Part shown: positions 1 through 64,000 of the stretch, in pieces | How the letters are laid out: every line of letters starts with the position of its first letter | Numbering within the stretch: position 1 is the first letter of the stretch | Source: Oscillospiraceae bacterium | GTDB lineage: Bacteria > Bacillota > Clostridia > Oscillospirales > Oscillospiraceae | Length of the DNA stretch: 64,000 nt | Assembly (NCBI GenBank): GCA_015067525.1 | Contig: SVMH01000004.1 | Location: 20,289 to 84,288 of the forward strand | Direction of reading: 5' to 3' | The notes under the pieces: generated by a model | The model's database searches: none | Seen by the model: the letters and a program-made list of their open reading frames with translations, nothing else | What the model was told of the DNA's origin: nothing | Position numbers and translations under genes: made by a program

Positions 1-1668
1 CTTGCAGAAGGTGTCGAAATCCACATTCTCAGCGGCGAAGGGCTCGATCTCCAGAGGAGGCAGAGCAGCCTTACGGGCGGCCTCGGCGGCAGCTTCCAGC
101 TCGGCCAAAGCCTTGTCCATATCGATACGGGGGAAGAGGTTGTCGCCCTTGGTGATGGGGGCGGTCTCACTCAGGCTGCCCCATACAGCGGCGCTGTCCC
201 AGCTCTGGGCGGCCTCATCGGCGCCGATCTGGGCAAAGAGCTGGGTCATGCTATCGGGCATGAAGGGGATCAGCAGGATGCCGCAGATGCGGGCGGTCTC
301 CAGCAGGTTGTACAGGACGTGGGCCAGACGGGCGCCGTTGGCCTCCATATCCTTGGCCAGAGCCCAGGGAGCGGTTTCGTCGATATACTTGTTGGCGCGC
401 TGGATGACCTTGAACACATCGGCCAGAGCCGTATGGGGCGCGCAGGCCTCCATATCCTTCTCATAGGTGTTGCGCAGGGCAGAAGCCATGGCGATGAGGT
501 CACTGTCGCAGTCCTGAGGAGCGGCGGGTGCCTTGCAGCCGGCGGGCAGAGCGCCGCCGAAGTACTTATTCACCATGGCGGTGGTGCGGCTGAGGAGGTT
601 GCCCAGGTCGTTGGCAAGGTCGGTGTTGATGGTCTGGATCAGCAGCTCGTTGGAGAAGTTGCCGTCGGAGCCGAAGGGGAAGGTGCGCATCAGGAAGAAG
701 CGCAGGGCATCCACGCCGAACTTTTCAGCCAGAATATAGGGATCCACCACGTTGCCCTTGGACTTACTCATCTTACCGCCGTCCAGCAGCAGCCAGCCGT
801 GACCGAACACGTGCTTGGGCAGGGGCTCATTCATGCTCATGAGCATGGCGGGCCAGATGATGGAGTGGAAGCGGACGATCTCCTTGCCCACGAAGTGGTA
901 GTCAGCGGGCCAGTAGTGATCGTAGTCGTTGTACTTATCATTGAGGTAGCCAAGAGCGGTGATGTAGTTGCTCAGGGCGTCCACCCACACATACACCACG
1001 TGGCCGGGGTCGAAGTCCACCGGCACGCCCCAGGTGAAGCTGGTGCGGGAAACGCACAGGTCCTCAAGGCCCGGCTTGATGAAGTTGTTGACCATTTCAT
1101 TGACGCGGCTGCGGGGCTGCAGGAAATCGGTATCCTCCAGCAGGTGCTGCACGCGGTCAGCGTACTTGCTCAGACGGAAGAAGTAAGCCTCCTCCTCGGC
1201 GTCCTCAACAGGGCGGCCGCAGTCGGGGCACTTGCCGTCCACCAGCTGGCTCTCGGTCCAGAAGCTCTCGCAGGGCTTGCAGTACTTGCCCTTGTAGGAG
1301 CCCTTGTAGATGTCGCCGTTGTCGTACATCTTGCGGAAGATCTTCTGAATAGCGGCAACATGATAATCATCGGTGGTGCGGATGAAGCGGTCGTTGGAAA
1401 TGTTCATCAGCTTCCACAGGTCCAGAATACCGCCTTCGCCTTCCACGATATTGTCCACAAACTGCTGGGGGGTCACGCCGGCGGCGGTGGCCTTGTCCTC
1501 GATCTTCTGGCCGTGCTCGTCGGTGCCGGTGAGGAACATGACGTCGCAGCCGGTCAGGCGCTTATAGCGTGCCATGGCGTCGGTGGCCACGGTGCAGTAG
1601 GTGTGGCCGATGTGCAGCTTGTCGGAGGGATAGTAAATGGGGGTGGTGATGTAGAATTTCTTGCTCAT
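1..1668 (-). CDS. metG: Methionyl-tRNA synthetase, partial (3' end outside window)
   Basis: The enzyme charges tRNA-Met with methionine in the cytosol. The minus-strand frame is open from ATG 1668 to the window edge, giving 556 codons without a stop. The class I motif HIGHTY is near residue 20 and KMSKSKG near residue 300. A four-cysteine zinc knuckle (CKPC...CPDC) lies near residues 128-148 inside the catalytic domain. The visible part covers the catalytic and anticodon-binding domains; a C-terminal tRNA-binding extension, common in Firmicutes, would lie outside. An AAGGAG site precedes the ATG. The gene sits behind a T-box leader, so expression should respond to uncharged tRNA-Met. The ORF track misses it because it has no stop in the window. 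Confidence 0.96.
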   Translation of the reverse strand, partial: MSKKFYITTPIYYPSDKLHIGHTYCTVATDAMARYKRLTGCDVMFLTGTDEHGQKIEDKATAAGVTPQQFVDNIVEGEGGILDLWKLMNISNDRFIRTTDDYHVAAIQKIFRKMYDNGDIYKGSYKGKYCKPCESFWTESQLVDGKCPDCGRPVEDAEEEAYFFRLSKYADRVQHLLEDTDFLQPRSRVNEMVNNFIKPGLEDLCVSRTSFTWGVPVDFDPGHVVYVWVDALSNYITALGYLNDKYNDYDHYWPADYHFVGKEIVRFHSIIWPAMLMSMNEPLPKHVFGHGWLLLDGGKMSKSKGNVVDPYILAEKFGVDALRFFLMRTFPFGSDGNFSNELLIQTINTDLANDLGNLLSRTTAMVNKYFGGALPAGCKAPAAPQDCDSDLIAMASALRNTYEKDMEACAPHTALADVFKVIQRANKYIDETAPWALAKDMEANGARLAHVLYNLLETARICGILLIPFMPDSMTQLFAQIGADEAAQSWDSAAVWGSLSETAPITKGDNLFPRIDMDKALAELEAAAEAARKAALPPLEIEPFAAENVDFDTFCK

Positions 1669-1748
1669 GGGCTTATCTCCTTTTCCGCCGCGGCGAATGG
1701 AACCACGGCTTAAAATATTTTGTGGATAAAAACGGGCGGATATGCAAC

Positions 1749-1994
1749 AAAAAACGCCCCTGACGAATGTCAAGGGCGACAAAAAGCCGCGGTACCACCT
1801 TGGTTCGCCGCCCGGGGACGGCCTCCTTCACGCTGTCACGGGCGTACCCGTCCCCACCTAAGATCACTCCTCAGCAGGGCGGCTCCGGGGCCATGTTCAC
1901 CGGCGTTTCACGCGTCCGCTTTCACCTGACCGGACTCTCTTTCGGCGCTTTGCGCTGGCTACTCTTCCCATCACTGCCTTTTGCCATATTCACC
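1749..1994 (-). promoter_or_regulatory. T-box riboswitch of metG, methionine specifier
   Basis: Read on the minus strand, the leader contains an AGUA-box-like GAAGAGUAG, then a specifier-loop region GUGAACAUGG in which AUG (1892-1894) is the likely Met codon. The conserved T-box AAGGUGGUACCGCGG is at 1801-1787. An intrinsic terminator CGCCCUUGACAUUCGUCAGGGGCG with a U run follows at 1778-1749. Uncharged tRNA-Met should stabilise the antiterminator and allow metG transcription. The T-box motif and terminator are seen directly; the specifier is inferred from its position. Confidence 0.9.
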
Positions 1995-1999
1995 AGAAC

Positions 2000-2028
2000 A
2001 GATTACCTTAAAATGTGGGATTTGTCAA
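2000..2028 (-). promoter_or_regulatory. metG promoter
   Basis: Minus-strand TTGACA (2028-2023) and TAATCT (2005-2000) are separated by 17 bp. Transcription would begin a few bases before the T-box leader. Confidence 0.8.
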
Positions 2029-2124
2029 TAAAGGGGTTGGCAAATTGTTGCAAAAGGCGCTTTCCTTTCCGGCGGTGTGTGGTATACTGAGGGCGAAAAA
2101 TAAAAAACGAAAAGGAGCAACGAT

Positions 2125-2874
2125 ATGAAACTGGTTTCCTGGAACGTCAACGGCCTGCGTGCCGTGCTGGGCAAGGGCTTCCTTGATTATGTGGCCGCCG
2201 AAAATCCCGATGTCATCTGCCTGCAGGAGACGAAGCTGCAGCCGGAGCAGGCGGTATTTGATTTGGACGGCTACCACCGCTTTTTCAACTCCGCCGACAA
2301 AAAGGGCTACTCCGGCACCGCGATCCTGACAAAGGAGGCGCCCCTGTCCGTCACCTATGACTTCGGCGACGATATCCACCGTCACGAGGGGCGCATCATC
2401 ACCGCCGAATATCCCGACTTCTATCTGGTGTGCTGCTATACGCCCAACTCCCAGGACGGCCTCAAGCGCCTTGACTACCGTATGCAGTGGGAGAACGATC
2501 TGCGCGCCTACCTCAAGGAGCTGGACGCCGTCAAGCCGGTGGTCTACTGCGGCGATCTGAATGTGGCCCATGAGGAGATCGACATCAAAAACCCCAAAAC
2601 CAACCGGAAAAACGCCGGCTTTACGGATGAAGAGCGCGCGAAAATGACGGAGCTGCTCTCCTCCGGCTTTGCCGACACCTACCGCAGCCTCCACCCCGAC
2701 AGGGTGGAGTACTCCTGGTGGAGCTACCGCTTCAACGCCCGGGCCAACAACGCCGGCTGGCGCATCGACTATTTTGTGGTGTCCGAACGGCTGCTGCCTC
2801 GCGTTACTGAGGCGGCCATCCGCACGGAGGTAATGGGCAGCGACCACTGCCCCGTGGTGCTGGAGCTGGAGTGA
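2125..2874 (+). CDS. xthA: Exodeoxyribonuclease III (AP endonuclease)
   Basis: A base-excision-repair enzyme that cuts DNA 5' of abasic sites and removes 3' blocking groups. The 249-residue length is typical of the ExoA/XthA family. Visible family motifs are WNVNGLR at the N-terminus, metal-binding Glu35 in LQETK, GDLNVAHEEID in the middle, the NNAGWRIDY loop, and a C-terminal GSDHCPV with the catalytic His. The start follows AAAGGAGC. A TATACT element at 2083-2088 gives a likely promoter with a poor -35. The gene is monocistronic, with a terminator just after the stop. Confidence 0.95.
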   Translation: MKLVSWNVNGLRAVLGKGFLDYVAAENPDVICLQETKLQPEQAVFDLDGYHRFFNSADKKGYSGTAILTKEAPLSVTYDFGDDIHRHEGRIITAEYPDFYLVCCYTPNSQDGLKRLDYRMQWENDLRAYLKELDAVKPVVYCGDLNVAHEEIDIKNPKTNRKNAGFTDEERAKMTELLSSGFADTYRSLHPDRVEYSWWSYRFNARANNAGWRIDYFVVSERLLPRVTEAAIRTEVMGSDHCPVVLELE

Positions 2875-2885
2875 AACAGCAAGCC

Positions 2886-2920
2886 AACGTGCCGCAGCTT
2901 ATGCTGCGGCACGTTTCTTT
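2886..2920 (+). terminator. Intrinsic terminator after xthA
   Basis: AACGTGCCGCAGC/GCTGCGGCACGTT stem with a TTAT loop, followed by TTCTTT. Confidence 0.85.
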
Positions 2921-2953
2921 GCGCCTTTTTGCCAGAACCTTCCGCGGCGGGGG

Positions 2954-2982
2954 TTGCAATTTCCCTGCGGACATAGTATACT
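2954..2982 (+). promoter_or_regulatory. ackA promoter
   Basis: TTGCAA (2954-2959) and TATACT (2977-2982) with a 17-bp spacer, about 80 bases before the ackA start. Confidence 0.75.
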
Positions 2983-3062
2983 GAATTTTAGCGGATTTCT
3001 CTGCATTTATTGTGAAAGTAATAACAAAATCACATAAAATAACAAACTGGAGGAGAAACATC

Positions 3063-4268
3063 ATGAAAGTTCTGGTTATCAACTGCGGCTCTTCTTCCCT
3101 GAAGTATCAGCTGATCGATATGGACGGCGAGAAGGTCCTGTGCAAGGGCCTGTGTGACCGTATCGGCATGGAAGGCAGCTGCATCATCCACAAGGTGGAC
3201 GGCAGCAAGACCGAGGTCCTCACCCCCTTCCCCACCCACACCGAGGCTTTTGAGAAGGTCGTTGAGATGATGACTTCCGGCGCCGGCAAGGTGATCGACG
3301 ATGTCAGCGAGATTGGTGCCATCGGCCACCGCGGCGTGCACGGCGGCGAGAAGTTCCGCGAGAGCGCTCTGGTCACCGAGGAGCTGATCGCCACCTACGA
3401 GGAGCTGAGCTCCCTGGCTCCCCTGCACAACCCCGCCGGCGTGCTGGGTATGCGCGCTGCCCAGAAGGTGTTTGGCGACCTACCCAACGTCATGGTGTTC
3501 GACACTGCTTTCCATTCCACCATGCCTCCCAAGGCCTTCATGTACGGTGTGCCCTACGAGTACTATGAGAAGTTCGGCGTCCGCCGCTACGGCTTCCACG
3601 GCACCTCTCACCGCTATATCTCTCTGGCCGCTGCCGAGTATCTGGGCAAGGATCCTTCCGAGCTGAAGATCGTCACCTGCCATCTGGGCAACGGCTCCTC
3701 CATCGCCGCTGTGGACGGCGGCAAGGTGGTGGATACCTCCATGGGTATGACTCCTCTGGCCGGCCTGCTGATGGGCACCCGCGCCGGCGACATGGACCCC
3801 TCCATCCCCGGCTATCTGATGCAGCGCACCGGTAAGTCCGCCGCTGAGATCGACACCATCCTGAACAAGAAGTCCGGCCTGGCCGGCGTGTCCGGTGTGT
3901 CCAGCGACAAGCGCGACCTGGAGAACGCTGCCAACGAGGGCAACGAGCGTGCCATTCTGGCCAATGATATGCTCAACTACGAGATCAAGAAGTACATCGG
4001 TTCCTACGCTGCCGCCATGGGCGGTGTGGACTGCGTGATCTTCACCGGCGGTATCGGCGAGAACGACGCCATGCTGCGTGCCGCTGTCTGCGAGAACATG
4101 GAGTTCCTGGGCATCGCCATCGACGCCGAGCGCAACAAGCTGCGCGGCATGGATATCAACGACATCAGCGCCGAGGGCGCCCGCGTCAAGGTGCTGGTCA
4201 TCGCCACCGACGAGGAAATGATGATCGCCCGCGACACTCTGGCTATTGCCACTGCCGCTGCCAAGTAA
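3063..4268 (+). CDS. ackA: Acetate kinase
   Basis: Interconverts acetyl phosphate plus ADP with acetate plus ATP, the substrate-level ATP step of acetate fermentation. The ORF track starts upstream at 3012, but ATG 3063 has a GGAGGAGAAACATC ribosome site and gives the family's MKVLVINCGSSSLK start; length is 401 residues. ASKHA-fold motifs are clear: GHRGVHGG, RRYGFHGTSH, CHLGNGSS, MGTRAGDMDP and FTGGIGEND. Codon use is strongly biased to a few codons, as in ppdK, which suggests high expression. No phosphotransacetylase gene is adjacent; the gene has its own promoter and terminator. Confidence 0.97.
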   Translation: MKVLVINCGSSSLKYQLIDMDGEKVLCKGLCDRIGMEGSCIIHKVDGSKTEVLTPFPTHTEAFEKVVEMMTSGAGKVIDDVSEIGAIGHRGVHGGEKFRESALVTEELIATYEELSSLAPLHNPAGVLGMRAAQKVFGDLPNVMVFDTAFHSTMPPKAFMYGVPYEYYEKFGVRRYGFHGTSHRYISLAAAEYLGKDPSELKIVTCHLGNGSSIAAVDGGKVVDTSMGMTPLAGLLMGTRAGDMDPSIPGYLMQRTGKSAAEIDTILNKKSGLAGVSGVSSDKRDLENAANEGNERAILANDMLNYEIKKYIGSYAAAMGGVDCVIFTGGIGENDAMLRAAVCENMEFLGIAIDAERNKLRGMDINDISAEGARVKVLVIATDEEMMIARDTLAIATAAAK

Positions 4269-4285
4269 AAAATCCCGCATTGCCA

Positions 4286-4322
4286 AAGCCGCCGCTTCTC
4301 AGGAAGCGGCGGCTTTTCTTTT
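4286..4322 (+). terminator. Intrinsic terminator after ackA
   Basis: AAGCCGCCGCTTC/GAAGCGGCGGCTT stem with TCAG loop and a TTTTCTTTT tail. Confidence 0.9.
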
Positions 4323-4354
4323 GGAAGGGGCTGTGGTATAATGAAAAAAAACGC

Positions 4355-4385
4355 TTGACTGTCAGGCAGCTTGATGCCTTACCAT
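4355..4385 (+). promoter_or_regulatory. MerR-type promoter and operator with 19-bp spacer
   Basis: TTGACT (4355-4360) and TACCAT (4380-4385) are 19 bp apart, the over-long spacing typical of MerR-activated promoters. The spacer holds a perfect inverted repeat AGGCA-N6-TGCCT (4364-4379) centred between the two elements. It lies 25 bases before the MerR-family gene, so autoregulation is likely. A separate TATAAT at 4337-4342 may be a second promoter. Confidence 0.6.
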
Positions 4386-4410
4386 AGCGGCAGAAAGGCA
4401 GGTGTGTACC

Positions 4411-5358
4411 GTGAATATCAAGGAAATCGAGACAAAAACGGGACTGGAACGCGCCACCGTCCGCTACTATGAGGAGGAAGGTCTGCTGCAGCCCCACAGG
4501 CGTCCCAACGGATACCGGGATTATTCGCAGGAGGATCTGGCTACGCTGCAGCGCATCCGCTTTCTTCGGCAGCTGGGACTGACGCTGGAGGAGATCGGCC
4601 GCGTACAGCGGGGCGAAACGCAGCTGAGCGAGGCCATGGAACGGCGGCTGGCAGAGCTGGTGCGGCAGAGCGAGGAAAACCAGCGCCGCAGCGCCATCTG
4701 CCGCACACTGCGGGATGAGGGCGTGACCTGGCAGACGCTGGACGCGGAAAAATACGAAAAGGCTCTGCCTCAGGAGAAAAAGAAAGTCTACACCCCGCCG
4801 GAGCGGATCCCGGGCCATCCGTGGCGGCGGATCCTGGCGCGGCTGCTGGACGTGCTGATCAGCGCGGTGCTGCCGTGGGCGGCGTTTATCGCCATGTTTC
4901 GCGCCATGCTCGATGCACCCGCCACGGACGGCGAGAACGTGCTTCTGTTTTTCTCCGTTATGGTGCTGGCGCTGGGTACGATCGTTATTGAGATCTTTGG
5001 CGAGGCGCTGGCGCTGCGCGTAACGGGCACCACACTGGGCAAATGGCTCATGGGCATTTCGCTGGAGGATCGGGACGGCTGTCGTCCGGATTTTGCCGAG
5101 GCAAGGCACCGCGCCCGGAGGGTCTATTTCCCGGCCTTCGACCAGTGGGCGGATGAATGGAAGCACAATAACGTGTATCTCTACTGGCAGTGGTTCGACC
5201 GCTGCGAGCGGGGCGAGGATCTGCCGTGGGAGGAATATCAGTGGCTCAGCGTGGTATACCACGAATTGCCGCTGTGGAAAAAGATCGGCTACGGCGTGTC
5301 GCTCACAGGTGTGTGCGCGGCGCTGGTGGTGATCGTAAAATGCATTTTTGGCGCATAA
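4411..5358 (+). CDS. MerR-family regulator fused to an RDD-like membrane domain
   Basis: Residues 1-70 form a MerR winged helix (start NIKEIETKTG, then RYYEEEGLL and NGYRDYS). A coiled dimerisation helix extends to about 105. From about 138 the protein becomes RDD-like: RRILARLLDVLI begins a membrane helix, a second spans roughly 176-202, then the typical TTLGKWLMGISL, and a third helix lies near 290-312. It is thus probably a DNA-binding regulator anchored in the membrane; its ligand is unknown. GTG 4411 is preferred over GTG 4402 because GGCAGG is then about 8 bases upstream. It leads a tight rightward cluster with a monooxygenase, TatD and a methyltransferase. Confidence 0.8.
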   Translation: MNIKEIETKTGLERATVRYYEEEGLLQPHRRPNGYRDYSQEDLATLQRIRFLRQLGLTLEEIGRVQRGETQLSEAMERRLAELVRQSEENQRRSAICRTLRDEGVTWQTLDAEKYEKALPQEKKKVYTPPERIPGHPWRRILARLLDVLISAVLPWAAFIAMFRAMLDAPATDGENVLLFFSVMVLALGTIVIEIFGEALALRVTGTTLGKWLMGISLEDRDGCRPDFAEARHRARRVYFPAFDQWADEWKHNNVYLYWQWFDRCERGEDLPWEEYQWLSVVYHELPLWKKIGYGVSLTGVCAALVVIVKCIFGA

Positions 5359-5374
5359 ACAGGAGAAAAAAACC

Positions 5375-5677
5375 ATGGAACTGACCTTACATGTGACCTA
5401 TACGGCCAAGCCCGGCTGCCGCGAGAGCTTTGTGCGGCAGGTGGTGACGCAGGGCATCCTGACCGCCATCCGGAATGAGGCGGGCTGTCTTGCCTATGAC
5501 TACTATTTCTCCGCCCAGGATGAAAACGTGGTGCTGCTGGTGGAGCGGTGGGAGAGCGAAGCCCATCAGCGCGTCCACATGCAGCAGCCCCACATGGCGG
5601 ACCTGCGAAAGCTGAAGGAAACCTATATTGATTCGGTGCGCCTTGTAAAGGTGCAGGAGGAAGACTATGCTGTTTGA
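5375..5677 (+). CDS. Antibiotic biosynthesis monooxygenase-like (ABM fold) protein
   Basis: A 100-residue protein of the dimeric alpha-beta ABM/quinol-monooxygenase fold. It has the family's order of elements: a beta strand with TYTAKPGCRE, helix FVRQVVTQG, NEAGCLAYDYYFS, and LLVERWESEAHQRVHMQ. The substrate cannot be predicted; members act on quinols or haem, or only bind ligands. ATG 5375 follows AGGAG; the ORF-track start at 5348 lies inside the upstream gene. It overlaps tatD by 11 bases, which implies co-translation in the operon begun by the MerR-type gene. Confidence 0.8.
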   Translation: MELTLHVTYTAKPGCRESFVRQVVTQGILTAIRNEAGCLAYDYYFSAQDENVVLLVERWESEAHQRVHMQQPHMADLRKLKETYIDSVRLVKVQEEDYAV

Positions 5678-6431
5678 CACCCATGCCCACTACGATGACG
5701 ACTGGTTTGACGAGGATCGCGATGCCCTGCTCTCTTCCATGCCGGAGCGCGGTGTGGGCCTGATCGTCAACCCCGGCATCACCGTGGAGACCAGCCGCAT
5801 GGCCATCGCCATGGCAGAGCAATACCCCCATATGTATGCCGCCGTGGGTATCCATCCCGAGAACTGCCACGATTTTGTGCCCGCGCATATTGACGAGCTC
5901 CGCGAACTGGCGCGCCACCCCAAGGTGGTGGCTATCGGTGAGATCGGCCTGGACTACTACTGGGATACCAATCCCCCCAAGGAGTTTCAGCAGGAAGTGC
6001 TGCGCGCCCAGATGGCGCTGGCCCAGGAGCTGCAGCTGCCGGTCATTATCCATGACCGGGACGCCCACGCTGACACGCTGGCCATCGTCAAGGAGTTCCC
6101 CGAGGTGACAGGCGTGTTCCACTGCTATTCCGGCAGCGTGGAGGATGCCCGCACACTGGTGAAGATGGGCTGGATGCTGTCGTTCAACGGGGCGGCCACC
6201 TTCAAAAACGCCCGCAAGGCGCCGGAGGTCATCGCCGAAGTACCGCTGGAACGGCTGATGATCGAGACGGACGCGCCCTATCTGGCGCCGGTGCCCCACC
6301 GCGGCAAGCGCAACGACTCTTCCCTTGTGCATCTGGTGGCGGAAAAGATCGCCCAGATCAAGGGTCTGACGGCGGAGGAAGTGGAAAAAGCCACGTGGGA
6401 CAACGGCAAGCGGTTTTTCAACATTCCGTAA
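5667..6431 (+). CDS. tatD: TatD-family metal-dependent hydrolase (putative DNase)
   Basis: A TIM-barrel amidohydrolase, 254 residues, of the TatD/YcfH group, linked to 3'-5' DNA exonuclease and D-aminoacyl-tRNA deacylase roles. Metal-site motifs are present in order: DTHAHYD at the N-terminus, GEIGLDYYW near residue 92, the His of VIIHDRDAH, VFHCYSG, and ETDAPYLAP with PHRGKRN near the end. The start codon lies inside the 3' end of the preceding monooxygenase gene. In many Firmicutes tatD sits by metG, and here metG is only 4 kb away on the other strand. Confidence 0.92.
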   Translation: MLFDTHAHYDDDWFDEDRDALLSSMPERGVGLIVNPGITVETSRMAIAMAEQYPHMYAAVGIHPENCHDFVPAHIDELRELARHPKVVAIGEIGLDYYWDTNPPKEFQQEVLRAQMALAQELQLPVIIHDRDAHADTLAIVKEFPEVTGVFHCYSGSVEDARTLVKMGWMLSFNGAATFKNARKAPEVIAEVPLERLMIETDAPYLAPVPHRGKRNDSSLVHLVAEKIAQIKGLTAEEVEKATWDNGKRFFNIP

Positions 6432-6445
6432 AAGGAGCAGGCTTC

Positions 6446-7201
6446 ATGAACATTACACAGACGTTTTACGATACGCTGGCCACCCAGTACGACAAGCTCT
6501 TTGCCAACTGGCAGGCCACCACAAAGGAGCAGGCGGTCATTTTGGACAGCCTCTTTCGACAGTCGGGGTTTGACACCTCGGCCCGCGTGCTGGATTGTGC
6601 CTGCGGCATCGGCACGCAGGCCATCGGCCTTGCGGCGCTGGGATATGCTGTCACCGCGTCGGACATCAGTGACGGCGAGCTTGCCCAGGCAAAAGAGCGC
6701 TCTGCGAAGAACGATGTACAGATCCGGTTTGAACACGCCGATTTCTGTGCCCTGTCGCAGACCTTTTCGGAAAGCTTTGATATTGTGATTGCCATGGATA
6801 ACGCCCTGCCCCATATGCTCTCCCACGAAAAGCTGGAAGCGGCTGTTCAAAGCATGGTGGGCCAGCTGGCCTCGGGCGGTCTGTTTGTTGCCAGCATCCG
6901 GGATTATGACGCGCTGCTGGAGAGTAAGCCCCCCTATTCCCCGCCTTATATCCACAAAACGGACAAGGGGCAGAGGGTTTCTTTCCAGACGTGGGACTGG
7001 GAAGGTGACCACTACCGGCTGGTCCAGTATATCATCGACGATGAGGGCGCGCTGCAGGTGAGCAAGTTTGCCTGTGAATACCGGGCAACGCGCCGCGAGG
7101 AGCTGACGCAGCTGCTGTATGCTGCCGGCTGCCGCGAGGTTGTGTGGAAACTTCCGGAGGAAACGGGATTCTACCAGCCCATTGTGGTGGCCAAAAAGTA
7201 A
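6446..7201 (+). CDS. Class I SAM-dependent methyltransferase
   Basis: A 251-residue Rossmann-fold methyltransferase. Motif I is VLDCACGIGTQAIGLA near residue 50, the acidic loop is TASDIS, and IVIAMDNALPH matches the post-II strand. The substrate is unknown; the shape resembles small-molecule (glycine/sarcosine-like) methyltransferases more than rRNA enzymes, but this is only an impression. ATG 6446 has AAAGGAGC 8 bases upstream; the ORF-track start at 6395 overlaps tatD. It is the last gene of the MerR-led cluster. Confidence 0.88.
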   Translation: MNITQTFYDTLATQYDKLFANWQATTKEQAVILDSLFRQSGFDTSARVLDCACGIGTQAIGLAALGYAVTASDISDGELAQAKERSAKNDVQIRFEHADFCALSQTFSESFDIVIAMDNALPHMLSHEKLEAAVQSMVGQLASGGLFVASIRDYDALLESKPPYSPPYIHKTDKGQRVSFQTWDWEGDHYRLVQYIIDDEGALQVSKFACEYRATRREELTQLLYAAGCREVVWKLPEETGFYQPIVVAKK

Positions 7202-7204
7202 AAA

Positions 7205-7240
7205 AAGTCAGGCTGCTGATACAGCCTGACTTTTCTTTTT
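7205..7240. terminator. Bidirectional intrinsic terminator
   Basis: AAGTCAGGCTG/CAGCCTGACTT stem with T runs on both strands, between convergent genes. Confidence 0.9.
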
Positions 7241-8085
7241 TAATAAAGCTGGTCGATAATGGAAATCATCTCGGCGGTGGCGTCGTCCCAGCAGTTGGAG
7301 AGGATGCGCACGCCGGGCACAGCCTTGACGCTGTCGATGGCGTTGAGGGGGCAGAAGCCCATGTGAGCGAACGCAAGCATGGGGATATCGTTGGCGTGGT
7401 CGCCCATGGTGTAGACGTGGCGCTGTTCAATGCCCAGAAGCTGGGCCAGCTTTTGCACCATGCCGCCCTTGTTGGCGCCGTGGACGGTGACCTCCAGCAG
7501 ATGGTCGGAAGAGGATACTACCTCATACTCGCCGCACCAGGGGCGCGTGGCGATGAAATCCAGCACCTTCTGCTGCACATCCAGCGGCTCTTCAAACACT
7601 ACCTTCAAAATGGGAGAGGGTGCATCGTAGATAGAGGGCAGCGTCACGGCGGGCAGATGGGTCATGTGCTTGTGGCGCTCGGTCAGCTCGTTGGGGTTGA
7701 CCACGAAAATGGAGTTGTTGTCGTGGTAGACCTTGAAGGCCAGCTTGCCTACCGCGTTCAGAATTTCGGTGACATGCTCACGGATGGCCTCGGGCAAAAA
7801 GGCGGTGTAGAGGTATTTTCCGGCGGTGTAATCGTAAATGGCGGCGCCGTTAAAGAGCACGGTGGGGCCATTCATGGGCACGTCGGCGCGCACTGCGTCA
7901 AAGGCGGGCAGAGCCCGGCCGGTGGACACGGAGAAAATGCCGCCCTCGGCCATGAAATACTCCACCGCCTTGCGGTTTTTCTCCGACACAGGGGGTGGGG
8001 GCGTGCCGGTGAACAAAGAACCCTCGGTAAAGGCCATGGTATTGTCGTAATCGCTGGCAATCAGCACGCCGTCAAACTTTCCCAT
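7240..8085 (-). CDS. Cof-type HAD-IIB phosphatase
   Basis: A 281-residue HAD hydrolase with motif I ASDYDNTMAF at the start, motif II SVSTGRA near residue 55, and the Cof C-terminal signature VTVHGANKGG followed by TMGDHANDIPML. It probably dephosphorylates sugar phosphates or cofactor-type phosphates; specificity is unknown. The first aspartate motif has Tyr at the second position (DYDNT), a common variant. It lies 6 bases downstream of ricT and closes the leftward holB-ricT-HAD operon. Confidence 0.9.
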   Translation of the reverse strand: MGKFDGVLIASDYDNTMAFTEGSLFTGTPPPPVSEKNRKAVEYFMAEGGIFSVSTGRALPAFDAVRADVPMNGPTVLFNGAAIYDYTAGKYLYTAFLPEAIREHVTEILNAVGKLAFKVYHDNNSIFVVNPNELTERHKHMTHLPAVTLPSIYDAPSPILKVVFEEPLDVQQKVLDFIATRPWCGEYEVVSSSDHLLEVTVHGANKGGMVQKLAQLLGIEQRHVYTMGDHANDIPMLAFAHMGFCPLNAIDSVKAVPGVRILSNCWDDATAEMISIIDQLY

Positions 8086-8091
8086 GCTGTG

Positions 8092-9420
8092 TTATCCCTC
8101 CGTTTTGGTGTTGCCGCCGCCGCTTCCGCGGTGCCGGCGCCCGCCGCGATGCCGGCGGCGCTTGGGGGCCTCGCCGCCCTCAGCCTTGGGTGCGGCGGGC
8201 TTTTCGGCTGCGGGTGCTGCCTTCTTTTCGGCTGCGGGCGCTGCGGCAGCTTCCGCCTTGGCGCCGCCACGGCCGCGTCCGCCGCGGTGACGGCGGCGCT
8301 TGGGAGCCTCGCCGCTCTCGCCCTTGGGGGCGTCGGCGGACGTTTGGGGTTCGCTCTTTTCTGCCTTGACGCTTTCGCCGGTGGGTGCGGCCTGCTGTAC
8401 AGCGGCCTCTTCGCCCTTACCCTTGCCGCCGCGGCGTCCGCGGCGACGGCGGGAGCGCTTTTCCCCGTCTTCGGTGCCGCTCTCCGGCAGATCCTGCACG
8501 GCGGTAAAATCGGAGAAGAAAGTGGGCACGGGCAGCTCCTCCTCCTGCGGCTCCTCCACATAGCGCTCGGGACGCTCCTTGGGCACCACGATGCCGTCGC
8601 GGGAGCCCTTACCGTTGCGCAGCACGCAGATCTCGCAGTTGTGGTAGCACTGGGGGGATTCGGGCCGGTCATCGAGGCGCACGGTGACCCGCTCCTTGAG
8701 AATGTTCACGTCGCAGACGTTGCCGGGGCCGTCCGGCGTCTGGACGAAGGAGTCGTTCTTGGGAAGGCGCTTCAGGGCGTCTTCATAGGCGTCCTGCTCA
8801 TATTTCAGGCAGCACATCAGGCGGCCGCAGGTGCCGGAGATCTTGGTGGGGTTCAGGCTCAGATTCTGGGTCTTGGCCATCTTGATGGAAACGGGCATAA
8901 AGTCGTCCATAAACTGGCTGCAGCAGAAGGGTCTGCCGCAGATGCCCAGACCGCCCAGCATCTTGGCCTCGTCGCGCACGCCGATCTGGCGCAGCTCGAT
9001 GCGGCTGCGGAACACACCGGCCAGATCCTTTACCAGCTCGCGGAAGTCCACGCGGCCGTCGGCGGTGAAGAAAAAGAGGATCTTGTTGCCGTCAAAGCTG
9101 CACTCCACCCGCACCAGCTTCATCTCCAGCTTGTGCTGCTGGATCTTCTTCTGGCAGATCTCAAAGGCCTCGCCCTCGCGCTGCCGGTTGTACTCAGCGG
9201 TGCGGCGGTCATTCTCCGTGGCCACACGGACCAGCGGGCGCAGGGGCTGCACCACCTGGGTGTCCTCCACCTGATGGTTGCCCTCGGTGCACGTGGCGAA
9301 CTCCAGACCCTGGCTGGTCTCCACGATCACGTTGTCGCCGGTGCGCACCAGCGTGTTCTGGGGGTCGAAATAGTAAGTTTTGGATCCGCTGCGGAAGCGG
9401 ACGGAAATCACAGTGGTCAT
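8092..9420 (-). CDS. ricT: RicT/YaaT (PSP1-domain) protein with basic, low-complexity tail
   Basis: A 442-residue homologue of YaaT/RicT, which in Bacillus subtilis works with RicA and RicF to aid RNase Y-dependent mRNA processing and affects sporulation and competence. The PSP1 core covers about residues 1-260, with the paired cysteine motifs CGRPFCC and CGRLMCC. Beyond about 290 the chain is Ala/Glu/Lys-rich and holds three arginine-rich blocks (RRRRGRRGGKGKG, and two of the form EAPKRRRHRGGR). This tail is absent from B. subtilis YaaT and looks disordered and RNA-binding. ATG 9420 with GGGAG upstream is chosen; it overlaps the holB stop as ATGA. Confidence 0.92.
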   Translation of the reverse strand: MTTVISVRFRSGSKTYYFDPQNTLVRTGDNVIVETSQGLEFATCTEGNHQVEDTQVVQPLRPLVRVATENDRRTAEYNRQREGEAFEICQKKIQQHKLEMKLVRVECSFDGNKILFFFTADGRVDFRELVKDLAGVFRSRIELRQIGVRDEAKMLGGLGICGRPFCCSQFMDDFMPVSIKMAKTQNLSLNPTKISGTCGRLMCCLKYEQDAYEDALKRLPKNDSFVQTPDGPGNVCDVNILKERVTVRLDDRPESPQCYHNCEICVLRNGKGSRDGIVVPKERPERYVEEPQEEELPVPTFFSDFTAVQDLPESGTEDGEKRSRRRRGRRGGKGKGEEAAVQQAAPTGESVKAEKSEPQTSADAPKGESGEAPKRRRHRGGRGRGGAKAEAAAAPAAEKKAAPAAEKPAAPKAEGGEAPKRRRHRGGRRHRGSGGGNTKTEG

Positions 9421-10265
9421 ATGGTATTCTCCCATTCTGCGGCAACGGCGCCCAACACGTGGCCCGCGCCTACGTTATATTGACATTCCAAAGCATAGCG
9501 GTGCAGCAGTTCCGTCAGCGCGGACAGGTGCTTGCGGTCCAGACTGCGGCTCATGAGAGCGGCACCCTCCGCCAGGGAGGGGTCTGCCGCGTTTTTGCCG
9601 CCCTGCAGCAGCAGTCCCTCGGCGCACACACGCCACGCGGTCTGCAGCATCTGCTGCAGCTGCTCGCGCTTGGGCTTGCGGCCCTCCAAAAGGGTGAGGT
9701 ATTCGGTGATCCTGCCCCGTTTGGCGCAGGCAAAGGCCTGCAGCAGCTCCATATCCGGTGCGGCGGAGGCTTCCTCCTGCTGCAGCTTCAGCTCCACGCA
9801 GCGCGAGCGCACCGTGGGCAGCAGCATGGCGCTGTTTTCCACACAGAAGAGGAAGGCGGCATAGGCTGGGCCCTCTTCCACGATCTTCAGCAGCACGTTC
9901 TGATCCCGCTCGTTGAGCTGCTCGCTGCGGGGAAAGATGGCGATCTTGCGCGCGCCCTCGTTGGGGCGGATATAGACCTCGCTGCGCAGCTCCCGCACGG
10001 TGTCCACCGGCAGCTCCTTGCGCTCGGCGTCCTCCACCAGCAGAACGTCGGGGTGGATACCCGCCATGACCTTGCGGCACTGGTTGCACTGCAGACAGGG
10101 CTTGTCCTGAGGGGCGGCACACAGCATGGCGGCCGCGGTATAGCGGGCGGCCTCTGCGCGATCACCGCTGCCCGAGAGGATCAGGGCATGGGGCAGCGCA
10201 CCGCGGCGGGCAAAGGCGCGGATGCGGCGGACGATCATGCTGTTTTCCGTGCTGGCTGCGTTCAT
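9417..10265 (-). CDS. holB: DNA polymerase III subunit delta'
   Basis: Clamp-loader subunit, 282 residues, that helps place the sliding clamp on primed DNA. Family signs are an N-terminal LPHALILSGSG (degenerate Walker A), a zinc-module cysteine set CLQCNQC with an upstream Cys, HPDVLLVEDAERKELPVD, the IFPRSEQLNERDQNVLLKIVEE region, and an SRC motif near residue 150. ATG 10265 has AGGAGG 7 bases upstream; the track's 10382 start lies in the promoter. Stop and next start overlap (ATGA), so translation of ricT is probably coupled. The holB-ricT order is conserved in Firmicutes. Confidence 0.92.
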   Translation of the reverse strand: MNAASTENSMIVRRIRAFARRGALPHALILSGSGDRAEAARYTAAAMLCAAPQDKPCLQCNQCRKVMAGIHPDVLLVEDAERKELPVDTVRELRSEVYIRPNEGARKIAIFPRSEQLNERDQNVLLKIVEEGPAYAAFLFCVENSAMLLPTVRSRCVELKLQQEEASAAPDMELLQAFACAKRGRITEYLTLLEGRKPKREQLQQMLQTAWRVCAEGLLLQGGKNAADPSLAEGAALMSRSLDRKHLSALTELLHRYALECQYNVGAGHVLGAVAAEWENTI

Positions 10266-10326
10266 GCCGTCCTCCTGCTGCGTTGATGCCGGGTGGACCC
10301 AATCCACCCAGTATATAGTCTTCGTT

Positions 10327-10356
10327 AGTATACCACAAAACGCGCTGTTCCTGCAA
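10327..10356 (-). promoter_or_regulatory. holB promoter
   Basis: Minus-strand TTGCAG (10356-10351), 18-bp spacer, TATACT (10332-10327). Confidence 0.7.
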
Positions 10357-10459
10357 GGGCGGGCGAGCGCTTTTTTGTGCAAAAACCCTCATATGACCGT
10401 CCAAACCCCACAAAAGCCAAAATTCATGGGGAAAAGCCGCGCTTTTTTCAAAACATGTC

Positions 10460-10488
10460 TTGCTTTTGCGAAAAAATGTGCATATAAT
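10460..10488 (+). promoter_or_regulatory. ppdK promoter
   Basis: TTGCTT (10460-10465), 17-bp spacer, consensus TATAAT (10483-10488). It lies 52 bases before the ppdK start. The rest of the 275-base gap holds only this and the divergent holB promoter. Confidence 0.8.
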
Positions 10489-10540
10489 AAGGTGTTCACT
10501 TTGATACTTCATTTTTTAAACTTTATACGGAGGGAAAAAC

Positions 10541-13171
10541 ATGAGTAAGAAATTCTGCTACCTGTTTACTGAGGGCAACGCCAAGATGCGTGAGCTGCTG
10601 GGCGGTAAGGGTGCTAACCTGGCCGAGATGACCAACATTGGTCTGCCCGTACCCCAGGGCTTCACCATCACCACCGAGGCTTGCACTCAGTACTATGAGG
10701 ATGGCCGCCAGATCAACGCCGACATCATGGCCGAGATCATGGAGTATATCGAGAAGATGGAAGCCATCACCGGCAAGAAGTTCGGTGATCTGGAGAACCC
10801 CCTGCTGGTCTCCGTCCGTTCCGGCGCCCGCGCTTCCATGCCCGGTATGATGGACACCATCCTGAACCTGGGCCTGAACGAGGAAGTCGTTGAGGTCATC
10901 GCCAAGAAGTCCGGCAACCCCCGTTGGGCTTGGGACTGCTATCGCCGCTTCATCCAGATGTACTCCGACGTCGTGATGGAAGTCGGTAAGAAGTACTTCG
11001 AGCAGCTGATCGACGAGATGAAGGAAGCCAAGGGCGTGACTCAGGACGTGGACCTGACCGCCGACGATCTGAAGGAACTGGCTATGCAGTTCAAGGCTGA
11101 GTACAAGGCCAAGATCGGCAGCGACTTCCCCTCCGATCCCAAGGAGCAGCTGATCGGCGCCGTCAAGGCCGTGTTCCGCAGCTGGGACAACCCCCGCGCC
11201 AACATCTATCGCCGTGACAACGATATCCCCTACTCCTGGGGTACTGCCGTCAACGTCCAGTCCATGGCCTTCGGCAACATGGGTGACGATTGCGGTACCG
11301 GCGTTGCTTTCACCCGTAACCCCGCCACCGGCGAGAAGAAGCTGATGGGCGAGTTCCTGACCAACGCTCAGGGCGAAGACGTGGTGGCCGGCGTCCGTAC
11401 TCCCATGCCCATCGACCAGATGGCTGAGAAGTTCCCCGAGGCTTTTGCTCAGTTCCAGGATGTCTGCAAGCTGCTGGAAGACCACTATCGCGACATGCAG
11501 GATATGGAGTTCACCGTCGAGGCCGGCAAGCTGTATATGCTGCAGACCCGTAACGGTAAGCGTACCGCCGCTGCCGCTCTGAAGATCGCCTGCGACCTGG
11601 TGGACGAGGGCATGATCTCCGAGGCCGAGGCCGTCGCTATGATCGATCCCCGTAACCTGGATACTCTGCTGCATCCCCAGTTCGACGCCAAGGCTCTGAA
11701 GGCCACCGCTCCCGTCGGCAAGGCTCTGCCCGCTTCCCCCGGCGCTGCCTGCGGCAAGATCGTCTTCACCGCTGAGGACGCCAAGGCCTGGGCTGACCGC
11801 GGCGAGAAGGTGGTCCTGGTCCGTCTGGAGACCTCTCCCGAGGATATCGAGGGCATGAAGGCCGCTCAGGGCATCCTGACCGTCCGCGGCGGTATGACCT
11901 CTCACGCTGCCGTCGTGGCCCGCGGCATGGGTACCTGCTGCGTGTCCGGCTGCTCCGCCATCAACATGGACGAGGAGAACAAGCAGTTCACCCTGTCCGG
12001 CAAGACCTACAAGGAAGGCGACTGGCTGAGCCTGGACGGCTCCACCGGTAACATCTATGACGGCGCCATCCCCACCGTGGATGCTTCCGTCACCGGCGAC
12101 TTCGGCCGCATCATGACCTGGGCTGACAAGTATCGCCGTCTGCAGGTCCGCACCAACGCTGACACTCCCCACGACGCCAAGAAGGCCCGTGAGCTGGGTG
12201 CTCAGGGTATCGGCCTGTGCCGTACCGAGCATATGTTCTTCGAGGGTGACCGCATCGCCGCCATCCGCGAGATGATCTGCTCCGACACCGTGGAAGAGCG
12301 CGAGGCCGCTCTGGCTAAGCTGCTGCCCATGCAGCAGGGTGACTTCGAGGGCATCTATGAGGCCATGGAAGGCTGCCCCGTCACCATCCGTTTCCTGGAT
12401 CCCCCCCTGCACGAGTTCGTTCCCACTGAGGAAGCCGACATCGAGCTGCTGGCCAAGACTCAGGGCAAGACCGTGGAGCAGATCAAGGCCATCATCGCCG
12501 GCCTGCACGAGTTCAACCCCATGATGGGTCACCGTGGCTGCCGTCTGGCCGTCACCTATCCTGAGATCGCTGCCATGCAGACCCGTGCCGTGATCCGCGC
12601 CGCCATCAACGTCCAGAAGGCTCACCCCGATTGGACCATGGTGCCCGAGATCATGATCCCCCTGGTCGGCGAGATCAAGGAGCTGAAGTATGTCAAGAGC
12701 GTCGTGGTTGCTACCGCTGACGAAGAGCTGGCCGCTGCCGGCGTGGAGATGAAGTACATGGTCGGTACCATGATCGAGATCCCCCGCGCTGCCCTGACCG
12801 CTGATGAGATCGCCACCGAGGCTGAGTTCTTCTCCTTCGGTACCAACGACCTGACCCAGATGACCTTCGGCTTCTCCCGCGACGACGCCGGCAAGTTCCT
12901 GGATGCTTACTATGATCGCAAGATCTATGAGAACGATCCCTTCGCCCGTCTGGACCAGAACGGCGTTGGCAAGCTGGTTGCTATGGCTGCCAAGCTGGGC
13001 CGCTCCGCTCGCGAGGACCTGCACCTGGGTATCTGCGGTGAGCACGGCGGTGACCCCACCTCCGTGGAGTTCTGCCACAAGGTCGGTCTGGACTATGTGT
13101 CCTGCTCCCCCTTCCGTGTGCCCATCGCTCGTCTGGCTGCCGCTCAGGCTGCTATCAAGGAGAGCAAGTAA
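10541..13171 (+). CDS. ppdK: Pyruvate, phosphate dikinase
   Basis: Reversibly converts PEP, AMP and pyrophosphate to pyruvate, ATP and phosphate; in anaerobic clostridia it serves as a PPi-linked glycolytic enzyme. The 876-residue length and layout match the family. The ATP-grasp domain begins with GGKGANLAEM, the phosphohistidine is in GGMTSHAAVVARGMG at about residue 455, and the C-terminal PEP barrel has the catalytic cysteine in GICGEHGGDP near 831, positions that fit the Clostridium symbiosum enzyme. Codon use is strongly biased, suggesting very high expression. Ribosome site GGAGGG; own promoter and hairpin. Confidence 0.97.
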   Translation: MSKKFCYLFTEGNAKMRELLGGKGANLAEMTNIGLPVPQGFTITTEACTQYYEDGRQINADIMAEIMEYIEKMEAITGKKFGDLENPLLVSVRSGARASMPGMMDTILNLGLNEEVVEVIAKKSGNPRWAWDCYRRFIQMYSDVVMEVGKKYFEQLIDEMKEAKGVTQDVDLTADDLKELAMQFKAEYKAKIGSDFPSDPKEQLIGAVKAVFRSWDNPRANIYRRDNDIPYSWGTAVNVQSMAFGNMGDDCGTGVAFTRNPATGEKKLMGEFLTNAQGEDVVAGVRTPMPIDQMAEKFPEAFAQFQDVCKLLEDHYRDMQDMEFTVEAGKLYMLQTRNGKRTAAAALKIACDLVDEGMISEAEAVAMIDPRNLDTLLHPQFDAKALKATAPVGKALPASPGAACGKIVFTAEDAKAWADRGEKVVLVRLETSPEDIEGMKAAQGILTVRGGMTSHAAVVARGMGTCCVSGCSAINMDEENKQFTLSGKTYKEGDWLSLDGSTGNIYDGAIPTVDASVTGDFGRIMTWADKYRRLQVRTNADTPHDAKKARELGAQGIGLCRTEHMFFEGDRIAAIREMICSDTVEEREAALAKLLPMQQGDFEGIYEAMEGCPVTIRFLDPPLHEFVPTEEADIELLAKTQGKTVEQIKAIIAGLHEFNPMMGHRGCRLAVTYPEIAAMQTRAVIRAAINVQKAHPDWTMVPEIMIPLVGEIKELKYVKSVVVATADEELAAAGVEMKYMVGTMIEIPRAALTADEIATEAEFFSFGTNDLTQMTFGFSRDDAGKFLDAYYDRKIYENDPFARLDQNGVGKLVAMAAKLGRSAREDLHLGICGEHGGDPTSVEFCHKVGLDYVSCSPFRVPIARLAAAQAAIKESK

Positions 13172-13182
13172 TTGTGTTTCCG

Positions 13183-13215
13183 GAGGCCCCGTTTGCAAAA
13201 ACGGGGCCTCTTCAT
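13183..13215 (+). terminator. Intrinsic terminator after ppdK, weak U tract
   Basis: GAGGCCCCGTTT/AAACGGGGCCTC stem with GCAA loop, followed by TTCAT rather than a U run, so it may leak into the small gene behind it. Confidence 0.7.
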
Positions 13216-13241
13216 AAAAAATAAAAAAAGGAGCAATAAAC

Positions 13242-13478
13242 ATGGATTTTCTGAAGAAGTTTTTCCCCTTTTCCTTCAAGGCTAAGGACGTTGCCAGTCT
13301 GCTGATCTCCCTGCTGGTGTACATCGTCATTGACATCGTCTGCGGCGTGGTCATCGGCCTGCTGGCCAAGCTCCCCCTGATTGGCTGGCTGTTCGGTCTG
13401 CTGGGCGGTCTGGTGGGCCTGTACGCCACCGTGGGCATCGTGGTCGCCATTCTGGTGTTCCTGAAGGTGCTGAAGTAA
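13242..13478 (+). CDS. Small hydrophobic membrane protein, unknown function
   Basis: A 78-residue protein with two long hydrophobic stretches (about residues 18-45 and 47-75) joined by a Pro-Gly turn (KLPLIGWL), and short basic ends (MDFLKKFF, KVLK). It is probably a membrane hairpin. AAAGGAGC sits 8 bases before ATG, and its codon use is like that of ppdK (ctg, gtc, ggc dominate), so it looks like a real, well-expressed gene. I see no promoter between the ppdK terminator and this start, so it may depend on read-through from ppdK. I do not recognise the family. Confidence 0.75.
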   Translation: MDFLKKFFPFSFKAKDVASLLISLLVYIVIDIVCGVVIGLLAKLPLIGWLFGLLGGLVGLYATVGIVVAILVFLKVLK

Positions 13479-13498
13479 GCTGCATTTTACAATGGGAA

Positions 13499-13530
13499 AG
13501 AGGCTGTCCTGCGGGGCGGCCTCTTTTTTT
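13499..13530 (+). terminator. Intrinsic terminator after the small membrane gene
   Basis: Imperfect AGAGGC...GCCTCT stem followed by seven T. Confidence 0.7.
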
Positions 13531-13557
13531 GACTTTTGGCGCAAGAGGCGCTATACT
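13529..13557 (+). promoter_or_regulatory. Promoter of the first MATE gene
   Basis: TTGACT (13529-13534), 17-bp spacer, TATACT (13552-13557). The -35 overlaps the U run of the preceding terminator. Confidence 0.8.
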
Positions 13558-13600
13558 ATAAAAATCGTAAGAAAACCATTTCCGGAAGAAAGGATTCCCC

Positions 13601-14971
13601 ATGCAGCAAAACGACAAAACCTACCTTTTTGAACAGGCCCCCATCCCCAAGGCGGTGATGACGCTGGCCATCCCGGGCGTGCTGAGCTCGCTGGTGATGG
13701 TGCTCTATAATCTGGCTGACACCTTCTTTGTCAGCATGCTGGACAGCGCTGTGCAGAACTCCGCCGTGACGCTGGCGGCGCCGGTAATGCTGGCCTTTAA
13801 CGCTGTCAACAACCTCTTCGGTGTGGGCTCGTCCAGTATGATGAGCCGCGCTCTGGGCCGCAAGGATATGGATACGGTGCGCCGCGCCTCCGCCTTCGGC
13901 TTTTACTGCGCGCTGGGCAGCGGAGTTCTCTTTTCCCTGCTGGTGATCCTCTTCTTCCGTCCCCTGTTGGGCCTTTTGGGCGCTGACAGCGTGACCTATG
14001 ATGCCACCGCCGACTATATGCTCTGGACGGTGTGTCTGGGCGCGGTGCCCTCCATCCTCAATGTGGTGATGGCTTACCTCTTCCGCGCCGAGGGCGCCGC
14101 CCTCCACGCCAGCATCGGCACCATGTCCGGCTGTATCCTCAACATCATCCTCGACCCCATCTTCATCCTGCCCTGGGGCCTCGACATGGGCGCTGCCGGT
14201 GCCGGCTGCGCCACCTTCGTAGCCAACTGCGTGGCCTGCACCTATTTCCTGGTGCTTCTGGCGGTGCGGCGGGGCAAGACGGCGGTCTGCGTCAACCCGC
14301 ACTGGTTCTCCTTCCGCCGCGACATCGTCCGCGGTGTGTGCGGCGTGGGCGTGCCGGCCTCCATCCAGAATCTTTTGAACGTGGTGGGCATGACGGTGCT
14401 CAATAACTTCACCGCCGCCTATGAGGCCAGCGCTGTAGCTGCCATGGGCATCGGCCAGAAGATCGCCATGGTGCCCATGTATGCCGCCATGGGCGTGGGC
14501 CAGGCGGTGATGCCGCTGGTGGGCTACAACTTTGCAGCCGGCAACCCAAAGCGCATGAAGGGCGGCTTCGTGTTTGCCACCGAGGTGTCCCTGGCCTTTG
14601 AGATCGCGATCGTGGCAGTGTGCTGCCTGATCCCGGAGACCATTGTGGGCCTGTTCATTCAGGACGCCCAGATCCTGGCCTACGGCGGCCGGTTCCTGCG
14701 TGGCCTCATTCTGGCCCAGCCCTTTTTGTGCATGGACTTTCTGGCGGTGGGCGTGTTCCAGGCCTGCGGCATGGGCAAGCGCTCCCTCCTCTTTGCGGTG
14801 CTGCGCAAGGTAGCGCTGGAGATCCCGGCCCTTGTGATCCTCAACGCCCTCTTCCCTCTCTACGGTCTGGCCTATGCCCAGCTGTGCGCGGAAGTGGTGC
14901 TGGCTGCCGCGGCGGTGCTGATGCTGCGCCGCATTTTCCGCGATGCCGAGCGCTCTGCGGAGTTGCAGTAA
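13601..14971 (+). CDS. MATE-family efflux transporter
   Basis: A 456-residue polytopic protein with about twelve hydrophobic segments, of the MATE (MatE) family, which exports cationic drugs or metabolites using H+ or Na+ gradients. Typical features are the N-terminal VMTLAIPGVLSSLVMVLYNLADT helix, the loop GVGSSSMMSRALGRKD, and the matching mid-protein repeat starting VCGVGVPASIQNLLN. The ribosome site is GAAAGGA. It has its own promoter, with no structured leader, unlike the second MATE gene in this window. The substrate is unknown. Confidence 0.92.
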   Translation: MQQNDKTYLFEQAPIPKAVMTLAIPGVLSSLVMVLYNLADTFFVSMLDSAVQNSAVTLAAPVMLAFNAVNNLFGVGSSSMMSRALGRKDMDTVRRASAFGFYCALGSGVLFSLLVILFFRPLLGLLGADSVTYDATADYMLWTVCLGAVPSILNVVMAYLFRAEGAALHASIGTMSGCILNIILDPIFILPWGLDMGAAGAGCATFVANCVACTYFLVLLAVRRGKTAVCVNPHWFSFRRDIVRGVCGVGVPASIQNLLNVVGMTVLNNFTAAYEASAVAAMGIGQKIAMVPMYAAMGVGQAVMPLVGYNFAAGNPKRMKGGFVFATEVSLAFEIAIVAVCCLIPETIVGLFIQDAQILAYGGRFLRGLILAQPFLCMDFLAVGVFQACGMGKRSLLFAVLRKVALEIPALVILNALFPLYGLAYAQLCAEVVLAAAAVLMLRRIFRDAERSAELQ

Positions 14972-14994
14972 AATACGACAAAAAGTTGCAAAAT

Positions 14995-15028
14995 CCGCCT
15001 TCGGCAATTTGCCGGAGGCGGTGTTTTT
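14995..15028 (+). terminator. Intrinsic terminator after the first MATE gene
   Basis: CCGCCTTCGGC/GCCGGAGGCGG stem with a short A/T loop and a GTTTTT tail. The remaining 270 bases up to the topoisomerase gene hold two DnaA-box-like words (15077-15097), a CCTGTC/GACAGG inverted repeat (15189-15202) and the promoter below; no gene is seen. Confidence 0.8.
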
Positions 15029-15227
15029 CCGGCGCTGCAGCGCACATTTTTGCCGGAATTTGTGTTGACATAATTTTGTGGAAAAGCCTGTGGAAAGTGT
15101 GCAAAACCCTGTGCTGACAAGGAAAAACGGCGGTTGCATGCCCGTTATTCATAACGGCTTGTCAACTACTGTTTTGCCGTATTTTGTTCCTGTCAAGACA
15201 GGGGAAAACAAGGCCTTGCGGTAATAC

Positions 15228-15256
15228 TTGCCAGAATGAGAAAAATACGATAAAAT
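15228..15256 (+). promoter_or_regulatory. Promoter of the topoisomerase operon
   Basis: TTGCCA (15228-15233), 17-bp spacer, TAAAAT (15251-15256), overlapping a TATAAT at 15256-15261. Confidence 0.65.
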
Positions 15257-15305
15257 ATAATAGTTATGGATTTGATTGCCGGTTTGCAGCCGGTCGGAGG
15301 AATAT

Positions 15306-17294
15306 ATGGCTAAGAAGAAAACGTACGATAACGACAGTATTTCCGCGCTGAAGGGCGCGGACCGCGTCCGCAAACGCCCGGGCGTCATCTTTGGCTCCGA
15401 CGGACTGGAGGGCTGCGAACACGCCGTGTTCGAGATCCTCTCCAACTCCATCGACGAGGCCCGCGAGGGTCACGGCCGCCTCATCACCGTTACCCGCTTC
15501 AACGACCACAGCGTGCAGGTGGAGGATATGGGCCGCGGCTGCCCCGTGGACTGGAACGAGAAGGAGCAGCGCTATAACTGGGAGCTGGTGTATTGCGAGC
15601 TGTACGCCGGCGGCAAGTACAATAACGACTCCGGCGACAACTACGAATACTCGCTGGGTCTCAACGGTCTGGGCGCCTGCGCTACCCAGTATGCTTCCCG
15701 CTACATGGACGTCACCGTCTGGCGCGAGGGCAAGGAGTACAAGCTCCACTTTGAGCGCGGCTCCATCGTGGGCAAGCTGGAGGCGGTGGAGATGACCGCC
15801 AATAAGCGCCGCACCGGTACCTGCACCCGCTGGCTTCCCGATCTGGAGGTTTTTACCGATATCGCCATCCCCGCCGACTACTACCGCGACGTGATGAAGC
15901 GTCAGGCAGTGGTCAACGCCGGCGTCACCTTCCGCTTCCGCAATCAGCTGGAAAACGGCAAGTTTGAAACCGAGGATTTCGTCTACGAAAACGGCATCGC
16001 CGACTATGTGGCAGAGCTGGCCGGCGAAGACGCTCTGACAGAGCCTGTGTTTTGGGATGCCGAGCGCCGCGGCCGCGACCGCGAGGACAAGCCTGAGTAC
16101 AAGGTGAAGCTGAGCGTCAGCTGCTGCTTTTCCAACCGCGTCCATGTGACGGAGCACTATCACAACTCCAGCTTCCTCGAGCACGGCGGCAGCCCCGATA
16201 AGGCCACCCGCCTTGCCATGGTGGGCGCCATCGACAAATACCTGCGGGAGAACAACAAGTACCTCAAGGGCGAGGCCAAGATCACCTATCCCGACGTGGC
16301 CGACTGCCTGCTGCTGGTGTCCAACAACTTCTCCACCCAGACCAGCTACGAAAACCAGACCAAGAAGGCCATCACCAACAAGTTCATTCAGGAGGCCATG
16401 GCGGAGTTTTTGCGCAGCCGGCTGGAGATCTACTTCATCGAAAACCGCGAGGCCGCCGAGAAGATCGCCGCGCAGGTGCTCATCAACAAGCGCAGCCGTG
16501 AAACGGCGGAGCGCACCCGCATCAACCAGAAGAAAAAGCTGACCGAGAAGATCGACATTGCCAACCGCGTGCAGAAGTTTGTGGACTGCCGCACCAAGGA
16601 CACGGACCGCCGCGAGATCTACATCGTGGAGGGTGACTCCGCACTGGGCGCGTGCAAGCAGTCCCGCGACGCCGAGTTCCAGGGTCTGATGCCGGTGCGC
16701 GGCAAGATCCTCAACTGCCTGAAGGCGGACTACCCCCGCATCTTCAAAAGTGAGATCATAACCGACCTCATGAAGGTGCTGGGCTGCGGCGTGGAGGTCA
16801 GCGGCAAGGCCGTGAAAGACCTCAACCAGTTTGATATCAACAATCTCCGGTGGAACAAGGTCATCATCTGCACCGACGGTGACGTGGACGGCTTCCAGAT
16901 CCGCACGCTGATCCTCACCATGCTCTACCGCCTCTGTCCCACCCTGATCCGCGAGGGCTACGTTTACATTGCCGAAACGCCCTTGTTCGAGATCAGCTAC
17001 AAGGAAAAGACGTGGTTTGCCTACTCCGAGAAGGAGAAGGCGGATGTGCTGCGCGAGCTGGAGGGCAAAAAGGTGACCATTCAGCGCTCCAAGGGTCTTG
17101 GTGAGAACGACCCGGAGATGATGTGGCTGACCACCATGAACCCCGAGACCCGCCGCCTTGTCAAGGTGATGCCGGAGGATGCAGCGCGCACCGCCGAGGT
17201 CTTTGACCTGCTGCTGGGTGACAATCTGGCCGGGCGCAAGGACTATATCGCCGAGAACGGCTACAAGTATATGGACATGATCGACGTGAGCTAA
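15306..17294 (+). CDS. Type IIA topoisomerase subunit B (topoisomerase IV ParE-like)
   Basis: ATPase subunit, 662 residues, of a type IIA topoisomerase. A GHKL ATPase begins with RVRKRPGVIFGSDG, then EILSNSIDEAR and VEDMGRGCPVD. A TOPRIM domain has EGDSALGACKQSRD near residue 442 (canonical GyrB: EGDSAGG) and TDGDVDG near 522 (canonical DADVDG). These changes mark it as a divergent clade, distinct from ordinary GyrB. ATG 15306 has CGGAGG just upstream; the track start 15276 overlaps the promoter region. It is followed 15 bases later by the A subunit. I infer a topoisomerase IV-type decatenase; the true gyrase genes are not in the window. Confidence 0.88.
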   Translation: MAKKKTYDNDSISALKGADRVRKRPGVIFGSDGLEGCEHAVFEILSNSIDEAREGHGRLITVTRFNDHSVQVEDMGRGCPVDWNEKEQRYNWELVYCELYAGGKYNNDSGDNYEYSLGLNGLGACATQYASRYMDVTVWREGKEYKLHFERGSIVGKLEAVEMTANKRRTGTCTRWLPDLEVFTDIAIPADYYRDVMKRQAVVNAGVTFRFRNQLENGKFETEDFVYENGIADYVAELAGEDALTEPVFWDAERRGRDREDKPEYKVKLSVSCCFSNRVHVTEHYHNSSFLEHGGSPDKATRLAMVGAIDKYLRENNKYLKGEAKITYPDVADCLLLVSNNFSTQTSYENQTKKAITNKFIQEAMAEFLRSRLEIYFIENREAAEKIAAQVLINKRSRETAERTRINQKKKLTEKIDIANRVQKFVDCRTKDTDRREIYIVEGDSALGACKQSRDAEFQGLMPVRGKILNCLKADYPRIFKSEIITDLMKVLGCGVEVSGKAVKDLNQFDINNLRWNKVIICTDGDVDGFQIRTLILTMLYRLCPTLIREGYVYIAETPLFEISYKEKTWFAYSEKEKADVLRELEGKKVTIQRSKGLGENDPEMMWLTTMNPETRRLVKVMPEDAARTAEVFDLLLGDNLAGRKDYIAENGYKYMDMIDVS

Positions 17295-17309
17295 AGGAGG
17301 TGTGCAGAC

Positions 17310-19550
17310 TTGGCTAAGAAAAAAGTAACCGAACAGCCGGTACGGCGCACCGACAATCCCAACGTTATGGGTCTGCGGGGCGTGGTGCTGGACCAGCCCA
17401 TCACCGAGACGCTGGACAGCAACTACATGCCCTATGCCATGAGCGTCATCGTCTCCCGCGCCATTCCGGAGATCGACGGCTTCAAGCCCTCCCATCGCAA
17501 GCTTCTGTATACCATGTACAAGATGGGTCTGCTGACCGGCGGCCGCACCAAGAGCGCCAATATCGTGGGCCAGACCATGCGTCTCAATCCCCACGGTGAC
17601 GCCGCCATCTATGAGACCATGGTGCGCCTTGCCAAGGGCAACGAGTCTTTGCTGCACCCCTTTGTGGACAGCAAGGGCAACTTCGGTAAGGTCTACTCCC
17701 GCGACATGGCCTACGCCGCCAGCCGCTATACGGAGGCAAAGCTCTCCCCCATCTGCGCAGAGCTGTTCCGCGATCTGGACTGTGACGCGGTGGACTTCGT
17801 GGACAACTACGATAACACCATGAAAGAGCCGTCCCTCCTGCCCACCACCTTCCCCAACGTGCTGGTGTCCTCCAATCAGGGCATCGCCGTGGGTATGGCC
17901 AGCAGCATCTGCGGCTTCAATCTGGGCGAGGTGTGCGACACCACCATTGCCTATCTGAAAAACCCCGACCATGACATCGCCACCACCCTGCTGGCGCCCG
18001 ACTTCCCCACCGGCGGACAGTTGATCTGCGAGCCGGAGGAGCTGCGCCGCGTCTATGAGACGGGCCGCGGCGGCATCCGCCTGCGCAGCAAATGGCGCTA
18101 CGACAAGAAGGAAAATGTCATCGAGATCTACGAGATCCCTTACTCCACCTCCATCGAGGCCATTCTGGACAAGGTGTCCGAGCTGATGAAGGCCGGCAAG
18201 ATCAAGGAGATCAACGACATGCGCGACGAGACCGATCTGGGCGGTTTGAAGCTGGCCATCGACCTCAAGCGCGGCACCGACCCGGACAAGCTGATGCAGA
18301 AGCTCTTTAAGATGACGCCTCTGCAGGACACCGTCAGCTGCAATTTCAATATCCTCATCGCCGGCATGCCCCGCGTCATGGGTGTGGGCGAGATTCTGGA
18401 GGAGTGGACGGCGTGGCGCACCGAGTCTGTCCGCCGCCGCGTGTACTTCGTCCTCAATAAGAAGAAGGAAAAGCTGCATCTGCTGCTGGGCCTGAAGCGC
18501 ATTTTGCTGGATATCGACAAGGCCATCTCCATCATCCGCAACACGGAAGAGGAAGCGGAGGTCATCCCCAACCTGATGATCGGCTTTGGTATCGATCAGG
18601 TGCAGGCCGAGTATGTGGCTGAGATCAAGCTGCGCAACATCAACAAGGAGTATATCCTCAAGCGCGTGGCGGAGACCGAAGCCCTGCAGGATGAGATCGC
18701 CGATCTGGAGGATACCCTGCGCCAGAGCCGCCGCATCCGCAAGATCATCATCGACGAGCTGACGGCCGTGCGCAAGAAGTACGCCCAGCCCCGCAAGACC
18801 GATATTATTTACGACCACGAGGTGGAAGAATACGACGAGGAAGAGGTTGTGGAGGAAACCCCTGTCCACATCTTCCTGTCCCGCGAGGGCTACTTCAAGA
18901 AGATCACGCCCCAGTCTCTGCGCATGTCCGGCGAGCAGAAGTTCAAGGAGGGCGACAGCCTGCGCGTGACGGTGGAGACCACCACGGCGGCTGAGCTCAT
19001 GTTCTTTACCGACCAGTGCCAGGTCTACAAGACGCGGGTGGGCGAATTTGCCGACTCCAAGGCGTCCTTGCTGGGCGACTATCTGCCGGCCAAGCTGGGT
19101 ATGGATCCCGGCGAGAATGTGATCGCCATGGTGCTGCCCGGGGACTACAGCGGCCATCTGCTGTTCTTCTTTGAAAACGGCAAGGCGGCCCGCGTGGAGC
19201 TGAAGGCCTACGCCACCACCTCCAACCGCCGCAAGCTCACCGGCGCCTACAGCGACAAGAGCCCGCTGGTGGCACTGCGCGTGGTGCAGCAGGAAGAGGA
19301 GCTGGCGCTCTATTCCACAGAGCCCCGTGCGCTGATCTTCAACACCGCGCTTCTGGCTCCCAAGGCGACCCGCGCCACCCAGGGCGTGGCGGTGATGACG
19401 CTCAAGCCCAAGTACCATCTTGAGCGCGTGGCCGCGGTGGGCGAGACCGGCATCGTCAACTTCTCCCGTTACCGTGTGCGCAGCGTTCCGGCTGCCGGCG
19501 CGCTTTTGAAGACGGAGGACAGCGACGAAAAGCAGCTGGAGCTCCTTTAA
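17310..19550 (+). CDS. Type IIA topoisomerase subunit A (topoisomerase IV ParC-like)
   Basis: DNA cleavage-religation subunit, 746 residues. The winged-helix core has RAIPEIDGFKPSHRK, the NPHGDAAIYETMVRLA loop and the catalytic tyrosine in ASRYTEAKL at about residue 140. A coiled-coil tower follows and then a shortened C-terminal domain from about 520. No GyrA-box (QRRGGKG-like) is present, which argues against supercoiling activity and for a topoisomerase IV role. The start codon is TTG, supported by AAAGGAGG 9 bases upstream. It forms one operon with the B subunit. Confidence 0.88.
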   Translation: MAKKKVTEQPVRRTDNPNVMGLRGVVLDQPITETLDSNYMPYAMSVIVSRAIPEIDGFKPSHRKLLYTMYKMGLLTGGRTKSANIVGQTMRLNPHGDAAIYETMVRLAKGNESLLHPFVDSKGNFGKVYSRDMAYAASRYTEAKLSPICAELFRDLDCDAVDFVDNYDNTMKEPSLLPTTFPNVLVSSNQGIAVGMASSICGFNLGEVCDTTIAYLKNPDHDIATTLLAPDFPTGGQLICEPEELRRVYETGRGGIRLRSKWRYDKKENVIEIYEIPYSTSIEAILDKVSELMKAGKIKEINDMRDETDLGGLKLAIDLKRGTDPDKLMQKLFKMTPLQDTVSCNFNILIAGMPRVMGVGEILEEWTAWRTESVRRRVYFVLNKKKEKLHLLLGLKRILLDIDKAISIIRNTEEEAEVIPNLMIGFGIDQVQAEYVAEIKLRNINKEYILKRVAETEALQDEIADLEDTLRQSRRIRKIIIDELTAVRKKYAQPRKTDIIYDHEVEEYDEEEVVEETPVHIFLSREGYFKKITPQSLRMSGEQKFKEGDSLRVTVETTTAAELMFFTDQCQVYKTRVGEFADSKASLLGDYLPAKLGMDPGENVIAMVLPGDYSGHLLFFFENGKAARVELKAYATTSNRRKLTGAYSDKSPLVALRVVQQEEELALYSTEPRALIFNTALLAPKATRATQGVAVMTLKPKYHLERVAAVGETGIVNFSRYRVRSVPAAGALLKTEDSDEKQLELL

Positions 19551-19587
19551 TCCTGCGTAATTTCCAAAATAAGAGGGTTAAATATCC

Positions 19588-20445
19588 ATGAAACGCAACA
19601 TTTTTTGGCAATATGCACTGATCACGGTGGCCTGCGTCTTCTATGCCTTCGGCTTTGACTGGTGCTACGATGCCAACCATATCAGCGTGGGCGGATTTAC
19701 CGGCATCGCTCAGATCATCAACTATTTTCTGCCCTGGGCCCCCGTGGGTACGGTGGCGTGGCTTTTGAATGTGCCGCTGTTCATCATCGGTTGGAAGCTG
19801 ATCGGCAAGCGGCTGTTCTTTGCCTCCCTTTACGGTATGACCATCACCTCGGTGTGCATCGACCTCTTCGCCGCCCTCCATGAGTTTCAGCCCATGGATC
19901 CCATTCTGGCGGCGCTGTACGGTGGTGTCATCGCCGGTGTGGCAGCCGGCGTGATGATGCGTCAGGACGCCAATACCGGCGGCACGGAGATGGCGGCCCG
20001 CATCATGAAGCTGAAGTTTGAAGGCGCCTCCATCGGCACGCTGATGCTGTCGGTGGATCTGGTGGTCACGGTGGCCTACGCTTTGATCTTCCGGGACTTC
20101 ACCCGCGCTCTCTACGGTCTGGTGGGCCTCTATGTATCGTCTCTTGCCATGGACCGCGTGGTGTACGGCGCCAACGCCTCCAAGGTGGCCTACATTATAT
20201 CCAACCATCAAGAGGCCATTACCGCGGAGCTTTTGAAGCTGGAGCGCGGTGTGACGCTGATGGAGGGCAAGGGCGCCTACAGCGGCGAGAGTAAGCAGGT
20301 GATCCTGTGTGCCTTTTCCCGCGTCCACTTTGTGACCATCAAGCGTCTGGTGCGCCAGATCGACCCCGACGCTTTCATCATCGTCTGTGATGCCCATGAG
20401 ATCCTGGGCGAAGGCTTTTTGAGCAATACGTCCGGCACGCTGTAA
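19588..20445 (+). CDS. YitT-family membrane protein (DUF161 plus DUF2179)
   Basis: A 285-residue protein with about five membrane segments in its first 190 residues (for example ALITVACVFYAFGFDW and YGGVIAGVAAGVMMR) and a soluble C-terminal domain from about 195 that matches DUF2179 (GVTLMEGKGAYSGESKQVILC and DPDAFIIVCDAHEILGEGF). The function of this widespread Firmicute family is not established. The start follows AGAGGG. It is 20 bases upstream of a lipoprotein gene and probably co-transcribed with it. Confidence 0.88.
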   Translation: MKRNIFWQYALITVACVFYAFGFDWCYDANHISVGGFTGIAQIINYFLPWAPVGTVAWLLNVPLFIIGWKLIGKRLFFASLYGMTITSVCIDLFAALHEFQPMDPILAALYGGVIAGVAAGVMMRQDANTGGTEMAARIMKLKFEGASIGTLMLSVDLVVTVAYALIFRDFTRALYGLVGLYVSSLAMDRVVYGANASKVAYIISNHQEAITAELLKLERGVTLMEGKGAYSGESKQVILCAFSRVHFVTIKRLVRQIDPDAFIIVCDAHEILGEGFLSNTSGTL

Positions 20446-20465
20446 GCCGGAGAAAGGAGCGCAGC

Positions 20466-21104
20466 ATGAAAAAGATCATATTGTCGGCCCTGCTGGCGGC
20501 GGCGGTGCTGCTGAGCGGCTGCAGCTCCTTCCTCTATCGGGAGTACAGCGTGGTGGAGCCCCATTCGTCGGACTACTATGAAAATGAGGATGTCCTGCGG
20601 GCGGAGAGCTATCAGGACGTGGTCAACGGTCTGCTGATCCTGGTGGGCCAGCAGGCCAAGGAAGGTACCGTCTGGCTGTATCCGGACAATGCGGATACCG
20701 ACGTGGCGGCGCTGGCCGAGCAGGCTTGCCGCGAGGTGCAGCAGGAAACGCCGCTGGGCGCCTACGCCGTGGACTACCTGACCTACACCATCGACTCCAC
20801 GCCGCGCAACTATGTGGAGATCGACCTGACCATCGGCTACCGCCGCACGGCCGAGCAGATGGATGCCATTGTCCACACCACCAGCATTTCCGCGCTGGCC
20901 GACTTGCTGACGGCGGCGGCGGACAGAGGCGTGTCGGAGCTGACGGTGCAGCTGTCCTATTTTGACAACCAGCAGCAGGAGGTGCGCAGCATCGTTTCGG
21001 CGGTGCAGGCCAATCAGGCCGGCGCATCCCGCGATCCGTGGCAGGTCAACTTCTATCCCGAGGGCGGCGACGTGGGGATCGTGGAAATTATTTTGAAAAA
21101 ATAA
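20466..21104 (+). CDS. Putative lipoprotein, unknown function
   Basis: A 212-residue protein with a lipoprotein signal: basic MKKII, a hydrophobic run and the lipobox LLSGC with Cys20 as the predicted lipidated residue. The mature part is acidic and mixed alpha/beta, with a central region resembling a GerMN-like or small beta domain (YVEIDLTIGYRRTAEQMD), but I cannot assign a family with confidence. AAAGGAGC precedes the ATG. It lies 20 bases behind the YitT gene. No terminator is seen before the tRNA-Gly promoter. Confidence 0.8.
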   Translation: MKKIILSALLAAAVLLSGCSSFLYREYSVVEPHSSDYYENEDVLRAESYQDVVNGLLILVGQQAKEGTVWLYPDNADTDVAALAEQACREVQQETPLGAYAVDYLTYTIDSTPRNYVEIDLTIGYRRTAEQMDAIVHTTSISALADLLTAAADRGVSELTVQLSYFDNQQQEVRSIVSAVQANQAGASRDPWQVNFYPEGGDVGIVEIILKK

Positions 21105-21115
21105 GAAATACAGGG

Positions 21116-21144
21116 TTGACAAACGACAAATTATGCCGTATAAT
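21116..21144 (+). promoter_or_regulatory. tRNA-Gly promoter (full consensus)
   Basis: TTGACA (21116-21121), 17-bp spacer, TATAAT (21139-21144); both hexamers match consensus exactly. Confidence 0.9.
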
Positions 21145-21156
21145 CAATCCTGTTCT

Positions 21157-21232
21157 GCGGGCGTAGCTCATCTGGTAGAGCGCGACCTTGCCAAGGTCGA
21201 GGTAGCGAGTTCGAGCCTCGTCGCCCGCTCCA
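21157..21232 (+). tRNA. tRNA-Gly (GCC)
   Basis: A 76-base cloverleaf: acceptor GCGGGCG pairs with CGCCCGC, the anticodon loop is TTGCCAA with GCC, the T-arm is GTTCGAGCC, and CCA is encoded. Confidence 0.97.
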
Positions 21233-21237
21233 CAAAT

Positions 21238-21268
21238 GCTCTTTCACAACTGTGAAAGAGCATTTTAC
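21238..21268 (+). terminator. Hairpin after tRNA-Gly
   Basis: GCTCTTTCACA/TGTGAAAGAGC perfect 11-bp stem with a 2-base loop, followed by ATTTTACTT; a moderate U tract. Confidence 0.75.
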
Positions 21269-21297
21269 TTGCCCGAAAGGGCAAAACTGCATCTTCC

Positions 21298-21384
21298 GTG
21301 AGGGAGTAGCGAGCGTCCCGAAGGGACGTGGCAAGTCAACATACTGGCCTGCGGGCCTGGCTTGCCTTCAATCGCGAGACTCAC
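21298..21384 (+). promoter_or_regulatory. yybP-ykoY (manganese) riboswitch aptamer
   Basis: P1 is GUGAG/CUCAC (21298-21302 with 21380-21384). Inside are the class-typical GGGAGUAGC start, a first arm capped by GUCCCGAAGGGAC, and a second arm GGCAAG...CUUGCC that ends in UUCAAUCGCGAGAC. The architecture and position before mntP fit the Mn2+-sensing class. The expression platform is the hairpin at 21438-21474. Confidence 0.85.
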
Positions 21385-21437
21385 ATGTATCCCCGCCCGG
21401 CGGCACGTACATGGAGTCTTTGTATGCAAAAGAGAGA

Positions 21438-21474
21438 GACCTGTGTACCGCCGTGCGCGGTGCGCAGGTCTTTT
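21438..21474 (+). terminator. Expression-platform terminator of the Mn riboswitch
   Basis: GACCTG/CAGGTC outer stem and CCGC/GCGG inner stem, followed by TTTTC. It ends about 20 bases before the mntP start, so Mn2+ binding presumably prevents it from forming. Confidence 0.75.
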
Positions 21475-21495
21475 CATTTGCAAAGGAGCGTCGGT

Positions 21496-22077
21496 ATGTG
21501 GAATTTTGTCTTCTTCTTTAACAGCATCCTGCTGGGCGTGGGCCTTGCCATGGACGCCTTTTCCGTGTCGCTGGCCAACGGCCTGCATGAGCCGAAAATG
21601 GTGCGGCGGAAGATGTGCGCCGTGGCCGGCGTGTTTGCCGTGTTTCAGGCGCTGATGCCGCTGCTGGGCTGGCTGTGCGTGCACACCATCGTGCAGCACT
21701 TCCGCGCTTTTGAGAAGTTCATTCCGTGGATCGCGCTGGCGCTGCTGTGCTGGATCGGCGGTAAGATGCTGCTGGAAGGATTGCGGGGCGAGGAGTCTCC
21801 GGAGGAGAACGGCGGTGTGGGCATCGCGGCGCTGCTGGTGCAGGGTGTTGCCACCTCCATCGACGCGCTGAGCGTGGGCTTCACCATTGCTGAGTATGAC
21901 GCCCTCATGGCGCTGGTGTGCGCGCTGATCATCGCGGCCGTCACCTTCGTGATCTGTCTGGGCGGCCTCGCCATCGGCAAGAAGTTCGGCACCCGCCTTG
22001 CAGGTAAGGCCGGCATCATGGGCGGCGTGATCCTGATCTTTATCGGTCTGGAGATCTTCATTTCCAGCTGGTTCTGA
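21496..22077 (+). CDS. mntP: Manganese efflux pump MntP
   Basis: Exports excess Mn2+ through the membrane. The 193-residue protein has six membrane segments in two halves; helix 1 carries GVGLAMDAFSVSL and helix 4 VATSIDALSVGF, the acidic repeats that define MntP (DUF204). The ribosome site AAAGGAGC precedes ATG 21496; the track start at 21328 lies inside the riboswitch. The Mn riboswitch upstream supports the function. No clear promoter lies between the tRNA-Gly hairpin and the aptamer, so read-through from the tRNA promoter may feed it. Confidence 0.95.
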   Translation: MWNFVFFFNSILLGVGLAMDAFSVSLANGLHEPKMVRRKMCAVAGVFAVFQALMPLLGWLCVHTIVQHFRAFEKFIPWIALALLCWIGGKMLLEGLRGEESPEENGGVGIAALLVQGVATSIDALSVGFTIAEYDALMALVCALIIAAVTFVICLGGLAIGKKFGTRLAGKAGIMGGVILIFIGLEIFISSWF

Positions 22078-22079
22078 AC

Positions 22080-22116
22080 AAAAAAGCGCACAGGCAGTAA
22101 GCCTGTGCGCTTTTTT
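22080..22116. terminator. Bidirectional terminator between mntP and the sigma-like gene
   Basis: GCGCACAGGC/GCCTGTGCGC stem with A and T runs on the two sides. Confidence 0.9.
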
Positions 22117-22120
22117 GCCG

Positions 22121-22399
22121 CTACACCGCATACAGCAGAACACGCCGCAGCCGGTTGGTAGCCCGCTGCAGCGTGCGGCACACGGTGGAGGGATTCACCT
22201 GCAGCTCGCGGGCGATCTGTACTTCGCTCATGTTCCGGTAAAAGTACATCTCCACCACCTGCCGCTGCCGCTCGGTCAGCTCCTGCTCCATAGCCCGGGG
22301 CAGATGCTCCAGCAGCCGCTGCAGCTGTTCGCGGTTGCTTTCGCCGTGCTCCGTGCGCCAGCGGCGCAGGTCGATGCTGTCAGAGCTGATAATACGCAT
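22121..22399 (-). CDS. Sigma-70 region 4-like DNA-binding protein
   Basis: A 92-residue protein. The C-terminal half (about 40-92) is a sigma-70 region 4 helix-turn-helix: LTERQRQVVEMYFYRNMSE, then IARELQVNPSTVCRTLQRA. The N-terminal part is short and charged, and no sigma region 2 exists. ATG 22399 is chosen because GGGGAG sits 9 bases upstream; a longer start (22420) lacks a site. It overlaps the upstream small gene by 20 bases. It could be a sigma-like regulator needing a partner, or a remnant of a mobile element's regulator. Confidence 0.75.
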   Translation of the reverse strand: MRIISSDSIDLRRWRTEHGESNREQLQRLLEHLPRAMEQELTERQRQVVEMYFYRNMSEVQIARELQVNPSTVCRTLQRATNRLRRVLLYAV

Positions 22400-22613
22400 G
22401 CTTACGGGCTCCCCTGTCATAATAATGCTCCGTTACCTGCTCCAGCGCGCGGCTCTGGCGCAGCAGCGGTGTCAGCTCCACAATGCGTCGGTGGAGCTTC
22501 TGGCGCCGGCGGGGGTCGCGTTCGGTGGCCTCCTGATGCTGCAGCGTATGGATCCGCGCGGCAAAGACCAGAGCATCATCGTGATATTGGCGGGACATTT
22601 CCAGTAGTGTCAT
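22380..22613 (-). CDS. Small helical protein, partner of the sigma-4-like gene, unknown
   Basis: A 77-residue, highly charged, almost all-helical protein with heptad-like spacing of Leu and Ile (ARIHTLQHQEA, LHRRIVELTPLLRQ) and a tyrosine-rich end (HYYDRGARKHAYYQL). ATG 22613 has AGGAG 8 bases upstream; ATG 22619 is too close to the site. The stop lies inside the next gene, so the two are translationally coupled. I recognise no named family; similar small proteins preceding region-4-only proteins occur in clostridial genomes, to my recollection. Confidence 0.6.
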   Translation of the reverse strand: MTLLEMSRQYHDDALVFAARIHTLQHQEATERDPRRRQKLHRRIVELTPLLRQSRALEQVTEHYYDRGARKHAYYQL

Positions 22614-22670
22614 GTGCATCTCTCCTCTCGTGTACGTGCGGCAAAAAACGGCAATTTGGAAAAATTCTTG

Positions 22671-22699
22671 TTGACAAAGCACCTCCCATCTGTTATCAT
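22671..22699 (+). promoter_or_regulatory. tRNA-Thr/tRNA-Tyr promoter
   Basis: TTGACA (22671-22676), 17-bp spacer, TATCAT (22694-22699). Confidence 0.85.
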
Positions 22700-22718
22700 A
22701 ATCTTCGCTGGTTATCAT

Positions 22719-22794
22719 GCTGGTGTAGCTCAGCAGGTAGAGCAGCTGATTTGTAATCAGCCGGTCGGGGGTTCGAATCCGTCCACCAGCTCCA
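22719..22794 (+). tRNA. tRNA-Thr (TGT)
   Basis: A 76-base cloverleaf: acceptor GCTGGTG/CACCAGC, anticodon loop TTTGTAA with TGT, T-arm GTTCGAATC, encoded CCA. Confidence 0.97.
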
Positions 22795-22804
22795 AACTTC
22801 ATAT

Positions 22805-22889
22805 GGGGGATTTCCCGAGTGGCCAAAGGGGACAGACTGTAAATCTGCTGGCACTGCCTTCGGTGGTTCGAATCCACCATCCCCCACCA
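22805..22889 (+). tRNA. tRNA-Tyr (GTA)
   Basis: An 85-base class II tRNA: acceptor GGGGGAT/ATCCCCC, anticodon loop CTGTAAA with GTA, a long variable arm (CTGGCACTGCCTTCGG region) and encoded CCA. It is 10 bases behind tRNA-Thr, so both share one transcript. Confidence 0.96.
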
Positions 22890-22890
22890 A

Positions 22891-22927
22891 ATAACGGATA
22901 CCGCTTTGCGGTGTCCGTTATTTTTTT
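22891..22927 (+). terminator. Terminator of the tRNA pair (copy 1 of a repeated hairpin)
   Basis: ATAACGGATACCGC-TTT-GCGGTGTCCGTTAT with seven T. The core ACGGATACCGCTT(T/C)GCGGTGTCCGTT recurs at 23417-23443. Confidence 0.9.
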
Positions 22928-22959
22928 AAGAATCGGTTTTCTGCGGCAAGGACGAATCC

Positions 22960-22988
22960 TTGCGATCCACCCTGCAGCGTGTTATCAT
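22960..22988 (+). promoter_or_regulatory. Promoter of the DUF2809 gene
   Basis: TTGCGA (22960-22965), 17-bp spacer, TATCAT (22983-22988). Confidence 0.65.
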
Positions 22989-23008
22989 GAAACAAAAGGG
23001 GTGAAACG

Positions 23009-23407
23009 ATGATGAAAAAACGGCGGATCATATATGCGCTCATTTTTGGTGTTCTTCTTTGCGTGGAAGTCTGTATCGCCCTGTTTGTTCATGATGCTTT
23101 TGTCCGGCCCTATATCGGCGATGTGCTGGTGACCGTGCTGATCTGCTGCTTGTGCAGGATCGCTTTGCCCAAAGGCGTGCCCGCCTTGCCGCTCTATGTG
23201 TTCCTTTTTGCGGCGCTTGTGGAGGCCGCGCAATACGTTGATGTAGTTAAGCTGTTGGGATGGGAAGATAACCCCTTCCTTTCTACGCTTATCGGGCGAA
23301 CCTTTTCTTGGCCCGATATCCTTTGCTACGGCATCGGCTGCCTTATCTTTTGGCTCGCAGAAAAAGCCGCTGTTTCTTTTGGGCAATCTCGCCGCAAGAA
23401 GGCGTGA
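23009..23407 (+). CDS. DUF2809 family membrane protein
   Basis: A 132-residue protein with about four membrane segments (IIYALIFGVLLCVEVCIALFV, VLVTVLICCLC, ALPLYVFLFAALVEAAQ and PDILCYGIGCLIFWLA). The pattern ALVEAAQYVDVVKLLG...NPFLSTLIG...FSWPDILCYGIG is typical of DUF2809, whose role is not known. Its codons and base composition are visibly less GC-rich than its neighbours. It stands alone between two near-identical hairpins, with its own promoter. ATG 23009 or 23012 could be the start; GGGG is a weak ribosome site. Confidence 0.85.
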   Translation: MMKKRRIIYALIFGVLLCVEVCIALFVHDAFVRPYIGDVLVTVLICCLCRIALPKGVPALPLYVFLFAALVEAAQYVDVVKLLGWEDNPFLSTLIGRTFSWPDILCYGIGCLIFWLAEKAAVSFGQSRRKKA

Positions 23408-23414
23408 GAAATCG

Positions 23415-23448
23415 AAAACGGATACCGCTTCGCGGTGTCCGTTTTTTC
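23415..23448 (+). terminator. Terminator after the DUF2809 gene (copy 2 of the repeated hairpin)
   Basis: AACGGATACCGC-TTC-GCGGTGTCCGTT followed by TTTTTC. One base differs from copy 1 in the core. Confidence 0.9.
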
Positions 23449-23508
23449 TTTTCACAGCGTAAGATGTGTGCTATACTGAAAAAAACACCCCCAAAAGGAG
23501 GATTCTTT

Positions 23509-24039
23509 ATGAACTTTATGGAAATCGCTGAGACCCGCCAGTCCTGCCGCAGCTATGATACGGTGCGTGAGGTGGAGCAGGAAAAGCTGGACGCCATGCT
23601 GGCCGCCGCCCGTCTGGCGCCGTCTGCCTGCAACGGCCAACCCTATCACTTCACCGTCTGCCGCGGAGAAGTGGCCAAAGAAGTGGAAAAAGCAGCCCGC
23701 GGTATGGCGGGACTGAATAAGTTCGCCTCCGACGCCCCTGTGGTGATTGTGGTGTCGGAAAAGCCCTATGTGAAAACGGCCGCCATGGGCGCCAAGCTGA
23801 AGAATAACGACTACCGCTCCATCGACATCGGCATTGCCGTGGCGTATCTCACAGCGGAGGCGGCGGCCCAGGGCCTGGGTACCTGCATTCTGGGCTGGCT
23901 GGACGACGCCAGGATCCGCGATATCTGCGGGCTTGACCAGCCGGTGCGTTTGCTGGTGACGGTGGGCTATCCCAAGGAGGGCGACCCCCTGCGCAAGAAG
24001 GTGCGCAAGGAGATCAGCGAGCTGAGCAGGGAAATGTGA
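23509..24039 (+). CDS. Nitroreductase-family FMN protein
   Basis: A 176-residue flavoprotein of the small nitroreductase type. Features are the N-terminal MEIAETRQSCRSYD with the FMN-phosphate-binding Arg, LAPSACNGQPYHF, and the C-terminal GLGTCILGWLDDARI and VTVGYPKEGDP. It probably reduces nitro-aromatics, quinones or other acceptors with NAD(P)H; the natural substrate is unknown. CAAAAGGAGG precedes ATG 23509, and the track start at 23308 lies in the upstream gene. A TATACT at 23472-23477 gives its promoter. It is 27 bases before an oxidoreductase gene and may share its transcript. Confidence 0.9.
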   Translation: MNFMEIAETRQSCRSYDTVREVEQEKLDAMLAAARLAPSACNGQPYHFTVCRGEVAKEVEKAARGMAGLNKFASDAPVVIVVSEKPYVKTAAMGAKLKNNDYRSIDIGIAVAYLTAEAAAQGLGTCILGWLDDARIRDICGLDQPVRLLVTVGYPKEGDPLRKKVRKEISELSREM

Positions 24040-24065
24040 TCCTACAACAGGAAAGGGCGTCTTTT

Positions 24066-25304
24066 ATGAAATGTGTATTGATCGGTGCCGGCTCCCGTGG
24101 AATGCTGTATGCCCAGTGGGCATATGAGCACGGCGTGGAGATCACGGCTGTGGCCGAACCGCGGCCGGAGCGGCTGCAATGGGCCGGTGAGGTGCTGCAG
24201 ATCCCGTCGGAGCGGCTGTTTTCCACCGCGGAAGAGCTGTTTGCCGGCGAAGCGCTGGGCGACACCGCCATTATCGCCAGTCTGGATCGGGCCCACTTCG
24301 GCCATGCCATGCAGGCCATGGACCGGGGCTACGACATTTTGTTGGAGAAACCCATCTCGCCCTCTGCGTGGGAGTGCGTGGAGGTGGAGCGCCGCGCGCT
24401 GGAGCTGGGGCGCAAGGTGACGGTGTGCCATGTGCTGCGCTATCACGCGCTGATTGCGGCCATCCGCGCGATTCTGGACTCCGGAGAGCTGGGTCGGGTG
24501 GTCAACATCAAGCACACGGAGAACGTGGGCAACTGGCATATGGCCCACTCCTTTGTGCGCGGTAACTGGCACAGCAGCGCCGAAACGGCACCCATTATCT
24601 TGGCCAAAGCCTGCCATGATATGGACCTGCTGCTGTGGTTTACCCAAGCCCATTGCAAGCGCATCGCAGCATTTGGCTCGCTGGAGTATTTCCGCGGCGA
24701 AAACGCACCGGAGGGCAGTGCGGAGCGGTGCTGTGACTGCCCCATTGCGGAGAAATGCCGCTTTGAAGCGAAAAAAGTCTACCTCCCCACATTGGGTACA
24801 TGGCCCAGCGACATGGTTTGTCTGGAGCAGACGGAGGAGGCGCTGGTGGAAGCGCTGCGTACTTCGCCCTACGGCCGCTGCGTGTTTCGCTGCGACAACG
24901 ACGTGTGCGACCACATGAGCGTGGCCATGGAGTTCGACACCGGCGCCACGGCCACCTTTACCCTCAACGGCCATAGTGACCGTATGTACCGCCAATTCCA
25001 CATCATGTGCACCGAAGGCGAGATCGAAGCCGACGACCGCACCAATACCCTGACGGTCCGCCGTTTCCCGGTGAACGGCGCCGCGCCGGAGCAGGTGGAG
25101 GTACGGCATATCGAAACCTCCGACATCGGCCACGGCGGCAGCGACCTTGTGATGATGGAGGATTTCTTCCTCCGCGGCGGCGCCGAGCGCAGCAGCGTCA
25201 CCCGCTCGGTGGAAAGCCATCTGGTGGCTTTGGCCGCCGAGGAGTCCCGCGTGACAGGCCGTGTGGTCTCTCTGGAGGAATTCCGGCAGAGCATACAGCG
25301 TTGA
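24066..25304 (+). CDS. Gfo/Idh/MocA-family oxidoreductase
   Basis: A 412-residue NAD(P)-dependent sugar or cyclitol dehydrogenase relative. The Rossmann motif is LIGAGSRGMLYA at the N-terminus; the family signature DILLEKPIS lies near residue 95, followed by HVLRYH with the active-site region. A cysteine cluster CCDCPIAEKC near residue 220 may bind metal, a feature of one subgroup. Substrate unknown. ATG 24066 is preferred to the track's 24036 because AGGAAAGG is upstream and it lies after the preceding stop. A terminator follows. Confidence 0.9.
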   Translation: MKCVLIGAGSRGMLYAQWAYEHGVEITAVAEPRPERLQWAGEVLQIPSERLFSTAEELFAGEALGDTAIIASLDRAHFGHAMQAMDRGYDILLEKPISPSAWECVEVERRALELGRKVTVCHVLRYHALIAAIRAILDSGELGRVVNIKHTENVGNWHMAHSFVRGNWHSSAETAPIILAKACHDMDLLLWFTQAHCKRIAAFGSLEYFRGENAPEGSAERCCDCPIAEKCRFEAKKVYLPTLGTWPSDMVCLEQTEEALVEALRTSPYGRCVFRCDNDVCDHMSVAMEFDTGATATFTLNGHSDRMYRQFHIMCTEGEIEADDRTNTLTVRRFPVNGAAPEQVEVRHIETSDIGHGGSDLVMMEDFFLRGGAERSSVTRSVESHLVALAAEESRVTGRVVSLEEFRQSIQR

Positions 25305-25313
25305 CCCATCCCC

Positions 25314-25339
25314 AAGCCCCGCTCCGGCGGGGCTTTTGC
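25314..25339 (+). terminator. Intrinsic terminator after the Gfo/Idh gene
   Basis: AAGCCCCGC-TCCG-GCGGGGCTT with a TTTTGCTT tail. Confidence 0.8.
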
Positions 25340-25374
25340 TTGCCCAAAATTCGGGTATCGGCCGCGAGATAAAC

Positions 25375-25385
25375 CAAGAAACTTG
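25375..25385 (+). promoter_or_regulatory. Operator O1, CAAGAAACTTG
   Basis: An 11-bp inverted repeat CAAG-AAA-CTTG, followed by TGA. First of three sites spaced 31 bp centre to centre upstream of the LexA-like gene. Confidence 0.65.
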
Positions 25386-25396
25386 TGACGAGCTTT

Positions 25397-25425
25397 ACTG
25401 TATCACAAGAAAATTGGTAAGTCAA
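25397..25425 (-). promoter_or_regulatory. Minus-strand promoter inside the operator array
   Basis: Minus-strand TTGACT (25425-25420), 17-bp spacer, TACAGT (25402-25397). O2 lies in the spacer. It would transcribe leftwards, antisense to the Gfo/Idh gene; no minus-strand gene is seen there. Confidence 0.45.
25406..25416 (+). promoter_or_regulatory. Operator O2, CAAGAAAATTG
   Basis: Differs from O1 by one base; centred 31 bp from O1 and 31 bp from O3. Preceded by TCA as in O3. Confidence 0.6.
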
Positions 25426-25436
25426 GCATAAAATCA

Positions 25437-25447
25437 CAAGTTTCTTG
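25437..25447 (-). promoter_or_regulatory. Operator O3, CAAGTTTCTTG
   Basis: Exact reverse complement of O1, preceded by TCA on the plus strand (O1 is followed by TGA). It ends 10 bp before the -35 of the LexA-like gene. Confidence 0.65.
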
Positions 25448-25457
25448 TTAAAATGGA

Positions 25458-25486
25458 TTGACAAAACCAAAGTTCTGGGTTAGTAT
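25458..25486 (+). promoter_or_regulatory. Promoter of the LexA-like gene
   Basis: TTGACA (25458-25463), 17-bp spacer, TAGTAT (25481-25486). Confidence 0.75.
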
Positions 25487-25528
25487 AAAATCGAATTTCA
25501 GCAAAATTGGTCGAGGGAGGTCGAAACC

Positions 25529-26278
25529 ATGAGTTTTGGTGAACGGTTGCGCCGCCGCAGAGAGGAACTGGGTATCTCCCGCGCGGAGCTGGCCGATCGT
25601 CTGGGTGTTTCCCGCTCGGCCATCGGCAATTATGAGACCGGCGTCAGCGCGCCCAAGGAAGAGGTGCTGCTGCGCCTGTTTGACGCGCTGCAGGTGGACC
25701 CCAACTATCTCTACCGTGACAGCTTTCGCACGGCTGCGTCGCCGCTGTATACCGGCGAGGAACAGCGCCTGGTGGAAAAATTCCGCCGCCTGAGCCTGAC
25801 CGGCCGCCGCACGGTGTATGCGCTGGTGGATGCGCTGGGCGAGTGGCAGGAGGAACTGGAAGCGGATCGGGGCGCCGCGGAGCCTCGGGTCATCCCGCTG
25901 TACCGCTCGCCTGCCGCCGCGGGCTATGCCGCGCCGGTGTTTGGGGAGGATTTTACCCCCCTGACCGTCACCGGCGACGTGCCGCCCGGTGCGGAGCTGG
26001 CCGTGCGGATCCAGGGCGACTCCATGGAGCCGGTGATCGCCGACGGCGCGGTGGTGTACGTCAACCACGATCCGCTGCAGAACGGCGATGTGGGCATTTT
26101 CTGCGTGGACGGCGATATGCTGTGCAAGCAGTACTATAAAGACCCGCTGGGCGTAGTGTATCTTTTCTCCCTCAACCGCCGCCGCGCGGATGCCGACGTG
26201 GTGTTCCCCCGCGGCAGCGGGCGGAGCCTGACCTGCTTTGGCCGCGTGATCCTGCACGCCCAACCTCTGCCGGAATAA
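25529..26278 (+). CDS. LexA-like repressor: XRE helix-turn-helix plus S24 peptidase
   Basis: A 249-residue regulator. Residues 4-60 are an XRE helix-turn-helix (RLRRRREELGISRAELADRL, then SRSAIGNYETG). From about 125 is an S24/LexA autoprotease: an Ala-Gly cleavage site in PAAAGYAA, the nucleophile Ser in GDSMEP, and the general-base Lys probably in MLCKQYY. It should self-cleave when stress activates a RecA-like signal, relieving repression. No phage genes are around it, so it looks like a host regulator rather than a prophage repressor, though the XRE-S24 build is phage-type. GGGAGG precedes ATG. Three operator-like sites lie upstream. Confidence 0.9.
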   Translation: MSFGERLRRRREELGISRAELADRLGVSRSAIGNYETGVSAPKEEVLLRLFDALQVDPNYLYRDSFRTAASPLYTGEEQRLVEKFRRLSLTGRRTVYALVDALGEWQEELEADRGAAEPRVIPLYRSPAAAGYAAPVFGEDFTPLTVTGDVPPGAELAVRIQGDSMEPVIADGAVVYVNHDPLQNGDVGIFCVDGDMLCKQYYKDPLGVVYLFSLNRRRADADVVFPRGSGRSLTCFGRVILHAQPLPE

Positions 26279-26283
26279 AAAAG

Positions 26284-26316
26284 AAAAAGACAAGGCAGTT
26301 TGCCTTGTCTTTTTTG
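26284..26316. terminator. Bidirectional terminator
   Basis: AAAAGACAAGGCA-GTT-TGCCTTGTCTTTT between convergent genes. Confidence 0.9.
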
Positions 26317-26330
26317 TTGCAGCTTTTCTT

Positions 26331-27065
26331 TTACAGCAGGAATCCGCCGTCGGAGGCCAGCACCTGGCCGGTGATAAAGGAAGCTTTTTCGTCGGCCAGA
26401 AATGCCACGGCGTGAGCGATATCCTCCGGCGTGCCCAGACGGCCCAAGGGGGTATCGTTGGCCAGCATAGGCAGCGCCTCGGCGGGCAGGGCGTCCAACA
26501 TATCGGTTTTGATGACGCCGGGTGCCACGCAGTTGACGCGGATGCCGGTGGGGCCCAGCTCGGCGGCCAGCGAACGGGTCAGGCCGATGAGGGCGTGCTT
26601 GGTGGCGGAGTAGGTGGCCTCACAGCTGGCGCCCCGCAGGCCCCAGATGGAGGAGATGGTAATGATGCAGCCTTCGTGTTCGTGCAGCATGTGGGGCAGC
26701 ACGGCCTGAATGGTGTGGTAAGCGCCATCCACGTTGACGGCGAAATAACGGCGCCACATCTCCGGCGTTACGTCCTGAAAAAGGCTCTGGCCCGCGGTGC
26801 CGGCGTTGCTCACCAGCAGCGACACGGGGCCGAAGGTCTTCTCAATGCGGCGCACCATCGTGTTCACAGCCTCGCGGTCAGCCACGTCGGCCTGACAGGT
26901 CATGACGCGGCAGCCCTCGGCGGTCAGTTGAGCGGCCAGTTCCTCGGCGCAGTCGCGGCGCTCGATATAGTTGATGCAGACGGCCCAACCGTCGCGGGCC
27001 AGCCGGGCGGCGACGGCACGACCAATGCCGCGGGAAGAGCCGGTCACCAGTGCGATTTTTTCCAT
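26331..27065 (-). CDS. SDR oxidoreductase, FabG-like (possibly EF-P 5-aminopentanone reductase)
   Basis: A 244-residue short-chain dehydrogenase. Cofactor motif TGSSRGIG is at residues 8-15, SNAG near 88, catalytic Ser in ISSIWG and YSATK near 150, and a C-terminal DGGFLL. The overall form fits FabG, but it sits alone, not in a fatty-acid cluster. Stand-alone Firmicute members of this shape include YmfI, which reduces the 5-aminopentanone group on elongation factor P; this is a possibility only. AAGGAGGG precedes the ATG, and a strong promoter lies upstream on the minus strand. Confidence 0.85.
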   Translation of the reverse strand: MEKIALVTGSSRGIGRAVAARLARDGWAVCINYIERRDCAEELAAQLTAEGCRVMTCQADVADREAVNTMVRRIEKTFGPVSLLVSNAGTAGQSLFQDVTPEMWRRYFAVNVDGAYHTIQAVLPHMLHEHEGCIITISSIWGLRGASCEATYSATKHALIGLTRSLAAELGPTGIRVNCVAPGVIKTDMLDALPAEALPMLANDTPLGRLGTPEDIAHAVAFLADEKASFITGQVLASDGGFLL

Positions 27066-27094
27066 AAGAATCCCTCCTTGCTGGGGTTAAAAAG

Positions 27095-27123
27095 AGTATA
27101 ACAAAATTTTTTGGATTTAGCAA
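27095..27123 (-). promoter_or_regulatory. Promoter of the SDR gene
   Basis: Minus-strand TTGCTA (27123-27118), 17-bp spacer, TATACT (27100-27095). Confidence 0.8.
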
Positions 27124-27131
27124 GAAAAGTG

Positions 27132-27160
27132 TTGACAAAGGAAAAGTTTTCGTGTATAGT
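27132..27160 (+). promoter_or_regulatory. tRNA-Val promoter
   Basis: TTGACA (27132-27137), 17-bp spacer, TATAGT (27155-27160). Confidence 0.85.
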
Positions 27161-27174
27161 AATTTACGTTCTCC

Positions 27175-27250
27175 GCGCGGTTAGCTCAGCTGGTAGAGCA
27201 CATGCTTGACGTGCATGGGGTCACAGGTTCGAGTCCTGTACCGCGCACCA
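27175..27250 (+). tRNA. tRNA-Val (GAC)
   Basis: A 76-base cloverleaf: acceptor GCGCGGT/ACCGCGC, anticodon stem CATGC/GCATG with loop TTGACGT (GAC), T-arm GTTCGAGTC, encoded CCA. Confidence 0.97.
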
Positions 27251-27251
27251 A

Positions 27252-27290
27252 AAACGGTGATCTTCGAAAGAAGGTCACCGTTTTTCTTTT
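27252..27290 (+). terminator. Terminator after tRNA-Val
   Basis: AAAACGGTGA...TCACCGTTTTT stem, T-rich tail. Confidence 0.85.
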
Positions 27291-27300
27291 CTTTGCTGCA

Positions 27301-27329
27301 TTGACGATGCTTTTTCTGCATGCTATCAT
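27301..27329 (+). promoter_or_regulatory. MFS gene promoter
   Basis: TTGACG (27301-27306), 17-bp spacer, TATCAT (27324-27329); the start codon is only 17 bases downstream, so the leader is very short. Confidence 0.7.
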
Positions 27330-27345
27330 CACGGAGGTGATGCAT

Positions 27346-28611
27346 ATGACGAAAAAACTTCCGTCCGTCGTTCTGCGCCGGAATAACCGGATCTATATCG
27401 TGCAGGCGGCGGTGGAATATCATATTTCCCTCTTGCTGACGGGCTCGTTTCTGGCGGCGCTGACCTCGCGGCTGGGCATGTCGGATGCCCTGACGGGCAT
27501 TTTGAGCGCCGTGATCTCGCTGGGCTGCGTGTTTCAGCTGTTGAGTCTGCTGCTGCGGCCCCGGCGCTCCCGCGCCTTTATTACGGGCATGAGCGTGCTC
27601 AATCAGCTGCTGTTCGCTGCGCTCTATTTTGTGCCGTTTCTGCCCGGCAGTGACCGGCTGCGGATCGCGCTGTTCGTGGTGCTGATCCTTACGGCTTACT
27701 TTATCTACAATGTGGCCCATCCCGAGAAAGTGAGCTGGCTGATGCACTGGGTGGAGGACGGCGTGCGCGGCATGTTTACCGCCAACATGCAGATCTTCTC
27801 CCTGCTGAGCGGCATGGTGTTTTCCCTGGCCATGGGCGCCGTGGCAGACCATTTCCGGGGCAAAGGGCGGCCGGACACGGCGTTTTTGCTGTGCGGCGTG
27901 ACCGTTCTGGTGCTGATGGCGGTCCATACGGGCCTAATGTGGAACGTTTCGGATCGGGAGCTGCCGCAGCGGAGTGAGCGCGGCGTGCTGCGGCGGTTTG
28001 CTGCCGTGCTGCAGCAGCGTCCGGTGCGGCGCATCACGGTTCTGTATTCGCTGTGGAGCATGGCTAACTATGCGGCCATCCCCTTTTACGGTACGTATCA
28101 GATCAAGGAGCTGGGCTTCAGCCTGACGCTGGTGTCGGCACTGAGCATTGCGGGCAGTCTGGCGCGTGCACTGGTGTCGCGGGCGTGGGGCCGCTACGGC
28201 GACCGCTGTTCCTTTGCCATGATGGTGCGGCGCGGTCTTTTGTTGGCGTCCGCGGGATTTCTGGTCTGCGCCTTTGCATCGCCGGGACGGGGCCTGGTAC
28301 CCTTTGCGCTGTTCAACATCCTGTTTTGTGTAGCGCAGGGCGCGGTGGAGATCGGGCGGAACAACCTGATTTTTGACGTGGTGCCGGAGGAACAGCGCCC
28401 CGATGCGCTGGCACTGACCCAGAGCATCTGCGGTCTGGCGGGCTTTTTGTCCACACTGGTCTTCAGCGCCGTGGTCAGCGCCATGCAGCGCGGCGGCAGC
28501 ACGGTGTTGGGTCTGCCCTGCTATGCCCAGCAGGTGATGAGCGTGGTGGCGTGCGTGCTTGCCTTGACGGCGGCGGCCTATGTGCATACCGCTATGATCA
28601 AAAAACAGTAA
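27346..28611 (+). CDS. MFS-type transporter
   Basis: A 421-residue polytopic protein with roughly twelve membrane segments and MFS-like internal symmetry. The second half opens with RRITVLYSLWSMANYAAIPFYG, and a basic intracellular loop GRYGDRCSFAMMVRRG resembles the MFS loop between helices 8 and 9. The substrate is unknown. ATG 27346 is chosen because GGAGG sits 8 bases upstream; ATG 27340 is too close and the track's 27202 start lies inside tRNA-Val. It has its own promoter and terminator. Confidence 0.85.
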   Translation: MTKKLPSVVLRRNNRIYIVQAAVEYHISLLLTGSFLAALTSRLGMSDALTGILSAVISLGCVFQLLSLLLRPRRSRAFITGMSVLNQLLFAALYFVPFLPGSDRLRIALFVVLILTAYFIYNVAHPEKVSWLMHWVEDGVRGMFTANMQIFSLLSGMVFSLAMGAVADHFRGKGRPDTAFLLCGVTVLVLMAVHTGLMWNVSDRELPQRSERGVLRRFAAVLQQRPVRRITVLYSLWSMANYAAIPFYGTYQIKELGFSLTLVSALSIAGSLARALVSRAWGRYGDRCSFAMMVRRGLLLASAGFLVCAFASPGRGLVPFALFNILFCVAQGAVEIGRNNLIFDVVPEEQRPDALALTQSICGLAGFLSTLVFSAVVSAMQRGGSTVLGLPCYAQQVMSVVACVLALTAAAYVHTAMIKKQ

Positions 28612-28645
28612 AAAAGTCCGGACGGAATTTCCGTCCGGACTTTTT
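28611..28645. terminator. Bidirectional terminator
   Basis: AAAAAGTCCGGACGGAA/TTCCGTCCGGACTTTTT, a near-perfect palindrome between convergent genes. Confidence 0.9.
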
Positions 28646-28656
28646 ATTTCCGAAAG

Positions 28657-29679
28657 TTACACGTTGTCCCAAGGGGAGCGCTCGCGCTCGGCGGAGTCGG
28701 CCACAGGAGGCTCGATGGGGGCGGGCTTGGCGGGGGCGTAGTCGGCGTGTGCGGTGGGGGCATAATCGGCGTGGGCGGCAGCCTTCTTGAGGCGGCGGTC
28801 ACGCAGCAGGATGAAGCCGGCGATAAACAGCACGGCCGCGGCCAGCAGCAGAAGGCCGCCCAGCAGCATGGTGTTGCCGGCGTGGCGCAGCACGGGGCCG
28901 AATACGTTGGGGACGCCGGCGCTCTGGGCCAGCAGCTGAGAGATCTGTGCGCCCTTGAGGGAGACGGCGATGCCCAGCACCGGCAGCGCAGCCAGCGCGG
29001 CGTCAATGCCCAGCCACATCAGGCCTTCCTGACGGGGCCAGCGGAACAGGAAGATCAGCAGCGCCAGCACAAAGGCGGCGCCCAGCAGGGAGATGAGGAT
29101 GATGGGGCCGCGCAGCAGCTGCATCACGGCGGCGAACTCCTCGTAGAGGGCGCTCTGCATCTCCAGCATGGCCTGCGTGATCTCGCCGGACAGGGGGGCG
29201 GCCTGCTGGCTTGCCAGCACGTCCAGCGCATCGGACAGCTGGGCGTCGGTGATGGATACGGCATCCTCCTGCGTCAGCAGGCGCAGCAGCACGATCAGCT
29301 CCTGGCGGTTCTCCTCCACAAGGCGGGCAATCTCCGCTTCGGTCAGCGCCGAGGTGGTAAAGGTGCCCTGCAGCACCTGGCTGAGATCCTGTCCCAGCAG
29401 CTCCACCACTTCGCGGGCGGTGTTGGATTCCAGCAGCGCCTCGGCGGCTTCGGGAGTGATGCCGGCCTCGGTCATGGACTGGATCAGCTCAGGGTCGTTG
29501 AGGGAGATCTCCGACAGGTCGATCTCTTCCACGATCTCTGTGGAGACGTTTTCGATAAATGCCGGATCCAGCAGGCCGGACATGCCCTGCCACACGGGGG
29601 CAAGGATCAGCAGGGGGACCAGAATCATACTCAAAATTGCGGCAAAGATGATGCCGAATACGTTCAGGACTTTTTTCAT
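28657..29679 (-). CDS. Membrane protein with large extracytoplasmic domain, unknown
   Basis: A 340-residue protein. An N-terminal hydrophobic helix (about 7-29, IIFAAILSMILVPLLIL) is followed by an acidic, helical domain (35-190), then three membrane segments (about 193-215, 222-245 and 268-292). The cytoplasmic tail contains AHADYAP twice, one right after the other with a short linker, and a Pro-rich run. This is the build of a possible surface sensor, but I recognise no family. AGGAGG precedes ATG 29679. It is monocistronic with its own promoter. Confidence 0.8.
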   Translation of the reverse strand: MKKVLNVFGIIFAAILSMILVPLLILAPVWQGMSGLLDPAFIENVSTEIVEEIDLSEISLNDPELIQSMTEAGITPEAAEALLESNTAREVVELLGQDLSQVLQGTFTTSALTEAEIARLVEENRQELIVLLRLLTQEDAVSITDAQLSDALDVLASQQAAPLSGEITQAMLEMQSALYEEFAAVMQLLRGPIILISLLGAAFVLALLIFLFRWPRQEGLMWLGIDAALAALPVLGIAVSLKGAQISQLLAQSAGVPNVFGPVLRHAGNTMLLGGLLLLAAAVLFIAGFILLRDRRLKKAAAHADYAPTAHADYAPAKPAPIEPPVADSAERERSPWDNV

Positions 29680-29708
29680 GGGAATTCCTCCTTTTCAAAC
29701 ACAAGTTA

Positions 29709-29737
29709 AGCATACAACAAACACCGGAAATTGGCAA
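29709..29737 (-). promoter_or_regulatory. Promoter of the unknown membrane gene
   Basis: Minus-strand TTGCCA (29737-29732), 17-bp spacer, TATGCT (29714-29709). Confidence 0.7.
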
Positions 29738-29757
29738 GGAAAAAGACGGGTTTCGCC

Positions 29758-29786
29758 TTGCCGCACGGCGGCGGTTATGATACCAT
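29758..29786 (+). promoter_or_regulatory. Promoter of the C26 amidotransferase gene
   Basis: TTGCCG (29758-29763), 17-bp spacer, TACCAT (29781-29786). Confidence 0.55.
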
Positions 29787-29813
29787 ATCCCCAAAGAAAA
29801 GGGGGCGCGGCAG

Positions 29814-30518
29814 ATGGAAAAGAAGAAACCCTTGGTTTGCGTTTCGTCGGATATCCGGCGGCTGGAAAGCGATCCGCGGCGGCTGGAGCTGCAGCTGCAT
29901 GGTACCTATACCGCGGCGGTGGCGTCGGCCGGCGCTGTGCCGCTGGCTGCCTGCGGCCACTGCGCGGAAGAACTGGCGGATTTGTGTGACGGCTTGCTGC
30001 TGACCGGCGGCGCGGATCTGGATCCGTCGCTGTACGGTGAGGCTGTCCTCAACGACACCGTCAAGGTGCAGCCGGAGCGGGACGATTTTGAGTTGGCGCT
30101 CTTCTGGGCCTTTTACCGGCGCGGCAAGCCGATCTTTGGCATCTGCCGCGGCTGCCAGCTCATCAATGTGGCGCTGGGCGGCACGCTGTATCAGGATCTG
30201 GTGGAACAAAAGGGCTTGATGCATTCCGATCCTGAGCTGCGCCACGCGGTGCGCGTGGAGGAGGGCTCGGTGCTGTACCGTTTGTTTGGGACGCAGTTTT
30301 TTGTCAACTCCACCCACCATCAGGCGGTGAAGGACGCGGCGCCGGGGCTGCGGATCACGGCCCGCAGCGACGAGGGCATCGTGGAGGCCTTCGAGCATGA
30401 ATCGCTGCCCATTCTGGCTACCCAATTCCATCCCGAGCGGCTGACAGGCGTGCTGTGGGATGACCGCACGCCGGATTTTGCACCGTTGTTTGCGCATTTT
30501 GCTGCGCTTTGTCAATAA
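29814..30518 (+). CDS. Gamma-glutamyl-gamma-aminobutyrate hydrolase-like class I amidotransferase
   Basis: A 234-residue peptidase C26/PuuD-type enzyme. The catalytic cysteine is in FGICRGCQLIN near residue 105, and the His-Glu pair is in TQFHPERL near 206; DGLLLTGGADLDPSLYGE is a family hallmark. Relatives hydrolyse gamma-glutamyl bonds, for example gamma-glutamyl-GABA in putrescine breakdown. No other putrescine genes are near, so the substrate is open. The start follows GGGGGC-rich sequence with a weak ribosome site (GGGCGCGG). Confidence 0.88.
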   Translation: MEKKKPLVCVSSDIRRLESDPRRLELQLHGTYTAAVASAGAVPLAACGHCAEELADLCDGLLLTGGADLDPSLYGEAVLNDTVKVQPERDDFELALFWAFYRRGKPIFGICRGCQLINVALGGTLYQDLVEQKGLMHSDPELRHAVRVEEGSVLYRLFGTQFFVNSTHHQAVKDAAPGLRITARSDEGIVEAFEHESLPILATQFHPERLTGVLWDDRTPDFAPLFAHFAALCQ

Positions 30519-30548
30519 GAAAAGCACCCGTTCGGGTGCTTTTCTTAT
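30515..30548. terminator. Bidirectional terminator
   Basis: ATAAGAAAAGCACCC-GTTC-GGGTGCTTTTCTTAT palindrome between convergent genes. Confidence 0.9.
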
Positions 30549-31459
30549 TTGCTCAGTTTTTTGAGATACTTTTCAAACTCCTCCGGCAAGCCGCAGGAGA
30601 GCTCTACCGTTTCTCCGGTACGGGGGTGGATAAACCGCAGGCCCACAGCGTGGAGGCATTGTCCAGTGAGGCCGGGGACGGCCTTTTTGGCGCCGTACAC
30701 CGTGTCGCCCAGAATGGGGTGCCCGATGTGGGCCATATGGACGCGGATCTGGTGGGTGCGGCCCGTCTCCAGACGGCAGCGCACGTGGGTGGCCCCCGGA
30801 TATCGGGCGATGACCTCCCAATGGGTCACGGCGTGGCGGCTGTTGTGGGGCGTGACCGCCATCTTCTTGCGGTCGGTATGATGCCGGCCGATGGGGGCGT
30901 CCACGGTGCCGCAGTCCTCGCGGAGATTGCCCACCACCAGACACTCATAGGTGCGGGCAAGGGTGTGGTCAGCGAGCTGGGCGGCAAGGCCCAGATGGGC
31001 GGCGTCATTTTTGGCGGCGATGATGAGACCGCTGGTGTCGCGGTCGATGCGGTGGACGACACCGGGCCGCTTCTCCCCGCCCACGCCGGACAGGGAATCG
31101 CCGCAGTGGTGCAAAAGGGCGTTGACCAGCGTGCCGTCGGGATGGCCCGGCGCAGGATGTACCACAAGGCCGGTGGGCTTGTTGACCACGATCACGTCGT
31201 CGTCCTCATAGACCACATCCAGCGCGATATTCTGTGCCGCGACTTGGGTTTCCGCGGCCTCCGGCAGGGTGACGGACACGGTTTCGCCGCCGGTCATGCG
31301 GTAGCTCTTGCCGGGGAGTTTTCCGTCACACAACACGCAGCCCTGCTCGATGAGACGGGCGGCGGCGCTGCGGCTGACGCCGTCCAGCTGCGCGGCAAGA
31401 AAACTGTCGATGCGCGCGCCGCTGTCTTCACTTGTCGCTTGCAGGATCTTCGGCTCCAT
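30545..31459 (-). CDS. rluD: RluD-family 23S rRNA pseudouridine synthase
   Basis: Converts uridines in RNA (23S rRNA in characterised members) to pseudouridine. The 304-residue protein has an S4 RNA-binding domain (about 12-75, ARIDSFLAAQL...SRSAAARLIEQG) and the catalytic domain with the Asp in HRIDRDTSGL near residue 135. ATG 31459 with AAGGAG 7 bases upstream is used; the track start at 31591 is inside lspA. It overlaps lspA by 32 bases; lspA-rluD is a conserved Firmicute operon. The paralogue identity (RluD or YlyB) rests on this context. Confidence 0.92.
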   Translation of the reverse strand: MEPKILQATSEDSGARIDSFLAAQLDGVSRSAAARLIEQGCVLCDGKLPGKSYRMTGGETVSVTLPEAAETQVAAQNIALDVVYEDDDVIVVNKPTGLVVHPAPGHPDGTLVNALLHHCGDSLSGVGGEKRPGVVHRIDRDTSGLIIAAKNDAAHLGLAAQLADHTLARTYECLVVGNLREDCGTVDAPIGRHHTDRKKMAVTPHNSRHAVTHWEVIARYPGATHVRCRLETGRTHQIRVHMAHIGHPILGDTVYGAKKAVPGLTGQCLHAVGLRFIHPRTGETVELSCGLPEEFEKYLKKLSK

Positions 31460-31928
31460 CCGGGGTCTCCTTCTTTTTCGCGTCGTATTTGTCGTACAGC
31501 CACAGGTAGTAAATGCTGCCAAGGATGGCGCCCACCACCACGAAACAGTCGGCCAGATTGAACACGGGGTAGTCAAACAGCAGCAGGTCAAACATATCCA
31601 CCACGTAACCGAGCATCACGCGGTCGATCATGTTGCCGATGCCGCCGCCGATGATCAGCACGCAGGCGGTGACGCCCAGCGGATGGCGCACCACTTTTTT
31701 AAACAGCAGAACGGCCAGCACCAGCATCAGCACCGCCGTCAGCGCCACCAGAAAGGCGGTTTTGCCGGAGAGGCTGGACCATGCGGCACCGTAGTTGTGC
31801 AGGCGGCGCAGCTGCAGGATGTGGGGGATAAAGGGCATGGACTGGCCGATTTCCAGATGGTTGACCGTCCAGTATTTCAGCCACTGGTCGGCGGCCACGG
31901 TAACAACAAAAAGCAGGATGTATAACAT
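31428..31928 (-). CDS. lspA: Signal peptidase II (lipoprotein signal peptidase)
   Basis: An aspartyl membrane protease that removes signal peptides from prolipoproteins, such as the lipoprotein at 20.5 kb. It has 166 residues and four membrane segments. The catalytic aspartates are in GNMIDRVMLGYVVDM and FNLADCFV. The N-terminal DQWLKYW helix and NYGAAWS motif are typical. The charged tail KKKETPDGAEDP is longer than usual. It heads the lspA-rluD operon. Confidence 0.95.
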   Translation of the reverse strand: MLYILLFVVTVAADQWLKYWTVNHLEIGQSMPFIPHILQLRRLHNYGAAWSSLSGKTAFLVALTAVLMLVLAVLLFKKVVRHPLGVTACVLIIGGGIGNMIDRVMLGYVVDMFDLLLFDYPVFNLADCFVVVGAILGSIYYLWLYDKYDAKKKETPDGAEDPASDK

Positions 31929-31960
31929 AAAACGGATCCTTTCCGAGGTTGTTCTCCCTT

Positions 31961-31989
31961 ATCATATCCCAAAAGCGGACAATTTGCAA
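31961..31989 (-). promoter_or_regulatory. lspA promoter
   Basis: Minus-strand TTGCAA (31989-31984), 17-bp spacer, TATGAT (31966-31961). Confidence 0.75.
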
Positions 31990-32035
31990 CTGCGGCCTTT
32001 TGCGCTGCGGGTGCACATTTTTCTTCGTCTGTTTC

Positions 32036-32064
32036 TTGTGCGGCAGGGCGCTTTGTGCTATAAT
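32036..32064 (+). promoter_or_regulatory. miaB operon promoter
   Basis: TTGTGC (32036-32041), 17-bp spacer, TATAAT (32059-32064). It probably drives miaB-mutS-mutL-miaA-hfq and beyond, as no terminator is seen before 42.5 kb. Confidence 0.75.
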
Positions 32065-32124
32065 ATATTAGTTAAAGTAGATTACTATCGCCTTTTTTCG
32101 GTAAAGGCGGTTTGGAGGCTTGTT

Positions 32125-33537
32125 TTGGATAGAAAACTGGTGCTGCTGGACGAGGCGCAGATGGCCCGCCAGCGTGATTTTGAACAAAAGATCCGTGCCA
32201 TCCACACTCAACGCGGTGTGACGCCGAAGGCTCTGGTGGACACTTTCGGCTGCCAGCAGAACGTGGCCGACAGCCAGAATATCATGGGTATGCTGCGCGC
32301 CATGGGCTGCGAGCTGACCGACGAGGCCAACGAGGCCGACATTGTGGTGCTCAATACCTGCGCCATCCGCGACCACGCGGAGAAGCGGGTCTACGGCACT
32401 CTGGGCGCATTGACCCACACCAAGAAGGCAAATCCCAACCAGATCATCTGCCTGTGCGGCTGCATGGCCCAGCGCAGCGAGGTGGCGGAAAAGGTGCGCA
32501 AGTCCTACCGCCATGTGGATCTGGTCTTTGGCCCGCAGGCCATGTGGAAGTTCCCGGAGCTTCTCCATCAGGTCTATACCCGCCGGGGCCGCGTGTTCAG
32601 CGTGGAAGATGAGCACGGCCATATCGCCGAGGGCATGCCGGTGGTGCGTGAGGGCGGCATCCGGGCCTGGGTGTCCATCATGTACGGTTGCAACAATTTC
32701 TGCTCTTACTGCATTGTACCCTACGTCCGCGGCCGTGAACGCAGCCGCGACGGCGAGCGGATCCTGGCGGAAGTCCGCGAACTGGTGGCCGCCGGCTACA
32801 AGGAGATCACCCTCTTGGGTCAGAACGTCAACTCCTACGGCAAGGACCTGGGCACCGGCTACAACTTCGCCGCCCTGCTGCGTGACATTGATAAGATCGA
32901 GGGTGACTACCTCATCCGCTTCATGTCTTCCCAGCCCAAGGACGCCACCCATGAGCTCTTTGACGCCATGGCCGAGTGTAAGCACGTGGCCAAGCAGCTG
33001 CACCTGCCGGTGCAGTCCGGCTGCGATCGGGTGCTGCGGGCCATGAACCGCCCCTATGACAAGGCCAAGTATCTTGAACTCATCACCTACGCCCGCAAGG
33101 TCATGCCCGAGCTGGTGCTGACCTCCGACGTGATTATCGGATTCCCCGGTGAAACGGAGAGCGAGGCCATGGAGACGGTGGAGCTGGTGCGCCAGGTGGA
33201 GTTTGACGCCCTCTTTACCTTTATTTTCTCCCCCCGTCCCGGCACACCGGCGGCCAAAATGGATGACCCCGTACCCCGCGCGGAAAAACAGGTGTGGTTC
33301 GACCGCCTGTGCGACACGCAGAATGAGATATCGGCCCGTCTCCATGCCGAATATGTGGGCCGCACTGTTCGCGCGTTGGTGGACGGCGAGACGGACGACA
33401 CGCGCTGGCCCCTCTCGGCCCGCACGGCCGGCGGTCGTCTGGTGCATCTGACCGGCGACAAGAGTGCTCTGGGCACCTACCGTGATGTGAAGATCACCGA
33501 CAGCAACACCTGGGCGCTTTTCGGTGAACTCGTCTGA
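32125..33537 (+). CDS. miaB: tRNA-2-methylthio-N6-dimethylallyladenosine synthase
   Basis: Radical SAM methylthiotransferase that adds a methylthio group at A37 of tRNAs after MiaA. The 470 residues include the N-terminal UPF0004 domain with three cluster cysteines (TFGCQQN, NTCAIRDHAEK, CGCMAQ), the radical SAM motif YGCNNFCSYC near residue 190, and a C-terminal TRAM domain. The likely start is TTG 32125, six bases after TTGGAGG; the track's 31795 start is in the lspA promoter region. miaA, which acts just before it in the same pathway, is in the same operon. Confidence 0.95.
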   Translation: MDRKLVLLDEAQMARQRDFEQKIRAIHTQRGVTPKALVDTFGCQQNVADSQNIMGMLRAMGCELTDEANEADIVVLNTCAIRDHAEKRVYGTLGALTHTKKANPNQIICLCGCMAQRSEVAEKVRKSYRHVDLVFGPQAMWKFPELLHQVYTRRGRVFSVEDEHGHIAEGMPVVREGGIRAWVSIMYGCNNFCSYCIVPYVRGRERSRDGERILAEVRELVAAGYKEITLLGQNVNSYGKDLGTGYNFAALLRDIDKIEGDYLIRFMSSQPKDATHELFDAMAECKHVAKQLHLPVQSGCDRVLRAMNRPYDKAKYLELITYARKVMPELVLTSDVIIGFPGETESEAMETVELVRQVEFDALFTFIFSPRPGTPAAKMDDPVPRAEKQVWFDRLCDTQNEISARLHAEYVGRTVRALVDGETDDTRWPLSARTAGGRLVHLTGDKSALGTYRDVKITDSNTWALFGELV

Positions 33538-33570
33538 TATATTTCGATCAACTTTTGAGGAGGTAACAAA

Positions 33571-36174
33571 ATGGCAGAGCTGACCCCCATGATGCGCCAG
33601 TATCTGGAGATCAAGGAACAGAATCAGGACTCCATCCTCTTCTTCCGTCTGGGCGATTTTTACGAGATGTTCGGTGCCGACGCCCGCACCGCCTCCCGCG
33701 AGCTGGACCTGACGCTGACCAGCCGCGACAAGGATAAGACCAAGTCCGCCGAGGAGCGCATTCCCATGTGCGGCATCCCCTATCACGCCAGTGACGCCTA
33801 CATTGCCCGCCTCATCGCCAAGGGCTACAAGGTGGCCATCTGTGAGCAGACGGAGGATCCCGCCACCGCCAAGGGTCTGGTGAAGCGCGATATCATCCGC
33901 GTCATCACCCCCGGCACGGTCATCGACTCGGCGTGTCTCGAGGAAGGGCGCAGCAACTTCTGCGCCGCGCTGTATCTTGATGACGACAACGCCGCCCTCT
34001 GCGCCTGCGATATCTCCACCGGCAAGACTCATGCTACCGCCTTTTCCGGCCCCGAGCGGCTGAGCCATCTTTTAAACGAGCTGGGCCGCTTCTCCCCTGC
34101 CGAGGCCGTGATGAACGAGGGAGCGTGGTTTGAAGAATCTCTGCGCGATGCGCTGGTCAATAAATTCCGCTGCCATGTGGAAAAGCTGCCCGCCTCCCGC
34201 TTCAAGATGGAGGATGCGGAAAAGGCCATTCGCCTCCAGTTCGGCGAGGAGGGCTTTGCCGCCTTGCCCCGCAACAACGGCGCGGCTGCTCTGGCGCTGG
34301 GTGCCCTGCTGGGCTATCTCCACGAGACCCAGAAGACCGATCTGGGCCATATCGACTCGCTGGACTACTATGAGCAGGGCCGCTTTATGGAGCTGGACCT
34401 GACGGCGAGGCGCAATCTGGAGCTGACGGAGACGCTGCGCAGTAAGGAGAAAAAGGGCAGCCTCCTGTGGGTACTGGACAAGACCAAGACCGCCATGGGC
34501 GCGCGGTGCATGCGTTCGTGGCTGGAGCGCCCCCTTTTGAGCGTCAATGAGATCAACCGCCGCAATACGGCAGTGGCAGCACTGGTGGATAACACGGTGG
34601 CCCGCGAGGAACTGATCCTGGCTCTCTCCGGCATTGGCGATATGGAGCGCCTCATGGGCCGCATCGTCTATGGCAGCGCCGGCGGCCGCGATCTGGTGGC
34701 CCTGTGCCGTGCTATGGAGAAGCTGCCCGAGGTAAAGGCACAGCTGGCCGCCTTTGACAAGGGCCGTCTGCGCGCCCTTTATGAGCAGCTGGACACGCTG
34801 GAAGATCTGGCCGCCCTCATTGCCCGGACACTGGTGGACGAGCCCCCCTTCTCCGTCCGAGAGGGCGAGCTGATCCGCGACGGCTTTGACGCCGAGGTGG
34901 ACCGCCTGCGTGCCATTCTCCACGGCGGCAAGGGTATCATCGCCTCCATGGAGGCGCAGGAGAAGGAAAAAACCGGCATCCGCACCCTGAAGATCGGCTA
35001 CAACAAGGTCTTTGGCTACTACATCGAGGTGTCCAACTCCTTCCGCGACATGGTGCCCGAGACGTACATCCGCAAGCAGACCCTGGTCAACGGCGAGCGT
35101 TTCATCACCCAGGAGCTGAAGGACCTGGAGCACGATATTCTCTCCGCCGCCGACCGCGTGGGCGCGCTGGAGTATGACCTCTTCACCCGCCTGCGTCTGG
35201 AGATCGCATCTGCCGTTGCCCGCGTGCAGCAGACTGCTGCCGCCGTGGCGGAGCTGGACTGCCTGTGCTCGCTGGCGGCTGTGGCGGTGAAAAATAACTA
35301 CTGCTGCCCCGTGGTGGATGAGTCCGGCGTCATCGAGATCCATGCCGGCCGCCATCCGGTGGTGGAGTGCATGCGCAAAGATACCCTCTTTGTACCCAAC
35401 GACACCTATATGGGACAGACGGCAGACCGCGCTGCCATCATCACCGGCCCCAACATGGCCGGTAAGTCCACCTACATGCGTCAGGTGGCCCTCATCGTCC
35501 TCATGGCGCAGGTCGGCTCTTTCGTGCCGGCCCGGAGTGCCCATCTGGGTGTGGTGGACCGCATCTTCACCCGCATCGGCGCGTCCGACGACCTGAGCGC
35601 CGGCCAGTCCACCTTCATGGTGGAGATGACGGAGGTCAGCGACATCCTCCGCTCGGCCACCGACAAGAGCCTGCTGATCCTCGATGAGATCGGCCGCGGC
35701 ACCTCCACCTTTGACGGCATGTCTATCGCCCGCGCGGTGCTGGAATACTGCGCCGACCCGAAAAAACTGGGAGCCAAGACCCTCTTCGCCACCCATTATC
35801 ACGAACTCACCGATATGGAGGGTACTCTCCCTGGTGTGAAGAACTACAACATCGCCGTGCGCACCCGGGGCGAGGAGATCATTTTCCTCCGCAAGATCAT
35901 CCCCGGCGGCGCCGACCGCAGCTATGGTATTGAAGTGGCACGTCTTGCCGGCCTGCCCGACAGCGTGGTGAGCCGCGCCAAGAAGATCCTGCGCCAGCTG
36001 GAAGATGAATCCGGCCGCCCCGCCTCTCCCGCTGCGGCGGAAGAGGATCAGGTGTCCTTCGCTGCCATGGGTGAGGCGGAGGTCATCGACGCGCTGCGCC
36101 GCGCACAGGTGGACAGCCTCAGCCCTCTCGAGGCGCTGAACCTGCTGTATGAGCTGAAACAGAAACTCAAGTGA
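33571..36174 (+). CDS. mutS: DNA mismatch repair ATPase MutS
   Basis: Recognises base mismatches and small loops. The 867 residues carry the N-terminal mismatch-binding motif with FFRLGDFYEMF near residue 26 (Phe-X-Glu wedge), the connector and lever domains, and the ABC-type ATPase with GPNMAGKST near residue 630, the DEIGRGTSTFDG Walker B and ATHYHEL. AGGAGG lies 10 bases before the ATG. It is in the middle of the miaB-mutS-mutL-miaA-hfq operon. Length and motifs are normal. Confidence 0.97.
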   Translation: MAELTPMMRQYLEIKEQNQDSILFFRLGDFYEMFGADARTASRELDLTLTSRDKDKTKSAEERIPMCGIPYHASDAYIARLIAKGYKVAICEQTEDPATAKGLVKRDIIRVITPGTVIDSACLEEGRSNFCAALYLDDDNAALCACDISTGKTHATAFSGPERLSHLLNELGRFSPAEAVMNEGAWFEESLRDALVNKFRCHVEKLPASRFKMEDAEKAIRLQFGEEGFAALPRNNGAAALALGALLGYLHETQKTDLGHIDSLDYYEQGRFMELDLTARRNLELTETLRSKEKKGSLLWVLDKTKTAMGARCMRSWLERPLLSVNEINRRNTAVAALVDNTVAREELILALSGIGDMERLMGRIVYGSAGGRDLVALCRAMEKLPEVKAQLAAFDKGRLRALYEQLDTLEDLAALIARTLVDEPPFSVREGELIRDGFDAEVDRLRAILHGGKGIIASMEAQEKEKTGIRTLKIGYNKVFGYYIEVSNSFRDMVPETYIRKQTLVNGERFITQELKDLEHDILSAADRVGALEYDLFTRLRLEIASAVARVQQTAAAVAELDCLCSLAAVAVKNNYCCPVVDESGVIEIHAGRHPVVECMRKDTLFVPNDTYMGQTADRAAIITGPNMAGKSTYMRQVALIVLMAQVGSFVPARSAHLGVVDRIFTRIGASDDLSAGQSTFMVEMTEVSDILRSATDKSLLILDEIGRGTSTFDGMSIARAVLEYCADPKKLGAKTLFATHYHELTDMEGTLPGVKNYNIAVRTRGEEIIFLRKIIPGGADRSYGIEVARLAGLPDSVVSRAKKILRQLEDESGRPASPAAAEEDQVSFAAMGEAEVIDALRRAQVDSLSPLEALNLLYELKQKLK

Positions 36175-36194
36175 TCCATCGAAAGGAGGTCAAT

Positions 36195-38084
36195 ATGCCT
36201 CGAATTCAATGTTTGCCCGGCCATGTGGCCGACCTGATCGCCGCCGGTGAGGTAGTGGAGCGTCCTGCCAGCGTGGTCAAGGAACTGCTGGAAAACGCCA
36301 TGGATGCCGGCGCCACCGCTATCGTGGTGGAGCTGGAGAGGGGCGGCCTGACCTACCTGCGCATCACCGATAACGGCTGCGGCATTGCTCCCGACGAGCT
36401 GCCCACCGCCTTTTTGCGCCACGCCACCAGCAAGCTGCGTACTGCCGAGGATCTGGCGGCCATCGGCACGCTGGGCTTCCGTGGTGAGGCGCTGGCGGCC
36501 ATCTCTGCTGTCAGCCGCGTGGATATTTTCTCCCGTCAAAAGGGCGCTGACGCCGGCGCCATGCTCCATCTGGAGGGTGGCGTACCCGGCGAGGTGACGG
36601 AGGCCGGCTGCCCTGAGGGCACCACCATCTGCGTCCGCGACCTCTTTTATAACACCCCTGCCCGCATGAAATTCATGAAGAAGGACAGCGCCGAGGCGGC
36701 CGCCGTGGGCGGTATCGTGCAGCATCTGGCCCTGAGCCATCCCGACATCTCCTTCAAGCTGATCCGCGACGGCGCCGAAGTGCTACACACCCCCGGTGAC
36801 GGCAAGCTCCTCAGTGCCATCTACGCCGCCATGGGCCGTGACTTTGCCATGGGTCTGCTGCCTATTGACGGCAGCGGCGGCGAGGTGAGGGTGCAGGGGT
36901 TTGTCACCAAACCTCTCAACGGCCACGGCACCCGCGGCCGTCAGGTGTTCTTTGTCAACGGCCGCTTCGTCAAATCCCAACTGCTGCAGGCGGCGCTGGA
37001 GGAGGCCTACCGCAACCGCCTTTTGAAGGGAAAATTTCCCGGCTGCGTGGTGCACATCACCCTGCCGGCGGATATGGTGGATGTGAACGTCCATCCCGCC
37101 AAAACGGTGGTGAAATTCGTCTCCGACAAGGCGGTGTTTGACGCCTTTTACTATACCGTCCGCGATGCGTTGGACGGTGAGAATAAGCCGGAGGCTCTCG
37201 CGCCCCGTCAGGAGAGCTTTTATCAAAGCATGACGGTGCAGGAGTACAGGGAAAAGGCCGCAGCACCGGTGGAGACCAAAAAACCGCTGGGATCCTATAC
37301 GGCCCGCCCTGCCGTGCCCTCTGTGTCTGCCAAACCCGCTGTGCCTGCCGTGCACGATGTGGCGGAGAAGGGCAAGCCCTTCACCGCCACCGTCCCTGCC
37401 CGCGACGGCTGCGAGGTGACCTACCATATCACGCCTCCCTCTGTGCAGGAGAAAAAGGTAGTGCAGGCGGCGGTGGAACTGCCCGTAGAGCCGGTGCAGC
37501 AGAAGCTGGAAGAAAAGGCGGCGCCCTGGCGCATGGTGGGCGAGGTGCTGCGCACCTACATCGTCTGCGAGGATGAGGAAGAGAACCTCTGGCTCATCGA
37601 TAAGCACGCCGCCCATGAGCGCATCCGTTTTGATGCCCTGAAGGCCGATCCCCAGCCCCTGATGGCTCAGACGCTGCTGGCACCTCTGACGGTGACTTTG
37701 GCTCCGGAGGAGTCCGCCGCCGTGCTGGAGAATCTGGATATGCTGCGCCGCTTCGGCTTTGCCTGTGAGGACTTCGGCGACGGCACCGTTCTGGTGCGGG
37801 AAGTCCCCTCCGACATCCGTACCGGTGACGCCGCCTCCACGCTGGAGGAACTGGCGCAGAAGCTGCTGCTGGGCCGCATCGACCCTGAGGGCGTGCGGGA
37901 TGAGCTTTTCCACACCATGGCCTGCAAGAGCGCCATCAAGGCCGGCATGGTCACCGACAAGGCGGAACTGGCCGCGCTGGTGGAAAAGGTGCAGAGCGGG
38001 GAAATCAAGTATTGTCCCCACGGCAGACCCGTGGCCGTGAAGCTTACCAAGTACGAAATCGAGAAAATGTTTAAGCGCGCGTAA
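36195..38084 (+). CDS. mutL: DNA mismatch repair endonuclease MutL
   Basis: GHKL ATPase plus C-terminal nicking domain, 629 residues. N-terminal motifs are ENAMDAGAT, DNGCGI and LGFRGEAL; a Pro/Ala/Val-rich linker spans about 330-440. The C-terminal metal site reads DKHAAHERIRFDAL instead of DQHAxxERxxxE, with Lys for Gln and Asp where the second Glu is usual; the downstream ACKSAIKAG and CPHGRP zinc motifs are intact. AAAGGAGGTC precedes ATG 36195; the track start 36171 overlaps mutS. Function as nicking MutL is likely but rests on the changed motif. Confidence 0.95.
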   Translation: MPRIQCLPGHVADLIAAGEVVERPASVVKELLENAMDAGATAIVVELERGGLTYLRITDNGCGIAPDELPTAFLRHATSKLRTAEDLAAIGTLGFRGEALAAISAVSRVDIFSRQKGADAGAMLHLEGGVPGEVTEAGCPEGTTICVRDLFYNTPARMKFMKKDSAEAAAVGGIVQHLALSHPDISFKLIRDGAEVLHTPGDGKLLSAIYAAMGRDFAMGLLPIDGSGGEVRVQGFVTKPLNGHGTRGRQVFFVNGRFVKSQLLQAALEEAYRNRLLKGKFPGCVVHITLPADMVDVNVHPAKTVVKFVSDKAVFDAFYYTVRDALDGENKPEALAPRQESFYQSMTVQEYREKAAAPVETKKPLGSYTARPAVPSVSAKPAVPAVHDVAEKGKPFTATVPARDGCEVTYHITPPSVQEKKVVQAAVELPVEPVQQKLEEKAAPWRMVGEVLRTYIVCEDEEENLWLIDKHAAHERIRFDALKADPQPLMAQTLLAPLTVTLAPEESAAVLENLDMLRRFGFACEDFGDGTVLVREVPSDIRTGDAASTLEELAQKLLLGRIDPEGVRDELFHTMACKSAIKAGMVTDKAELAALVEKVQSGEIKYCPHGRPVAVKLTKYEIEKMFKRA

Positions 38085-38106
38085 CGCGCCATGAAGGAGA
38101 TCAGCC

Positions 38107-39051
38107 ATGCCCCCTAAGATCGTCTGCGTGGTGGGCCCCACCGCGTCCGGAAAAACGAAAATGGGCGTCGCCATTGCCAAGCGCTTCGGCGGCGAGGTGG
38201 TCAGCGTGGATTCCATGCAGATCTACCGCGGCATGACTGTGGGCACCGCCGCCCCCACGGCGGAAGAGATGGAGGGCGTCCCCCATCATATGATCGCTGT
38301 GGCCGACCCGTCCGAGAGCTGGTCGGTGGCCCGCTTTACCGAGGCAGCGGACGCGTGCGTGCAGGACATTCTCCGCCGCGGCAAGCTGCCGGTGCTGGTG
38401 GGCGGCACGGGCCTCTATCTGGACGCGTTGGTGCGGGGTAATCGCTTTGCCGAAGGCCACGCCGGTACGGCGGTGCGCGAGGCGCTGCAAAAGCGCATGG
38501 CGGTCGAAGGCGCGGCGGCGCTGCTCCAAGAGCTGCGTGCCATTGACCCTGAGGCCGCGGAAAAGCTCCACTTAAAAGACGAAAAACGGATCCTGCGGGC
38601 ACTGGAGGTCTGGCAGGAGACGGGAAAAACCATCACCGAGCACAATCGGGAGACGCAGGCTGTACCGGATAAGTACGAGGCCGTCTATATCGGTCTGGAC
38701 TTTGAAAACCGGGATGACCTGCGCGCGCGGATCGACCGCCGCGTGGATATCATGGTGGAGCAGGGCCTGCTGCAGGAGGTGCGCGGCCTGCTCTCCTCCG
38801 GCATCCCCCGTACTGCCACGGCTCTGCAGGCCATCGGCTACAAGCAGTTTCTGGCAGTGGAGGAGGGCCGTGCCACGGTGGAAGAGGCGATGGAGGAGGT
38901 CAAGCTCCGCTCCCGCCAGTACGCCAAGCGGCAGCTGACATGGCTGCGCCGCAACGAAGCCATCCATTGGATCCGCTGGGAAAAAGTGCCCGATTTCCAA
39001 GCGGCTCTTCAAAAAGCGACAGAAATCCTCACCGCTCTGGGATTATCCTAA
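38107..39051 (+). CDS. miaA: tRNA dimethylallyltransferase
   Basis: Transfers the dimethylallyl group to A37 of UNN-reading tRNAs, giving the MiaB substrate. The 314-residue protein has P-loop GPTASGKTKMG near residue 9, DSMQIYRGM near 36, the VGGTGLYLDAL loop near 98, and the C-terminal YAKRQLTWLRRN. AAGGAGA lies 6 bases before ATG 38107. It is 22 bases behind mutL and just before hfq, the classic mutL-miaA-hfq order. Confidence 0.97.
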   Translation: MPPKIVCVVGPTASGKTKMGVAIAKRFGGEVVSVDSMQIYRGMTVGTAAPTAEEMEGVPHHMIAVADPSESWSVARFTEAADACVQDILRRGKLPVLVGGTGLYLDALVRGNRFAEGHAGTAVREALQKRMAVEGAAALLQELRAIDPEAAEKLHLKDEKRILRALEVWQETGKTITEHNRETQAVPDKYEAVYIGLDFENRDDLRARIDRRVDIMVEQGLLQEVRGLLSSGIPRTATALQAIGYKQFLAVEEGRATVEEAMEEVKLRSRQYAKRQLTWLRRNEAIHWIRWEKVPDFQAALQKATEILTALGLS

Positions 39052-39108
39052 TTCCAGACGGACGAGCTGTTTGATATCGTCCGCCAATAGACAAAAGGAG
39101 CAGACGAT

Positions 39109-39342
39109 ATGCAGACAAAATCCAATTTGCAGGAAATTTTCCTCACCCGCGCCCGCAAGCAGAGCACCAACGTGACCGTGTTTCTGGTCAACGGCTTTCA
39201 ACTGCGGGGCACCGTGACCGGCTTTGACAACTTCACCGTGGTGCTGGACACCGACGGCAAGCAGCAGGTCATCTATAAGCATGCCATATCCACCATCGTG
39301 CCGCAGCACGCCATTTCCCTGCAGGAAAAGGCGGAACCGTAA
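39109..39342 (+). CDS. hfq: RNA chaperone Hfq
   Basis: Forms a hexameric ring that binds small RNAs and A-rich mRNA ends. The 77-residue protein has the Sm1 motif [19 protein letters not shown] and the Sm2 motif [12 protein letters not shown] (canonical YKHA), and begins with [13 protein letters not shown], containing the proximal-face Gln. The C-terminal tail is short, as in Gram-positive bacteria. AAAGGAGC sits 8 bases before the start. It lies in the miaA operon. Confidence 0.96.
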
Positions 39343-39379
39343 AGGAGTGCGGCGCCCTTCCGAGAGGTGACGTTATTTC

Positions 39380-40591
39380 ATGAAACATTCCACACCTATC
39401 TTTAAAATTCTGGCAAGCTGTGTGCTGCTCGGCGTACTGCTGCTGTTCGGCATCCAGTTGTGGCAGTATTTCTCCGATCCGCTGTCCACCACGCTGGTGT
39501 ACAAGGCGGAGACGGAGGTGACGCTGGCTGCAGACGGCTGGGTCATTCGGGAGGAAGAGAGCTTCCGCGCCGACAGTGATACCCTGCTCCACGCCTTCCG
39601 CGAGGGCGAAAAGGTGGGCGTGGGCCAGACGCTGGCCACTGCCTACAGCAGCAGCGGCGCGCTGAACACCGTGAAAAAGATCGAGGAGAAGACGCTGCAG
39701 CTGCAGCAGCTGGAGTTTGCCCTCACCTCTTATCTGGACCCCGATGCGGCGCTGAAGCTGGACGGCGAGATCACCGAGAGTTTGCTGGCCCTGCGGGGAA
39801 ATCTGAGCAGCGGAGACTACAGTGAGGCTGCGGAGGATATTTCCCAGCTCAAAGGCAGCATCCTCAAGCGCAGCTATTCCCGCTCCTCTGCCACGGAGAT
39901 CCAGTCGGAGATCCGCACCGTGCAGCAGGAGATCTCCTCTTTGCGTAATTCCCTCTCCGGCACCACCTCTGTCAGAGCGCGCCGCGCCGGTGTGTTTTCC
40001 GCCGTCAGTGACGGCTACGAAGCGGCCCTGACCCCCGATTTTCTGCAGGATCTGACGCCGGCCAAACTGGCAGGTATCGGCAGTGCAGAGCAGGCGGGCA
40101 ACGTGGGCAAGCTGATCTACGGAGACACGTGGTACTACGCCTTTACCCTTACCGAAGGGGAGGTGGAGCAGCTGCGAAAGGCCGGCACCGTGTATCTGCG
40201 CTTTGCCAAGGGCCTGCAGCAGGACGTGGCGGTGAAGATCGTGTCTGTCAGCGCGGTGCAGGACGGCCGACAGGCCGTGGTGGTCAGCTGCGACAAGTAC
40301 ATGGCCCAGGTGACGCAGCTGCGCCATCAGACGGCCACGCTGGTGCTGGGCAAGCACAGCGGCCTGCGCATTCCGGCCAACGCCCTGCGTCTGAACGCCG
40401 ACGGGCAGAGCGGCGTTTACTGTCTGGTGGGCTTTGCCGCCGAGTTCAAACCGGTAGACGTGGTCTATTACGGCGACGGCTACACACTGGTGCGCGCCGC
40501 GCAGAAGGCCACCGGCAGCGACATCCTGCGCTCCGGCGACGAGGTGATCGTCACAGCCGGTGAGCTGCACGACGGCAAAGTGGTGCAATAA
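39380..40591 (+). CDS. HlyD-like membrane-anchored adaptor protein in the division cluster
   Basis: A 403-residue protein with one N-terminal membrane helix (about 9-29, ILASCVLLGVLLLFGIQLW), then a long extracytoplasmic part. It has two lipoyl/barrel-like halves (AADGWVIREEES...VGVGQTLAT and ARRAGVFSAVSDGYE) flanking a coiled-coil hairpin (about 95-195), the build of HlyD/MacA adaptors. No transporter gene is next to it; instead it sits between hfq and yggS-sepF-divIVA. A weak GAGAGG ribosome site precedes the ATG. Its role, perhaps in envelope or division, is inferred only from position. Confidence 0.75.
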   Translation: MKHSTPIFKILASCVLLGVLLLFGIQLWQYFSDPLSTTLVYKAETEVTLAADGWVIREEESFRADSDTLLHAFREGEKVGVGQTLATAYSSSGALNTVKKIEEKTLQLQQLEFALTSYLDPDAALKLDGEITESLLALRGNLSSGDYSEAAEDISQLKGSILKRSYSRSSATEIQSEIRTVQQEISSLRNSLSGTTSVRARRAGVFSAVSDGYEAALTPDFLQDLTPAKLAGIGSAEQAGNVGKLIYGDTWYYAFTLTEGEVEQLRKAGTVYLRFAKGLQQDVAVKIVSVSAVQDGRQAVVVSCDKYMAQVTQLRHQTATLVLGKHSGLRIPANALRLNADGQSGVYCLVGFAAEFKPVDVVYYGDGYTLVRAAQKATGSDILRSGDEVIVTAGELHDGKVVQ

Positions 40592-40625
40592 AGAGAAACT
40601 GATCGGGGAAAGGAAGCGAACAGAT

Positions 40626-41321
40626 ATGTCTATTGCTGAAAATATTGCGGCCATCCGCGCCCGGATCGACGTGGCAGCCCGTGAGACCGGCCGCACCGGC
40701 GCCGATATCACGCTGGTGGGCGCCAGCAAAATGAACGATACCGCCGCCTGCCGCGAGGCCATCGCCGCCGGTATCGACGTGCTGGGCGAGAACCGTGTGC
40801 AGGAGATGACGCTCAAGCTCTCGGAGAACGCCTACGAAGGCGCACCCCTCCACTTCATCGGCCATCTGCAGCGCAATAAGGTACGCCAGGTGGTGGGCAA
40901 GGTGGCGCTGATCGAGTCTGTGGGCAGCGAAGCGCTGCTGCGGGAGATCGAAAAGGAAGCGGCCAAGCAGGGCATCGTACAGGATATCCTGCTGGAGATC
41001 AACATCGGCGGCGAGGAGGCCAAAAGCGGCTTTGCGCCCGAAGAGGTCATGGCTGCGGCGCAGCTGAGCCGCACGCTGGAGCACGTGCGTGTGCGCGGCG
41101 TGATGACCATTCCTCCGGCTGATGCCAGTCGGGAAGAAAATATGGTATATTTCCGCAAAGTACAGGCACTATATGTTGACATAAACGCGAAAATATACGA
41201 TAATACAATGGAATATATCTCGATGGGTATGAGCGGAGATTTCGAGGACGCCATCCGTGCCGGCAGCAATATGGTACGTGTTGGCACCGCCATCTTCGGC
41301 CAGCGGAATTACACCAAGTGA
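40626..41321 (+). CDS. PLP homeostasis protein YggS/YlmE
   Basis: A 231-residue PLP-binding TIM-barrel protein (alanine racemase-like fold) without known catalysis, involved in vitamin B6 and amino-acid balance. The PLP lysine is in VGASKMNDT near residue 38; GENRVQEM, HFIGHLQRNK and the C-terminal ISMGMSGDFEDAIRAGSNMVRVG are signatures. ATG 40626 follows AGGAAG. It precedes sepF by 19 bases, the usual ylm-cluster order in Firmicutes. Confidence 0.94.
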   Translation: MSIAENIAAIRARIDVAARETGRTGADITLVGASKMNDTAACREAIAAGIDVLGENRVQEMTLKLSENAYEGAPLHFIGHLQRNKVRQVVGKVALIESVGSEALLREIEKEAAKQGIVQDILLEINIGGEEAKSGFAPEEVMAAAQLSRTLEHVRVRGVMTIPPADASREENMVYFRKVQALYVDINAKIYDNTMEYISMGMSGDFEDAIRAGSNMVRVGTAIFGQRNYTK

Positions 41322-41340
41322 AAGCAGGAGGTCAAAGCAT

Positions 41341-41793
41341 ATGAGCCTGATGGACGAATTCAAGAAGATCATCCACCCCTACGACGACGAAGACGATTAC
41401 GATGAGGATCTGCCCGAGCCCAAGGCGCGGGAGTCGGCCCCCACGTATTTTGATGAGCGCCGCGAAGAGCGCAAGGCGGAGGATCGCCGCAACAAAGTGG
41501 TGAACATCCACGCCACCGCCCAGCTGAAAGTGGTGCTGGTGAAGCCGGAGCGCTTTGAAAACGCCTCCGAGATCGCCGACCATCTGCGCGAGAAGCGCAC
41601 GGTGGTGCTGAATCTGGAATCTACCAACAAGGACATTGCCCGCCGTCTGGTGGACTTCCTGTCCGGCGTGGCCTATGCCGGTGACGGCAAGATCAAGAAG
41701 GTGGCCGCCAACACCTATATCATCACGCCTTACAGCGTGGATATCATGGGCGACCTGATCGACGAGCTGGAAAGCAGCGGTTTGTATCTGTAA
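41341..41793 (+). CDS. sepF: Cell division protein SepF
   Basis: Binds FtsZ and the membrane and tethers the division ring. The 150-residue protein begins with an amphipathic-type helix (MSLMDEFKKIIHP), then an acidic linker (DDEDDYDEDLPEP), and ends in the dimerising SepF domain from about 60 (VVLVKPERFENA, VVLNLESTNKDIARRLVDFLSGV). AGGAGG precedes ATG 41341; the track start at 41257 lies within yggS. It is co-transcribed with yggS and divIVA. Confidence 0.95.
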   Translation: MSLMDEFKKIIHPYDDEDDYDEDLPEPKARESAPTYFDERREERKAEDRRNKVVNIHATAQLKVVLVKPERFENASEIADHLREKRTVVLNLESTNKDIARRLVDFLSGVAYAGDGKIKKVAANTYIITPYSVDIMGDLIDELESSGLYL

Positions 41794-41818
41794 AATAGAG
41801 AAAGCGGAGGGATATTAC

Positions 41819-42490
41819 ATGTTTACACCTCAGGAAGTTTCCGAAAAAACGTTCTCCAAAGTATCTTTCGGCGGTTACAGCATGACCGGCGTTGACGAGT
41901 TTCTCGACACGCTGACCGAGGATTATACGGCTCTTTATAAGGAAAATGCCACGCTGAAGGCCAAGCTGAAGGTGCTGGCCGAGAAGGTGGAGGAATATCG
42001 CGCCACCGAAGACGCCATGCGCTCTACCCTGCTGACGGCCCAGCGTATGGCCGCCCAGATGGTGCAGGATGCCCAGACCGAAAAGGATCAGGTGCTGGCC
42101 GCTGCCCGCGCTGAGGCCGCCGCGGAGATCGCCCGTCTGGACGGCGAGCGTGCTGCTGCCGAGCAGAAGCTGGCCGTGGCCCAGACCCAGCTGGCAGACT
42201 TTGTCCGCCGCAGTCAGGAGCTGATCGCAGCCCAGTCCGCCTTCCTGGCCCAGCTGCCGGAGATGGAAGTGGCCGCAGCGCCTGCCTCTCCTGTCACGCA
42301 GGACACCATCCGCATCATCGGCCAGGACATCGTCCGCGGCTACGCCGAGGAGAGCACCGAGGAGGCCCCTGTTGAGGAGCCCGCCCAGGAGGTCACCGCC
42401 GAGCCGGACGTGGAGGAAGTGCCCATTTCCGAGGCCTTCCGCATGGATCTGGACGAGCTGAAGTTCGGCCGTAACTACAGCGGCGAATAA
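41819..42490 (+). CDS. divIVA: DivIVA-domain protein
   Basis: A 223-residue polar or septal scaffold protein. The N-terminal lipid-binding domain has TPQEVSEKTFSKVSFGGYSMTGVDEFLD, with the crossed-loop Phe, then coiled-coil segments (about 40-145), and an acidic tail rich in Glu/Val (EESTEEAPVEEPAQE). It recruits partners to curved membrane at poles and septa. CGGAGG lies 10 bases before the start. It is the last gene of the ylm-type cluster, with a strong terminator behind it. Confidence 0.93.
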   Translation: MFTPQEVSEKTFSKVSFGGYSMTGVDEFLDTLTEDYTALYKENATLKAKLKVLAEKVEEYRATEDAMRSTLLTAQRMAAQMVQDAQTEKDQVLAAARAEAAAEIARLDGERAAAEQKLAVAQTQLADFVRRSQELIAAQSAFLAQLPEMEVAAAPASPVTQDTIRIIGQDIVRGYAEESTEEAPVEEPAQEVTAEPDVEEVPISEAFRMDLDELKFGRNYSGE

Positions 42491-42496
42491 GAAAAC

Positions 42497-42526
42497 AAAA
42501 AAAGCGGCTCGTTGAGCCGCTTTTTT
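42497..42526 (+). terminator. Intrinsic terminator after divIVA
   Basis: AAAAAAGCGGCTC-GTT-GAGCCGCTTTTTT. No promoter is seen between this and the following HAD gene. Confidence 0.9.
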
Positions 42527-42545
42527 ACCGAAAAGGAGCAAATCT

Positions 42546-43424
42546 ATGTCGAAACCCATCATCGCCCTGCTGTACGACTTTGATAAGACCCTGTGCACGC
42601 AGGACATGCAGAACTATGCTTTCATCCCCTCGCTGGGTATGAAGCCGCAGGATTTCTGGCAGGAGGCCAATACCTTCGGCTGGCGGGAGCATATGGACGG
42701 CATCCTCGCCTATATGTATACCATGCTGCGCAAGAGCAAGGAAAAGGGCCTGTCCCTGCGCCGCGAGGCGCTGGTGGAGATGGGCCGCTCCATCGTGCTG
42801 TTTCCCGGTGTGAAGGAGTGGTTCAGCCGCATCAACGCCTTCGGCGAAAGTCAGGGCGTGGAGATCGAGCATTACATCCTCTCCTCCGGTCTGCGGGAGA
42901 TCATTGAGGGCTCCGGCATCAGCCACGAGTTTCGTGAGATCTACGCCAGTGAGTTCTACTATGACGAGACGGGTACGCCTGTCTGGCCCAAGCTGGACGT
43001 CAACTTCACCGCCAAGACTCAATTTGTCTACCGCATCAACAAGGGCGTGCTGGATGTGGCCAACGACCGTGATTTGAACGCCTCCATGCCCGATGACAGC
43101 AAGCGCGTGCCCTTTACCAATATGATCTACGTCGGTGACGGCCTCAGCGATGTGCCCTGCATGAAGATGATGCGCTCCTATGGCGGACAGGCCATCGCCG
43201 TCTACCAGCCGGAGAGCCGCACGGCGGTGGAAGAGCTGCTTGCCCGCGGCCGCGTGGACTTCATCTTCCCTGCCGACTATCGGGAGGGCACGGATCTGGA
43301 CACCACGGTGAAAAATATCATCCGCAAAATGGCGGTGACCGATCTGCTGGCCGAAGAACACGCCGGCCAGATGGGCCAGATCGGCAAGGGCGACCTGCCC
43401 TATCAGGCAAGTTTGTTTGAATGA
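42546..43424 (+). CDS. HAD-family hydrolase (phosphoserine phosphatase-like)
   Basis: A 292-residue HAD protein with motif I LLYDFDKTLCT at residues 8-18, a large helical cap, LSSGLREII as motif II, and VGDGLSDVPCM as motif IV near residue 200. This is the HAD-IB-like arrangement. Substrate unknown. AAAAGGAGC precedes the ATG. It follows the divIVA terminator with no obvious promoter, so it may depend on read-through. Confidence 0.85.
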   Translation: MSKPIIALLYDFDKTLCTQDMQNYAFIPSLGMKPQDFWQEANTFGWREHMDGILAYMYTMLRKSKEKGLSLRREALVEMGRSIVLFPGVKEWFSRINAFGESQGVEIEHYILSSGLREIIEGSGISHEFREIYASEFYYDETGTPVWPKLDVNFTAKTQFVYRINKGVLDVANDRDLNASMPDDSKRVPFTNMIYVGDGLSDVPCMKMMRSYGGQAIAVYQPESRTAVEELLARGRVDFIFPADYREGTDLDTTVKNIIRKMAVTDLLAEEHAGQMGQIGKGDLPYQASLFE

Positions 43425-43429
43425 GATCA

Positions 43430-43465
43430 AAAAAAGAGCTGACCGCTGTGCGGTCAGCTCTTTTT
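43430..43465. terminator. Bidirectional terminator
   Basis: AAAAAGAGCTGACCGC-TGTG-CGGTCAGCTCTTTTT between convergent genes. Confidence 0.9.
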
Positions 43466-43466
43466 G

Positions 43467-45176
43467 TTAAGGCAGATAGTTCAGGGGGTTGACCCATGTG
43501 CCGTTTTTCTGGACACCGAAGTGGCAGTGGTTGCCGCTGGATGTACCGGTGGAACCCATGCTGGCGATCTTCTGTCCCTTATAAACCTTGTCGCCCGCCG
43601 AAACGTGGAGGGCACTGTTGTGTCCGTAAGTGGTTCGGAAGCCGTTGCCGTGGTCAATGATCACGCAGTAGCCCAGGGAACCGTACCAACCGGAAAGCAC
43701 CACCGTACCGCCGTCTGCGGCGTAAATGGGTGTGCCTCTCTTGTTGGCGATGTCGATGGCTCTGTGATAGGTGGAGGCGCCGGCAATACCGGTGTTGCGG
43801 TAGCCAAAGTAGGAAGTGATGACGCCGCTGCAGGGCCAGCGGAAGCTGCCGGTGGGGAACCAGGAGGGACGGGGTTTGGTGCCGCGTGCCTGCAGCTCGG
43901 CAATGGGCTCAGAGAGGGTGGCGGAAGCCACGATCTGGCGGTCGGCCTCCTCGCCGTTGATGTAGGTCACATTGGCAGTGATGTCGGCTTTGCCGTATAC
44001 GCCCTTGCTCAGCACCTTGTAGTCGCCCTGATACATGCTGTCATCATCCTCATACTCGATCACGTAGGGGATGTCCTGCACGTAATTCTGGCGCTCCACA
44101 TTCAGCACCGTCAGGTAGGGCACGGCGTTGGAGATGGTCAGCACATCGCCGGGATGCAGACCCTTGGAACTGTAGCCGGGGTTCAGAGAACGCAGCTCGG
44201 AAACGGTGATGTCATGCTTGCCGGCAATGCCGTACAGCGTATCGCCGGATTTGACGGTGTAGGTCACCGCGCCTTCCTTGGTGTCGTTGAGGATCTCGGC
44301 AATATGGCCCAGATTCATCATATAGGAGCTGTCCACGAAGCATTCGCGGATCTGCACATCCTCCACAAAACCGCATTCCAGCGTGTCGGGGGTGTGGTAG
44401 CCCACCTTCAGCTGATCCAACAGCTCTTCCAGAGCGCCGGGGAAGGTGGTGGCGGCGATCAGTTCATCGTTGACAAAGATGGCGTAGCCATAGTCCACCA
44501 GACCGATCTGGTTGGACAGATTTTCTTCCAGCGCGGCGGCATCTTCCACGTCGGTGCGCAGCACCACGCGGGTAGAGGTCTCCAGCAGCTGGGGATCGAC
44601 GGTGTAGTTGGCGTCATCCAGCGCTTCCCTGGTGACGGATTCCACGCGGGCCACCACGGATTCCACCGTGTCCTTGCTGTTCACCGTGCCCAGATCCACG
44701 CCGTCATATTTGGCGGAAGTGCCCAGCGTGTACAGGCTCAGCAGCACGGCTACGCCTGCGATGCCCAGCGCGCCAACCAGGAAGGTGGCGGGGCGGATCT
44801 GCAGATGTTCAAAGAAGGAGCGGCGCTTGCTGTCGGAGACGATGGACTTTCTGCGGCGCAGATCCAACCGCTCGCGAATGATGCAGCCCAGACGGGGCAG
44901 GCTGCCCCAGCCGAACAAAAGCAGTTGGCCGATGCGGCTCTCCGATTCGGGGAGCTTGGCGTCCTTGCGGTCCTGGCCCAACTGCTTAAGGTGCTTGAAC
45001 AGGTTGCGTACCGGTGCAATGAAGATATTGTACACCGCGCCCTGCAGGTCAAACTCAAACCGCTCGGGATGCTCCTGATTGTACCAGATCCAGTCCTTGA
45101 TATCCTGCTTCCATTTGCGCCAGATGGAGGTGCGCTCCTTGGGGGCAATATCGTGTTTTCTCGGGGTTTTCTTCAT
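43467..45176 (-). CDS. Membrane-anchored LysM/G5/M23 peptidoglycan endopeptidase
   Basis: A 569-residue cell-wall hydrolase. A basic cytoplasmic N-terminus of about 125 residues precedes one membrane helix (about 130-152, FLVGALGIAGVAVLLSLYTLG). Outside are a mixed region, a LysM domain (YTVKSGDTLYGIAGKHDI, near 308), a G5-like domain (near 365-435) and a C-terminal M23 metallopeptidase with zinc ligands in HRAIDIAN and GNHCHFGV plus TTYGHNS. It should cut peptidoglycan cross-bridges or stem peptides. The long basic cytoplasmic segment is unusual. Its promoter carries a WalR-like box. Confidence 0.9.
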   Translation of the reverse strand: MKKTPRKHDIAPKERTSIWRKWKQDIKDWIWYNQEHPERFEFDLQGAVYNIFIAPVRNLFKHLKQLGQDRKDAKLPESESRIGQLLLFGWGSLPRLGCIIRERLDLRRRKSIVSDSKRRSFFEHLQIRPATFLVGALGIAGVAVLLSLYTLGTSAKYDGVDLGTVNSKDTVESVVARVESVTREALDDANYTVDPQLLETSTRVVLRTDVEDAAALEENLSNQIGLVDYGYAIFVNDELIAATTFPGALEELLDQLKVGYHTPDTLECGFVEDVQIRECFVDSSYMMNLGHIAEILNDTKEGAVTYTVKSGDTLYGIAGKHDITVSELRSLNPGYSSKGLHPGDVLTISNAVPYLTVLNVERQNYVQDIPYVIEYEDDDSMYQGDYKVLSKGVYGKADITANVTYINGEEADRQIVASATLSEPIAELQARGTKPRPSWFPTGSFRWPCSGVITSYFGYRNTGIAGASTYHRAIDIANKRGTPIYAADGGTVVLSGWYGSLGYCVIIDHGNGFRTTYGHNSALHVSAGDKVYKGQKIASMGSTGTSSGNHCHFGVQKNGTWVNPLNYLP

Positions 45177-45198
45177 ATGTAAAGATTCCTATCTAAAG

Positions 45199-45215
45199 GT
45201 TACAAAATTGTTACA
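45199..45215 (-). promoter_or_regulatory. WalR-like box TGTAAC-N5-TGTAAC
   Basis: On the minus strand the sequence is TGTAACAATTTTGTAAC, an exact match to the known WalR (YycF) consensus TGTWAH-N5-TGTWAH. It lies just downstream of the -10 element, at the expected start of transcription, a position that would favour repression. Confidence 0.6.
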
Positions 45216-45221
45216 AAAAGT

Positions 45222-45250
45222 ATCATACCCTGTTTTCGCTGTTTCGTCAA
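45222..45250 (-). promoter_or_regulatory. Promoter of the M23 gene
   Basis: Minus-strand TTGACG (45250-45245), 17-bp spacer, TATGAT (45227-45222). The rest of the 290-base gap up to the XRE gene holds the divergent promoter below and an AACAC/GTGTT inverted repeat; no gene is seen. Confidence 0.8.
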
Positions 45251-45399
45251 GTAAAAAGCGCTGTTTATCGCAGAAAAAAGGAAAATAAAATTTGGAAACA
45301 GGCGGAATTGTGTCAAATTTCATCCATATAACACCGTATGCTGTGTTGTACTCAAATCGGCGGCAAGAGGAAGAATTTGTGTGCGGTAGGAAAAATCCA

Positions 45400-45428
45400 T
45401 TTACTTCACGTATAAAATGGTGTATAAT
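45400..45428 (+). promoter_or_regulatory. Promoter of the XRE regulator gene
   Basis: TTTACT (45400-45405), 17-bp spacer, TATAAT (45423-45428). Confidence 0.75.
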
Positions 45429-45467
45429 CTACTTCCTGTATAAAGAAAAAGAATTTGGGTGAGAACT

Positions 45468-46148
45468 ATGGCAACTGATTTTTCCCGCACTCTGAGCCTG
45501 CTGCGGCAGGAAAAGGGCATCTCCCAGCGTAAGGCGGCCGCCGAGCTGGGGATCAGCCAGGCACTGCTGAGCCACTATGAAAACGGCATCCGTGAGCCGG
45601 GCCTTGCCTTTGTGGTGAAGGCCTGCGGCTATTACCATGTGTCGGCCGACTATCTGCTGGGCCGCACCCTCAACCGCGACGGCGCCATCATTGACGCCGA
45701 AGAACTGTACGATTCCAGCGCGGAAAAGGGCACGCTGAAGGGCAGCATTCTGGCCACGCTTCAGAAGAAGCTGGTGGTCAACTCCGCCAGCCTCCTTTTT
45801 GACGTGCTGGGCAAGGTGGGCAGCCGCGAGGCCATCACCGCCGCCGGTGAGTATCTCAGCGCGGGCCTTTACCAGATGCTGCGCTCCCTCTACCGCCGCG
45901 CCGGCGAGAATGAGGGCTATTTTTCCACCGCCCACGCCGACTTTGACGCAGGTCTCGTGTCGGCGGATATGCATTTAAGTCAGGTGCGCTATGTCCGGGC
46001 GCTGGATGAGCACGCCGCAGCCGGCGGCGAATTCCCCCGTCTGGACGCCGAGAGCCTTAGCGCTGCTTACCCCGGCCTGAGCCAGAGCACGGCGCAGGTG
46101 CTGCACAATGTGGACGAGCGCTGCCGCGTCCTGACCGAGAAAGAATGA
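45468..46148 (+). CDS. XRE-family transcriptional regulator
   Basis: A 226-residue protein with an N-terminal XRE helix-turn-helix (about 5-62: LSLLRQEKGISQRKAAAELG, SQALLSHYENGIREP, then the common YYHVSADYLLGR). The remaining 160 residues are helical, without a recognised ligand domain. ATG 45468 has only a weak GGGTGA site. It is 24 bases before lepA and transcribed divergently from the M23 peptidase gene. Whether it controls that gene is not shown. Confidence 0.85.
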   Translation: MATDFSRTLSLLRQEKGISQRKAAAELGISQALLSHYENGIREPGLAFVVKACGYYHVSADYLLGRTLNRDGAIIDAEELYDSSAEKGTLKGSILATLQKKLVVNSASLLFDVLGKVGSREAITAAGEYLSAGLYQMLRSLYRRAGENEGYFSTAHADFDAGLVSADMHLSQVRYVRALDEHAAAGGEFPRLDAESLSAAYPGLSQSTAQVLHNVDERCRVLTEKE

Positions 46149-46172
46149 TCCCCATAGGAGGTTTAGCTGTAT

Positions 46173-47981
46173 ATGTTTGACCAGTCTAAAATCAGAAACT
46201 TCTCCATCATCGCCCACATTGACCACGGCAAGTCCACGCTGGCTGACCGCCTGCTGGAGCTGTGCGACGCGGTGCCGGAGCGCAATATGTCCAATCAGCT
46301 GCTGGACAATATGGATCTGGAAAAGGAGCGCGGCATTACCATCAAGTCCCGTGCCGTTCAGATCTTCTATAAGGCCAAGGATGGCGAGACCTACGCGCTG
46401 AACCTGATCGACACCCCGGGCCACGTGGACTTTAACTACGAAGTCTCCCGCTCTCTTGCCGCCTGCGAGGGTGCGCTGCTGGTGGTGGACTCCAGCCAGG
46501 GCGTGGAGGCCCAGACGCTGGCCAATACCTATCTTGCTATGGAGCATGAGCTGGAGATCCTGCCTGTGTTCAACAAGATCGACCTGCCCGCCGCCGATCC
46601 TCTGCGCGCCAAGCAGGAGGTGGAGGAGATCATCGGCCTGCCTGCTATGGACGCCCCCGAGATCAGCGCCAAGCAGGGCATCAACATTGAGGCCGTGCTG
46701 GAGGACATCGTGCACAACGTCCCCGCCCCCTCCGGCGACCCCAATGCACCGCTGCAGGCTTTGGTGTTCGACAGCCAGTATGACCCCTATGTGGGTGTGG
46801 TGGTCCTCTTCCGCATCAAGCAGGGCACCATCCGCCGCGGCCAGACTATCCGTCTCATGGCCACCGGCGCCCAGTATACCATTCTGGAGTGCGGCTACCT
46901 CAAGCCTCTGGGATTTGAACCCACCGATGCCCTGCAGGCCGGCGAGGTGGGCTACTTCACCGCTTCTATCAAGAACGTGAAGGATACGCAGGTGGGCGAC
47001 ACCATCACCGGCGCCGAAAACCCGGCCGCCGAGCCCCTGCCCGGCTACCGTCCCGCCCAGTCCATGGTCTACTGCGGCATCTACACCGAGGACGGCTCCA
47101 AGTACCCCGACCTGCGCGATGCACTGGAAAAGCTGCAGCTCAACGACGCTTCCCTGACCTTTGAACCGGAATCCTCCGTGGCCCTGGGCTTCGGCTTCCG
47201 CTGCGGCTTCCTGGGCATGCTCCACATGGAGATCATTCAGGAGCGTCTGGAGCGCGAGTTTAATCTGGACCTTGTCACCACCCTGCCCTCTGTTATTTAC
47301 CACGTCTATAAGAATGACGGCACCATGGTGAAGGTGGATAACCCCCATAACTATCCCGACCCCGGCCATATCGAGCACGCCGAGGAGCCTTACGTCAAGG
47401 TCTCCATCATCGCGCCCAACGAGTTTGTGGGCAATATCATGCCCATGTGTCAGGATCGCCGCGGCGAGTTCAAGGATATGCAGTATCTGGATACCCGTCT
47501 GGTGGAACTGCATTATCAGATGCCCCTCAACGAGATCATCTACGACTTCTTCGATACCCTGAAGGCCAACACCAAGGGCTACGCCTCGCTGGACTATGAG
47601 CTCTCCGGCTACCGCACCAGCGATCTGGTGAAGGTGGACCTGCTGCTGAACGGTGACGGCGTGGACGCCCTGAGCTTTATCGCCCACCGCGACAAGGCCT
47701 ATCCCCGTGCCCGCCGCCTGTGTGAAAAGCTGAAGGAGAACATCCCCCGCCAGCTCTTCGAGGTGCCTATCCAGGCGGCCATTGGCGGCCGCATCATCGC
47801 CCGCGAGACGGTGAAGGCCATGCGCAAGGACGTGCTGGCCAAGTGCTACGGCGGCGATATCACCCGCAAGAAGAAGCTGCTGGAAAAGCAGAAAGAAGGC
47901 AAAAAGAAGATGCGCAATCTCGGTACCGTGCAGGTGCCGACGGAGGCCTTCATGGCCGTCCTCAAGCTGGACAGCGAGTAA
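46173..47981 (+). CDS. lepA: Elongation factor 4 (LepA)
   Basis: A ribosome-bound GTPase that can back-translocate or aid initiation and ribosome assembly under stress. The 602 residues show the G1 motif [10 protein letters not shown] near residue 13, [11 protein letters not shown]3 DTPGHVDF, G4 NKID, domains II, III and V, and the LepA-specific C-terminal domain, ending with [26 protein letters not shown] lies 12 bases before the ATG. It is co-transcribed with the XRE gene upstream and a membrane protein downstream. Confidence 0.97.
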
Positions 47982-48011
47982 TTTTTGCAGCGGAGCAAAG
48001 GGAGAGAGAAC

Positions 48012-49112
48012 ATGGACAACAGGAAAGATATCCTCATGGGCTGGGAGGAGACAGGCAAGAAGGAGAATGCTTTTTCCAAGGAAAGCGACTTTGAGAGCGA
48101 CAATAACGCGCATTTGATCTCGGCAATCGATACGGCTGCCGCGCTGAAGGAACTGCTGGCCGTTTCCGAATCGCCGGAACTGCAGGAGGAACTGCGGACG
48201 ACGCCGGGATCCCAAATTGCCGCCCTTCCGAAGGAGAAGCAGTCGGACCTGGCTTTGGCCGGTATCAGCCTGCTGAGAAAACAGATGGACAACGCGGAGA
48301 AGGACCCGGACGCAGCTGCGGCCACCGCGGAGAAGATGCTCTACCTGGCAGACAGCGCCTACTTCCGCTGGGCGGCGGTGGAAAAACTGATCGTTGTGGC
48401 ATCCAAAAAGAAACTGACCAAAGTCGTCAAGGCCACGGGCACCCGCTCGCTGGAGGGCTTCTGCGGCCAGCTGCGCGGCGAGGTCGACGGCGTGCGCAGC
48501 CGCGCCAGCGCCCTGCCTGAGATCGGCAGCCGCGGCAAACGCACAGCCATGCTGGTGCTCGCGGTGCTCATGGTGGCGGCAGCGGCAATGGTGTTACTGA
48601 ATCCCACCGTTTCCGGCTGGTTTACGGACGAATCGGTGAAGGATTTCGCCGTTGCCGTGTGTGCCATTCTGGTGATCGCCGCCTTTTTCCTGGCGGGCCT
48701 TTGGGGCTCTGTGGCCGTGTTGGTGGTCATGGCACTGCTGATGGCGGGCGCAGAGGCCATTATGCCGCTGGCCCTGTTCGGCAAGTTGCTGGTGCTGCTG
48801 GTGCTGGCCATCGTGGCCATTCTGGCGCTGCGCAGCTTCCTGAAGGAGAGCAGCAAGCTGACGGCCGCGGTGCGTGCGCGCCGCGCCTCCCAGATCGCGG
48901 CTCTGCGCACGGAGGAAAAACAGATCCGCGCCTACGGCGAAAAGCTGCTGGAGCAGATGGACGCCTACCTGAAAGAGGACGAGGCAGAACAGGATTCCCG
49001 CAGTGACGAGCTCCGCGAACACCACGAAGATATCCGCGAATATGCCAAGCAGCACCGCTCCATGCTCAAAGATGAGCTGAACCGCCTGAACGGTGTGGTG
49101 CCTGCCGAATAA
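48012..49112 (+). CDS. Unknown membrane protein downstream of lepA
   Basis: A 366-residue protein. Residues 1-180 are soluble, acidic then basic, and helical. Four membrane segments lie between about 182 and 290 (AMLVLAVLMVAAAAMVLL, VCAILVIAAFFLAGLW, VLVVMALLMAGAEAIM, LLVLLVLAIVAILAL). The last 70 residues form a charged coiled coil (EEKQIRAYGEKLLEQMDAYLK). No family is recognised. GGGAGAG precedes ATG 48012; the track start 47985 is just after the lepA stop. It is probably in the lepA transcript. Confidence 0.78.
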   Translation: MDNRKDILMGWEETGKKENAFSKESDFESDNNAHLISAIDTAAALKELLAVSESPELQEELRTTPGSQIAALPKEKQSDLALAGISLLRKQMDNAEKDPDAAAATAEKMLYLADSAYFRWAAVEKLIVVASKKKLTKVVKATGTRSLEGFCGQLRGEVDGVRSRASALPEIGSRGKRTAMLVLAVLMVAAAAMVLLNPTVSGWFTDESVKDFAVAVCAILVIAAFFLAGLWGSVAVLVVMALLMAGAEAIMPLALFGKLLVLLVLAIVAILALRSFLKESSKLTAAVRARRASQIAALRTEEKQIRAYGEKLLEQMDAYLKEDEAEQDSRSDELREHHEDIREYAKQHRSMLKDELNRLNGVVPAE

Positions 49113-49117
49113 AAATA

Positions 49118-49150
49118 ACCCGCGAGGAGAACTTCCTCGCGGGTTTCTTT
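49118..49150. terminator. Bidirectional terminator
   Basis: AACCCGCGAGGA-GAAC-TTCCTCGCGGGTT between convergent genes. Confidence 0.88.
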
Positions 49151-50120
49151 ATTGTACGCTGAATTGATACACCATCCGGTGGCGGTATACCTCTCCTGCC
49201 CGCAGGATCGGTGAGGGGAAGTGCTCGTGATGCACGGCGTCGGGCCAGAACTGAGTTTCAAGGCACACGGCGTGGTTTTTGCCGTATACGGCGCCGACCT
49301 TTCCCTGCCGCTGCGTCAAAAAGCCGGCGGTGTAGATCTGCAGACCCGGGAGGGTGGTCTGGGTATCCATGCAGATGCCGCTTGCAGGGCAGTACAGCCG
49401 GGCGGCGTCTGCGCCGCTGAGGCAGAAGTTGTGGTCATAGCCGCCGTATTCCGCCAGCTCCGCCGCACCCAGCCGCTCGCCCAATACCGCACCCAGCCGC
49501 AGATCCATCACGGTGCCGTCCACACAGAGAACCTCACCGGTGGGGATGGTGCCCGGGCCACAGGGTGTGTAGCTGTCGGCGTTAACGCGCAGGGTGTGGC
49601 CTGCCACGCTGCCGCTCCCCTGCCCGCCCAAATTGAAATAGGCGTGGTTGGTGAGATTGCAGATGGTATCGCGGTCACTTTTTGCCTCGTAGTCGATGGT
49701 CAGCGCGCCGCCTGAAAGAGTATAGGTTACCGCCACCTCCAGTGTGCCCGGGAAGCCGTCCTCTCCGTCGGGAGACTCCGTGCGCAGCGTGACGCAATTC
49801 TCCGCTGTTTGTTCCCAACTCCACACTTTCTGATGCAGGCCGTTGGGGCCGCTGTGGAGCTGGTTGGCGCCCTCGTTGGCCGTCAGGGGATAGGTCACGC
49901 CATCCAGCGCAAAGGATGCGCCGGCGATGCGGTTGGCGTGGCGGCCCACCGTGGCGCCCAGATAGCCGTCGTGCCGCTGATAGTCGGTAAGGCTCTCATA
50001 GCCCAGCACCACATCCCTCACCGTGCCGCTGCGGTCGGGAACAAAGAGACTTTGCAGCGTGGCGCCGTAGGGCAGGATGTGGGCCTCGTATACCCCGTGG
50101 CGAAGGATGATCTTTTCCAT
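49149..50120 (-). CDS. galM: Aldose 1-epimerase (galactose mutarotase)
   Basis: Interconverts alpha and beta anomers of aldoses before the Leloir pathway. The 323-residue beta-sandwich protein has the family's GRHANRI near residue 61, NLTNHAYFNLGG with the catalytic His near 158, and GYDHNF near 233; the catalytic Glu is in AVCLETQFWPD near 290. CGGAGG lies 9 bases before the start. It stands alone with its own promoter; no gal genes are close. Confidence 0.94.
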   Translation of the reverse strand: MEKIILRHGVYEAHILPYGATLQSLFVPDRSGTVRDVVLGYESLTDYQRHDGYLGATVGRHANRIAGASFALDGVTYPLTANEGANQLHSGPNGLHQKVWSWEQTAENCVTLRTESPDGEDGFPGTLEVAVTYTLSGGALTIDYEAKSDRDTICNLTNHAYFNLGGQGSGSVAGHTLRVNADSYTPCGPGTIPTGEVLCVDGTVMDLRLGAVLGERLGAAELAEYGGYDHNFCLSGADAARLYCPASGICMDTQTTLPGLQIYTAGFLTQRQGKVGAVYGKNHAVCLETQFWPDAVHHEHFPSPILRAGEVYRHRMVYQFSVQ

Positions 50121-50150
50121 ATCAGCACCTCCGTGTGCGTTTCTGCGCCT

Positions 50151-50179
50151 ATTTTAGCACGGCCGTCGCACAGAAACAA
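50151..50179 (-). promoter_or_regulatory. galM promoter
   Basis: Minus-strand TTGTTT (50179-50174), 17-bp spacer, TAAAAT (50156-50151). Confidence 0.55.
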
Positions 50180-50192
50180 CAGGCAAAAGCCG

Positions 50193-50222
50193 TTGACAGG
50201 GCAAGGGGGAGCGTGGTAAGAT
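50193..50222 (+). promoter_or_regulatory. Promoter of the aminotransferase operon
   Basis: TTGACA (50193-50198), 18-bp spacer, TAAGAT (50217-50222). Confidence 0.65.
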
Positions 50223-50228
50223 GAATGC

Positions 50229-50375
50229 AACAAAATATTTCACCTTCCCCATCACCGGGTGGGGGCAAAAAGGGCGTCCAAAACCTTGCCGTAGGTCCGG
50301 CATACCGCAGGTATGCTATAAGGTGGGGTTTTGGATGCCTTTTTTCTTCAAGGTGAAGCACGAGGAGGAACAACC
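50229..50375 (+). promoter_or_regulatory. Structured leader with internal terminator, candidate riboregulator
   Basis: Three paired elements are visible: UUCACCUU (50239-50246) with AAGGUGAA (50350-50357) enclosing the rest; a hairpin CCCCAUC-ACCG-GGUGGGG (50247-50264); and a 13-bp stem GGCGUCCAAAACC/GGUUUUGGAUGCC (50273-50285 with 50327-50339) followed by UUUUUU, an intrinsic terminator. Inside the last is a small hairpin GCAUACC-GCA-GGUAUGC. The ribosome site follows directly after the outer stem. I do not recognise a riboswitch class; a mobile palindromic repeat is the main alternative. Confidence 0.5.
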
Positions 50376-51512
50376 ATGTATATCAAACCTTTTGCCGTGG
50401 AAGAGTGGATGAACGAGTATGAGGACAACGCCCGCTATAACATTGCCGAGACCTGCGTGGACTCTGTCAGCGTGGACGAGCTGTTCGAACTGGTGGGCGA
50501 GGATAAGGAGGCCTTTCTCAAGGACATCTGTGCCCGCCGCCTGACCTACGGCCATATTTTCGGCGCGCCGGAGTTCAAGAAGGGCGTGGCGTCCCTGTAC
50601 CGCACTGTCGCTCCCGAGGAGATCATCACCACCCACGGCGCCGCCGGCGCCAGCCACCATGTGTTCTACTCGCTGGTGGAGCCGGGCGACCGGGTGGTCA
50701 GCATCATGCCCACCTATCAGCAGCTCTATTCCATCCCTGAAAGCTACGGCGCCGACCTGCACCTGCTGCACCTGAAGCAGGAGAATGACTATCTGCCCGA
50801 TCTTTCCGAACTGCGCGCGCTGGTAACGCCGGATACCAAGCTCATCTGCATCAATAACCCCAACAACCCCACCGGCGCACTGATGAGCGGCGAGCTGCTG
50901 CGCGCCATTGTGGACATCGCCCGCGAGGCGGACGCCTACGTGCTGTGCGATGAGGTCTACCGCCACCTGACCCAGAGCGACGAGTGGAGCGAGTCTATCG
51001 TGGATCTCTATGAAAAGGGTATCTCCCTTGGCAGTATGTCCAAGGTGTTCTCTCTGGCGGGCCTGCGTCTGGGCTGGGTGACCACCCACGACAAGGCGGC
51101 GCTGGCATCCATGACTTCCCACCGCGACTATAACCACATCAGCTGCGGCCTCTTTGATGAGGCGCTGGCGGCGGTCGCTCTGCGCCATAAGGATAAGCTA
51201 CTGCAGCGCAATCAGGGCATCGTGCGGGCCAATCTGGCCATTCTGGATGCTTGGGTGCGCAGCCAGCCCCATGTGCGCTACACCAAGCCCCAGGCCGGCA
51301 CCACCGCGCTGGTGTATTATGATTATGACATTCCCTCCCGCCAGCTTTGTATCGATATGTATCACAAGACCGGCGCCTTTGTCACGCCCGGTGACTGCTT
51401 TGAGCAGGGCCGCAGTATGCGCATCGGCTACGCCTGCGACGCACAGGTGCTGCGCGACGGACTGAAGGCCATCGACGAATATTTTGCCATGCTGGACGGG
51501 GAGGCAAAGTAA
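50376..51512 (+). CDS. PLP-dependent class I/II aminotransferase
   Basis: A 378-residue fold-type I aminotransferase. The conserved NNPNNPTGA is near residue 163, the Asp-Glu of the cofactor site in YVLCDEVYR near 193, and the PLP lysine in SLGSMSKVFSLAGLRLGW near 224. The substrate is unknown; the sequence starts with an unusual YIKPFAVEEWMNEYE segment. GAGGAGG precedes ATG 50376; the track start at 50331 lies in the leader. It ends one base before an ornithine cyclodeaminase-like gene, so the two probably act in one amino-acid pathway. Confidence 0.9.
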   Translation: MYIKPFAVEEWMNEYEDNARYNIAETCVDSVSVDELFELVGEDKEAFLKDICARRLTYGHIFGAPEFKKGVASLYRTVAPEEIITTHGAAGASHHVFYSLVEPGDRVVSIMPTYQQLYSIPESYGADLHLLHLKQENDYLPDLSELRALVTPDTKLICINNPNNPTGALMSGELLRAIVDIAREADAYVLCDEVYRHLTQSDEWSESIVDLYEKGISLGSMSKVFSLAGLRLGWVTTHDKAALASMTSHRDYNHISCGLFDEALAAVALRHKDKLLQRNQGIVRANLAILDAWVRSQPHVRYTKPQAGTTALVYYDYDIPSRQLCIDMYHKTGAFVTPGDCFEQGRSMRIGYACDAQVLRDGLKAIDEYFAMLDGEAK

Positions 51513-51513
51513 T

Positions 51514-52530
51514 ATGAGCCGCATTCGCATCATCAGCGCCGCTGACGTCAAGGCGCTCTTTACGCTGCCCATGGCCATCGAGGCGGTGGAGCGGGCATAC
51601 CTCCAGAAGCACACGAAGCAGGGCGGCGTGTGGCCGCTGGTGTTCCACGAATTTGACCCCGGCCACGCCGATCTGGACATCAAGTCCGGCAACCTGGACG
51701 CCGAGGGTATCTTCGGCTTGAAGCTGGTCAGCTGGTTCGGCGCCAATCCCGACAAGGGCCTGCCTGCCCTGTACGGCACCAGCCTCATCTGCGATCTGGC
51801 CACCGGCACGCCCAAGGCGCTTCTGAACGCCGGCCCGGTCACCGACCTGCGCACCGGCGCAGCCGGCGCCATCGGCGCCAAGTATCTGGCCCGCAAGGAC
51901 AGTCGTGAACTGGTGATGGTGGGCTGCGGCGAGCTGAGTCCCTACCTCGTGGCGGCCACGCTGCTGGCGCTGCCGCAGCTGCGGCGCGTCACGCTGGTCA
52001 ATCCCCACCATCCGGAAAAGGCGATGCAGAAGCTGAGCGCCGTTACAGAGAAGGTACAGGCGCTGCTGGCTGCCTCCGGCACCGTCTGTCAGGCCACGCT
52101 GCAGGCGGAAACGGATGTGGAAGCCGCCGTCCGTCAGGCGGACGTCATTCTCACCGCGACCCAGTCCCGCGCGCCGCTGATCCGCCGCCAGTGGGTCAAG
52201 CCCGGCACCCATATCAGCTGTGTGGGCGCGGATATGTCCGGCAAGCAGGAGATCGACGAGGCCATTCTGGCCGATGGGCGCGTTTTTGGTGACGATGCGG
52301 ACCAGTGCTTCAGCGTGGGCGAGTGCGAAACCGCCGCCAAGCTGGGTCTGCTGCCGGCGCTTTGTGCCGAAATCGGCGCCGTCATCGCGGGCGAGGCACC
52401 CGGCCGCACCGACGAGCAGGAGATCACCGTCTTTGACTCCACCGGTATTGCCCTGCAGGATCTGGCCAGCGCTGCCGTCATCCTTCGGAAGGCGGAGGCA
52501 GAAGGTGTTGGTCTGGTAACGGAACTGTAA
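51514..52530 (+). CDS. Ornithine cyclodeaminase/mu-crystallin family protein
   Basis: A 338-residue NAD(P)-binding protein of the OCD family, whose members deaminate ornithine to proline or reduce cyclic imino acids. The active-site Lys is likely in GLKLVSWFG near residue 70; the Rossmann motif is VMVGCGELSPYLV near 139 (an E-L-S variant of GxGxxA), and CVGADMSGKQEID near 243 is a family signature. The start overlaps no site of its own other than GGGGAGG within the end of the upstream gene; the two are translationally linked. A terminator follows. Confidence 0.9.
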   Translation: MSRIRIISAADVKALFTLPMAIEAVERAYLQKHTKQGGVWPLVFHEFDPGHADLDIKSGNLDAEGIFGLKLVSWFGANPDKGLPALYGTSLICDLATGTPKALLNAGPVTDLRTGAAGAIGAKYLARKDSRELVMVGCGELSPYLVAATLLALPQLRRVTLVNPHHPEKAMQKLSAVTEKVQALLAASGTVCQATLQAETDVEAAVRQADVILTATQSRAPLIRRQWVKPGTHISCVGADMSGKQEIDEAILADGRVFGDDADQCFSVGECETAAKLGLLPALCAEIGAVIAGEAPGRTDEQEITVFDSTGIALQDLASAAVILRKAEAEGVGLVTEL

Positions 52531-52533
52531 AAG

Positions 52534-52564
52534 AAAAAGGACACGCTTCCGCGTGTCCTTTTTT
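52534..52564. terminator. Bidirectional terminator
   Basis: AAAAAGGACACGC-TTCC-GCGTGTCCTTTTT between convergent genes. Confidence 0.9.
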
Positions 52565-52567
52565 GCG

Positions 52568-53896
52568 TCAATAGCCGTATTTTTTCCGCATTCCCGCGAG
52601 AAAAGCTACTGTCAGCCCTGCCGCGGCCAGCTCCGCTGCCACCACGGAAATCCACACGCCGTCGATCTCCCAGATCAGGGGCAGCAGCAAAACGGCAGCG
52701 ATCTGGAACACCAGCGTGCGCAGAAAGGAAATGATGGCCGATACCAGACCGTTGTTGAGGGCGGTGAAAAAGCCGGAGCCGTAAATGGCAAGGCCGGAGA
52801 AGAGGAAGGAAAAGGAGAAGATGGTAAAGCCCCGCAGCGTCAGCGCCAGCAGGATTTCGTCGTAGCCCACAAAAATGAGGGAGAAGGGGCGGGCCAACAG
52901 CTCGCCTGTGATGGCCATAGCCACCGAACAGATGCCGATGATAACCAGACTTTTTTTCAGGACGTTATGCAGTTCGTCCCGGTTTTCTGCGCCGAAGTGG
53001 TAGCTGATGATGGGCGCGGTGCCGATGGAGTAGCCGATAAAGGCGGAAATGAACACAAAGGAGACATACATCATCACGCCGTAGGCTGCCACGCCGTCCT
53101 CGCCGGCGTAGCGCATCAGCTGCATGTTGTAGAGCATGCTCACCAGCGACATGGACAGGTTGCTCATCAGCTCCGACGAGCCGTTGGCGCAGGTTTTCCA
53201 CAGGGCGTGGGCGTCAAAGGAGAAGCGCCGCAGGCGCAGTAGACTGGTGTTGGGGCGGGAGAAGTAGAGCAGCGGCACAAGGCCGCCCACCACTTGGCTG
53301 AGAGCCGTGGCCAGCGCCGCACCTACCAGACCCAGAGGAAATACCGCCACCAGCAGTGCGTCCAGCACCATGTTGGTGATGCCGGAGGCCACCGTGACCC
53401 ACAGGCCCAGCTGCGGCTTTTCGGCGGTGATGAAAAAGCTCTGGAACTCCATCTGCAGCATGAAGGCGGTGATGGCCAGCAGAATGATGCGGCCGTAGAC
53501 CACGCAGCCCTCCAAAAGCTCGCCCTCCGCGCCCAGTGCGGCGGCGATGGGGCGCACAAATAGAATGCCCAGCGCGGCGATCACCACACCGGTGACGGCG
53601 GAAAGGAAAATCAGCATGGAGAACAGCTGCTGCGCCTTCTCCATGCGGCCCATGCCCATGGTCTTGGCGATGAGCGCGCTGCCGCCGGTGCCGAACATGA
53701 AGCCGAAGGCGCCCAGGATCATCAAAAAGGGATAGATGAGATTCACGGCGGCAAAGGGTGTCTTGCCCACGAAGTTGGAAACGAAAAAGCCGTCCACCAC
53801 GCCGTAGATGGAGGTGAAGATCATCATGCCGATAGACGGCAGCGTGAAGTGCAGCAGCTTTTGATACGTAAAGTGGTCGGATAGCTGGATGTTCAC
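52568..53896 (-). CDS. MATE-family efflux transporter (second copy)
   Basis: A 442-residue, twelve-segment MATE exporter of a different branch from the one at 13.6 kb. It starts with TYQKLLHFTLPSIGMMIFTSIYGVVDGFFVS and has GTGGSALIAKTMGMGR in the first loop and an internal repeat beginning near residue 230. The start is GTG 53896, with AGGAGG 9 bases upstream. A long structured leader with a terminator precedes it, which suggests induced expression, perhaps by a drug or metabolite it exports. Confidence 0.9.
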   Translation of the reverse strand: MNIQLSDHFTYQKLLHFTLPSIGMMIFTSIYGVVDGFFVSNFVGKTPFAAVNLIYPFLMILGAFGFMFGTGGSALIAKTMGMGRMEKAQQLFSMLIFLSAVTGVVIAALGILFVRPIAAALGAEGELLEGCVVYGRIILLAITAFMLQMEFQSFFITAEKPQLGLWVTVASGITNMVLDALLVAVFPLGLVGAALATALSQVVGGLVPLLYFSRPNTSLLRLRRFSFDAHALWKTCANGSSELMSNLSMSLVSMLYNMQLMRYAGEDGVAAYGVMMYVSFVFISAFIGYSIGTAPIISYHFGAENRDELHNVLKKSLVIIGICSVAMAITGELLARPFSLIFVGYDEILLALTLRGFTIFSFSFLFSGLAIYGSGFFTALNNGLVSAIISFLRTLVFQIAAVLLLPLIWEIDGVWISVVAAELAAAGLTVAFLAGMRKKYGY

Positions 53897-54018
53897 ACCA
53901 AAACACCTCCTGCGTCAAAAGAAAAGCGCCGGATAAGAAACGGCGCAAAGAGAGGATGCCTTATCCGGCACAGGCCATACGTGCCCCGCGCCCTCCGGCA
54001 AACATCCTTGTGCGGCAT
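53893..54018 (-). CDS. Possible upstream ORF in the MATE leader
   Basis: A 41-codon minus-strand frame from ATG 54018 (MPHKDVCRRARGTYG...) to a TGA (53895-53893) that overlaps the MATE GTG start. It would couple its translation to the transporter. No good ribosome site is seen, and the frame runs through the terminator hairpin, so it may be chance. A second short frame (ATG TTT GCC ... GGA TAA, 14 codons) overlaps it. Confidence 0.25.
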   Translation of the reverse strand: MPHKDVCRRARGTYGLCRIRHPLFAPFLIRRFSFDAGGVLV

Positions 54019-54062
54019 CTTATCCGGCGCTGCAATTACGATTGGCAGCTCCTCCGATGAGC
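53921..54062 (-). promoter_or_regulatory. Attenuator-like leader of the second MATE gene
   Basis: On the minus strand, GCGCCGGAUAAGA (54030-54018) is perfectly complementary over 13 bases to UCUUAUCCGGCGC (53938-53926), the 3' side of a terminator. The terminator itself is GCGCCG/CGGCGC (53946-53941 with 53931-53926) plus UUUUCUUUU. The two foldings exclude each other. Between them is a structured segment with GGAUG/CAUCC and GGCAC/GUGCC stems. No known class is recognised. Confidence 0.6.
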
Positions 54063-54068
54063 AAGTCT

Positions 54069-54096
54069 ATTATAGCAGATTCCAAAGGAAAAGCAA
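54069..54096 (-). promoter_or_regulatory. Promoter of the MATE leader
   Basis: Minus-strand TTGCTT (54096-54091), 16-bp spacer, TATAAT (54074-54069). It overlaps the 3' end of spoVAC. Confidence 0.7.
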
Positions 54097-54513
54097 TACC
54101 CCATACACCACGCTGGCCACGGTGCCGAACACGATGACCGGCCCCGCCACCACGAACATCCTGGCCGCCATACCGGTGACGATGCCCTCGGCCTTAAAGT
54201 CGATGGCCGGTGACGCCACCGCGTTGGCAAAGCCGGTGATGGGCACCAGCGTACCGGCGCCGCCGAAGCGGCCGATCTTGTTGTAGAGATTCAGACCCGT
54301 CAGCAGCACCGAGAGGAACACCAGCGATACCGATGTCCTGGTGCCGGCGCTTTCTTTGTCCAGACCTGCCGCCGTCCACAGCTCCATGATCCCCTGTCCC
54401 AGCGTGCAGATGGCCCCGCCGATGAGGAAGGCCAAAGCCGTATCCTTCACGATGGGGGATTTTTTCGCCTTTTTCGCCACATAATCCTGATATTCCTTGG
54501 GCGTCATGTCCAT
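54070..54513 (-). CDS. spoVAC: Stage V sporulation protein AC
   Basis: A membrane protein of the SpoVA complex, which moves dipicolinic acid into the forespore and releases it at germination. The 147 residues hold four to five membrane segments; LAFLIGGAICTLGQGI, GGAGTLVPITGFANA and SPAIDFKAEGIVTGM are hallmarks of SpoVAC. Start ATG 54513 is favoured over GTG 54522 by the spacing of GAAAGGA. No spoVAD or spoVAE follows, which is unusual, since the genes normally form an operon. It supports a spore-forming host. Confidence 0.92.
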   Translation of the reverse strand: MDMTPKEYQDYVAKKAKKSPIVKDTALAFLIGGAICTLGQGIMELWTAAGLDKESAGTRTSVSLVFLSVLLTGLNLYNKIGRFGGAGTLVPITGFANAVASPAIDFKAEGIVTGMAARMFVVAGPVIVFGTVASVVYGVLLFLWNLL

Positions 54514-54568
54514 TTGCAGCACATCCTTTCTTTCCTATCCTTTCCCGTTTGGGGAAAAACATACATGC

Positions 54569-54597
54569 TTGTCAAATGCAGAGAAAAAAGCTATACT
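54569..54597 (+). promoter_or_regulatory. Promoter of the ferredoxin-hemW pair
   Basis: TTGTCA (54569-54574), 17-bp spacer, TATACT (54592-54597). Confidence 0.75.
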
Positions 54598-54627
54598 GAT
54601 AAAAAGACTGATAAAGGAGGCGCAGCT

Positions 54628-54861
54628 ATGTCGGATCAGTACCGTCCTTTTGGCCGCAAGGCCCGTTCGCTGGCCTATATCGACCACGACTGGTGCATCG
54701 GCTGCGGCTATTGCGCCATGTTCTGCATCACCAAGTGCATCTATCAGCAGCCGGACGGCTTCTGGACGGTGGATCAGGAGCACTGCATCGGCTGCCGCTC
54801 CTGCAAGGTCAACTGCTTCATGGGCGCGGTCACCATGCTGCCGCCGAAACAGGAGGACTGA
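54628..54861 (+). CDS. Small 2[4Fe-4S] ferredoxin-like protein
   Basis: A 77-residue protein with two four-cysteine cluster motifs, CIGCGYCAMFC near residue 21 and CIGCRSCKVNC near 50. The first ends in CITKC, giving an extra cysteine. The N-terminus is basic and has no signal. AAAGGAGG precedes ATG 54628; the track start 54514 lies in the spoVAC region. Its stop TGA directly abuts the hemW ATG, so the two are translationally coupled. It may supply electrons for HemW's radical SAM chemistry, but this is inference. Confidence 0.88.
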   Translation: MSDQYRPFGRKARSLAYIDHDWCIGCGYCAMFCITKCIYQQPDGFWTVDQEHCIGCRSCKVNCFMGAVTMLPPKQED

Positions 54862-56058
54862 ATGAAAGGAAAGACGGTTCGCCCGCTGGGGCTCTATCTC
54901 CACATCCCCTTCTGCAAGTCCAAGTGCGCCTACTGCGACTTCTACTCCCTGTCCGGCCGGGAGGAGAAGATGGACGATTATGCCGCGGCGCTGACCGATC
55001 ACCTGACGGAAACGGCGCCTATGGCCGCGCTGCACACGGTGGATACCGTGTATTTCGGCGGCGGCACCCCCAGCTATCTGGGCTACGAGCGCATCACGCA
55101 GCTGCTGCGGACGGTGAAAAAGCAATACCGTGTAGACAAAAACGCCGAGATCACGCTGGAGGCCAATCCTGACAGCCTCTTTGACTGGAAGGAGCTGCGG
55201 GCTCTGCGCCGTCTGGGACTCAGCCGCATCTCGCTGGGTGTTCAGTCCTCGGATGATGCCGTGCTGCGCCGCTTGGGCCGCATCCATACGTGGCAGCAGG
55301 TGGTGGACGCGGTGGATACGGTGCGCCGTGCCAAGATTCCCGATCTGAGTCTGGACCTCATTTACGGCCTGCCGGATCAGACCATGGAGGACTGGAAAAA
55401 GACGCTGGCCGACGCCGTTTCGCTCTCGCCGGAGCACATCTCCTGCTACGGCCTCAAGCTGGAAGAGGGCACGTCCCTCTGGCGGCAGCGTGAGCAGCTG
55501 GTCTTGCCGGATGACGACCTGCAGGCGGATATGTACCTCTATACGGTGGAATATCTGGCGCAGAAGGGCTATGCCCAGTATGAGATCTCTAACTTCGCCC
55601 GACCCGGCCACGAGTCGCGACACAATTTGAAATACTGGACGCTGGGCGAATACGCCGGCTTCGGCCCGGGTGCCCACTCCGATTTCGGCAGCGTGCGCTA
55701 TGCCTACGTGGCCGATCTGGACCTGTATTTGCGCGGGCGGCTGATCCTGTCCGAGTCGGAGACCGTCTCTGAGCGGGAGCGGGAACGGGAGTACATCATG
55801 CTCTCGCTGCGCACCGCCGCGGGCATCGATGTGCGCGCCTTTGAAAACCGCTTCCGTCAGCGCTTTGACGTGCTGGAAAAGCTGCTGGCAGAGTATGAAA
55901 GCCACGGTCTGGCCCGGCGCACAGTGAACGGCTGGCGCTTGACACCCAAAGGATTTCTGGTATCCAATGCCATCATCGCCTCTCTGACCGACGCGCTGGC
56001 CGCGGAGAAGCAGCGCCGTCTGGAAAAGGCCCAGCGGGGCGACTACCGCATTGTATAA
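54862..56058 (+). CDS. hemW: Radical SAM heme chaperone HemW (HemN-like)
   Basis: A 398-residue radical SAM protein of the HemW group. The SAM cluster motif is HIPFCKSKCAYCDFYS near residue 11; GGGTPSYL, PDSLF and the HemW-type HNLKYWTLGEYAGFGPGAHS near 256 are clear. The last part is a winged-helix-like C-terminal domain. HemW inserts haem into respiratory enzymes; true HemN has an extra N-terminal cysteine segment that is absent here. It directly follows the ferredoxin gene and is followed by a terminator. Confidence 0.92.
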   Translation: MKGKTVRPLGLYLHIPFCKSKCAYCDFYSLSGREEKMDDYAAALTDHLTETAPMAALHTVDTVYFGGGTPSYLGYERITQLLRTVKKQYRVDKNAEITLEANPDSLFDWKELRALRRLGLSRISLGVQSSDDAVLRRLGRIHTWQQVVDAVDTVRRAKIPDLSLDLIYGLPDQTMEDWKKTLADAVSLSPEHISCYGLKLEEGTSLWRQREQLVLPDDDLQADMYLYTVEYLAQKGYAQYEISNFARPGHESRHNLKYWTLGEYAGFGPGAHSDFGSVRYAYVADLDLYLRGRLILSESETVSEREREREYIMLSLRTAAGIDVRAFENRFRQRFDVLEKLLAEYESHGLARRTVNGWRLTPKGFLVSNAIIASLTDALAAEKQRRLEKAQRGDYRIV

Positions 56059-56061
56059 CGC

Positions 56062-56092
56062 AAAAAACGGACGCGAAAGCGTCCGTTTTTTC
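56062..56092. terminator. Bidirectional terminator
   Basis: AAAAAACGGACGC-GAAA-GCGTCCGTTTTTT between convergent genes. Confidence 0.92.
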
Positions 56093-56097
56093 TTGTT

Positions 56098-56967
56098 TTA
56101 TACACCTGTCAGGTCAAAGGGGGGTGTATACTCCGGCTTGGCCGAGCTGTCCTCCTGCAAAAAGCCGTCGGTGATGCCGCAGTCTGCCATATACTGTGCC
56201 GCGGCCCGATACTCCGAGCGGCGCACCGTCCGCGCCAGATACCCCTCAGCCCCCGGCTGGGGGGTGTACTGGCTCATGAGGGAGAAGAGCACCTCCCCCG
56301 GGCGGAAGGTGCGGGCCACCCAGTCGATGCAGGACTTGGTGTTCTGCAGTTTTCCCGGCAGCATCAGGTGGCGGATGATGACGCCGCGCCTCATCAGACC
56401 GTTTTCCATCACCACCGGCCCTACCTGCCGGAACATCTCGCGGATGGCATCGGTAGCCACCTCGAAATAGTCCGGTGCGGCGGACAGCTCTGCGGCCAAT
56501 GCGCCATCGGCGTATTTCAGGTCGGGCAGGTAAATATCAACCTTCCCTTCCAGCGCCCGCAGCGTTTCCACGCGCTCGTAGCCGCCGCAGTTCCATACCA
56601 CCGGCACGCCCAAAGGCTCGTCCAGCGCCGCTAAGATCCACGGCGTAAAGTGGGTGGGCGTCACCAGATTGATGTTGTGTGCGCCCTGATCGATCAGCTC
56701 ACGGAAAATTTCGCGCAGCCGCTCCACGCTGACGGCCTTACCAAAGCCGCCTGCGGAGATGTCGTGGTTCTGGCAGAAGACGCAGCGCAGCGTGCAGCCG
56801 GAAAAGAACACGGTGCCGCTGCCCCGCGTGCCGCTGATGGGCGGCTCTTCCCAGTGGTGGAGTCCTGCCCGGGCCACGCGAAGGCCGGCCGGCATACGGC
56901 AGAAACCGCCGCCCGATCCGGCGGTGCGCTCCGCGCCGCACTGGCGCGGACAAAGATTGCAGATCAT
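56098..56967 (-). CDS. Radical SAM protein, PflX/COG1313-like
   Basis: A 289-residue radical SAM protein with an extra N-terminal cysteine cluster (C3, C6, C10 and the later GFCRM), then the SAM motif SGCTLRCVFCQNHDIS near residue 55. VVWNCGGYE and YLPDLKYAD near 130 are typical. The group resembles glycyl-radical activating enzymes, but its target is not known; no glycyl radical enzyme is adjacent. It overlaps the tdk stop by four bases (ATGA) and lies at the end of the leftward mutY-tdk run. Confidence 0.85.
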   Translation of the reverse strand: MICNLCPRQCGAERTAGSGGGFCRMPAGLRVARAGLHHWEEPPISGTRGSGTVFFSGCTLRCVFCQNHDISAGGFGKAVSVERLREIFRELIDQGAHNINLVTPTHFTPWILAALDEPLGVPVVWNCGGYERVETLRALEGKVDIYLPDLKYADGALAAELSAAPDYFEVATDAIREMFRQVGPVVMENGLMRRGVIIRHLMLPGKLQNTKSCIDWVARTFRPGEVLFSLMSQYTPQPGAEGYLARTVRRSEYRAAAQYMADCGITDGFLQEDSSAKPEYTPPFDLTGV

Positions 56968-57548
56968 TTGCTGATGTCAAAGTCGGGGCCCAGATCGCCG
57001 CTCATCCAGTGGCGGCGGCACAGGCCGATATACTTGTCGTTGGCGCCCAGCACCACCTGCGCGCCCTCTTTCACCACACGGCCGGTCTCGTCAAAGCGGG
57101 CGTTGAAGGCGGCCTTCTTGCCGCACCAGCAGATGGTTTTCACTTCTTCCAGCTTGTCGGCCAGCACCAGCAGATGGTAGCTGCCGGGAAACAGCTCGCC
57201 GCGGAAGTCGGCCCGCAGACCGTAGCAGATGACGGGGATGCCGCAGTCGTCCACCAGATGCACCAGATAGTACACCTCCTCGCGGGAGAGGAACTGGGCC
57301 TCGTCCACGATGATGCAGGCGTACTGCTGCAGCTCTTCCTCGGGCATGGCCTGCATCTCGTGGAAATAGACACAAGGGTGCTTCAGGCCGATACGGGAGT
57401 AGACCATGTGGTCGCCGTCACGGGTGTCCAGCTGGGGCTTGACCATGAGGGTCTTCTGTCCCCGCTCTTCGTAGTTGAAGCGTGCCATCAGCGCGTTGGC
57501 GCTCTTGCTGGAGCCCATGGCTCCGTACTTGAAGTAAAGCTGTGCCAT
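56964..57548 (-). CDS. tdk: Thymidine kinase
   Basis: Phosphorylates thymidine in the salvage pathway. The 194-residue type II enzyme has P-loop YGAMGSSKS at residues 8-16, IIVDEAQFL near 86 (Walker B with the catalytic Glu), the lasso loop with YHLLVLADKL, and a zinc-type cysteine set (CWCGKKA, GLCRRHW). The start follows GGAGAAAGAGAA. It is 15 bases from the end of mutY and overlaps the downstream radical SAM gene. Confidence 0.95.
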   Translation of the reverse strand: MAQLYFKYGAMGSSKSANALMARFNYEERGQKTLMVKPQLDTRDGDHMVYSRIGLKHPCVYFHEMQAMPEEELQQYACIIVDEAQFLSREEVYYLVHLVDDCGIPVICYGLRADFRGELFPGSYHLLVLADKLEEVKTICWCGKKAAFNARFDETGRVVKEGAQVVLGANDKYIGLCRRHWMSGDLGPDFDISK

Positions 57549-57562
57549 TTTCTCTTTCTCCT

Positions 57563-58612
57563 TTATCCCTGCGGAAGCTCCCGCGTTAATCCTTCAAAAG
57601 CGGCCGGTACGGCCCGCCGTGCCCGATCTTCTTTGTCACACCACAGCCAGTCGTCAGGCCCGCCGCCGTTTACTTCCACCACGTAGCCGGTCATGTCCCA
57701 GCGGATATGGGTGAAGATGTGGTGAAACCGCAGCCGCTTGACCCATTGGTGGGGTGTGACGCCCCAAGTGAGCAGCTGTGCGGCGGCTTCCGGCTCTTCC
57801 AGTGTGCCGTCCACGTGGGGGTATTCCCAAAGTCCTGCCAAAAGGCCGGTCTCCGGCCGCTGGCGCAGGGCGGCCTCTCCGCCACGCAGCAGGAGGAACA
57901 CGGTCTTTTCCTCGGTGCGCCGTTTCGTTTTGCTGATGCGTACCGGCAGTTCCTTCTGCCGGTTTTGGAGATGCGCGGTGCAGAACTGCCGCGCGGGACA
58001 GTCGGCGCACAGCGGCTCGCCGCTGGGGAGGCACACCGTGGCACCCAGATCCATCAAGGCCTGGTTAAACTCGCCGGGGCGATCGGTGGGCATGATGTGT
58101 GCCATCAAGGTGCGGAAGCGGCTGCGGACTTTGGTGTCCAGAATGTTGTCCTCGCTGCCGGTGATGCGGCTTACCACGCGCAGCACGTTGCCGTCCACCG
58201 CCGGTACGGCTTGTCCAAAGGCAATGGAGAGGATGGCGCCGGCGGTGTAGTCACCGATGCCGGGCAGAGCCATTACCTCCTCATAGGTGTCGGGAAAGCT
58301 GCCCCGCTGCGCCACGATTTGCGCCGCCTTTTGCAGGTTACGGGCGCGGCTGTAGTAGCCAAGGCCTTCCCACAGCTTCATGAGCTGCTCCGTGTCGGCT
58401 GCGGCCAGCGCCTCCACCGTGGGAAAGGCGGCCATAAAGCGCTGGAAATACGGCAGTACCGCTGCCACGCGGGTCTGCTGCAGCATGATCTCCGAGACCC
58501 ATGTGCGGTAGGGACTGACCTCCTCGCGCCATGGCAGGACGCGGCGGTGTTCGTCGTACCACGGCAGCAGCACATCCGGCAAGCGTTTCAGTTGTTGCAG
58601 GGCGTTATCCAT
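57563..58612 (-). CDS. mutY: Adenine DNA glycosylase MutY
   Basis: Removes adenine mispaired with 8-oxoguanine. The 349-residue protein has the helix-hairpin-helix region with LPGIGDYTAGAI near residue 115 and the catalytic Asp in AVDGNVLRVVSR near 140. The iron-sulfur cysteines read C-X7-C-X2-C-X5-C (CLPSGEPLCADCPARQFC), and the C-terminal NUDIX-like domain recognises 8-oxoG. It begins the mutY-tdk-radical SAM run. The start has no strong ribosome site (AACCG...), so a nearby start is possible. Confidence 0.94.
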   Translation of the reverse strand: MDNALQQLKRLPDVLLPWYDEHRRVLPWREEVSPYRTWVSEIMLQQTRVAAVLPYFQRFMAAFPTVEALAAADTEQLMKLWEGLGYYSRARNLQKAAQIVAQRGSFPDTYEEVMALPGIGDYTAGAILSIAFGQAVPAVDGNVLRVVSRITGSEDNILDTKVRSRFRTLMAHIMPTDRPGEFNQALMDLGATVCLPSGEPLCADCPARQFCTAHLQNRQKELPVRISKTKRRTEEKTVFLLLRGGEAALRQRPETGLLAGLWEYPHVDGTLEEPEAAAQLLTWGVTPHQWVKRLRFHHIFTHIRWDMTGYVVEVNGGGPDDWLWCDKEDRARRAVPAAFEGLTRELPQG

Positions 58613-58618
58613 AAACGG

Positions 58619-59467
58619 TTATCCTTTGCTGAATCGTCTGGCATAGCCGCAGCGGCGGCACAGTTCCTCGGTGGGCCGGCGGCGGGAGAAGCCCTCCACC
58701 ATGGCCCGCGCCCGGGGAGAATTCAAAATCTCGTCAAAGGGCTGGGTGAAGAGGTTGCCCAGCGGGATCTGCCCCTCGCCGTCGAGACAGCAGGGTACCA
58801 CCGTGCCGTCGCACAGCACCGCTGCCTGCTGCCGCAATCCCAGACAGAACTCCACACCGCCCTCTTCGGCCGCCATGTCGGGCCAGTCGAATTTCTCGGC
58901 GCTCTCCAGATAGAGTCGCTGGCCCAGCTTGCGGTTGCCACGAACATCCAGCGGGATGTCGGCGATGTTTTTTCCAAATTCCCGGGAGAGAAGGTCAAAG
59001 ATCTGGCTGTTTTTCTCGTTTTTTCCGCCCTCGTTCCACAGGCGGAAGGCACAGATCACGCCCTGCTCCGCCAGTGCGGCGCAGGCGCGGGCGGCCTGAG
59101 AGATATAGGCGTCCAAATCAGACGCGCCCTCGTTGCCTTCAAAACTGTGGAGAGAGACGCTGATCTTATGCAGCTTTTTCGCCTGCAGCAGCACCGGCAG
59201 TGCTTTGTGCAGCAGCGTGCCGTTGGTAGTCAGGCAGACCTTGAAGCCCAGCAGCGCGGCGATATCCAGAATTTCCGCCAGCTGGGGGTGCAGCAGCGGC
59301 TCACCCATCACATGGAGGTAGAGATACTCTGTGTGGCCCACCAACCGGCGAGCCAGAAGGGTGAACTCCTCTGCGGATAAAAAGCGCTTTTGCCGCTTCG
59401 TGCCGGGGCAGAAGCTGCAGGAGAGATTGCACACGTTGGTGATCTCCAGATAGACCCGTTTGAGCAT
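58619..59467 (-). CDS. Radical SAM/SPASM-domain protein
   Basis: A 282-residue radical SAM enzyme. The SAM cysteines are in NVCNLSCSFCPGT near residue 10; MGEPLLHP and TTNGTLL follow. The C-terminal SPASM part holds CCLDGEGQIPLGNL and CRRCGYARRF as auxiliary cluster ligands. The substrate is unknown; SPASM members often modify peptides or proteins, but no peptide precursor is seen nearby. ATG 59467 with AAGGAGGG is chosen, not the track's 59524. It has its own promoter and is 6 bases before mutY. Confidence 0.88.
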   Translation of the reverse strand: MLKRVYLEITNVCNLSCSFCPGTKRQKRFLSAEEFTLLARRLVGHTEYLYLHVMGEPLLHPQLAEILDIAALLGFKVCLTTNGTLLHKALPVLLQAKKLHKISVSLHSFEGNEGASDLDAYISQAARACAALAEQGVICAFRLWNEGGKNEKNSQIFDLLSREFGKNIADIPLDVRGNRKLGQRLYLESAEKFDWPDMAAEEGGVEFCLGLRQQAAVLCDGTVVPCCLDGEGQIPLGNLFTQPFDEILNSPRARAMVEGFSRRRPTEELCRRCGYARRFSKG

Positions 59468-59496
59468 CTTCTCCCCTCCTTCGGCGCGTTTTTTCC

Positions 59497-59524
59497 ATTG
59501 TACCACATTGCGCCGGCTTTGCAA
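59497..59524 (-). promoter_or_regulatory. Promoter of the SPASM-mutY-tdk run
   Basis: Minus-strand TTGCAA (59524-59519), 16-bp spacer, TACAAT (59502-59497). Confidence 0.7.
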
Positions 59525-59528
59525 AGAA

Positions 59529-59562
59529 GAAAGGATGCGTTTCCCCGGAAACGCATCCTTTT
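59529..59562 (-). terminator. Terminator of the dnaK-to-DUF4015 run
   Basis: AAGGATGCGTTTCC/GGAAACGCATCCTT perfect stem with a C/G loop and, on the minus strand, a TTTCTTCTTT tail. Confidence 0.82.
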
Positions 59563-59568
59563 CGTATT

Positions 59569-60609
59569 TTATTGAGCGATCATGTAGCTGTCCGCCGCGG
59601 CGTAGGTGGAGGTGATGACAAGGCGCGTAGAGCGGTCATAGTCATCGCTGAGCACGCCGCTGACCCAGCGGTGAGAGGCGCCGTTCTGCGGCACATAGAT
59701 GCGGTCAAAGGACTCCATCAGCACCTGCGGCGTCAGGCCGCTCTGGGCAAAGGAATAGTCGGTGCCGATGCTGGCCGGCAGAATGATGCTCACGGCGATC
59801 TCCGGCCCTACGGCTTCGCGGATCTGATCGGCCAGCGCCGCAATGGCGGCGGCGCGGTCCGTATCGGAGCGCAGGGTGGTCTTGCTCAGGTCGCCTTCAA
59901 TGGGATAGCGCAGCTGGTCCAGCAAAATCTCGTCAAAACCCAGTTCCACGCATTCCTTGGCCAGCGCACAGATGTGGGCGGCTACCTTTTCGTTGGTGGG
60001 ATCCAGCCAGAAACGGTTGAAGTTGTCCAGCCACTGGCCGCCGCCGCGATTGGTCAGCGCGGCGTCCGGCACGGCGGCGGCAAACGCATTGTCGCACAGT
60101 ACCGCCATGCGCGCCACAGTGTAGCAGTCGCTCTGGGCGATGGTCTGCAGATGGGTGCGGGTGGCCTCGCTGCCGCGCAGCACATTGGCCGGCAGGTCGA
60201 TGCCGGTATAGTAGGCAATGGTGCCGTCAGCCCGCTTGACGTTGACCACCACCGCCTCCTGTCCCTGCAGTTGGGACGTGGGGTCGCGGTAGAGGCAGCC
60301 GTAAGGCAGCTCCTTGGCGTGAAGGGGCTGCAGTGCCAGCGGCTCCGGCTCCGGTTCGGGGGTTTGAGCGGGCGGATCCTCCCGCTGAATGTCGACCTCA
60401 TCGTCGGGGATCTTGCCCGGCTGCTCCTGCTCCTCGCCGCGGCCGAAGGGCAGCTGCAGAGAGACGCTGCCGTCGTCGTTGTAGACGATGTAGCGCTGCA
60501 GCACCAAAAAGGCGGATGCGGCCAGCAGGATCAGCAGCAAAAGGAGGACCAGCAGCTTTTTGCTGCCGCGGCCCCTGCCGCGATATTGGTGATAGCCTTT
60601 TGTTGCCAT
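59569..60609 (-). CDS. DUF4015-type putative glycoside hydrolase, membrane-anchored
   Basis: A 346-residue protein. A basic start (TKGYHQYRGRGRGSKK) precedes one membrane helix (about 18-38), then a Pro/Glu-rich linker (about 55-92) and an extracytoplasmic TIM-barrel-like domain. WLDPTNEKVAAHICALAKECVELGFDEILLDQLRYP near 205-240 is the signature of the DUF4015 family, which is predicted to hydrolyse glycans; the substrate is not established. AAAGGAG lies 9 bases before the start. It ends the leftward run that begins with dnaK. Confidence 0.85.
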   Translation of the reverse strand: MATKGYHQYRGRGRGSKKLLVLLLLLILLAASAFLVLQRYIVYNDDGSVSLQLPFGRGEEQEQPGKIPDDEVDIQREDPPAQTPEPEPEPLALQPLHAKELPYGCLYRDPTSQLQGQEAVVVNVKRADGTIAYYTGIDLPANVLRGSEATRTHLQTIAQSDCYTVARMAVLCDNAFAAAVPDAALTNRGGGQWLDNFNRFWLDPTNEKVAAHICALAKECVELGFDEILLDQLRYPIEGDLSKTTLRSDTDRAAAIAALADQIREAVGPEIAVSIILPASIGTDYSFAQSGLTPQVLMESFDRIYVPQNGASHRWVSGVLSDDYDRSTRLVITSTYAAADSYMIAQ

Positions 60610-60638
60610 GGGGTCATACTCCTTTCAAAAGGGGTGGA

Positions 60639-61076
60639 TCAGGGCTGGATGGCATCCAGCAGATCCACGCGGCGCTGGTGGCGGCCGCCTTCAAACTCGG
60701 TGTTGAGGAAAACTTCCACCATGCGCAGTGCCACATTGGGACCGGTGAGACCGGCGCCCATGGCCAGCACGTTGGCGTTGTTGTGGCGGCGGGTCATCTC
60801 GGCGCTGAGTACGTCGGTGCAATGGGCGCAGCGGATACCCTTGACCTTGTTGGCGGCAATGGAGATTCCGATGCCGGTGGTGCAGATGACGATGCCGAAA
60901 TCGGCCTCGCCGGAGGCAACGGCGCGGGCCACCTTCTCGCCGTAGGCGGGATAGTCTACGCTGTCGCGGTTATAGCAGCCGTAGTCCTCAACGTCAATGT
61001 CATGTTCTTCCAGCCAGATCAGCACATCCTGCTTCAGCAGGTAGCCGCCGTGGTCACAGCCAATTGCAATTTTCAT
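60639..61076 (-). CDS. rpiB: Ribose 5-phosphate isomerase B
   Basis: Interconverts ribose 5-phosphate and ribulose 5-phosphate. The 145-residue protein has IGCDHGGYLLK at residues 5-15, VDYPAYGEKVARAV near 42, the catalytic Cys in ICTTGIGISIAANK near 65 and the loop RCAHCTDV near 84. GAGAGGAGA precedes ATG. Some RpiB-type enzymes act on galactose or allose phosphates, but this sequence has the RpiB residues. It sits 60 bases behind the PHP gene. Confidence 0.94.
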   Translation of the reverse strand: MKIAIGCDHGGYLLKQDVLIWLEEHDIDVEDYGCYNRDSVDYPAYGEKVARAVASGEADFGIVICTTGIGISIAANKVKGIRCAHCTDVLSAEMTRRHNNANVLAMGAGLTGPNVALRMVEVFLNTEFEGGRHQRRVDLLDAIQP

Positions 61077-61135
61077 GGTCGTTCTCCTCTCTCGCGTAAA
61101 AATGTGTGAAAATCAGTCGCCCCAAAGGGCGGGAA

Positions 61136-61945
61136 TTACAGACGGTGGAAAACGGGTTCGCTCCGGTCGTAGGTGGCAAAATACTGCCAGCCTGTGTCGC
61201 GCAGCAGCTGCTGACACTCCCGCACGGCCATGCCGATATGCTCCGGCACATGGGCGTCAGACCCGATGGTGACCACCTCGCCGCCCATTTGGCGGTAGAG
61301 CTGCAGAATTTTGGCGCTGGGCAGAGGATCGCCGCCGCGGTTGGTGTTCAGCTCCAGACCGATGCCGCGGTCGATCATGAGGGAGAAGATCTCCTCCAGA
61401 CGCGCCGTTTGGTCGTCAAAGGTCAGGGAAAGGCCGGTGTTATTTTTGATGTAGCGCAGGGGCAGGGTCAGGTGGCCCAGCACGTGGAACTTGCCGTATT
61501 GCACCAGCTTGACCGTCTCGTCCAGATAGTCATCCATGATAGCGCGGTAGTAGTCCAGGTCCCGCTTCTCCATGTAATAGAGGTCGAAATAGTCGAACTT
61601 CTTACTGGCAGTATGCACCGAACCGATGATAAAGTCAAGCTTCGGTGCGTTTTGCAGCAGGATATCGGCCCGGTCAAAGGAAATGGTGGCCTCGCCCAGC
61701 TCGGCGCCCATGCGGATCACCAGCCGATCGCCGTACAAGGCGCGGGCCTCGTCGATCTGGCGCTGCAGGGCCGGCCAGTCAAAGTCAGTGCGGGGTGTAT
61801 AGGTGTTCCAGAAAATGGTGTCCAGATGATCGGTGATGCAGATCTCGTGCAGACCCCGTTCCAGCGCGATCCCGGCGATCTGGGACGCGGTCAGCTTGCC
61901 ATCCGGCGAGCAGGTGGTGTGGAGATGATAATCAGCCAGATACAT
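61136..61945 (-). CDS. PHP-domain histidinol-phosphatase-like protein (HisJ family)
   Basis: A 269-residue metal-dependent phosphoesterase. The N-terminal DYHLHTTCSPDG carries the first metal ligands; ICITDHLD near residue 38, the metal Glu in GAELGEA, IGSVHTA near 92, and GSDAHVPEHIG near 235 complete the PHP trinuclear site. It fits HisJ-type histidinol phosphatase, but no his genes are near, so it could act on other phosphates. No strong ribosome site is seen (GCGGGGTGC). It lies 12 bases behind dnaJ. Confidence 0.88.
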   Translation of the reverse strand: MYLADYHLHTTCSPDGKLTASQIAGIALERGLHEICITDHLDTIFWNTYTPRTDFDWPALQRQIDEARALYGDRLVIRMGAELGEATISFDRADILLQNAPKLDFIIGSVHTASKKFDYFDLYYMEKRDLDYYRAIMDDYLDETVKLVQYGKFHVLGHLTLPLRYIKNNTGLSLTFDDQTARLEEIFSLMIDRGIGLELNTNRGGDPLPSAKILQLYRQMGGEVVTIGSDAHVPEHIGMAVRECQQLLRDTGWQYFATYDRSEPVFHRL

Positions 61946-61957
61946 GCTGCACCCCGC

Positions 61958-63100
61958 TTAGAACTTAAACTTCTTGAAAAAGCTCTTCTGCTCTTCGTAA
62001 TTGCTCTCACCCAGCGTTTCGCTGAACTTGCGCAGAGCCTCTTTTTGCTCCTTGTTCAGGTTGCGGGGCGTTTCGATGGTCACGGTGACGTACTGATCGC
62101 CGCGGCCGCGGCCGTTGAGTACGGGGATGCCCTTGCCCCGCAGACGGAACACGGTGCCGGTCTGAGTGCCCTCGGGGATGGTGTACTTCACCTTGCCGTC
62201 AATGGTGGGGATCTCCAGCTCGGCGCCCAGAACGGCCTGCGTGAAGGTGATGGGTGCCTCGCAGAACACGCTGGTGCCGTCGCGGCGGAACAGCTCGTGG
62301 GGCTTGACCATCACGGTGATCAGCAGATCGCCGGCGCTTCCGCCGTTTTTACCGGCATGGCCCTGACCGCGCAGAGAGATGGTCTGGCCGTTGTCGATGC
62401 CGGCGGGGATGCTGACCTTCACGGTGCGGCGCTTACGGGCGCGGCCGCTGCCGCGGCAATCGGCGCAGGGCTGATGGATGATCTTGCCCTGACCGCCGCA
62501 CTTGGGGCAGGTGGTCGTGGTGGCGAAAACGCCCATGGGGGTCTGGCGGCGTACCTGCACGGTACCGCTGCCGCGGCACTCGGGGCAGATCTCGGGGGTG
62601 GTACCCTCGGCGCAGCCGCTGCCGTGGCAGGTGGGGCAGTCCTCGCTGCGCTCCAGCGTCACATCCTTTTCGCAGCCGAAAGCGGCCTCAGTGAAGGAGA
62701 TGGACACGCTGACGCGGATGCTCTCGCCCCGCTGAGGGCCGTTGCGGCGCTGCTGGCCGCCAAAGCCGCCGCCGAAGAAGCTGCCGAAAATGTCACCCAG
62801 ATCGCCGAAGTCGAAGCCGGAGCCGGCAGCGCCGTCACCCCAGCCGGGACCGCCGGCCCCGTAGCTGGGATCCACGCCGGCAAAGCCGAACTGGTCATAG
62901 CGGGCCTTCTTGGTGGGGTCGGACAGGACCTCGTTGGCCTCGTTGATCTCCTTGAACTTCTCCTCGGCTTCCTTGTCGCCGGGGTTCATGTCGGGATGAT
63001 ACTTGCGGGCCAGCTTTTTGTATGCTTTTTTGATCTCTTCTTCCGAGGCGCTTTTGCTGACGCCCAGCACCTCGTAATAATCGCGTTTATTCTGTGCCAT
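61958..63100 (-). CDS. dnaJ: Chaperone DnaJ
   Basis: DnaK co-chaperone that binds unfolded clients and stimulates ATP hydrolysis. The 380 residues show the J domain with [10 protein letters not shown] near residue 34, a Gly/Phe-rich region (about 75-120), four zinc motifs [24 protein letters not shown] and CADCRGSG (about 150-205), and the substrate-binding beta domains. AGGAGC lies just before the ATG. It follows dnaK by 68 bases with no terminator between. Confidence 0.97.
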
Positions 63101-63168
63101 ATTGTGTTGCTCCTAAACGCCACAAACAGGGACAGGAAGTCCTGCCCCTATTTGTGATGGAATTTTGA

Positions 63169-64000
<832 letters not shown>

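Follow-up and report, generated by a model that had tools for sequence, protein, structure and literature searches.

Among described regulatory RNAs, the systems closest to the leader analysed here are the guanidine-IV riboswitch (GGAM-1) and its variant Gd4v. Both are ON switches built of two hairpins that contact each other through their loops, the second hairpin being the terminator, and the targets of both include MATE and GNAT genes (PMC7736828, PMC9788692). SugE is the commonest guanidine-IV target, over half of the Gd4v RNAs precede PRK07324, and Gd4v is gut-enriched and carries a hairpin atop its terminator (PMC7736828, PMC9788692). GGAM-1 has one conserved CG dimer (PMC7736828). The leader that we set beside these systems precedes a MATE-family exporter gene in a 64,000-nucleotide stretch of an Oscillospiraceae contig (the window). 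We consider it likely that this leader belongs, as a nested tandem, to a widespread class of RNAs outside Rfam 15 that acts as a transcriptional ON switch for exporters.

The leader RNA is encoded on the minus strand at about 54062-53917, with a transcript start inferred near 54062 (Table 1). A first-pass annotation, made from the letters of the window, had described an attenuator with two exclusive foldings, and its observations on the sequence were borne out. The segment GCGCCGGATAAGA (54030-54018) is the exact reverse complement, over 13 nt, of TCTTATCCGGCGC (53938-53926) on the 3' side of the terminator; the word CCGGATAAG occurs at 54027-54019 and again at 53968-53960, with its complement at 53937-53929; and the terminator can also pair locally (GCGCCG, 53946-53941, with CGGCGC, 53931-53926) ahead of TTTTCTTTT (53925-53917). 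The longest perfect inverted repeat in the leader measures 14 nt, against at most 12 nt in 1,000 dinucleotide shuffles, and the leader fold has a z-score of -3.69 and is more stable than 200 of 200 shuffles, so that the repeat is not a product of chance. The promoter is likewise present, with an extended -10 (TGCTATAAT, 54077-54069), although the -35 is weak and a simple promoter scan called none at 54069..54096. The regulated protein scores 150.5 bits with TIGR00797 (cut-off, 147.4) and 133 bits with PF01554.

Table 1. Features of the MATE leader and its gene, in window coordinates
Feature	Position	Strand	Basis
Promoter: weak -35 TTGCTT (54096-54091), 16-nt spacer, extended -10 TGC-TATAAT (TATAAT, 54074-54069)	54069..54096	-	sequence
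Unit 1, aptamer-like core: P1 CAUC 54059-54056/GAUG 54019-54016; internal loop GGAG 54055-54052/GGAUAA 54025-54020; P2 GCUGC 54049-54045/GCAGC 54033-54029; apical loop CGUA 54040-54037	54016..54060	-	covariance-model matches, covariation
GCGCCGGAUAAGA, serving as 3' half of the unit 1 core or, alternatively, as terminator 5' arm	54018..54030	-	complements 53938-53926 perfectly
P3-like helix around unit 2: CCGCACAAGG 54015-54006 with CUUUGCGCCG 53950-53941, imperfect	53941..54015	-	RNAfold MFE
Unit 2, nested within P3 of unit 1: P1 UGCC 54000-53997/GGCA 53960-53957; internal loop GGAG 53996-53993/GGAUAA 53966-53961; P2 beginning GGC 53992-53990/GCC 53969-53967; apical CGUA 53981-53978	53957..54000	-	R2 match, compensatory P1 changes
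Terminator hairpin: local 5' arm GCGCCG 53946-53941, 3' arm UCUUAUCCGGCGC 53938-53926	53926..53946	-	sequence, fold
Terminator U run UUUUCUUUU	53917..53925	-	sequence
41-codon frame, proposed leader peptide, judged non-functional	53893..54018	-	frame unconserved
Shine-Dalgarno AGGAGG of the MATE gene	53906..53911	-	sequence
MATE-family exporter, 442 aa, GTG start, regulated gene	52568..53896	-	TIGR00797, PF01554

Several neighboring features were seen along the way. The -10 box of the promoter contains the stop codon of a SpoVAC-like gene on the same strand (54070-54522), whose product scores 163.6 bits, slightly under the TIGR02838 cut-off of 164. At the other end, the MATE gene and a convergent cyclodeaminase-like gene share a hairpin, AAAAAAGGACACGC-GGAA-GCGTGTCCTTTTT (52530-52568), probably a bidirectional terminator. 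Elsewhere in the window, a T-box leader lies at 1769-1983 on the minus strand (RF00230, 99 bits).

The word CCGGATAAG recurs because a single structural unit is present twice, and this was not recognized in the first-pass annotation, which had the two foldings and the attenuator and missed the tandem units, the aptamer-like P1/P2/P3 core, and the spread over several phyla. The core of the family reads 5'-UCAUC-GGAR-(P2 hairpin)-GGANAA-GAUG-(P3 hairpin). Comparison shows that each unit is made of P1, an internal loop that is asymmetric (GGAR/GGANAA), and P2, which is capped by a small apical loop; in single-unit members P3 comes directly after the unit. Two covariance models were used: R1, built from seven units with the window included in the seed, and R2, built from 36 leaders with the window sequence left out. 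Unit 1 scores 72.9 bits with R1, the window being within its seed, and 39.1 bits with R2, the window being outside its seed; the latter, at 54062-54000, is the best R2 match in the genome. Unit 2 is matched by R2 at 54003-53934 (22.5 bits; E, 0.011). The reading as a REP-like palindrome was dropped once structured homologues had been found.

In a tandem subgroup of 15 aligned leaders, the P3 loop of unit 1 houses unit 2, and the P1 of unit 2 varies freely in sequence and mostly remains paired (UGCC/GGCA, UGUC/GACA, CGCC/GGCG, UAUC/GAUA, and GCCC/GGGC). The CGCAYAAG/CUUUGUGCG helix seen in L032 and L034 is the equivalent of the P3-like helix of the window. Both units of the window hold a strand able to pair with the same terminator 3' arm; full read-through therefore probably requires both to be folded, which would make the switch cooperative or AND-like. 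A second kind of tandem, with two motif copies in series, was observed in L037, L039, and L166. In L037 and L166 the serial copies precede genes for ABC exporters, and the first copy is followed by its own terminator, at least in L037.

The proposed structure covaries strongly among homologous leaders. In the alignment of the 36 leaders, which was made with MAFFT, P1, P2, P3, and a proposed L2-L3 contact comprise 93.2% standard pairs, both sides change in 14 of the 18 pairs, and the covariation score is 0.417, against 0.211 when shuffled, with no shuffle or slid register coming close. For 85 distinct sequences, found by R2 and mostly chosen beforehand on primary sequence only, the corresponding alignment, which is fitted to the model and so favors the structure, is 95.8% paired and scores 0.380 against 0.179, with 0 of 500 shuffles as good; it has 163 double-change cells, where shuffles give 50. 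The alternative pairing between GCGCCGGAUAAGA and the terminator 3' arm, for which conservation in homologues was the relevant test, is about 98% paired across the tandem leaders, with changes from U-A to U-G. The existence of two exclusive foldings in front of an exporter gene is in this way supported by covariation in about 150 homologues.

P1 of single units is almost invariant (CAUC/GAUG), which suggests a function beyond simple pairing; a few leaders deviate with compensation, as L067 does with CGUC/GACG. Conservation of the unpaired GGAR and GGANAA extends through the whole family, apart from a few unit 2 copies that read AGAGGA. A likeness to the in vitro FMN aptamer, which contains GGAUA and needs its U, was rejected, the U required there being variable in the motif. 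The proposed kissing contact between L2 and L3 (CGNA with UGNG) shows two clear compensations (CCCA with UGGG in L065 and CGGU with ACCG in L138) and scores above all 300 partner shuffles; it is absent in a subfamily with the L3 sequence UGAAAUU. We therefore reject a universal kissing interaction and regard the contact as likely for a single subfamily. In 46 of the 87 leaders that have a good -10, this box lies 8 to 9 nt ahead of UCAUC, so the RNA motif starts at the 5' end of the mRNA.

The family employs two expression platforms. In type A members, the window included, the terminator takes YYGGAUAAG itself for its 5' arm, and in type B members P3 (NCGRG-UGCG-CYCG) serves as antiterminator against a downstream terminator, GCGCYCGGUUAU...AUAACCGGGCGC. 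In computed MFE folds of 94 type A leaders, P1 is present in 84 if the RNA stops short of the terminator 3' arm and in only 2 at full length, when 89 form the terminator; this suggests, as far as folding models go, that type A is an ON switch operating by antitermination. Among 48 type B leaders, the same calculation gives P1 in 35 nascent and 29 full-length folds and the terminator in 39 of the latter, so that the exclusion between core fold and platform is strong in type A and weaker in type B. By itself the window leader shows the exclusive folds less cleanly than the family in these predictions: cut at 53950, its nascent MFE contains P1 and P2 of unit 1, whereas with the local GCGCCG arm included (L001) P1 of unit 1 is lost. 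Two outlying leaders upstream of MATE genes may be mentioned here. L229 keeps GGAG and GGAUAA with an altered P1 (21.9 bits with R2) and possibly represents a subfamily; L238 retains a terminator, GTGCGCCCGGTTAT...GTAACCAGACGCAC, its core is gone, and it looks like a decayed type B leader.

These folds suggest a simple mechanism. Because YYGGAUAAG, the 3' half of the unit, is also the 5' arm of the intrinsic terminator, the unit fold and the terminator exclude each other. A small molecule would bind the internal loop, perhaps together with the L2-L3 contact, on the nascent RNA; it is probably a toxic compound that the regulated proteins export or modify. By stabilizing P1, the ligand would withhold the GGAUAAG strand and prevent termination, and RNA polymerase would then read through into the MATE gene. 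If no ligand is bound, GGAUAAG would be captured by the 3' arm and transcription would end near 53917.

Homologues of the window leader occur at the level of family, order, class, and phylum. When 201 genomes of the family were searched with DNA, several related leaders appeared ahead of MATE genes that share the core CAUC-GGAG-hairpin-YYGGAUAA-GAUG, and R1 gave matches in 61 of 394 genomes of the order (E up to 0.1) and 16 of 391 genomes of the class (E up to 0.01), a few of the listed matches lying in coding DNA and being due to chance. An exact pattern scan of named genomes gave at least 77 loci that look real among the 80 matches listed, the other 3 being chance matches in coding regions. 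The carriers among the matches listed are Clostridia, Lactobacillales, Erysipelotrichaceae, Negativicutes, Bacteroidales (including the isolate Odoribacter lunatus), Spirochaetota (Brachyspira pilosicoli and Treponema), Actinomycetota, and one Elusimicrobiales MAG; binning errors are possible for the MAGs, yet several carriers are isolates. In all, 154 distinct motif cores were collected from Bacillota, Bacteroidota, Spirochaetota, Actinomycetota, and the single Elusimicrobiales MAG. A plasmid of Treponema saccharophilum has a motif copy ahead of an annotated MATE gene. The exact pattern had no match in viral contigs; a human fecal "phage" record (L255, MT835591.1) holds a tandem leader and MATE gene very like L034 and is perhaps bacterial contamination.

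The genes behind the motif are predominantly exporters. At 74 loci, window included, the first downstream gene encodes a MatE protein in 53 cases, an ABC exporter in 10, an MFS protein in 5, and a cytidylate-kinase-like protein in 1, the others being mostly short or mis-chosen frames; exporters thus account for about 68 of 73. Elsewhere the gene behind the motif encodes a GNAT acetyltransferase, a protein of metallo-beta-lactamase fold, or an MBOAT-family protein, so that MATE, ABC, MFS, GNAT, and cytidylate-kinase-like genes, which are not homologous, all stand behind it. At three loci (L062, L067, and L108) the motif is followed by a Cytidylate_kin2 gene and then by a close relative of the window MATE (54 to 64% identical), an arrangement that suggests a common compound for the kinase-like protein and the exporter to act on. 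The association is one-way: among 29 orthologues of the window MATE (56 to 69% identical), picked whether or not they had the motif, it precedes only 3, perhaps 4, and the exporter is therefore independent of the motif.

The class appears to be undescribed, as the first-pass annotation had supposed. A cmscan against the 4,227 families of Rfam 15 left the window leader unmatched, permissive thresholds gave chance matches only, and 20 homologous loci had no family match over the motif, so no Rfam identity can be assigned. A literature search found no exporter-associated orphan motif, leaving aside possible unpublished, paywalled, or supplementary listings, and the consensus words of the motif led only to unrelated papers among those listed. 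The main text of the 50-genome and 26-genome RNA surveys makes no mention of MATE or efflux genes, and a human-microbiome RNA set (PMC8040213) may hold the motif unnamed. A conserved and covarying exporter leader that is spread over several phyla and carries an alternative terminator looks like a riboswitch class, with ligand binding as the inferred trigger. Of the two mechanisms proposed in the first-pass annotation, the riboswitch is the better one; stalling on a leader peptide did not hold up, as discussed below.

The main rival to a riboswitch is protein-dependent antitermination, in which a regulatory protein would bind the P1-loop-P2 element and stabilize it against the terminator. RAT hairpins, the binding sites of the BglG/LicT antitermination proteins, are known to have just this look of a small stem with a conserved asymmetric loop that overlaps the 5' arm of a terminator, and covariation and alternative folds are equally compatible with a protein partner. 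We nevertheless judge this reading unlikely, since the genes directly downstream of the motif include no recurring regulator and since a protein shared by several phyla, ahead of unrelated exporters, would have to be near-universal.

Membership in guanidine-IV or Gd4v is more improbable still. The regulatory logic and some of the target genes are alike, and Gd4v adds its gut enrichment and the hairpin on top of the terminator; the Rfam search, moreover, may not count against it, because neither RNA appeared among the Rfam matches here. Gene context and conserved nucleotides, compared through the published descriptions, led us to reject it. SugE and PRK07324 were not seen downstream of about 73 motif copies, and a convincing motif is lacking at ten sugE loci (best R2 score, 15.1 bits), seven of them carrying guanidine-I. 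The motif contains several CG dinucleotides, in CAUCGGAG, GAUGNCG, and the CGNA loop, against the single one of GGAM-1, and its type B members have a separate terminator. The window itself holds a leader of a PRK07324 aminotransferase gene (50190-50376, plus strand; NF005593, 526 bits) with a TTGACA/TAAGAT promoter, in an operon convergent with the MATE gene. This leader has a hairpin and a terminator topped by a further hairpin, the architecture described for Gd4v, and no Rfam match; neither R1 nor R2 matches it, which speaks against Gd4v as a home for the motif.

Leader-peptide attenuation, in which a ribosome stalled on the 41-codon frame would control the terminator, we regard as very improbable. 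The ATG frame that had been claimed exists (54018-53893), and the same frame in L032, read by eye, starts alike (MxHKDxCRRA), a resemblance that follows from the conserved RNA motif. The peptide, whose conservation was the point at issue, is not conserved: in other tandem homologues the frame is interrupted by stops or shifted, and its length varies between 2 and 75 codons, which makes stalling unlikely. Single-unit leaders have no comparable frame, its AUG belongs to the conserved GAUG of P1, and a Shine-Dalgarno sequence at a suitable distance before this AUG is absent. An ordinary constitutive terminator beside a chance long inverted repeat has the terminator in its favor and practically no probability left, being refuted comparatively by a repeat beyond 1,000 shuffles and a covarying structure in about 150 leaders.

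Within the riboswitch reading, we put forward tentatively that the class senses a drug-like or toxic gut compound across several phyla and induces multidrug exporters, with nested tandems forming a cooperative gate in some species. The most extreme version of this idea, that the aptamer mimics an antibiotic target, the peptidyl transferase ring of 23S rRNA, seems to us highly doubtful. The ring does contain the elements CGGAGG(ACC), GGAUAA, and GAUGUCGG, ordered alike around a single helix (as CGGAAAGACC, GGGAUAAC, and GAUGUCGG), but GAUG is base-paired in the motif, and unit 2 has other sequences in its place. If the riboswitch is confirmed, it would be a new and abundant class in gut bacteria of several phyla whose targets are nearly all drug or toxin exporters. 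Its ligand would then reveal the true substrates of these exporters and a chemical stress common in guts, and the leader would be a ready reporter for ligand screening.

In conclusion, the motif may work like guanidine-IV in outline. With that riboswitch (the GGAM-1/mepA motif) it shares a terminator inside the motif, a putative loop-loop contact, probable ON antitermination, and MATE and GNAT targets, whereas its conserved nucleotides and core are different, SugE was not seen as a target, P1 is formed by the extreme 5' end, and nested tandems and the separate type B terminator are its own. Gd4v, an orphan, is alike in its gut enrichment, its MATE and GNAT targets, and the hairpin atop its terminator, which P3 atop the type A terminator resembles, the L2-L3 contact being only partly supported; its core is not shared, nor is its preference for PRK07324 aminotransferases, none of which were seen for the motif. 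The RAT elements of BglG/LicT have similar small stems, asymmetric internal loops, and overlap with the terminator 5' arm, but they need a PTS-linked regulator protein and serve sugar genes, and no such gene is apparent immediately downstream of the motif. The HMP-PP riboswitch (thiS motif) is also very compact and also places an aptamer strand in the terminator stem, yet its sequence, targets, and fold are unrelated. Tandem glycine and guanidine-II riboswitches likewise combine two small units on one expression platform, the latter with kissing hairpins. In contrast to these, whose sequences are unrelated, the second unit of the motif is inserted in P3 of the first, an unusual design for a two-input or cooperative switch.
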